A stretch of DNA of 34,400 nt from Nitrosovibrio sp. Nv4 (GTDB taxonomy: Bacteria > Bdellovibrionota > UBA1018 > CAIMNF01). A model generated the notes under the pieces. It searched no databases. It had not been told where the DNA came from and was given only the letters and a program-made list of their open reading frames with translations. The stretch spans positions 1 through 34,400 of the forward strand of contig CALPVV020000017.1 of assembly GCA_943327105.2 (NCBI GenBank), given 5' to 3'. Positions within the stretch are counted from its first letter, which is position 1. The number at the start of each line of letters is the position of its first letter. The translations under genes were made by a program, and so were the position numbers. This document shows positions 1 through 34,400 of the stretch, in pieces.

Positions 1-24
1 AAAAATAAAAAGTTCTCAATTAAG

Positions 25-66
25 ACTCCCGGGCGAATTCACTTCGAACCGGGAGTTTTTATTTTT
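25..66 (+). terminator. Intrinsic terminator upstream of fabD
   Basis: Perfect stem ACTCCCGG (25-32) / CCGGGAGT (49-56) followed by a T-rich tract TTTTATTTTT. Confidence 0.8.
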
Positions 67-104
67 GAACCTCGCATCGACCAAATCCATTAAAAGGAAA
101 CACT

Positions 105-1121
105 ATGAGCGATATCAAACAAGCAGGCTTTTTTCCGGGACAAGGTTCCCAACAAGTTGGAATGGGAAAAGCTTTTTATGACGAATTCACCGTATTCCGC
201 CAGACCATCGAAGAAGCATCGGACTCACTTGCATTCGATTTGAAAAAACTTTTGTTCGAAGGTCCTGAAGCTGAACTCACTCTTACCGAAAACGCACAAC
301 CCGCGATTCTCGCTGTTTCAACCGGTTGCTATCGCGTAGCTGAAACAGAACTCAATTTAAAAGCTGATGTTCATATGGGGCACTCGCTTGGTGAGTATTC
401 GGCACTGGTTGCAAGCGAAGCCATACCTTTTGCAAACGCAATTCAATGGGTTCGCGAACGCGGCCTTGCCATGCAAAAAGCAGTACCCGTCGGCGCAGGA
501 ACCATGAGCGCGATCATCGGCGCTGAAGATGCACAAGTTTCCGAATGGTGTGCCGAAGCAACCCAGCTTGCGTCAGAAGCCCGCAAATCAAGCGGCCTTA
601 ATTACGCAGTTTCTTGCGTGGTTGAACCAGCCAATTACAATGCTCCAGGACAGATTGTGGTATCAGGCTCTGTCGATGCGGTCGATGTTCTAGAGAAAAT
701 GATTGCCGAGAAAAAGATTCGCGGCGTGATGGCAAAACGCCTTCAAGTCAGCGCTCCATTTCACTGCTCATTGATGAAGCCGGCCCGTGACCGCATGGAA
801 ACAATTTTTGCGGATGCATTGAAAAACGGCGACCTCGCTGCATTACAAACTCCTTATATTCCAAATCGCACTGCCCGCCTCACTCAAGAACAAGGCGTGG
901 TATTTTCACTTCTTTCTGAGCAAGTTGATCACTCAGTGATGTGGAAACAAAGTGTGGAATCGCTTTTGCCTGAATACACTCGTGCATTTGAATTCGGCCC
1001 AGGTAAAGTTTTGCAAGGACTTGCAAAACGCATCACTAAAAACATCGAAGGTGCAAACCTTGAAGTTTATCCAATTTATGATCTTGAATCACTCAAGATC
1101 GCAGAAGGAGTATTGAAATGA
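105..1121 (+). CDS. fabD: Malonyl-CoA:ACP transacylase
   Basis: FFPGQGSQQVGMGK N-terminus, GHSLGEYSAL nucleophile motif, FHCSLM; RBS-like AAAAGGAAA upstream; followed by fabG. Confidence 0.96.
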   Translation: MSDIKQAGFFPGQGSQQVGMGKAFYDEFTVFRQTIEEASDSLAFDLKKLLFEGPEAELTLTENAQPAILAVSTGCYRVAETELNLKADVHMGHSLGEYSALVASEAIPFANAIQWVRERGLAMQKAVPVGAGTMSAIIGAEDAQVSEWCAEATQLASEARKSSGLNYAVSCVVEPANYNAPGQIVVSGSVDAVDVLEKMIAEKKIRGVMAKRLQVSAPFHCSLMKPARDRMETIFADALKNGDLAALQTPYIPNRTARLTQEQGVVFSLLSEQVDHSVMWKQSVESLLPEYTRAFEFGPGKVLQGLAKRITKNIEGANLEVYPIYDLESLKIAEGVLK

Positions 1122-1864
1122 GTAACACCACTAAAACCATGGCCCTTGTCACCGGCGGTTCTCGCGGAATCGGTGCAGCGATCAGTGAGACCCTTGGCAA
1201 AAAAGGTTTTCACGTCCTCGTAAACTACGTTTCAAACGAAGCAAAAGCTCAAGAAGTCGTAAAGAAAATCACTGATGCTGGCGGAAGCGCTGAAGCGATG
1301 AAGTTTGACGTTTCAAACGAAGAACAAATCGTGAAAGCGATGGAAGAAATCGCTAAAAAAGGAATGCCTCTTGAAGTGCTCGTGAACAACGCGGGAATTT
1401 CTGAAGACTCACTCATTTTGCGCATGAAAAAAGAATCACTCGACCGCACTCTTCAAACGAACCTCGTGAGCGCAATCCTGCTTTCCCGTGAAGCGGTGAA
1501 GCTGATGATGAAAAACCGCAATGGGTCCATCATTCAAATTTCTTCAGTCGTGGGCGAGATGGGCAACGCAGGCCAAGTGGCCTATGCAGCTGCGAAAGCA
1601 GGAATGCTTGGACTGACCAAGAGTTTAGCGAAAGAAGTTGCATCCCGTAAGGTTCGTGTGAACGCGGTAACGCCTGGTTACATCGAAACCGACATGACCA
1701 ATGAACTCAATGAAACCCAGAAGAATGCCATTTCTCAAAATATTCCATTGGGTTGCCTTGGCTCAGCGAATGACGTAGCACAACTGGTTTCATTTCTTGC
1801 TGGCCCCGAGTCAAAATACATCACCGGACAAATCATCGGAGTGAACGGCGGCCTTTACATTTAA
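1118..1864 (+). CDS. fabG: 3-oxoacyl-ACP reductase
   Basis: SDR family: [23 protein letters not shown], terminal GGLYI; ATGA overlap with fabD. Confidence 0.96.
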
Positions 1865-1913
1865 AGCTTACCGCGTTAATATAGTATTCTCAAAAAACAC
1901 AAGGAGACAGAAA

Positions 1914-2162
1914 ATGTCAGCTAATACAGAAGAAAGAGTAAAGACGATCATTTGTGATCAACTCGCAGTAGAACCAGAAAAAGTAAAACCAGCTGCTTCT
2001 TTCATTGAAGACCTTGGTGCAGACAGCCTCGACATCGTTGAGCTTGTGATGACCATGGAAGAAGAATTCGACATGGATATTCCAGATGAAGAAGCTGAGA
2101 AGATGAAGACTGTTGGCGATGTCATCAGTTACATCAACGCTAAATCAAGCGCAAATCACTAA
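1914..2162 (+). CDS. acpP: Acyl carrier protein
   Basis: 82 aa, [12 protein letters not shown] phosphopantetheine site; RBS AAGGAGA. Confidence 0.97.
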
Positions 2163-2190
2163 TTTCAATTTTGATTTTCAAAATTAAAAA

Positions 2191-2222
2191 AAGCCGCTCA
2201 CCATTCGGAGAGCGGCTTTTTT
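2191..2222. terminator. Bidirectional intrinsic terminator between acpP and the convergent minus-strand gene
   Basis: AAGCCGCTC (2191-2199) / GAGCGGCTT (2210-2218) stem with flanking A-tract and T-tract. Confidence 0.85.
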
Positions 2223-2242
2223 TGTACTAATTTAAACGAATA

Positions 2243-2875
2243 TTAAAACGGGCTATAATCCTTCATCTCTTGGGGCTTCTTTTTATGAGGTAGCTTCTTC
2301 AAAATTTTGTCGGTATTAATCGTCAAGGTAAGAGAGCTAATCGCACCACCGATTGCAGCGCTGACGACTGCACCGCCAAAACCACCACCTGCTGTCGTAG
2401 CAGCATCCAAAGTTTCAACACGTCCATTACCCAATGAATCCCAATATTCTTTCGCGACACCTGCAACAATTGAAGCTCCCATTCCAGCAAATGCCGAAAT
2501 CCAACGGCGGTTTTTCATATTGTTTGGCAGAACCAGCTCTAAAGCGCCATGAGTAAAGCTAGCGGCACAATAACCGGCAAAGGCATGCCTGACTTTATCC
2601 TGCTTGGGGTCCCATTTCAGCACACCGATTGCGGCACCCCCGGCCTGCAGCATGTCCGCACCAAACACAATCCAGTTCTTTTGACTAATTCCACGAGCTT
2701 TATCATCTGCAGGCTCCATTCTCAACTTGATGTAGCTGATGCCTTGATCATAAACAGGGTAAGCATTGGTCAAATTGTATTTTCCAATATTGACCTTTGA
2801 TTGCGCAAGCTGGGCGTTGGCGCTGGCTGCTGTCACCATCATCAACAAAACCATTAAATTCATTATACTTTTCAT
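2243..2875 (-). CDS. Exported/membrane protein, YfiM (DUF2279)/VanZ-like, paralog A
   Basis: Signal peptide MKSIMNLMVLLMMVTAASANA; core DKVRHAFAGY...AFAGMGASIVAGVAKEYWDSLGNG...DAATTAGGG shared with the two neighbouring ORFs. Confidence 0.75.
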   Translation of the reverse strand: MKSIMNLMVLLMMVTAASANAQLAQSKVNIGKYNLTNAYPVYDQGISYIKLRMEPADDKARGISQKNWIVFGADMLQAGGAAIGVLKWDPKQDKVRHAFAGYCAASFTHGALELVLPNNMKNRRWISAFAGMGASIVAGVAKEYWDSLGNGRVETLDAATTAGGGFGGAVVSAAIGGAISSLTLTINTDKILKKLPHKKKPQEMKDYSPF

Positions 2876-3116
2876 CCCGTTTCTCCTGATGGGTGAAAAT
2901 AAATGAACTTTGTTTATTTGTAAATAGATTTTATTTAATAATTAACTTTTTTCATTGGGGTAAATTTACACATGAAAAACTTTAAATTTTCGCTATTTGG
3001 GGAACAGCGCCCCACCACTCGCCAAAACATCCGTTTAAAACGCAATTCATTTACGGCACCCGTATTGCTCATAGCAACTGATCTACAAACCAATAAATCA
3101 AAGATCAGGAGCCCCC

Positions 3117-4025
3117 ATGTTTCGAGCACTCTCGGTATTTCTTCTCACTTCGACACTCATTCAATCTTCAGCACTGGCCAATGAAACCCTGAATGAACTT
3201 TCAGGTATCGTTCAAAGCAACCTTCAGAACAGTTCTGAAACTCACAACATTACACCCCTGCCAACTGATGTGATCGGTACCACTGAAACCAATAAACAAG
3301 TTTCACTCACAGAAGTCCTTGCTCGAATCAACGAGTGCAAAGGCCGTGAAGACCCATCTCACCCGGAAAACATTCAAACCAGCAGGGAGTCAGGCTCTAA
3401 TTTCACCACTTATGCATTTTCTTGCCGTGTGCCCGGAAGTGAAATCGTCACTTCTGAAGTATTTATATCAAATGAAAATTCCAAACCCGAGGTAGTCAGC
3501 TACCAAGAAATGAGGTTTGAAGAGAGTCCAATCAACCGAGATCAGATGTTAAAAACAATGATGCTAGGACAAACCGAGACTTTTCATGCCGATGCGACCG
3601 TTTCACCTGGAATTAGAACTCTAATCACCATGGCTAAAGTGGGAGTACCCGTCGCACTTTCTTTCAAGACGGCTAAAATCCTTTCCCCAGTGAGAAAAGA
3701 CTGGCAAAAACATTTCATTGCAGGCGCAATCATATCAGGCGCAACAGTACTCACCGCCGAAGGAATCATCCGCACCATGAACAATCGTCGAGGCTGGGGA
3801 TTAAGCAATACCAAAATCAGCCTTCTGTCTTCATTTGCAGGCTTGCTATCAAGCATCACAGCAGGTGCCGCGAAAGAATTGATCTGGGATAAGACTCTTG
3901 GGCGAGGTCATCCAGAATTCAAAGATGCACTTTACACTGCAGCAGGTGGTGCAATGGTAAGTTTCACCGTAGCAATTCCTCTTGAGAAAATTTTTGGCCA
4001 TCGCAAACCGAATTTTGCGAATTAA
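3117..4025 (+). CDS. Exported/membrane protein, divergent YfiM/VanZ-like paralog B with an extra N-terminal domain
   Basis: Signal peptide MFRALSVFLLTSTLIQSSALA; C-terminal half KHFIAGAIIS...SFAGLLSSITAGAAKELIWDKTLGRGHPEFKDALYTAAGG matches paralogs A and C. Confidence 0.75.
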   Translation: MFRALSVFLLTSTLIQSSALANETLNELSGIVQSNLQNSSETHNITPLPTDVIGTTETNKQVSLTEVLARINECKGREDPSHPENIQTSRESGSNFTTYAFSCRVPGSEIVTSEVFISNENSKPEVVSYQEMRFEESPINRDQMLKTMMLGQTETFHADATVSPGIRTLITMAKVGVPVALSFKTAKILSPVRKDWQKHFIAGAIISGATVLTAEGIIRTMNNRRGWGLSNTKISLLSSFAGLLSSITAGAAKELIWDKTLGRGHPEFKDALYTAAGGAMVSFTVAIPLEKIFGHRKPNFAN

Positions 4026-4026
4026 A

Positions 4027-4470
4027 TCAAAGAAGGGCATCCAGATCAAAGCTCATCGCGATGGTTCCGACCAAACCACCGCCTGCAGTCGAAAGAGCAT
4101 CTCCCCACTCTGGATGCCCGTTCCCTTTTGAATCCCAATATTCCTTTGCAGCACCCGCAAGAATAGAAGCCCCAAAACCAGCCAAACCAGAAATGAGCTG
4201 CTTGTTATTGGTGTCCTTAGGTAACAAAAGCTGAACGACACCATTCGTGATGCTGCCAATCGCGTAGCCCGCGAAAAAATGCCTCACCTTGTCTTGCTGT
4301 GGGTTCCAGGCAATTGCCCCCACCACTGCAGCACTCGTAGCAACGGCGTTTCCTACCAGCAAGATACGCTGCCGATTAAAGGTCGAATCATCTAGATTAG
4401 TCGAGGCGACTGCATTCGTTGAAAAAGTAAGCACACCCAAAACGACCAGCATCAATTTATTCATCTTCAC
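4027..4470 (-). CDS. Exported/membrane protein, YfiM/VanZ-like paralog C
   Basis: Signal peptide; DKVRHFFAGYAIGSITNG...GLAGFGASILAGAAKEYWDSKGNGHPEWGDALSTAGGG. Confidence 0.78.
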   Translation of the reverse strand: MKMNKLMLVVLGVLTFSTNAVASTNLDDSTFNRQRILLVGNAVATSAAVVGAIAWNPQQDKVRHFFAGYAIGSITNGVVQLLLPKDTNNKQLISGLAGFGASILAGAAKEYWDSKGNGHPEWGDALSTAGGGLVGTIAMSFDLDALL

Positions 4471-4510
4471 GATTCATTCATGGTAAGAAATCTTCGTCAT
4501 GATTCCAAGC

Positions 4511-4533
4511 ATTTCAACTCACCCAGTTGAAAT
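4511..4533. promoter_or_regulatory. 9-bp perfect inverted repeat, candidate operator between paralog C and fabF
   Basis: ATTTCAACT-CACCC-AGTTGAAAT in the divergent intergenic region. Confidence 0.4.
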
Positions 4534-4599
4534 AACGCGTGCCGCAAAAAACGGCGTTTTTCCCTTCCATTTTCATCAAACTCACGTTTAAATTAGTGC

Positions 4600-5916
4600 A
4601 TGTCTAAATTCGGAAGCAAGAGAGTTGTCGTAACAGGCGTTGGTATCATTAGCCCGGTCGGAAATGACCGTGAGACCGCATGGAAATCTATCACTGAAGG
4701 AAAATCAGGGATCGCGAAGATCACCCTATTTGACACCAAAGACTGCACCGCTCAATTTGCAGGCGAAGTCAAAGATTTCACCCCAAGCTTCACGTTGGAA
4801 CAACCACTTTATCCACGTGGTAAAGACGGCACCCCTGTGACCCAACCCATTTCACCAAAAGATGTGAAGAAAATGGATCGTTTCATTCACCTCGCCATGA
4901 AAGCTTGCGTCGAGGCCTATCAAGATTCCGGTCTCGACCATGCTCGCGATCAAATCGACCCGACTGAAATCGGTATCAATATCGGCGTCGGTATGGGCGG
5001 CCTTCCAGGCATCGAAGATACTCACGCCACTTTGCTTGAAAAAGGCTTCCGCCGTGTATCACCATTCTTCATTCCACAAGTCATTCCAAATTTGGCCGCA
5101 GGCCAAGTGAGCATCACCTTGAACACCCAGAACACCAACTATTGTTCGGTTTCTGCGTGTGCATCGAGTGCGCACTCTATCGGTGAATCTTACCGCACCA
5201 TTCAGCGCGGAGAAGCAACCGTGATGTTTGCAGGCGGTGCCGAATCAGTCGTATGCGCACTTGGTATCGGCGGCTTCGCAGCGATGCGCGCACTATCGAC
5301 CCGAAATGATGCTCCAGAAAAAGGGTCACGCCCTTTCGACACCGACCGTGATGGGTTTGTCATGGGCGAAGGCGCTGCAACCTTGATTTTGGAAGAATAC
5401 GAATTTGCAAAAAAACGTGGCGCAAAAATCTACGCTGAAGTTTGCGGCTACGGCGCAAGTTCAGATGCCTTCCACATCACCCAACCACTCGAAAGCGGTG
5501 ACGGTGGCTATCGTGCTATGAAAAATGCGCTTGCAGAATCAGGCATCGCTTCGGCTGATGTTGATTACGTGAACGCACACGGTACTTCCACACCACTCGG
5601 TGACATTCAGGAATCAAAAGCGGTTGCTCGTTTGCTCAGCGATGCAAAAAACCTTCACGTCAGTTCTACCAAATCAATGACTGGTCACCTACTCGGTGCC
5701 GCTGGTGCAATTGAAGCTGCATTTTCAGTGCTTTCCATCCGTGATGGAATTGTTCCTCCGACCATCAATCTTGATCACCTTGACCCAGCCTGTGCTGAAA
5801 CCGGTTTGAACTTCACTCCGAATGTTGCGGTGAAAAAAACAGTCAACAATGCAATCAGCAACAGCTTTGGCTTTGGCGGGACCAACGTTTCCCTGATGTT
5901 CAAGAAGGTGAACTAG
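4600..5916 (+). CDS. fabF: 3-oxoacyl-ACP synthase II
   Basis: VTGVGIISPVGN, active-site NYCSVSACASSAHSIGE, NAHGTSTPLGD, KSMTGHLLGAAGA, NSFGFGGTN. Confidence 0.96.
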   Translation: MSKFGSKRVVVTGVGIISPVGNDRETAWKSITEGKSGIAKITLFDTKDCTAQFAGEVKDFTPSFTLEQPLYPRGKDGTPVTQPISPKDVKKMDRFIHLAMKACVEAYQDSGLDHARDQIDPTEIGINIGVGMGGLPGIEDTHATLLEKGFRRVSPFFIPQVIPNLAAGQVSITLNTQNTNYCSVSACASSAHSIGESYRTIQRGEATVMFAGGAESVVCALGIGGFAAMRALSTRNDAPEKGSRPFDTDRDGFVMGEGAATLILEEYEFAKKRGAKIYAEVCGYGASSDAFHITQPLESGDGGYRAMKNALAESGIASADVDYVNAHGTSTPLGDIQESKAVARLLSDAKNLHVSSTKSMTGHLLGAAGAIEAAFSVLSIRDGIVPPTINLDHLDPACAETGLNFTPNVAVKKTVNNAISNSFGFGGTNVSLMFKKVN

Positions 5917-5922
5917 ACGAAA

Positions 5923-6399
5923 ATGAAAAAATTCCTCATCGCTTCCGATCACGCAGGTTTTGAATTCAAGGAAGCGCTCAAGGCGAAGTCAGCCGCTCTC
6001 CTTGCCGAACTCGGGTACGAGTTTGAGGACCTAGGTACGCACTCTCTCGAAAGTGTGGATTATACTGATTATGCGAAAGCACTGCATATCAGGATGACTC
6101 CTGAACAAAAAACAAAAAAATCTGAAGAGAACAAAGCACCGATCGGTCTTTTGATCTGCGGTAGCGGCATCGGCATTTCAATCAAAGCAAATCGTTTTCC
6201 TGAAATTCGGGCAGTTCTCGCACAAACGCCAAACGTTGCCCGACTTGGCCGTGAACACAATCACGCCAACGTTCTTTGCATGGGCGCTCGCATCGTGACT
6301 CTTGATGAGGGAGTTCACATCTTGAAAGCATTTTTAGAAGGTAAACCCGACGAAGGTGAACGCCACGTCAGAAGGATTGATAAATTATATGAGTGCTGA
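5923..6399 (+). CDS. rpiB: Ribose-5-phosphate isomerase B
   Basis: [51 protein letters not shown]. Confidence 0.93.
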
Positions 6400-7669
6400 T
6401 CAACTGCATGCAAAATTCCTAAGCCCTCTTTCTCAAAAAGATCCTGAGATCTTCGCTGCAATCGAGAAAGAATCGACTCGCGAAGAAGACGGCCTGGAAC
6501 TGATCGCTTCTGAAAACTACGTTTCAAAGGCGGTTCTCGAAGCACAAGGCTCAACTCTCACCAACAAGTATGCTGAAGGCTATCCTGGCAAACGCTATTA
6601 TGGCGGTTGCCAATACGTCGACATTGCCGAGCAATTGGCCATTGATCGCGCATGCAAGATTTTCGGTGCCGAAGCAGCGAACGTTCAACCTCATTCCGGC
6701 TCAAGTGCAAACATGGGCGTTTATCATTCCCTACTTTCACCAGGCGATAAAATTCTCGGCATGAGTCTTTCCCATGGTGGTCACCTCACCCACGGCAGTC
6801 CGGTGAACTTCAGCGGAAAACTTTTTCAAGCGGTTCACTACGGCTTGAATCCTGAGACTGATTTACTCGACATGAATATGGTCAGAGAAATCGCTCTTAA
6901 GGAAAAACCGAAGATGATCATCGCCGGTGCAAGCGCTTACGCACGCATCATTGATTTCAAGGCATTTGGTGAAATTGCGAAAGAAGTAAACGCAAAATTC
7001 GTGGTCGACATGGCTCACATTGCGGGCTTGGTCGCAGCTGAGCTTCACCCAACTCCCATTCCTTATGCTGATTACACCACCACGACCACACACAAAACGT
7101 TACGTGGCCCTCGTGGCGGGATGATTCTTTGTTCGAAAGAAAATCTGAAGCCCGTGAACTCGCTGATCTTTCCTGGCATTCAAGGCGGTCCGCTGATGCA
7201 CGTCATCGCAGCCAAAGCCGTGGCTTTCGGTGAAGCCCTTCAGCCGGAATTCAAGGAATACCAAAAACGAGTGATTGAAAATGCGAAGACCCTTGCCCAT
7301 GCTTTGATTGAAAACGGTTTCAAACTGGTTACCGGAGGAACCGATAATCACCTCATGCTGGTAGACCTAACCGGTAGCTTGGATGGCACCGTCACCGGTA
7401 AAGAAGCGGAAGCTTGGCTTGACCTTGCCGGAATCACCGTGAACAAGAACACAGTACCCAATGAGAAGCGCTCACCGTTCATCACCAGCGGCATTCGCAT
7501 CGGAACACCAGCCATGACCACCCGCGGTCTAGGTACATCTGAAATGAAAGTCCTCGCCGGCTGGATCAAAACCGTGATCGAAAGCAAAGGAAACGAAGCA
7601 ACTCTTGCCAAAATTAAGGCAAATGTGAAAGAACTTTGCTCTAAATTTCCACTCTACGGACACCACTAA
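6389..7669 (+). CDS. glyA: Serine hydroxymethyltransferase
   Basis: [52 protein letters not shown]-Lys motif; ATG at 6389 ([10 protein letters not shown]) is a more likely start than 6356, giving an 11-nt overlap with rpiB. Confidence 0.96.
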
Positions 7670-7687
7670 TTTAGGGAAAGCGTTCTT

Positions 7688-8845
7688 ATGAATTACGAAA
7701 AGCATTTGTATGAATCCACCTTCGAAACCGAAGCACAGCTGGAAGTGCGCAATCTTGCCCGCAAGTTTGCCCGTGACCGCATTCTACCGTTAGTTGAACA
7801 TGATGAACTGTCACAGACCTTTCGCCCCGAGATCATTCGCGAACTCGGCGAACTTGGTTTGACCGGCATACCAACCGAAGAAGAATTCGGTGGCATGGGG
7901 CTTGGTTATCAAGAATACATCGCCGTTGTTCAAGAGATCGCAGCAGTCAGCGCTTCTTACGCGGTAAGCGTTTGTGTGTCTGGCCTACCTCAAATGATTT
8001 TGCAGAAATTCGGAACTGCTGAACAGAAACAAAAATACATTCCTAGTTTGGCTAGTGGCCAAGCCATCGGTGCATTTGCACTTTCTGAAGCCGGAAGCGG
8101 CTCCGATGCGGGAAGCCTTCGCACCACTGCAAAAAAAGAGGGCGATCATTATATCTTGAACGGAACCAAACTCTGGATCACTCAAGCCGACGATGCCGAA
8201 GTCATGATCATGATGGCACGCACCGGTGTTGATGGCGCGAAAGGTGTTTCTGCATTCATTCTTGAAAAAGGAATGCCTGGAATCAAGATGGGCAAGAAAG
8301 AAAAGAAAATGGGCCTCAACATCTCTCACACCATGGAAGTGTTGCTTGAGAATGTGAAAGTACCTGCCGCAAATCTTCTTGGCGCGGAAGGCGACGGAAT
8401 GAAGGTTGCACTTTCAGCGCTTGATTCTGGTCGCATTACCATCGGCGCAACCGCGCTCGGTGTTGCTCGCTCGGCGATCGAAGAATCAATCAAACACGCA
8501 AACCTTCGCGAACAATTCGGTAAGCCAGTACTTGATTTTCAAGGCCTGGGCTTCATGCTCGCAGACATGATCACCGATTACCATGCTGCAAAGCTTGTGG
8601 TTCAAAAGGCGGCATATTTAAAAGATCAAGACCTTGAACACTCCATCGCAGCAGCACAGGCTAAAGTATTTTCAACTGACATGTGCATGAAGGTCACAAC
8701 CGATGCCGTACAAGTTCTGGGCGGTTCGGGATACACACAAGAATTTCCAGTTGAGCGATTCATGCGCGAATCCAAAGTCTTCCAGATTTTTGAAGGCACG
8801 AACCAGATCCAGCGCATTGTAATTTCAAGAGCATTGAAAGGCTGA
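7688..8845 (+). CDS. Acyl-CoA dehydrogenase
   Basis: FALSEAGSGSDAGSLRTTA, W-I-T flavin motif, VQVLGGSGYTQEFPVERFMRESKVFQIFEGTNQIQR signature. Confidence 0.94.
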   Translation: MNYEKHLYESTFETEAQLEVRNLARKFARDRILPLVEHDELSQTFRPEIIRELGELGLTGIPTEEEFGGMGLGYQEYIAVVQEIAAVSASYAVSVCVSGLPQMILQKFGTAEQKQKYIPSLASGQAIGAFALSEAGSGSDAGSLRTTAKKEGDHYILNGTKLWITQADDAEVMIMMARTGVDGAKGVSAFILEKGMPGIKMGKKEKKMGLNISHTMEVLLENVKVPAANLLGAEGDGMKVALSALDSGRITIGATALGVARSAIEESIKHANLREQFGKPVLDFQGLGFMLADMITDYHAAKLVVQKAAYLKDQDLEHSIAAAQAKVFSTDMCMKVTTDAVQVLGGSGYTQEFPVERFMRESKVFQIFEGTNQIQRIVISRALKG

Positions 8846-8846
8846 T

Positions 8847-10223
8847 ATGAGCATCTCCGCATCCCGTTTTGGAAACTCCCCTTTGATGATGGACTGGAAC
8901 GGACTCGTTCCACACGTAAAGGAGTTCAGCACTGAACACCGTGCAACTCTTGGCAAATCTTGGGAAGCAACTATTCAAAAGCTACGCGATCGCGTTTCAG
9001 GTTTTTATGATTGCCCTGTCGACCCGGAACTTTCCCAAATTGAAGCATGTGAAACCCTGGCAAAAAAAATACAACAAGAAGGAAATTTCACCGACTGCCT
9101 GTTCATCGGCATTGGTGGAAGTAGTCTTGGACCAATGTGCCTGATTGATTCTTTGAAACACTTGGCAAAGAACCAGATCAATTTTCATTTTTTTGAAAAC
9201 CCAGACCCGATTGATTGGGCTTATCGCATTCAACGCCTGAACCCAGGCAAAACGCTGGTGTGCGTGGTCACCAAGTCAGGTACCACTTATGAAACCCTTT
9301 CGATTTTCATGCTGGCTTTTGACTGGTTGAAACAACATCTGGGTGAAGATGCAGCCATCAAGCACACCGTTGCCATCACCGACCCAGAAAAAAGCGAGCT
9401 ACTTGATCTGGCACGCGAGAAAAACATTCAAACGCTTTATATTTCACCCAGCGTTGGTGGTCGCTATAGCGCATTCACACCGGTTGGCTTATTTGCAATG
9501 GCACTTGCGGGCCTGAATTGTCAGAGCTTCATGATCGGTGCAAAAAAAATCCGTGAGTATTGCGAAAAGCATTATTCAACATCAGATAAGAACATGTTTG
9601 TGAATCTTGCTGGTTCGTTGCAAATGCTCGAGATCACTCACCCTGTACATGTGATGATGCCATACTCGACACCGATTCGCCTTGTTGCGAACTGGTGGGT
9701 TCAACTTTGGGCTGAATCACTCGGTAAAAACGGCAAGGGCTTTACTGCTGTTCCATCACTTGGCGCCGTAGATCAACACTCAATGCTTCAATTGTTGCGT
9801 GATGGGCCGAATGATAAAGTCATCTGGTTTCTCAACCTTCAGAACTTCAATAAACCAATTGAAATTCCAAGCATCGGTTTCAAATCAAAAACATTCGATC
9901 TTCTTGAAAAACAAGATCTCGGAACACTTCTCGATACTGAATTCCGTGCCATTCAAAAAGTGATGTTCAACCAAAAAAGACCCGCATTTCAACTTCAGAT
10001 TGATGAATTGAACGAAGAAGCCATGGGTTCATTGTTCTTCTTTTTCTGTATACTCACTTCTTACATGGGTGAAGTCATCGGAGAAAACCCGTTCGACCAA
10101 CCCGGAGTGGAAGAAGGCAAGGTTTACATTCGTGAAAACCTGATTAAACAAAAAGAACTCAAGGCAGCCAGCAAAGATCAGTCAGCTGATGAGGTTCACC
10201 GGTTGCGGTTGGGCCGAAATTAG
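8847..10223 (+). CDS. pgi: Glucose-6-phosphate isomerase
   Basis: FIGIGGSSLGP, VVTKSGTTYETL, SVGGRYSAFTPVGL, ENPFDQPGVEEGK. Confidence 0.92.
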   Translation: MSISASRFGNSPLMMDWNGLVPHVKEFSTEHRATLGKSWEATIQKLRDRVSGFYDCPVDPELSQIEACETLAKKIQQEGNFTDCLFIGIGGSSLGPMCLIDSLKHLAKNQINFHFFENPDPIDWAYRIQRLNPGKTLVCVVTKSGTTYETLSIFMLAFDWLKQHLGEDAAIKHTVAITDPEKSELLDLAREKNIQTLYISPSVGGRYSAFTPVGLFAMALAGLNCQSFMIGAKKIREYCEKHYSTSDKNMFVNLAGSLQMLEITHPVHVMMPYSTPIRLVANWWVQLWAESLGKNGKGFTAVPSLGAVDQHSMLQLLRDGPNDKVIWFLNLQNFNKPIEIPSIGFKSKTFDLLEKQDLGTLLDTEFRAIQKVMFNQKRPAFQLQIDELNEEAMGSLFFFFCILTSYMGEVIGENPFDQPGVEEGKVYIRENLIKQKELKAASKDQSADEVHRLRLGRN

Positions 10224-10402
10224 TCTTTTAATTTTCTATCAGTGGCATAAAAGTGGCGTAAACTTCGGACTCCCAAAAGTTCAGGCATTCGTTGAACTCT
10301 CCAGTGTAATGAGCCTAACATCTTCATCATCAAATATTTGACTGCAGAGAATTACCCACTCGATCCTTTTAAATACCAACGGTTTATTTTACAATTTTAA
10401 AT

Positions 10403-11320
10403 ATGGCGAGTGATAATTCAGACAAAACAGCAATGATTGGGATTGATCAGGAAACGATCAATCGTGAAATTCAAAAAGCGAAAGAGTCGCCTGATTGTTT
10501 TGTGATCATTCGTGGAAACCCGACCAGTCACCGCTTCTTCCTCGATAAGGATGAAATGACTATCGGGCGCGACCCTTCCGCAGAGATTTCAATTTCAGAC
10601 CAATTGATTTCCCGCAAACACGCCAAAGTCACACGCAAAGACGGAACGGTTAGCATTGAAGACTTGAAATCATCCAATGGAACAGTGATTAACGGATCCA
10701 AGCTTGAAGCGAATTCTCCGAGAGTTCTCGCAAAAGAGGACATGATCAAACTCGGGAACACTATTCTGAAATTCTTGCCAGCCGGGCATATCGAAATTGT
10801 TTATTACGGAAATCTCAACCAGGCTGCAAACACCGACCCGATGACCAAGTGCTTTAATAAAGGTTATTTTCTAGAGGCCATTGAGGCTGAAGTGAAACGC
10901 GCTCGTGCACTTTCAAGCCCGTTGACCCTGATTTTTTTCGATCTCGATCACTTCAAGAAGGTCAACGATACTTACGGCCATGATGCCGGTGACTTTGTCT
11001 TGAAAGAGTTCACCTCTCTGGTTCGTAATTCAGGTCTTTATAAACAAAAAGATATTTTCGCACGCTACGGCGGAGAAGAATTCTGCCTACTCATGCCAGG
11101 GGTAACCTCTTCAGAAGCTGCAAAGATCGCCGAAGAAATTCGTGGAAAAGTCCACCTTCATGAATTCAATTATGAAGGTAAACGCATTCCGGTCACCACT
11201 TCACTTGGTGTATCAGAACTAAAAAGCGATACAGAATCAGCGAACGAACTGATCAAATCATCAGACAAGGCACTTTACACTTCGAAAGAAAGCGGCCGTA
11301 ACCGCGTGACTGTAGCCTAA
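10403..11320 (+). CDS. FHA domain-containing diguanylate cyclase (GGDEF)
   Basis: FHA: MTIGRDPSAEISISDQLISRKHAKV...LKSSNGTVING; GGDEF: FFDLDHFKKVNDTYGHDAGD, ARYGGEEFCLLMPG. Weak SD upstream, so the start is slightly uncertain. Confidence 0.93.
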   Translation: MASDNSDKTAMIGIDQETINREIQKAKESPDCFVIIRGNPTSHRFFLDKDEMTIGRDPSAEISISDQLISRKHAKVTRKDGTVSIEDLKSSNGTVINGSKLEANSPRVLAKEDMIKLGNTILKFLPAGHIEIVYYGNLNQAANTDPMTKCFNKGYFLEAIEAEVKRARALSSPLTLIFFDLDHFKKVNDTYGHDAGDFVLKEFTSLVRNSGLYKQKDIFARYGGEEFCLLMPGVTSSEAAKIAEEIRGKVHLHEFNYEGKRIPVTTSLGVSELKSDTESANELIKSSDKALYTSKESGRNRVTVA

Positions 11321-11334
11321 AAAATCCCCAACCA

Positions 11335-11835
11335 CTAATCATCATCACCGTCGTGATTTTTTTCACCGGCTTCATTAGTCACAGATGCGTTCGTACGCAA
11401 TTCATCGTGACGAATCAAACCACCCAAATGTGCGGTATTGGCAAGTAAGGCAAATGTCACCGCTGAAAGAGCAAAAGCGGCAACCGAAGTCTTGCCAGCA
11501 AGTTGGTCGCGCTTCATTTTTCCGAGTGCGAGTGCCAACGCAGCGACACCGCCAGTAATGGCCGTAAAAACAAGACTAATTTCCGCTGATTCTTCATGCT
11601 CATGAATCAAAGCCTTGGTTACCCCAGGCTTGTGCTCAACCATGTCTTCAGCGGGTTCACCGCTCAAATATGCCGGTGCAACCATAACAGAGGCAAATAC
11701 AAGTACCGCTAGCCCGGTTTTCTTCACCGAACTGTTCTTCATCAACATCCCGACAAATAGAATGAGGAATCCGAACAATACTCCCACGACGGGCATGTGA
11801 TTGACTGCAAGGTGTAATTGAGCTCCATTGATCAT
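11335..11835 (-). CDS. DUF2231-like membrane protein
   Basis: HLAVNHMPVVGVLFGFLILFVG start, about four hydrophobic segments, HLGGLIRHDEL, acidic tail; RBS AGGAGA on the minus strand. Confidence 0.65.
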   Translation of the reverse strand: MINGAQLHLAVNHMPVVGVLFGFLILFVGMLMKNSSVKKTGLAVLVFASVMVAPAYLSGEPAEDMVEHKPGVTKALIHEHEESAEISLVFTAITGGVAALALALGKMKRDQLAGKTSVAAFALSAVTFALLANTAHLGGLIRHDELRTNASVTNEAGEKNHDGDDD

Positions 11836-12137
11836 CTTAAATTTCTCCTAAATATTAACGTCTCATCATTTTGATTGTTATTATATGCGCTAGATCACAT
11901 TTAGACCGTAATAATCAAGCAAACGCATGCATGCCAGAAGCACTACTTGTGCCATAACAATATCAAACCGACCTCATGACCGTTTTTTAAAAAAACTGAA
12001 TAATATCATGCACTGAAACACGGAATCAGACTACGCCCCCACTCTTAACTAACCATCAGAAGAAGTACCAAAAATAGTCAGTTTTCCACTTTTCTATCCT
12101 CTCTTGCTCGATTACAACAGGGTGAAAGAATTACACA

Positions 12138-14036
12138 ATGGAAACGCCAACCACTACCGCTATCAACACACCTAAAAAAGTACAAATCCTTCCACCTCTC
12201 GTTGCCGAGCGCATTGCAGCAGGTGAAGTCATTGAACGCCCAGCGAGTGTGGTGAAAGAACTTGTTGAGAATTCAATCGATGCGGGAGCGACGCAGATTG
12301 AGGTTCGACTTCAAAAAGGCGGTTGTGAACTGATCGAAGTGATTGATAATGGTTCGGGCATGAGTGTAGCAGACCTCGAACTCAGCGTTTGCCGACACGC
12401 CACCAGCAAAATCACTTCTTTTGAAGATCTCTCGAATTTAGTTTCACTTGGATTTCGTGGAGAAGCATTGCCCAGTATTGCGGCAGTTGCCTGCTTGAAA
12501 ATTACGACGAAAAGCAGTTCACCTGAAAACAACGACGGCGGTACTTATGAAGTCGTTGCCGAACACACCGCGCCCAAGAAAGCAGAAGCTCGTCGAGTTC
12601 CGAATTACAATTTTGTCGGTAGCAATCACGGAACACGCATCACGGTAACTTCGCTCTTTTCGCAAATTCCCGCTCGCTTGAAATTTTTGAAATCAGCCGG
12701 AGCCGAAACCAGCGCCGTTCGTGAAATTATTGAACGCATTGCACTTACTCATCCTGAAGTCGCCTTCACATTGACCAGTGATGAACGTAAAATCATTTCA
12801 TTGCCATCTGAGACACTGGAAAAAAGAGCAGAAAGAATGCTCTCAGACAACAACCCCTTTCAAGTGCTTCATGCGAAACTAGACGGTGCATGGAGTGTTG
12901 AAGTGATCTGGCTAAAAGGACTCAGTCAACCTCACACACGTTCGATTTATCAAATCGTAAATGGTCGTGCACTTCGCGACCGCATTGTTCAGCAAGCGGT
13001 ATTGAACCCGCTCCGTCAATCTTTCTTGCCGGGGCACTTTCCGTCAATGGTGGTGAAACTCGATATTCCTGCTGATGAAATCGACGTCAACGCACACCCA
13101 ACGAAAACTGAAATTCGCTTTTTAGATTCAAAAAAAATCTTCGCCCTTTGCCATGCAGCGATTGAGAAGCTGCTTGCTGATTCAACACCTTCAGCAGAAG
13201 AGCTGTCGCAGGTACTGAACCCGATCTATTCAAAGGGCTCGTACCCTCATTTTGAACAACAGCAATATATCAAGCCTGTGCAATTTCAGTTGGGCGCACC
13301 GACCAGCCAAGAAAGCTTTTTTGGCGCATCCCGGTTTGAGCACTCGCATTCTCATGCGACCCATGAAAACACATCGTCAACAAGTGATACCAGTACCAGT
13401 GATGAAGCCAACAATCACTTCACTTTCGACACCACTCCATTCGGTCTATACAAGGGCATTTGGTTTTCGACTTATATCGTGTTCGAACAAAACGAAGAAA
13501 TGCTGCTGATTGATCAGCATGCGGCTCATGAGCGCATTCGTTATGAACAACTGAAGTCACGCGTGTTGAAAAAAGAAGGCGTGGAAGAACAAACCTTACT
13601 CGTGCCTGAAGTGATTCGCATGGACGCTGAAAAGCTGTTCCAGATGAAAGAAAAACTGCCGTTGTTGAAATCACTGGGCTTTGATTGCGAAGCTTTCAGC
13701 GAAGAAAGCGTGCTTTTTCGATCGATCCCCGCGGTATGGGGCATGAGCCAACTGACCCCGCGTTTGAAGAATCTGCTCGAACGCCTGCAAGATAGCGATG
13801 TCTCGGGCATTGAAATGAACCACCCAGTGTGGGATGAAACCCTGTTTGAAAAAGTCGCGATGGAAGCGTGCCGTTCTTCATTCAAGGCCGGCGATCATAT
13901 GAATGAATGGAGCGCGATTGATCTCACTCGCAAGCTCATGCAATGTCAGCACCCAGGCAACTGCCCGCACGGCCGTGTGACCTTCATCAAGATCTCGAAA
14001 CTGAAAATCGAAGAGTGGTTCAATCGGAAGATATGA
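12138..14036 (+). CDS. mutL: DNA mismatch repair protein MutL
   Basis: LPPLVAERIAAGEVIERPASVVKELVENSIDAGA, DNGSGM, RHATSKI, GFRGEAL; C-terminal CQHPGNCPHGRVT. Confidence 0.96.
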   Translation: METPTTTAINTPKKVQILPPLVAERIAAGEVIERPASVVKELVENSIDAGATQIEVRLQKGGCELIEVIDNGSGMSVADLELSVCRHATSKITSFEDLSNLVSLGFRGEALPSIAAVACLKITTKSSSPENNDGGTYEVVAEHTAPKKAEARRVPNYNFVGSNHGTRITVTSLFSQIPARLKFLKSAGAETSAVREIIERIALTHPEVAFTLTSDERKIISLPSETLEKRAERMLSDNNPFQVLHAKLDGAWSVEVIWLKGLSQPHTRSIYQIVNGRALRDRIVQQAVLNPLRQSFLPGHFPSMVVKLDIPADEIDVNAHPTKTEIRFLDSKKIFALCHAAIEKLLADSTPSAEELSQVLNPIYSKGSYPHFEQQQYIKPVQFQLGAPTSQESFFGASRFEHSHSHATHENTSSTSDTSTSDEANNHFTFDTTPFGLYKGIWFSTYIVFEQNEEMLLIDQHAAHERIRYEQLKSRVLKKEGVEEQTLLVPEVIRMDAEKLFQMKEKLPLLKSLGFDCEAFSEESVLFRSIPAVWGMSQLTPRLKNLLERLQDSDVSGIEMNHPVWDETLFEKVAMEACRSSFKAGDHMNEWSAIDLTRKLMQCQHPGNCPHGRVTFIKISKLKIEEWFNRKI

Positions 14037-14191
14037 GCCTTAACGGGATCTAGAAATGTTTCTTACGGGTGCTAACTTTAGACCACCCCGTTCAACCGTT
14101 CCTTTTATACCATTGACAATACAGGGCGTTCCGAGGCCCGACCTGAACTCAATGGATTAGAAAAAAGTTTTCTATTTTAATGCAGCCCTAA

Positions 14192-14353
14192 GCCTGCGAG
14201 GCCATTGCCGGAAACATGATGATCCGCGATTCAGAACTTTAAGATACGCTGGCCGAAGTGCTGGTCATAAACGACCTGTGTGAGTAATTCTTTGAGAATT
14301 TCTTCCAGAGACTTTATCACCATCATGCACCACGACCAGCGATATCTGAATAA
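14192..14353 (+). pseudogene. Possible decayed coding remnant
   Basis: Single frame with two in-frame TAA codons reads ACEAIAGNMMIRDSEL*DTLAEVLVINDLCE*FFENFFQRLYHHHAPRPAISE*; no homology test possible here. Confidence 0.2.
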
Positions 14354-14422
14354 ACCTGTATGAGTATTCCTTGATCGGAAATCAGGTCAACAGGTTAACA
14401 TTAACAATAAAATCAATTATTA

Positions 14423-14755
14423 CTATTGCACGTTTTTATTTGAATTTTGTTTAAACTTATCTAAGCTTTTGTTTCCCCAATTATATTTAAATTTATCTCC
14501 AATTTGATCCGGTTTTCCTAACGGGCCGGGGCGACTATCTTGAAACATTCTGGCGTACGTGACGGTACATTTCCCATTATTCCCGCATTCTACACTTTTA
14601 ACACCATCGCCACTATAGCCACACTGAATCGCACCTCCACTCGCGAGCTGACACATGAGGGCCCCCCTAGGGCTAGTGTATGTCGTACCTTGCTCTGCAA
14701 AAGCAGATGGTGACCCTAAAACGATAAACATGAATGTAATGTATATTTTTAACAT
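14423..14755 (-). CDS. Small secreted Cys-containing protein of unknown function
   Basis: Signal peptide MLKIYITFMFIVLGSPSAFA; mature part with four Cys (MCQLA, IQCGY, VECGN, KCTVT); AAGGGGG RBS-like region on the minus strand. Confidence 0.6.
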   Translation of the reverse strand: MLKIYITFMFIVLGSPSAFAEQGTTYTSPRGALMCQLASGGAIQCGYSGDGVKSVECGNNGKCTVTYARMFQDSRPGPLGKPDQIGDKFKYNWGNKSLDKFKQNSNKNVQ

Positions 14756-15212
14756 AAATTCCCCCTTGGTTAAACTTGATCTAGTTTGTCAAGTATCTCA
14801 CAGACCATCCTAAATTCAACCCTTTTTTTAAACCCATTAAGAATATGTTTATATTAGGAATTAATGATTGGTGTTCGGGGCTATCGCTGCATGACGTACA
14901 CGAAGAGATCAAACATAATCACCTGATGCAGGGGCAGTAACCAATTAAATGAGTGTCCAGCTCAATGGGACCAATTAGAACACACTCGAAATGCTCTCAA
15001 GATTTTTGGTTTTATTTCAGCATGCTTTCTCATGCGCGAACAATCTTCAAAGGTAAAATTGTAGATCAACCCAAACAGTGTTTCGTGAACCAGCAGGGGG
15101 CCACAATTTTAGAGGAACAATACTAAGGACACAAATCTATTGATCCAATATATCCGTTCAAAACCAACTTCAATTGCATTTATAAACGCTGCATTTCGGT
15201 TATATTGAACTT

Positions 15213-16163
15213 ATGTCCCCCACCACCATCATTCTCACTGGCCCGACCGCCTCAGGGAAAACCGCACTCGCGATCGAGGCGGCGATGGAATTGCGCGCGC
15301 TGGGCACACCAGCACCCCAACTGGAAATCATCAACGCCGACAGCGTTTGCTTCTATCAGGAATTCAACATCGGTTCTGCAAAGCCGACGCCTGAAGAATT
15401 GAAACTCGTTCCCCACCACTTGATCGATGTCGCTCACCCAAATGAAAATTATCACGCTGGGAAATTCTTGAAAGACTGCGAACAAAAACTGAGTGAGATC
15501 CATGCTCGTGGAAATCGTGCGATCATCGTGGGCGGCAGCGGCTTTTATCTGAAGGCACTGAGACTAGGCCTATGGGAAGCGCCTGCGACCGATGAAAAAT
15601 TCCGTGAAGAAATGGCTCAAGTCGATACGCCGACCCTTTTTGAAAAACTGGTGAAGCTCGACCCCCTTCATGCGCAAAAAATCGGTGCAAATGATCGTTA
15701 TCGAATGATTCGCGCGCTCGAGATCATTGAAACAGGAAGTGGAAAAACGCCGACCCAACTTGAAAAAGAAATGCCAAGCGAACCCGATCCTCGCTTTCAA
15801 CTCTGGGTGATTGATCGGGACAAGGTCGAACTCGAAAGCCGCATTCGTGAGCGAGTCGCCAAGATGCTTGAACAAGGGTGGATTGAAGAAACCAAACAAC
15901 TACGACTCAGCTACCCTGACTCTAAAACACTCACTGCTGTCGGCTATCGGCAAGTGATCGACCATCTCGATGGCACTTTTCCTGAAGGGCGAATCAAAAA
16001 ACCTGGCATGGAAGGCCTTGTTGAAGAGATCGTGCTTTCTCATCGCCAACTCGCCAAACAACAGAGAACTTGGTTTAAAGGACTAAAACCCGAAGCTCTA
16101 TTCCAATTGGAAAGAGATCGGGTACTGTTAAAAGAAAAACTTATGACAGTTTATCAGAAATGA
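15213..16163 (+). CDS. miaA: tRNA dimethylallyltransferase
   Basis: ILTGPTASGKTALAIE, INADSVCFYQEFNIGSAKPTPEE, PHHLIDV, GGSGFYLKAL, AVGYRQVIDHL. Confidence 0.95.
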   Translation: MSPTTIILTGPTASGKTALAIEAAMELRALGTPAPQLEIINADSVCFYQEFNIGSAKPTPEELKLVPHHLIDVAHPNENYHAGKFLKDCEQKLSEIHARGNRAIIVGGSGFYLKALRLGLWEAPATDEKFREEMAQVDTPTLFEKLVKLDPLHAQKIGANDRYRMIRALEIIETGSGKTPTQLEKEMPSEPDPRFQLWVIDRDKVELESRIRERVAKMLEQGWIEETKQLRLSYPDSKTLTAVGYRQVIDHLDGTFPEGRIKKPGMEGLVEEIVLSHRQLAKQQRTWFKGLKPEALFQLERDRVLLKEKLMTVYQK

Positions 16164-16214
16164 TGACAAGAACTTTAAACCTCAAAAGTGTATTCTAGCC
16201 GGACGGAGAAAATT

Positions 16215-17150
16215 ATGGCACGTGGCACAAAAGTTTGGTCAAACGGTAATATCGTATCAGTAGAAGAGGCGAAAATCAGCCTGTTCTCACACGTCATTCA
16301 CTACGGAACCGGCGCATTCGAAGGAATCCGCGCTTATAAACAAACTAAAGGCGGCGGAGCGATTTTTCGTCTGCGTGAACACATGGAACGCCTTGAAGAC
16401 TCCGTGAAAATCATGGGCTTTGAAATGCCCTTCACCACCGATCAACTCGTTCAAGGCGCCATTGACGCCTGCAAAGCCAACAATTTTGAAGAATGCTATG
16501 TTCGTCCGATCGCTTACTTAGGCGATGGCCCACTTGGCGTATTTCCCGGTATCAATCCAAAAGTAGAAATCGCTATTCTCGTTTGGGAATGGGGCAGCTA
16601 CCTTGGTGACAAAGGAATCAACGAAGGTGCAAAACTCGTGATCTCTTCCCTCATTCGTCCACACGTCAACAGCGTGATGACCAAAGGAAAAATTTCAGGC
16701 CAATACGTGACTGGCGTGATTGCAAAAAGCGAAGCGATCAAAAACGGTTACGATGAAGCCCTCATGCTTGATCCGGAAGGGTTCCTCACTGAAGGAACCG
16801 GTGAAAACCTTTTCATCGTTAAAGACGGCGTGATCAAAACTACTGAACTCACTTCAATCTTGAACGGCATCACCCGTAACACCGTGATGCAAATGATTGA
16901 GAAAAAAGGCTATAAACTGGTCGAAACCCGTTTCACCCGCGATGAACTCTGGTGTTGTGATGAAGCATTCCTCACCGGAACTGCTGCTGAAATCACTCCA
17001 GTATCTTCTGTTGATGGTCGCAAAATGGGTCGTGGTGCGAATGCCGGCAAACCGGGTCCAATCACCATGGACATTCAACAAGATTACAAAAAACTTGTAC
17101 GCGGTGAACTCGCTGAGAAGTTTCCTGCTGACTGGTTGACCAAGATTTAA
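16215..17150 (+). CDS. ilvE: Branched-chain amino acid aminotransferase
   Basis: FSHVIHYGTGAFEGIRAY, SGQYVTGVIAKSEAIKNGYDEALMLDPEGFLTEGTGENLFIV, FLTGTAAEITPV; start at 16215 preferred (RBS GGAGAAAATT). Confidence 0.94.
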   Translation: MARGTKVWSNGNIVSVEEAKISLFSHVIHYGTGAFEGIRAYKQTKGGGAIFRLREHMERLEDSVKIMGFEMPFTTDQLVQGAIDACKANNFEECYVRPIAYLGDGPLGVFPGINPKVEIAILVWEWGSYLGDKGINEGAKLVISSLIRPHVNSVMTKGKISGQYVTGVIAKSEAIKNGYDEALMLDPEGFLTEGTGENLFIVKDGVIKTTELTSILNGITRNTVMQMIEKKGYKLVETRFTRDELWCCDEAFLTGTAAEITPVSSVDGRKMGRGANAGKPGPITMDIQQDYKKLVRGELAEKFPADWLTKI

Positions 17151-17821
17151 TGAAGCCATTTGAGGTTTTGTTTGAAGATCAGCACTTGATCGTTCTTTCA
17201 AAAGCTCCAGGTGTACTTTCACAAGCCGACATCAGTGGTGAAGATTCACTGGTTGAGCTGTTGCGAACCCATTTTGGTCGCCACTACGTTGGCCTGGTTC
17301 ACCGGCTCGATCGCAATACCAGCGGACTCATGGTCGTAGCCAAACGAAGCAAAAGTGCGGAACGACTTACTTCACAACTCCAAGACGGTCGATTGATCAG
17401 AAAATATCGGGCGGTTTTAGAAGGTACCTTCACAGGTAACGCGACTTGGAAGCATTGGTTACTGAAAAACGAAAAAACAAATGAAGTTCGCGCGGTCAAA
17501 GAAGGCACTTCGGGCGCAAAATCGGCCGCGCTTTCTGTTAAATCGATCGCCAATTTTCTGACTCACGGTGAACCCGTAACCTTGGTTGAATTTGAACTGG
17601 AAACCGGGCGCTCTCACCAGATCAGAGTTCAATCAGCAACCATGAAACACGCACTCATTGGCGACCCAAAGTACGGGACACCCAAGGGCATGAAGCTTTT
17701 TTCACGACCAGCTCTGCATTCCAGTTTTCTGGAATTTGAACACCCAATCACAAAAGAAGTTCTTCAATTCGAGCAAATAACCGCTACGGACTGGGATTTT
17801 GACGCAATCACTCAAAACTAA
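17150..17821 (+). CDS. RluA-family pseudouridine synthase without S4 domain
   Basis: VGLVHRLDRNTSGLMVVAK catalytic motif, GRSHQIRVQ, LIGDPKYG; TAATG junction with ilvE. Confidence 0.92.
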   Translation: MKPFEVLFEDQHLIVLSKAPGVLSQADISGEDSLVELLRTHFGRHYVGLVHRLDRNTSGLMVVAKRSKSAERLTSQLQDGRLIRKYRAVLEGTFTGNATWKHWLLKNEKTNEVRAVKEGTSGAKSAALSVKSIANFLTHGEPVTLVEFELETGRSHQIRVQSATMKHALIGDPKYGTPKGMKLFSRPALHSSFLEFEHPITKEVLQFEQITATDWDFDAITQN

Positions 17822-17968
17822 TTCTGCAATGATTGCAAGAAGGCTTGATAAAGTGCTCTTTTATAGGCCTTTATTAAGCATATTTTACAGCTAGGTCAGG
17901 CAGTTTTTGCCGGCCCGCCAACAACTTGATTACTTGTATTCTGCTGAAAAACACGAAAAAATGATTCA

Positions 17969-19354
17969 ATGGTGGCTAAATTCGCCAAAACAGCAAGAAT
18001 TGCATTAATCAGTTCTCTCTTCGCATCCGGAATAACTCCGGTTGCTTACGCATCTATTTCCACTGAAACGTTTTCTGAAAAAGAAACGGCACCAATGGGA
18101 AATATCGGAATTGATTCTTCCAGTTTTCTTTATCGTTCAAATTCACGCGGAACCGCTGCGACTACTTTCAGTGCAAGCATTCACGGAGACTTCAAACACA
18201 AACTCGTGAAAGGCAAAGGCGATCTTCTTGCCAATAGTTTTGCGACCAGTAATCCGCAAGCAGTTGCTGAATCACACGAAGCTTATCTAACGAATAGTGA
18301 CGGGCTTTTGGGCAACCATCATGTTTCGGTTGGTCGTAAATATTATGAGTGGTCGAAACTCGATGAACAATGGACGATGATGAGCCTTTGGTCACCACGA
18401 TTCACTTGGGACCAAATTCACCCTGAATCAATCGGCATGACCGGTTTTTTCTACGACTACCAGACTACACGTTTCAAGTTTCTTGCTTATGGCTCCCCGA
18501 TTGCAATTCCTGAACGGGGAACGCCTGTAGAACAAAAAGATAAGAATATCGTTTCACCCAACCCATTTTGGAAACCGCTTCCAACCCAATTGAATGTTCT
18601 AGGCTCACCGACAACAATTGAATATTCCTTGATCATGCCTTCGATGCAAGAGTTACTACTTCGCCCGAATTTTGCGCTTCGTGCGCGATATGATTTTGAT
18701 AATGGAATGTGGTTCAGCTTGAATTCAGGCGTGCTTCCGATTCACATGGTTCAAATGGCCGCAGAACCCTATCTCGACACTGCAACGACCGGACAACTGC
18801 AAGTGAATATTCGTCCACAGTTTCCGATGAGAAACATCAACACTGCCGAAATCGGTTTTGATAGCCCGGATCAGGATTGGAACGCCTGGATTTCTGCAAG
18901 CTATGAACAACCATTCCGCTTTGAAAACCAATCGAACTGGCTGAATCCGATCATCACACCGACTTCGGTATTTTCAGGTGGAACCAAGATTCAACTGACT
19001 TCAAATTTCTGGTTTGACGGTTCCGCACTTTTTATTCATGAACAGGCATTCAAAAGCTCTGGAACATTGACTGATGTAAAAGTGAATCTACCCACCCGCT
19101 TTCCAATGAAGCAGGCATTCAAAGTCGGTGGCAACTGGAAGTTCAATGACTACACCCAAAGTAATCTTTCCTGGTATCAAGATTTGATTGATCAGAACCA
19201 CTTGATTTCGGTTGATGTTCAACACCGCCTCCATCATCTACCAGTAACGATTGGCGCGGGCACCGATATCATCGTCGCGAAAACGGCTCAAGGCGGTGTC
19301 GGACAATATTACGGAGACGATCGTCTTCGGGGATGGCTGAAGTATGCGTTTTAA
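17969..19354 (+). CDS. Putative outer-membrane beta-barrel protein
   Basis: N-terminal signal peptide, alternating amphipathic strands with many Trp/Tyr/Phe, C-terminal ...RGWLKYAF ending in Phe. Confidence 0.7.
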   Translation: MVAKFAKTARIALISSLFASGITPVAYASISTETFSEKETAPMGNIGIDSSSFLYRSNSRGTAATTFSASIHGDFKHKLVKGKGDLLANSFATSNPQAVAESHEAYLTNSDGLLGNHHVSVGRKYYEWSKLDEQWTMMSLWSPRFTWDQIHPESIGMTGFFYDYQTTRFKFLAYGSPIAIPERGTPVEQKDKNIVSPNPFWKPLPTQLNVLGSPTTIEYSLIMPSMQELLLRPNFALRARYDFDNGMWFSLNSGVLPIHMVQMAAEPYLDTATTGQLQVNIRPQFPMRNINTAEIGFDSPDQDWNAWISASYEQPFRFENQSNWLNPIITPTSVFSGGTKIQLTSNFWFDGSALFIHEQAFKSSGTLTDVKVNLPTRFPMKQAFKVGGNWKFNDYTQSNLSWYQDLIDQNHLISVDVQHRLHHLPVTIGAGTDIIVAKTAQGGVGQYYGDDRLRGWLKYAF

Positions 19355-21638
19355 GTCATTACTAGTAATTTCTACAATTGCGCTATCTGGTTGCGGACTG
19401 CTGGGTGAAAAAAACAAACCCACTGAAGGAAGCACCGTCGGCGGCACCGGCTGTCTCGATAATTCAAAAGACCTGGTTGGTCGTTATGTTTCCGGAGAAA
19501 TCAGTCAGCAGGAATGGAAAAGCGCATTCGATTGCATCAACCAATCCCTCGGATTTTTCACTGATTATGTTCGTGGAAGCAATCAAGATTCTTACAGCCA
19601 GGGTGACATGCATACCCTCATCACTCGGTTCCTGATCACCAATCGACCGGTTCAGCGCGAACTGATGCTTGGTGCATTCAATCTAAAAAGAGCATTATTT
19701 GGTGGTAATTCGAATAGTTTCACCAAAGAACAGATTGAGTTGATGAAAAGCTCACTTAGTCGCCTGGAAGGGATCACGTCTGACCTGATCCCTTACCTGC
19801 AAACCAGAACAAAATCGAGTTCTTCTTACGATGACCTTCTGGAAATGAATGCAGCATTCAAGCGCGCGGGCGAGCAATTGGGTGATTTTGTAAAAACACT
19901 CCCGGTTGGCGACCTTAGCGAAGAAGCAGTGAGCATTTTATTCGAACAGCTCGCGCAGACCCTTGACCTTAAACTGATTGATGGTCTTGACCGTAAACTG
20001 TTTCTTGCCAAATGGATGATGTTCAACACCCGCAAAGATGCGATTGAACGAACTGACTGGCCTCAATTCTTCCGTTCTGCCTTGACCCTGAGTGGCTTGG
20101 CACTTTCACTCAAAACATCAACTACGACTAAAAATTTTCAAAATCAGAGCACCATGGATCGAGTTCTCAATGACTATCAATACCGGGAATTCGTATGGAA
20201 ACTCGTTCTAGAGACCAAACCTCTGATCATCGAATCGCTCACCCAACACAATGGCAATACACCATTTCCGATTTTCGACCGCTTGATCGACGAAATTCCT
20301 GACGATATTTTGAATGGCATTCCGAAACGGGAAATAAAAGACATGATCCGCCCGCTGGTGCGCAAGCTTTTAATGTCAAAGTCACAAACGGGTGTAGATG
20401 CAAATGTGGTTAATACCATCTTTACGCTACTTGAAAACATCGTTCAAGATCTTGGCATGATTGATCGTTTTTATGAAAGTACGGGCCTGGATACCCTTGA
20501 AGTTCAAGATTCAGTTTATAAAATCTCTTTGAACCAATACGAGAATTCACTCAATGGTCCTGAAAAAACGAGATTCACCGAACTGAAAAACACGATCCTG
20601 ACTTATAAACCGATGTTTTTTCGCGATTCGAATTCAATGATGTTTCAAAATGGTATCGGTTATTCGCGAATCCAGAGTGTCATTGTCGTTACCTTGAATC
20701 GATTCTTGAATCATCTTCACCGTACCTACGGTAGTGGCGATGGATTTTTCACTGAAGATGATTTCAGGGGAATCCTGGATGAACCGGCTTATAAGGCGAT
20801 TTTGAATTCCCTGACCTGGGTTGATGCAACGGTTCCTCGTTTTTACGCTAAACGCTTTCAAGACATCGACATCTTCACTCCGATCAGCGATGGCAACAGC
20901 AAGGCCACGATTCCTGAGATCATTCATTATGCCATCATGGTGATGTCTGCCGGCAATCTGACCACGAAGATGCGCAACGAAATCACACCTCGTTGTGATC
21001 AGAACCTCGGTCAAGATTTGATGGGCTGGACGTGGATTCCCGTTCAATGCTTCCGCAATGAGTTTTATAAAAACCTTTCTTACTGGCTTACCTACTTCCC
21101 AAGAGTGAATGCATATTGGGCAACACTCACGCCTGAGCAAAAAGCGAAGGCTGCGATCTGGCTTGAACACGGCTCCAGACGTAACGGTTATGGTGAGTCA
21201 GACGCATCCAATGACTGGGTAGGAAAATACGATTTTGGCTCAACTGCGGCAGTCCTTCATTACACCGAATCTCTTTTCACCCGATTCGACGCTGACAGCT
21301 CGGAAGTCCTTTCCAAAAGCGAGCTTGGAAAAGCGTATCCAGTCTTCAAAAACCTAATTTATAAGAAGGCGAAAATTTCAAACAAAGACTACGTGTTAAA
21401 AGGAATTTTCACTTACATCGTAAAATACCGTTCCATGCCTGCCTTGAACAGTGGAAGCGGGATCGGTAAACTCGGCTGGTGGCTAGCATCTTATACGATG
21501 CAAAACTATTCAGCTGACCGCCTCGGTGTTTTCAACATTGTCTGTCAGTTGGCCACACCGGAAAACACCAGACCAAATCCGAACGACCCGACCAGCTCTG
21601 AAGATCCGGATGCGACGAACGCCCGTATCTGCCAATAA
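19344..21638 (+). CDS. Large lipoprotein with EF-hand-like Ca-binding motif
   Basis: Lipobox IALSGC; DADSSEVLSKSE 12-residue EF-loop-like segment; second partial GDGFFTEDDF; overlaps the barrel gene by 11 nt. Confidence 0.8.
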   Translation: MRFKSLLVISTIALSGCGLLGEKNKPTEGSTVGGTGCLDNSKDLVGRYVSGEISQQEWKSAFDCINQSLGFFTDYVRGSNQDSYSQGDMHTLITRFLITNRPVQRELMLGAFNLKRALFGGNSNSFTKEQIELMKSSLSRLEGITSDLIPYLQTRTKSSSSYDDLLEMNAAFKRAGEQLGDFVKTLPVGDLSEEAVSILFEQLAQTLDLKLIDGLDRKLFLAKWMMFNTRKDAIERTDWPQFFRSALTLSGLALSLKTSTTTKNFQNQSTMDRVLNDYQYREFVWKLVLETKPLIIESLTQHNGNTPFPIFDRLIDEIPDDILNGIPKREIKDMIRPLVRKLLMSKSQTGVDANVVNTIFTLLENIVQDLGMIDRFYESTGLDTLEVQDSVYKISLNQYENSLNGPEKTRFTELKNTILTYKPMFFRDSNSMMFQNGIGYSRIQSVIVVTLNRFLNHLHRTYGSGDGFFTEDDFRGILDEPAYKAILNSLTWVDATVPRFYAKRFQDIDIFTPISDGNSKATIPEIIHYAIMVMSAGNLTTKMRNEITPRCDQNLGQDLMGWTWIPVQCFRNEFYKNLSYWLTYFPRVNAYWATLTPEQKAKAAIWLEHGSRRNGYGESDASNDWVGKYDFGSTAAVLHYTESLFTRFDADSSEVLSKSELGKAYPVFKNLIYKKAKISNKDYVLKGIFTYIVKYRSMPALNSGSGIGKLGWWLASYTMQNYSADRLGVFNIVCQLATPENTRPNPNDPTSSEDPDATNARICQ

Positions 21639-21640
21639 TC

Positions 21641-23617
21641 ATGTCTGCAAGGCGAATTGAACCTATAACGATCGAGTTCAAGGATGGAACCACTCCCTAC
21701 TCGCCCTTGTTTGGTGATGTTTACTATACGCATGGAACTGGAATTGCTGAATCCAACTACGTCTACATCGAGGGCTCAGGGTTTGCTGATGCACTCAAAA
21801 ACCAAAAAACAAAAAAACATTTTCGAGTCGGAGAAATCGGATTCGGAGTCGGACTGAACTTTTTACTGACCTATCAGCATTTTCTAAAACACTCGACTCC
21901 GGAACAACACTTAACGTATGTCACCGTAGAAAAACATCCGGTCAGACTTGAAGATCTGAGAAGACTCTATTCGGGCTGGGATGAACTTTCTTCAGTATCA
22001 AGTGAACTACTTGATCAATACCCGGTGCTGGTTCCGGGAATGCACTCACTCACTTTTGCCAAGGGTCGAGTCAAAATGGTTTTGATGCTGGGTGAAGCAA
22101 GCGAGATGCTTACCAAGCTGGCTTTGACTGACGAGCAAAAAATTGAATTCTGGTACTGGGATGGCTTTGCACCGAATCGAAACCCTGATGCCTTTCAAGA
22201 CTCTCTCTTTCGTGAACTACTTCCACTCTCGGCACCCCATGCAAGGGCATCAAGCTTCACCTCGGCCGGATGGGTCAGGCGAGGTTTAGAGAGTTTGGGT
22301 TTTAAGGTAACAAAAAGGCCCGGATTCGGATTCAAAAGGGAATGCATTCAAGTTGAGTTTCCAGAATCTTCAATGGAAAAAAACAAGCTCAAAAAGCCAT
22401 GGTTTTCATCCAATCACCTCAAGACTTTGAAAGAAGTCGATCGAATCTCGGTGATTGGTGGCGGTTTTTCAGGCACATCCATTTCAAGGGCGCTTGCTGA
22501 ACGCGGTTATCAGATTCAATTGCTGGATCAAGATGGCATTGCCTCACATGCTTCTGGAAATGCATACGGCATGTTCAATGCCCAACTCAGTAAAAAACCG
22601 AACCCGATCAGTCGTTTCTCCCAGCTTTCATTGACCCATTTTTTACGAGAACTCGAACATCGATCAGTGGTCTATCGAAAAGGCTTGCTGAGGCTTGATG
22701 CCCTTCGCGAAAGAGAAGATTTTGAAGAGGCCATGAACACTTCAGAATACCCTTCTTCATTTTATCATTTCAGCAGTGAAGGATTGAGCTTTCCGGAGTG
22801 TGGAGTACTGAACCCGAAAAAACTCTGTGAAGATCGAGCCAATCACCCGAACATCAACATCATTCGATCAAAAGTAAAATCAGTCGTTCAAACCAAAACG
22901 GGCTTCAGCATTTGCGATGTAAATGAAAAAGAAATCACCACTTGCGCTCATGTCGTTTACGCAACCGGTGCTTCCCTGGTTCTGGACCGTCATCTTGAAC
23001 ATGAATTACTCGAGCAGATTCCACTTCGTCCGATACGGGGTCAGGTGATCTACGTAAGGCCAACTGCAGAATCAAAAAAGGTCGAAGAATGTCTGGTCGA
23101 CTCAGGGTACACTTCGCCCATGGTTCCTGAAATCTCAGGCAGCGATACTCATTGTATCGGTGCAACCTATCAGGCAAAAACCATCGATGATAACCAAGAA
23201 AACATCGATACCAATACCCTACTCGAAGAAGCACGCCAACGTCACCCGGCCTTTTCATCACTGACGATCAACGATGTTGTATCAGTTCGAGTCGGCTACC
23301 GACTTTCCACTCCTGATAAATTACCGTTAATTGGACCACTCTGTGACCCATCTCAATTAAAAAATGATTTTTCACTGATGCTTAGAAGCGGACTTGAAGA
23401 AGGCGATACCCCTCTCAGAGCGAAAGAAGGCGAATGGATTTTCACGGGCATGGGCTCAAGAGGAATGACCTTTTCATCTTATGGCGCCGAGATTCTCGCC
23501 GCCATGATGACGGGTGAAATCCTTCCCATTGAAACCGACCTGCTTGAGCATGTTCATTCGGCACGTTTCATCGTCAGGAACCTGAAAAAACCGGAATCAA
23601 CCGGGAAAAAGACCTAG
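21641..23617 (+). CDS. mnmC: Bifunctional tRNA 5-methylaminomethyl-2-thiouridine biosynthesis protein
   Basis: N-terminal MTase (FGDVYYTHGTGIAESNYVYIEG, GEIGFGVGLNFLL, DGFAPNRNPD) and C-terminal FAD oxidoreductase (ISVIGGGFSGTSISRALAERGY, ASGNAYGMFNAQLSKKPNPISRF, GMGSRGMTFSSYGAEILA). Confidence 0.92.
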   Translation: MSARRIEPITIEFKDGTTPYSPLFGDVYYTHGTGIAESNYVYIEGSGFADALKNQKTKKHFRVGEIGFGVGLNFLLTYQHFLKHSTPEQHLTYVTVEKHPVRLEDLRRLYSGWDELSSVSSELLDQYPVLVPGMHSLTFAKGRVKMVLMLGEASEMLTKLALTDEQKIEFWYWDGFAPNRNPDAFQDSLFRELLPLSAPHARASSFTSAGWVRRGLESLGFKVTKRPGFGFKRECIQVEFPESSMEKNKLKKPWFSSNHLKTLKEVDRISVIGGGFSGTSISRALAERGYQIQLLDQDGIASHASGNAYGMFNAQLSKKPNPISRFSQLSLTHFLRELEHRSVVYRKGLLRLDALREREDFEEAMNTSEYPSSFYHFSSEGLSFPECGVLNPKKLCEDRANHPNINIIRSKVKSVVQTKTGFSICDVNEKEITTCAHVVYATGASLVLDRHLEHELLEQIPLRPIRGQVIYVRPTAESKKVEECLVDSGYTSPMVPEISGSDTHCIGATYQAKTIDDNQENIDTNTLLEEARQRHPAFSSLTINDVVSVRVGYRLSTPDKLPLIGPLCDPSQLKNDFSLMLRSGLEEGDTPLRAKEGEWIFTGMGSRGMTFSSYGAEILAAMMTGEILPIETDLLEHVHSARFIVRNLKKPESTGKKT

Positions 23618-23649
23618 ATCGCAAAAATAACATAAGATAGGATCAGCGA

Positions 23650-24468
23650 ATGCAGTCAACCACCGAATTCAGTCGTGAGACCGTGAGCGCCGTATTGATC
23701 ATCAAGAATGAAGCGGCATACATTGAACGCGCCTTGAACTCACTGGTTTGGTGTGACGAGATCGTTGTTGTTGATTCTTACAGCACCGATGACACCCAGA
23801 AAATTTGCCAAGATGCGACTGCTCCCTGGGCCTCAAAAATTCGTTTTTTCCAACAAACCTGGTTGGGGTTTTCTGAACAACGCAATTTTGCGATGAAACA
23901 ATCTTCTTCTCAATGGATTTTTTTTCTCGATGGTGATGAATCTTGCTCTGGGGAACTGGCTACTAAAATCCAAAACACACTGCTCAACCACCAAAACTCT
24001 CAACAGCCGATCAATTATAAAATTCGACGCCAGGAATTCTTCCTGGGTAAACCGATTCATTATGGGATCTGGAATCCTTCCTATCACGTGCGCCTTTTTC
24101 AAAAAGGGGCTCTTCAATTCAAAGGCGATGTTCACGAAGGGTTGTTTGGAAATGGAGAAACAAGAGAAATCCATGAGCCAATCATTCATGTTGAAGACCT
24201 GAATATCGAACGTTTTCTAAATAAGTTGAACCTATACACTTCCCTTCAGGCAAAAAATGATTACGAAACGGGATTGAGAACCAATTTTGTGAGAATTTTG
24301 CTCTCCTTCCCTGCGATGTTTTACAAAAACTACCTCTACTACCGTTCTTACCGAGATGGCAAAGAAGGCTTTATTATTTCGGTACTTGAAGGCATTTCAC
24401 GAACGGTGAGACACCTGAAAATCTGGCAATTTCAACGCCTTGCAAGTCGAAATAAAGAATCTTTATAG
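23650..24468 (+). CDS. Family 2 glycosyltransferase (WaaE/KdtX-like LPS core type)
   Basis: VSAVLIIKNEAAYIERALNSLVWCDEIVVVDSYSTDDTQKIC; GFSEQRNFAM...WIFFLDGDE. Confidence 0.9.
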   Translation: MQSTTEFSRETVSAVLIIKNEAAYIERALNSLVWCDEIVVVDSYSTDDTQKICQDATAPWASKIRFFQQTWLGFSEQRNFAMKQSSSQWIFFLDGDESCSGELATKIQNTLLNHQNSQQPINYKIRRQEFFLGKPIHYGIWNPSYHVRLFQKGALQFKGDVHEGLFGNGETREIHEPIIHVEDLNIERFLNKLNLYTSLQAKNDYETGLRTNFVRILLSFPAMFYKNYLYYRSYRDGKEGFIISVLEGISRTVRHLKIWQFQRLASRNKESL

Positions 24469-24502
24469 AATCTCACTAAAGAATCTCTGCAGAATAGATT
24501 TA

Positions 24503-24560
24503 TTGACGGTCGCTCTAAAATCCTTAAACTGTAATTAATTGACCATAACGGTCAGTTAAT
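24503..24560 (+). promoter_or_regulatory. Candidate promoter plus overlapping inverted repeat upstream of the vWA gene
   Basis: TTGACG (24503-24508), 16 bp, TAAACT (24525-24530); ATTAATTGACC-ATAAC-GGTCAGTTAAT (24534-24560), 10/11 arm pairing. Confidence 0.45.
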
Positions 24561-24602
24561 AACTTGAAGAACTCGATTCAGAAAGAATCTCGAGGAGGAT
24601 TT

Positions 24603-26027
24603 ATGAACTCAAGGAAGATCGCAATATTGCCCCTAATTTCGCCTTTGGCACTAAGCTTTGTTTTGAGCGGTTGTCTTACCGGTGAGAACAAAACATTTTT
24701 TGACTATCGAATCGACGATACCGAATCGGCAGATGGAACTCAAAACGGTTCAGCTTCTGCAGCAATGCCTGGCAGCAACTCCAATCAAAATTTAAATCAA
24801 GGCACAAACCATTCTGGTCTTTGCTGCAACATTGAAACCGCTTTGTTGGTTCCTGCAAATCAAACCGGCTGCGATCGAGGCATTGCACTCGTCCCCTCTG
24901 GGTCTTTAGAAGAATGTAAAAATCTTACATTTCAAAATGGGATACAAACTACCCGTTTGACAGAAAGATTCACCATTTCAAATAACCCCGTTAAAAAAAT
25001 TGATTTCCTTTTCGTTGTCGATAACTCGGGCAGCATGGCCGACAACCAGGCAAAACTAGCCGCGGGATTTGAAGCGTTTGCAAACAGTTTTTTTCGACGT
25101 GACGACTTGGACATTTGCATTTCAATCATCACTAGCGATCGCTATCTGGGCAGAAACAATGGAAGCAACTATGCTCGCGAAAGAACCGTACCCTGCACCA
25201 ATCCAGGAGCATGGAGTTCACTCTCCCCAGCCCTCAAAAATGCATACATTGACCAGATCATTCGAGAATTTAAAACCAAAGTCAATGTGGGCACTCGTGG
25301 AAGCGGAACCGAACTCATTGGGAAATCACTAGTCACCTATCTTCATGATTTGGATCAATGGAATGAAAACCAACTAAACCAGGGAGTAACTCGCCGATTT
25401 TTTAGAACAGACTCGGTAGTGAATATTTCGATTCTCACGGATGAGAACAACTGGTTTTATCGAGACCCACAAAGAGATGAATTTCGTAATGATCTTCCAG
25501 TTACCAGAAACGCTCCAATTTACAACTCACCAATTTCAATGATTGACCCAAGAAAAGGGATCAAAGAGTACCTTGATGAATATTTTTCAGCAATTCAACC
25601 CACACATCCTCTCACCTACTCGGTATCCAGTTTTCTTGAAATCACCAAGGGCCCCGACACCATTCCAGGACTTGCAAAAAACCTTGACCTCTTGGGAAGC
25701 ATGATTGGACGTGAATCAGCGAAAACAGACATTGGAGGAAACAGCAGAAGCTTTACTGATCTTTATCAATCGATTGCAACGAATCTGGTAAACCGTGCGT
25801 CTGCCTTCCATTTAAGCCATGCGATCATTGAGCCACAAGTGCCGCAATCAATACAAGACCTTTCAGTTGTACTGGTTAGAGCAGATCAATCACGCATTCA
25901 ACTGGTATATGGAACTGATTTTACAGTATTGATGCCGGATGGGGTGATTTTGAATCAATCCATTCTCGACACTTGTCAACCGGGTGATTCTCTTGAAATC
26001 GAATATCGCCATCTGATCCAAAACTAA
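24603..26027 (+). CDS. von Willebrand factor A domain lipoprotein (CglB-like candidate)
   Basis: Start at 24603 with RBS GAGGAGG; lipobox FVLSGC; vWA MIDAS DFLFVVDNSGSMADNQAKL; several Cys in the mature region. Confidence 0.88.
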   Translation: MNSRKIAILPLISPLALSFVLSGCLTGENKTFFDYRIDDTESADGTQNGSASAAMPGSNSNQNLNQGTNHSGLCCNIETALLVPANQTGCDRGIALVPSGSLEECKNLTFQNGIQTTRLTERFTISNNPVKKIDFLFVVDNSGSMADNQAKLAAGFEAFANSFFRRDDLDICISIITSDRYLGRNNGSNYARERTVPCTNPGAWSSLSPALKNAYIDQIIREFKTKVNVGTRGSGTELIGKSLVTYLHDLDQWNENQLNQGVTRRFFRTDSVVNISILTDENNWFYRDPQRDEFRNDLPVTRNAPIYNSPISMIDPRKGIKEYLDEYFSAIQPTHPLTYSVSSFLEITKGPDTIPGLAKNLDLLGSMIGRESAKTDIGGNSRSFTDLYQSIATNLVNRASAFHLSHAIIEPQVPQSIQDLSVVLVRADQSRIQLVYGTDFTVLMPDGVILNQSILDTCQPGDSLEIEYRHLIQN

Positions 26028-26041
26028 TTGAGGATTAAACA

Positions 26042-26725
26042 ATGAAAAACAATAAAACACTTTTAATCACAATAGTAATAATGGTCTTGATTGGAACAGC
26101 AATCCTCATCAAAAAAACAAGACCAGATTCAATTACGGTAAAGAACACAAAAGAAAACACGGAAACAGTTTCAGAGATAGTAGCTGAAGATGAAGGTGAA
26201 ACAAAGACACAAATAAACAAGGATGAAAAATCAAATGAGAATAGAACCGAAAAACAAGCAAATACTTGTTACAAAGTTGAATTCAAACATCTTGAACAAA
26301 ATCAGAAAAGGGATATTGAAGAATTTACAAATGAACTGAATGCATTCTTGATTCCTGAAAACGATGCAAACCTGAAAAGTGTATGCGTAAAAGTAAATCA
26401 AAAACCGGTAATGCATAAAATCAGAAAAAAAGGAACAGCCCATGAAGTATGGATCGGATCTGTTGTAGGACCTGATTCAAAAATAGAACTTTCGTACTGC
26501 CTAGGCACCACCAGCTGTAAAGAGGCATGCAAGGTAAAAGTGGAAAACAAAGTAGATGAACTTTTGAATGAAGAAGAAATGGCTGGATTAGGAGATCGGA
26601 ACCTGGAAGTAAAGGTGAATGAGCTTAGAAAAGTAGCCAGCGCGAACGAACAACTTCTCGATTCTTCAGTGATTCGCGAATGGAACAAAACAGGAATGCA
26701 GGAATGGTCCTGCAAAAGACAATAG
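26042..26725 (+). CDS. Bitopic protein with charged linker and six-Cys C-terminal domain, unknown function
   Basis: Single N-terminal hydrophobic segment LLITIVIMVLIGTAILI, Lys/Glu-rich linker, Cys in NTC/SVC/SYC/TSC/EAC/WSC; lies within a dense operon. Confidence 0.75.
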   Translation: MKNNKTLLITIVIMVLIGTAILIKKTRPDSITVKNTKENTETVSEIVAEDEGETKTQINKDEKSNENRTEKQANTCYKVEFKHLEQNQKRDIEEFTNELNAFLIPENDANLKSVCVKVNQKPVMHKIRKKGTAHEVWIGSVVGPDSKIELSYCLGTTSCKEACKVKVENKVDELLNEEEMAGLGDRNLEVKVNELRKVASANEQLLDSSVIREWNKTGMQEWSCKRQ

Positions 26726-26748
26726 GATAACCCAAAAGGAACGATTTT

Positions 26749-27393
26749 ATGAGTTTGATCGAATTTTTAAAAAATAATTTTTTTCATGTAGCGCCAATAT
26801 TAATGAGTGGAGCAATTGCAGGTGTAATCATATTCGAAAGATTTCAAACACTTTTCAAGACCTACACACTCGAGAACACAGAAGGATTCCTGAAGCAGAT
26901 TCAAGCTTTGGTAACAAAAGGAAAAACAAATGATGCACTTGCTCTTTGTCTTCAATACCAGGGCAAACCAACAGCAGAAGTGGTTAAAGCAGCACTCGAA
27001 AGAGCCAACCAACCTGAAGAATTGGTCATGAATACAATTGAATTCACCAGGAACCAATATGCAGAAAAAATACAAAAAAGAACCAATTACCTGGCAATGA
27101 TCGCCAATGTTGCAACACTACTGGGGTTACTCGGCACTATTGCCGGCCTGATTGAGTCATTTTCAGCAGTTGGACACGCCGACCCCCAACAAAAAGCAGC
27201 ACTACTTGCAAACGGAATTTCGACGGCGATGAATGCAACCATGCTTGGACTTGCAGTAGCCATTCCGTGCATGGTGATTTTCAGTTTCTTTATCAATAAG
27301 GCAAATCGACTGATTTCAGAAGTCGAAGCAGGTGGAATGACCGTACATGATTCACTGCAGTTTTATTCAATGAATGGAGGAAACCATGAATAA
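26749..27393 (+). CDS. MotA/TolQ/ExbB proton channel family protein (AglR-like)
   Basis: Three hydrophobic segments; NVATLLGLLGTIAGLIESFSAVGHADPQQKAALLANGISTAMNATMLGLAVAIPCMV signature. Confidence 0.95.
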   Translation: MSLIEFLKNNFFHVAPILMSGAIAGVIIFERFQTLFKTYTLENTEGFLKQIQALVTKGKTNDALALCLQYQGKPTAEVVKAALERANQPEELVMNTIEFTRNQYAEKIQKRTNYLAMIANVATLLGLLGTIAGLIESFSAVGHADPQQKAALLANGISTAMNATMLGLAVAIPCMVIFSFFINKANRLISEVEAGGMTVHDSLQFYSMNGGNHE

Positions 27394-27829
27394 CCCGAAT
27401 TCAGAAAACAATGATGTTGAGTTGAATATTACTCCCATCATTGACTGCTTTACCGTACTCATCACTTTCATGCTGGCTTCAGCAAGTTTCATCAGTATCG
27501 GTTTTTTTGAAGCTTATACTCCTGGACCGGGTACAGATGCTTCTGCCGTCAAACCGGACATTGAAGCGAAACTAAAGATTAAAAAAGATCACTCGGTAGA
27601 ATTGAGTTGGAACGGCAAAAAAAACGGATCATTCAGGGTAGAAAACACAAACATCGAAAATCTTTCACAAATCACGAAAGAACTGGAAAAGCTGAAAACT
27701 GAAAAAATGGTCATCAATCAAGTCATCATCAGCGCAGTCGATCAAACCACCTATAAGGAACTGGCAGCAGCAATGGGCGCGGTACAAAAATTGGAAATTG
27801 CTGCTGTAGTTGGCGATTTCGAGGAATAG
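27386..27829 (+). CDS. ExbD/TolR family protein, first copy
   Basis: VELNITPIIDCFTVLITFMLAS with TM Asp; start 27386 with GGAGG RBS; 8-nt overlap with the ExbB gene. Confidence 0.92.
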   Translation: MNNPNSENNDVELNITPIIDCFTVLITFMLASASFISIGFFEAYTPGPGTDASAVKPDIEAKLKIKKDHSVELSWNGKKNGSFRVENTNIENLSQITKELEKLKTEKMVINQVIISAVDQTTYKELAAAMGAVQKLEIAAVVGDFEE

Positions 27830-27833
27830 TAAA

Positions 27834-28307
27834 ATGAAAATAAGAAAGCTCTTTTCAAGAAAAAAATCAAAACCGAGCCCTGAAATGTCCTTGCAAATCA
27901 CATCAATGGCCGATGTTTTCACGATATTGCTCGTATTTTTACTGAAAGGGCTTGCTTCGGACGTACTGCAAATCACACCGGCAAATGCAACCCGACTACC
28001 CTCTTCTGCTCTAACTAAATCCATCACTGAAAATGCAATTCAGATAGAAATCACCAATACAGAAGTCATGGTTGAAAAAGACCCGATCGGTACTCTTGAT
28101 CATTTCAATGAGCAATTGAATGAAAGATTGAAAATCGAGCGAAAGAAACAAGAATTGATTTCGAAATCAAATGAAAGCGTAAAAAACGATGCAAGAGCAA
28201 TTGTCATCGCAGATGAAAAAACACCGTATCAAACCATCAAAACCGTTTTAAGATCCTTATCGGCAAACGGATATTCAGAAATCAATTTTGCAGTCATGCA
28301 AGAGTGA
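27834..28307 (+). CDS. ExbD/TolR family protein, second copy
   Basis: MSLQITSMADVFTILLVFLLKGLASD with TM Asp; periplasmic ExbD-like AIVIADEKTPYQTIKTVLRSLSANGYSEINFAV. Confidence 0.92.
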   Translation: MKIRKLFSRKKSKPSPEMSLQITSMADVFTILLVFLLKGLASDVLQITPANATRLPSSALTKSITENAIQIEITNTEVMVEKDPIGTLDHFNEQLNERLKIERKKQELISKSNESVKNDARAIVIADEKTPYQTIKTVLRSLSANGYSEINFAVMQE

Positions 28308-28320
28308 ATAAGGAGTACCT

Positions 28321-31206
28321 ATGCTATTCATGATTCTATGCTTAACACTGTTCAAAACGGATCCAGCTGAAGCCATCGAGTCGTCTTTAAAATCAAAAGA
28401 ACTTGCCGCAATGAGGACACAAGACCAATCAATAAAAAAATTACAAACTTTCATTTCTTCACACCCAGGTGACCTTCGTGAAGGGGAATTCCTGAATCGG
28501 TTGGCTGACCTTTATCTTGAAAAATCAGGAATCAGTTTTCAATATACTGAAGGTGAATCAACTAGAACTAGCAAACAGCACTATCAGAATTCATTAATTA
28601 AAGCAGTCAATGCTCTTACTCAACTGATTACCAAGCATCCAAGAAATGTAACAATAGCGGAGGCCTACTTCAAAAGAGCTAAAGCTTTTAAAGAACTTCA
28701 TCAAAAACCATCTGCAAGGAATGATTTCATTCACTTAGTACAAAACTATCCCGATTTTCCAAGAATCGACACGGCTTTAATTGATTTAGCCACATTCGCA
28801 CAAGATGACAATCATCATGAAGAAGCATTGATGCATCTGAACATACTTAAAAAAATAGAGGATAGCCCTTACTTGACCATCGGTTACCGAAAATCAGCAT
28901 GGAGTCATTTTAATCTTGGTAATTATCAAGCGGCCATCAATGACATTGAAAAGGAGATCCACCTCTATCCGAATGATGGAAAAGAGCTACATGAAGTTGA
29001 AAGTGCCTATACAGATCTGGCGTTATTCATATTTGAGTCGATCAACAAAAAAACAGAATTAGGAACGATTGATCAGGCAAATAAGACCATCGAGGCAATC
29101 TGTTCAATTCGTTCAAGCGCCAAAAACAATTCATGTCATGGAATAAGCTTCTTAAAGCTAGCAAAACTCCTAAAAGCATATCAACTGGGAAATTCGTTGG
29201 AAGCACTGAAGGAATCATTAATAAGAAAACACATTCTGCTACCTGAGACGCTTCAAATCACTCTTTTATTGAATCAATTTTGGTTTGAACGACATGAATA
29301 CGGAAAGTTAGCTGGGATCATAGAAGAAGCGATCAACGTTCAAAATGAACAAAAACTGAATCAAAGCGAGTTGATCATCAGGACCATCAAGCAATCAATA
29401 GCAGAGCTACATGAATTGGTATTGAAAAACAAAAAATCAACTGAAATCGAAAAACTCATCATTCCATTAGATTCACTCACTCAATTGCTATGCAAAGAGC
29501 TTAGATCAAATACCCCTGAACGAGCAGAATTTATATTTTCAATGGCAGAAACAGCATTCGCAATCAAAAATCATACGTTGGCTAACCAATACTATGAAAA
29601 ACTGTTGAATGAAGATCAGAAATTGCCTGAAAAGCTGAAAAGGAATGAAATCAAGCGCCGACTGATATCATCTCAATATCAGGAATTAAAATCAATAAAG
29701 CCTGCTTTAGTAGAATTTGAAATCAAAAAAATTGGTGAATCTCTTATTTCCATTAAAAAAGAGAACAAACTACTCATCGAAAAATGGGTTACAGACACCC
29801 TGGCTCTCTTGAATGACAAAAGCAATGAAACAGAAGCTTTTCAATTGGAAGCCCTTAAATTGATGTATCTCTACCTTGATCGCTCCAGTGCGATTGAAAA
29901 AATGGTAAAAATTTCCTTCAGTTCAGAAGCTGACGAAATCAGACAAAACATGGCTTCTATCGCTTTTGATACTTATTCGATTTCAAATAAAATTGATCAA
30001 TTAATCGAACCCTGCCAGTCGGGCACATGGCTTAAAATCACTAAAATAGCAGAACCATGTACCTTGATTATTGCAAAAGCCTCCATCTTGGAAAATAAAC
30101 TCAAAAAAGCAGAATCAATACTTAAATCAATCAAACCAAATCATTCGAATCAGGAAACACTAAAAACAGTTTCACTTTTAAATGCTGAAATTCACAGAAA
30201 ACAAGGAGAACTACGGCAGTCGATTGATGACCAGGAAACTTATCTTGAGCTAACAGGCTGGAAAGATTCTGAAATGACCAAAACTGTTTTTCAGTATCAT
30301 TGGCTTCACAAAAACTTGAATAAATATTCTGAAATGATGGTTTCACCACGAATCAAATCAGCATTAACCGATTCGTATTTGGATCAATATCGGGCTGCGA
30401 TGATATTAGAAACATCAATAAAGGAAAAATTAAAAAACAACACCGAGTATCAAAAACGATTCAAGGCGAGCATAAAAAGCCAAAAAAACACGGCTTCTTT
30501 ATGGGCTCTTAGCTGCTTGAATAACTCAAAAAAACTTCCTTATCAAGATCGCATGGTATTGCTTCAAAGAACTGCCAATAACTGGGAATATCTTGATCCA
30601 TATCTGCAAATCCGCTATTTGGCACTGATGCAAGCAAGATTAGGTGAAACAATTGAGTCACTCAGAAAAGACGCCAGATCAATTGCCCCGATTCGTACAG
30701 ACATGCAAAGCGTTGAAAAACGAATGACGCTATTGCGTGAAATCGATCTTGCATTCAGTAAGGCGATGAATTTGGATTGGTTTGAAATCAAATTTAAAAC
30801 AATGAACGAGCTTCAACTGGTTTTTCAAGATTTAATCCGCGAGTTAAATCAGATCAATGCCGGTGCTGATGCAATCAGACCGTTTAAAACCAAACAGGAA
30901 GAAATCACAAAGGGAATAGAACAACTAATCAGTTTGAATTCAAAAGCCATTCATCCAATTATTGAGAATGCATTACTAGAACCGGAAACCTTAAAACATA
31001 TTCCGGATGAATTGCGAAGTGAATGGACCCGAGCTACACAAAAAAAAGAAGCGGATTTGCTTCATTATCTGATTTCTATCCGTAAGCATGATCAACAATC
31101 AGATGCACTCAGAGGATTAGTTTTAATTACTCTTTTGCATGACTCAGCGAAAGTTGAAGGTTTTCAATTGATCAAAGATAAATTCGCAATGGGGACTACA
31201 AAATGA
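28321..31206 (+). CDS. Large TPR-like secreted/periplasmic protein
   Basis: Hydrophobic N-terminus; repeated helical segments such as EAYFKRAKAFKELHQKPSARNDFIHLVQNYPDFP and YRKSAWSHFNLGNYQAAINDIEKEIHLYPND. Confidence 0.85.
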   Translation: MLFMILCLTLFKTDPAEAIESSLKSKELAAMRTQDQSIKKLQTFISSHPGDLREGEFLNRLADLYLEKSGISFQYTEGESTRTSKQHYQNSLIKAVNALTQLITKHPRNVTIAEAYFKRAKAFKELHQKPSARNDFIHLVQNYPDFPRIDTALIDLATFAQDDNHHEEALMHLNILKKIEDSPYLTIGYRKSAWSHFNLGNYQAAINDIEKEIHLYPNDGKELHEVESAYTDLALFIFESINKKTELGTIDQANKTIEAICSIRSSAKNNSCHGISFLKLAKLLKAYQLGNSLEALKESLIRKHILLPETLQITLLLNQFWFERHEYGKLAGIIEEAINVQNEQKLNQSELIIRTIKQSIAELHELVLKNKKSTEIEKLIIPLDSLTQLLCKELRSNTPERAEFIFSMAETAFAIKNHTLANQYYEKLLNEDQKLPEKLKRNEIKRRLISSQYQELKSIKPALVEFEIKKIGESLISIKKENKLLIEKWVTDTLALLNDKSNETEAFQLEALKLMYLYLDRSSAIEKMVKISFSSEADEIRQNMASIAFDTYSISNKIDQLIEPCQSGTWLKITKIAEPCTLIIAKASILENKLKKAESILKSIKPNHSNQETLKTVSLLNAEIHRKQGELRQSIDDQETYLELTGWKDSEMTKTVFQYHWLHKNLNKYSEMMVSPRIKSALTDSYLDQYRAAMILETSIKEKLKNNTEYQKRFKASIKSQKNTASLWALSCLNNSKKLPYQDRMVLLQRTANNWEYLDPYLQIRYLALMQARLGETIESLRKDARSIAPIRTDMQSVEKRMTLLREIDLAFSKAMNLDWFEIKFKTMNELQLVFQDLIRELNQINAGADAIRPFKTKQEEITKGIEQLISLNSKAIHPIIENALLEPETLKHIPDELRSEWTRATQKKEADLLHYLISIRKHDQQSDALRGLVLITLLHDSAKVEGFQLIKDKFAMGTTK

Positions 31207-31457
31207 GACAGCTTATTATTTTCATACTGGTTGCTTCAATCGGCTCACAAGCACTGAGTGCAGATCTTAAAAGATCTAAATCGATCAATTTCGAAGATGA
31301 ATTAGTCGAAGGAATCAATCGTAAACCGCTGGATAGCTTCAACCAGATTTCTGAACTGAATGAATCAAAGAATCGTCATCTTTATCGTAAACGATCTACT
31401 TTTGCAGATCGAAATCGTTCCCTTCTCAAGGACATGAAGAATGGAGACACACCATGA
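31203..31457 (+). CDS. Small secreted protein of unknown function
   Basis: 84 aa, signal peptide MRQLIIFILVASIGSQALSA; ATGA overlaps on both sides with operon neighbours. Confidence 0.7.
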   Translation: MRQLIIFILVASIGSQALSADLKRSKSINFEDELVEGINRKPLDSFNQISELNESKNRHLYRKRSTFADRNRSLLKDMKNGDTP

Positions 31458-32560
31458 ATACCGCTGAAACTTTTCGCATCATTCATCAAAACAAGAACTA
31501 TCTTTGGAAATCAGGACAGGCTATCTGTATTCGGGATCAGTTTATTCTAGAACTTAAACAAGGATCCATGATGATCCGTGATTTGACAAGAATCTCAACT
31601 GAAAAAACAAAAATCAAAATGGAACGTCTGCCTGTCGGAAACGAAATTGTTCATATTAAATTGGAAAATGACTATTCGTTCAAAATCATGAAAATGATAC
31701 GCCCCGAACCAGCAAGCAATGACATAGCCCTCAAACTCGCACCTTTCGCTACCATACCCGAAAAAGCTGTTAATCAGGAAGATCGGATCTTTATTAACAG
31801 GATAAAGCAAATAGCGGCAGCTTCCACTTTGGCTTGTTTATTGTTCATGTTTCTCAATTTAACAGATAATCAAACCACTCCGGATGAACAGCTGATTCCA
31901 AAGAAATTTGCAAAATTAATCCTTAAAAAACCAACTGAGTTGAATCCACATTCCAGTCAAGGGGGAGCATCCATTGCAAAGGCGTTCCAGTCTAAAAGTG
32001 TTCAACGAAATTTAAAAAGCGTTTTGCAGGGTGGCCTTTCAAAATATTCAATTATGACAACAGGCAGATCAATCCAAAGCCTCAGCATGAAAATGAGCAA
32101 ACAAGGAAATAACAGCCTCGCCTCATTAGAAGGAAAAGCAAGTCAGATGATCGGCTCACTTCATGCCGGTGGTTATGGTACAGGTCAAGGAATCAGCATT
32201 AAAGGACAGGGACAAGGACAACTTGAAATCGGGCTGAACTATAAAGATGCCATTGTGGACGAAGGCCTGACTAAGGAAGAAGTTGCAAAAGTGATTCATA
32301 GCCACATGAACGAAATCAGATACTGCTATGAGTCTGCAATCCAAAACGACCCATCGATTGCCGGAAAAGTTTTAGTTGATTTTAAAATTGGGTCCCGCGG
32401 ATCTGTAGCGGTGGCACAAACGGCAGCAAACACAATGAATAACGCTCAGGTGGGTACCTGTCTCATTGGAAAATTGAAAAATTGGAGATTTCCTGAACCC
32501 CGAGGAGGCGTACAAGTTGCAGTTACCTATCCGTTTCTATTTAAGAGTTTGAATCGATGA
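31454..32560 (+). CDS. TonB-like AgmX/PglI C-terminal domain protein (GltG/GltJ-like)
   Basis: One internal TM (IAAASTLACLLFMFLNL), C-terminal GLTKEEVAKVIHSHMNEIRYCYESAIQNDPSIAGKVLVDFKIGSRGSV...GTCLIGKLKNWRFPEPRGGVQVAVTYPFLF. Confidence 0.9.
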   Translation: MNTAETFRIIHQNKNYLWKSGQAICIRDQFILELKQGSMMIRDLTRISTEKTKIKMERLPVGNEIVHIKLENDYSFKIMKMIRPEPASNDIALKLAPFATIPEKAVNQEDRIFINRIKQIAAASTLACLLFMFLNLTDNQTTPDEQLIPKKFAKLILKKPTELNPHSSQGGASIAKAFQSKSVQRNLKSVLQGGLSKYSIMTTGRSIQSLSMKMSKQGNNSLASLEGKASQMIGSLHAGGYGTGQGISIKGQGQGQLEIGLNYKDAIVDEGLTKEEVAKVIHSHMNEIRYCYESAIQNDPSIAGKVLVDFKIGSRGSVAVAQTAANTMNNAQVGTCLIGKLKNWRFPEPRGGVQVAVTYPFLFKSLNR

Positions 32561-34008
32561 AAAATGGAGTTTTTATGATATACATTATATTTTTTTTCAT
32601 CCTTACTCAGTCAATTTCTGCCACGGCAGCCACCGTAATGGATGCCTGCGGAAATCATGAAAAGTGGGAGTTCAAGGATGAACGACATGGCAACTGGATG
32701 AATCGCTATCAGGCGTTCCTTTTGAAACAAGAATCACCCTGGATGGCTTTTTCCGACTCTATTCAATTGAGAAAAACGAGCCGCATTTTATCAAACGGAA
32801 CATTCGAGTCAGATTTTTCAGAGTATTGGGTTGGAAAGATCTTTTATGAGTTGGGCCTTCACTCACTGGCACAGGAGTATTTTGAATCATCTTCTGAACA
32901 TGCAAAAACGGCTGTAATCAAAAATGCTTCACGAATTTGCATCAATAAAATCAATCAGGGATTGAAACCAAAAATCGACCAGAGCGACCTTACTCATCTA
33001 CTTCGTGCTCGAGAACTTTATTCTTCAAAAAAAATGAATGAGTCTGTGGCTGAATTTCAAAAAATCGATAAACGCTCTAATCTCAAAATTGACGCACTAA
33101 GTGACTTATCATGGGCATACCTTCACCTGGAGCATTATCAAGAAGCCGTTGGAATCGCACTTCAACTCAGGAGCGGAATATTCAGAAATACTTTTGCTCC
33201 GGAAAGCATGATGGTTGCGGCAATGGCTCTGAATGAAACCTGTTCTTATCAAGACGCATCCCGTATGATTCAATTTTTCATTCAGGATTACGGTAATTCC
33301 TTTGATTGGTTGGTACATTCAGAAAAGGGATCTGAACCATATCATGAAATCTTATCCGGTCTGAAAAACCAGTCTTCAGTTCCAGCTAAAATCAGAACCG
33401 AGTGGGTTAAACATCCTGTATTTCTTTCCCGTCAGGAACAGATTAATCGATTGATTGAAAATCATCGAAAAATTATTGGAATGCCTTCAAAAATACAGTC
33501 TTTGAAATCGGATTTAACCAACAAGAATACGATTAAAATATCAAAGTTGCTTTATGATGTTAAATCCAGAAAAAACGATTCGATTTCATTGGCAAAAAAA
33601 TATCAGGAGATCAGAAAAGATATCCGCACATTGATTCGATTCAACCGCTCATCGAAAACACTTCTTTCGGTAGTTCAAAAACACGACGCAACCATACCTG
33701 CTGCTCAATCCAAACACGTTGCAAAAATCAATCATGAACTACATGAGAAAAACCGTGAACTTCTCACTCACCTTAAGAAAATCAGGGAAAACATCGATTT
33801 AATAGAAGTAGAGATCTACCACGGAGCTAGCAAAGACATGCTTGGATTGAAAAAATCATTAAAGAAGAAAACCGACCTTCAAAAAGATTTTGATACCGCA
33901 GTTGCATGGAACTGGGGAAGCTTTTCAGCTTCTGAATTGGAACGTGCAGAAATCTGGGAAGACGAGATTGGCGCCCTGAAGGCTGATACTAAAAATCACT
34001 GCAACTGA
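32557..34008 (+). CDS. TPR-like secreted protein
   Basis: Signal peptide (M)IYIIFFFILTQSISATA; TPR-like ALSDLSWAYLHLEHYQEAVGIALQL; coiled-coil C-terminus. Start 32557 or 32575 (the latter has a better-spaced GGAG). Confidence 0.82.
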   Translation: MKNGVFMIYIIFFFILTQSISATAATVMDACGNHEKWEFKDERHGNWMNRYQAFLLKQESPWMAFSDSIQLRKTSRILSNGTFESDFSEYWVGKIFYELGLHSLAQEYFESSSEHAKTAVIKNASRICINKINQGLKPKIDQSDLTHLLRARELYSSKKMNESVAEFQKIDKRSNLKIDALSDLSWAYLHLEHYQEAVGIALQLRSGIFRNTFAPESMMVAAMALNETCSYQDASRMIQFFIQDYGNSFDWLVHSEKGSEPYHEILSGLKNQSSVPAKIRTEWVKHPVFLSRQEQINRLIENHRKIIGMPSKIQSLKSDLTNKNTIKISKLLYDVKSRKNDSISLAKKYQEIRKDIRTLIRFNRSSKTLLSVVQKHDATIPAAQSKHVAKINHELHEKNRELLTHLKKIRENIDLIEVEIYHGASKDMLGLKKSLKKKTDLQKDFDTAVAWNWGSFSASELERAEIWEDEIGALKADTKNHCN

Positions 34009-34025
34009 AATCAAGGAGCAAAAAC

Positions 34026-34400
34026 ATGCAATACTATCTTTATCAACCAGGACAAATCGACGGACCAATCGACTCCAACCGATTGGAAGAACTGAAAAAA
34101 TCCGGGAAATTGCGCCAATACCATTGGATGATCGACAGCGAATCACAAATCTGGAAATCAATCAGCGATGCCCCTACTGAAAATCCATTCGAAACAGCTC
34201 AGCGAACCATCCGCGGACGACTGATTTCAGGTGCTTTTATTCTTGCTAATGAAGCCTATAGCGGTCGAATTACGAATTTAAGCTCATTTGGAATTGAGTT
34301 GATGATTCCTCAATTTCGTAAATTTTTACGTGGAATCAATCAATCCAAAGCACTCATGCTCAATATCTGCGATGAGACAAATCAGGTATTTGTTAATGTG
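34026..34400 (+). CDS. GYF_2 (DUF4339)-PilZ-like protein, truncated by the window edge
   Basis: Open frame from ATG 34026 (not in ORF track): MQYYLYQPGQIDGPIDSNRLEELKKSGKLRQYHWMIDSESQIWKSI (GYF_2-like), then RTIRGRLISGAFILANEAYSGRITNLSSFGIELMIPQF (PilZ-like). Confidence 0.75.
   Translation, partial: MQYYLYQPGQIDGPIDSNRLEELKKSGKLRQYHWMIDSESQIWKSISDAPTENPFETAQRTIRGRLISGAFILANEAYSGRITNLSSFGIELMIPQFRKFLRGINQSKALMLNICDETNQVFVNV

Follow-up and report, generated by a model that had tools for sequence, protein, structure and literature searches.

The window analysed here, that is, the whole stretch of 34,400 nucleotides, constitutes the entire contig C17 of a 2.3-Mb genome assembled into 137 contigs, and it closes (positions 24603–34400) with ten plus-strand genes which, as called, overlap or nearly touch each other at intergenic distances of −20 to +23 bases. 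This spacing, with all ten open reading frames present on one strand, bears out the sequence-only reading of the region as a single operon; the accompanying statement that the operon continues beyond the window can be kept only by inference, contig C17 cutting it at base 34400. The gene list proposed at that stage holds, by profile matches, for the channel subunit, the two ExbD/TolR proteins, the TPR component, GltG and the vWA protein. The GYF and PilZ domains of the last, truncated protein were recognised via homologues, with no Pfam match to either domain in the truncated protein itself. In what follows, the lineage to which the operon is assigned is called system I, and two further lineages of the class are called systems II and III.

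Components of the operon

The first gene (24603..26027, +) encodes a vWA/MIDAS lipoprotein, a predicted surface adhesin, which (i) carries the lipobox LSGC at Cys24, (ii) exhibits a DxSxS MIDAS motif (DNSGS) at residue 140, and (iii) matches the NCBIfam CglD vWA region at about 2e-8 to 4e-8 and the MIDAS adhesin family at 7e-4; a PDB search with this protein as query returned no match. By a by-eye count, the gene is present in 8 and missing from 6 of the 14 system I loci whose region is intact: it lies inside the block in the window and its closest relative, is absent from the other same-genus loci with an intact region, and is found again in several other families. The second gene (26042..26725, +) codes for a bitopic protein which, based on homologues across system I operons, their alignment and a structural model, can be regarded as a hallmark of system I. 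It comprises one transmembrane helix, a low-complexity linker and a periplasmic β domain, and six cysteines (C76, C115, C153, C159, C163 and C224) are invariant in the alignment of system I homologues. Its β core is modelled with confidence (pLDDT about 90), and Foldseek yielded no PDB match at E ≤ 0.001; hits to collagen-binding and other chains were dismissed as being at chance level (best E 0.05), and a match to farnesoic acid methyltransferase, below cut-off, was likewise treated as chance.

The three motor genes follow. The AglR-type proton channel subunit of the MotA/TolQ/ExbB family (26749..27393, +) is identified by PF01618 (MotA_ExbB; 1e-26) and by its position in the Agl clade, and the AglQ-type (27374..27829, +) and AglS-type (27834..28307, +) ExbD/TolR proteins by PF02472 (3e-14 and 2e-16, respectively) and by alignment. 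Both possess a conserved membrane aspartate, Asp24 in the former and Asp27 in the latter, counted for the AglS-type protein from the ATG at 27834, with a TTG start at 27810 being possible. Profiles, alignment and Asp position thus agree in providing the two ExbD/TolR partners with membrane Asp that an Agl/Glt core requires.

Downstream, a 961-residue periplasmic TPR protein (28321..31206, +; TPR_6 1e-8, YbgF 2e-10) is kept in system I operons and occupies the position of GltD. It resembles a Myxococcota GltD-type protein only marginally (9e-6), and its putative identity as GltD derives mainly from position and TPRs. No open reading frame for GltE lies between this gene and the next, the two overlapping by 4 bases. 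The latter encodes a small secreted, GltF/CglF-like protein of 84 residues (31203..31457, +) which matches GltF/CglF weakly (CglF 0.026), its counterparts by position in systems II and III matching at 2e-10 and 1e-7. It is followed by GltG (31454..32560, +), for which the sequence-only reading as an AgmX/PglI-domain protein holds and a GltG type is supported by profiles, tree and architecture: the GltG profile NF033760 matches at 4e-37 over the C-terminal 200 residues, compared with only 3e-10 for GltJ, and the AgmX/PglI C-terminal domain NF033768 matches at 9e-31, above its curated cut-off. The model of GltG consists of an N-terminal β domain (residues 6–80), a transmembrane helix (103–137), a disordered linker and a C-terminal α/β domain (257–365). 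Foldseek relates it to TonB C-terminal domains and to Rv1747 FHA-1 with probabilities of up to 1.00, at E values of 0.01–0.02 (best 0.011) and none below 0.001, and Pfam detects no FHA domain at the sequence level. The model is thus to be taken as support rather than proof for an architecture of degenerate FHA fold, transmembrane helix, disordered linker and TonB-like C-terminal domain. The ninth gene (32557..34008, +) encodes a GltC-like TPR protein (NF033756 7e-15, below the equivalog cut-off).

The last gene (34026..34400, +), cut by the contig end, encodes a GYF plus PilZ-like cytosolic protein, as indicated by homologues (about 155 residues at full length) and their alignment. Among these, GYF_2 matches at 0.0026 in L048, and a system II protein matches GYF_2 at 2e-24 and PilZ at 5e-13; GP and W are invariant. 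Of the PilZ motifs for c-di-GMP, RxxxR and (D/N)xSxxG, the window protein has NLSSFG but no pair of arginines. Both motifs are missing from most homologues in system I and present in system II, which suggests that c-di-GMP binding by the GYF-PilZ protein has probably been lost in system I.

Phylogeny and distribution of the Agl-type motors

In the channel-subunit tree, the window motor, other motors of the class and the Myxococcus motors M1 and M2 form one clade (100/100), apart from TolQ/ExbB of E. coli and of the genome itself, and the Agl clade is recovered at 100/100 also in the tree of concatenated R, Q and S subunits. The Myxococcus loci derive from the genome labelled Myxococcus xanthus strain AM003; M1 and M2 were identified there by similarity and by gene order and size relative to Table 1 of PMC3169522. 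The trees support the earlier proposal of an Agl/Glt-type machine insofar as the ExbB-like protein clusters with AglR. The more specific claim, kinship with the Myxococcus gliding motor itself, is not supported: the R+Q+S tree places system III, not the window motor, within M1 AglRQS (100/99), system I forms a separate clade (100/99), and the AU test rejects a clade made up of systems I and III only (p 0.0009). A system I plus M2 clade, which receives no support in the free tree, is not rejected (p 0.125), and neither is system I as sister of M1 and III together (p 0.23). Based on these tree positions and tests, the window motor belongs firmly to the Agl family but is not orthologous to the gliding motor. 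We thus assign the window operon, from the sequence comparisons, to a lineage of its own, the orthologue of AglRQS being system III elsewhere in the genome. GltG likewise separates systems I, II and III into supported clades, without support for the order in which these branch. Pairwise, R and S of M2 are nearer to system I than to system III, and GltG of the Myxococcus G4 cluster prefers the window GltG. The Glt proteins of the Nfs sporulation machine (G3) are related to those of the window operon, but Nfs and system I are not joined in the GltG tree.

Among the 63 genomes of the class, system I R proteins (at least 150 bits to the window R) were counted by eye in about 45, often in two to three copies. 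A second R type is near-universal in these 63 genomes, with the genome's own copy on contig C101, and system III is rarer (about 12 of the 63). A 9-contig genome of the order, G050, combines two system I loci with one locus each of systems II and III. System II of relatives comprises a GltG of about 640 residues, a GltC reaching 5e-30 at best, and a protein of the GYF-GYF-PilZ type. The GYF domain of the latter hits 7z3c, the solved domain of AgmX (GltJ), at 3e-6, and scores 6.5e-14 against the GltJ family. In the window's own genome, two open reading frames of 194 and 423 residues make up the system II GltG (L053:8425-10317; G000:C19), relatives having a single one of about 640 residues; this may be a frameshift, an assembly error or a real split. 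System III, in which a vWA protein of the MIDAS family lies next to GltC, appears to be split across two contigs (L012 and L054; G000:C65 and C45).

Boundaries of the operon and its relation to described systems

Same-genus relatives have the block between lipoprotein, MnmC and glycosyltransferase genes on one side and response-regulator and radical-SAM genes on the other, and there it closes with a gene for an outer-membrane β-barrel of 233–277 residues, which in L045 scores 87.5 bits against a family-profile cut-off of 60. In four near-complete genomes of the genus (G006, G007, G012 and G015) these same flanking genes adjoin each other, their called ends overlapping by 25 or 83 bases. Since exactly this block is lacking between the same flanks in four relatives, the operon is delimited; since these near-complete genomes are devoid of system I, it is also dispensable. 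The four group together, with support, in a tree built from two flanking proteins, and therefore a single loss or a single non-gain suffices. G+C content is low in the operon of the window (0.389 against 0.457), amounting to about 0.36–0.40 over 26000–34400 versus about 0.46 upstream, but this was dropped as a sign of transfer because the contrast is not seen at this locus in relatives. Upstream of the locus, a 764-residue lipoprotein (19344–21638) is conserved in the genus; its match to EF-hand is weak and falls below cut-off.

The earlier description of the operon as a rearranged relative of the gliding machine, or as a new system, turned out to be too strong. Luciano et al. (PMC3169522) reported a core complex of AglRQS, GltC, GltD, GltE and GltG, with four expanded sets in Bdellovibrio, and found it in a single gene cluster in all non-Deltaproteobacteria and in Geobacter. 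Bdellovibrio bacteriovorus HD100 has four agl/tonB-like operons (Bd0412-0420, Bd0828-0838, Bd1473-1483 and Bd2368-2377; PMC2797640, PMC3169522), which, judged from published descriptions, are of the same kind as the window operon. With four such operons published, the kind is already known and the window operon adds a member. Within or at the third HD100 operon lie the PilZ gene Bd1482 (PMC3271064), the aglQ gene bd1480, which is induced on surfaces (PMC9140294), and the gene for the MIDAS lipoprotein Bd1483, deletion of which leaves predation unaffected (PMC11003981). Bd0828-0838 has been reported to be closest to AglRQS (PMC3169522) and is, for this reason, more likely to represent system III.

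When compared with AglRQS and Glt of Myxococcus xanthus (M1, G1, G2), the window operon shares the motor type, the GltG architecture, GltC, a GltF-like protein and vWA proteins, and the operons of its relatives share an outer-membrane barrel with the gliding machine. However, its motor falls into a separate clade, it lacks a GltE gene and recognisable GltH, GltI and GltK, the FHA domain of its GltG is degenerate, and GYF is part of a separate PilZ-like protein, not of GltJ.

Possible function

Taken together, we consider it quite probable that the products of the operon form a single machine of the Agl/Glt family which transduces force across the envelope and represents a lineage of its own. 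This reading is based on (i) gene content and spacing, the position in the Agl clade (100/100) and the GltG architecture, (ii) conservation of the operon in the majority of the class's genomes, its presence or absence as a whole block and the barrel in a relative, and (iii) reports that proteins of comparable B. bacteriovorus clusters rise at defined stages of predation (PMC12546842), together with the surface induction of bd1480. Against it stand the four same-genus genomes devoid of the operon, the fact that it is not the AglRQS orthologue, the intact motility of Myxococcus M2, G4 and G5 mutants (PMC3169522), the GltD identity of the 961-residue protein, drawn mainly from position and TPRs, and the lack of the vWA gene in six of the 14 system I loci with an intact region. 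In such a machine, the AglR/Q/S-type subunits, in which channel and membrane-Asp residues are present, would conduct protons and, as known for the family, move GltG with its FHA-like, transmembrane and TonB-like domains assigned from model and profile. GltG would then act via the periplasmic TPR proteins (the one in GltD position and GltC) and the GltF-like protein, presumably upon an outer-membrane β-barrel which is present in relatives and would here have been lost with the contig end. Where present, the vWA/MIDAS lipoprotein is likely to be the surface load, passing force to substrate or prey cell, and the GYF-PilZ protein may serve as a cytosolic docking part. The output is most likely force exerted on an adhesin or envelope complex, which could serve movement on surfaces or inside prey, or contact with prey. 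A role in motility is plausible for the window operon, and against it one may hold that these Myxococcus M2, G4 and G5 mutants show no motility phenotype.

Alternative explanations differ mainly in the task assigned to the machine. That the operon is a gliding motor proper, functionally equivalent to Myxococcus AglRQS-Glt, appears unlikely to us: motor, GltG, GltC, GltF-like protein and vWA lipoprotein are indeed present, relatives add the outer-membrane barrel, and Bdellovibrio does glide, its gliding-cluster genes responding to surfaces (PMC9140294), but the same genome harbours the AglRQS orthologue as system III (L012/L054), four same-genus genomes are devoid of system I, and system II and the near-universal motor type occur in same-genus genomes without it. 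We regard as an appreciable possibility, somewhat short of probable, that a specialised paralogue fulfils a non-motility task, be it transport of polymer or envelope material as by Nfs in Myxococcus sporulation, where Nfs was shown to act together with AglRQS on the polymer of the spore coat (PMC3858216), or envelope work at a prey stage. The functional divergence of Nfs and other paralogues (PMC3169522, PMC3858216), the two to three copies of system I in many genomes and the differing predation stages at which B. bacteriovorus clusters peak (PMC12546842) are in keeping with this, although the vWA adhesin genes within several system I operons fit surface force better. A TonB- or Tol-Pal-like energiser of nutrient uptake or envelope integrity, which the ExbB/ExbD domains and the TonB-like C-terminal domain might suggest, is highly improbable and was rejected on the basis of trees and gene context: the motor branches apart from TolQ/ExbB, Tol-Pal-like and ExbB/D loci of the genome's own exist elsewhere, and two ExbD genes with GltC and GltG do not make up a Ton set. 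A nearby TonB-dependent receptor, named at the outset as evidence for a nutrient-uptake motor, is not found near the operon, and neither is Pal, the two receptors of the genome being located on other contigs.

Returning to the preferred reading of a force-transducing Agl/Glt machine, it is tempting to speculate, if only tentatively, that system I is an ancient third Agl-type lineage specific to Bdellovibrionota which, with the six-Cys protein as its own part, exerts force on an envelope complex for prey contact or inside prey rather than for gliding. In a non-exhaustive check of the literature, we found no published description of the sorting into lineages, the delimitation by an empty site, the six-Cys hallmark or the separate GltJ-type GYF. 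The Agl/Glt operons of the class are now sorted into lineages with the AglRQS orthologue named among them, a complete machine is delimited by the empty site, and the six-Cys and GYF-PilZ proteins are named as parts that can be deleted. Moreover, the group does have a GYF domain of GltJ type, as a separate PilZ protein, although Bdellovibrio has been reported to lack GltJ itself (PMC3169522). In the genome at hand, a GYF-GYF-PilZ protein (L053:7612-8415; G000:C19) that has a GYF of GltJ type and the canonical motif for c-di-GMP adjoins the system II GltG and is a candidate for coupling c-di-GMP to a Glt machine that is widespread.
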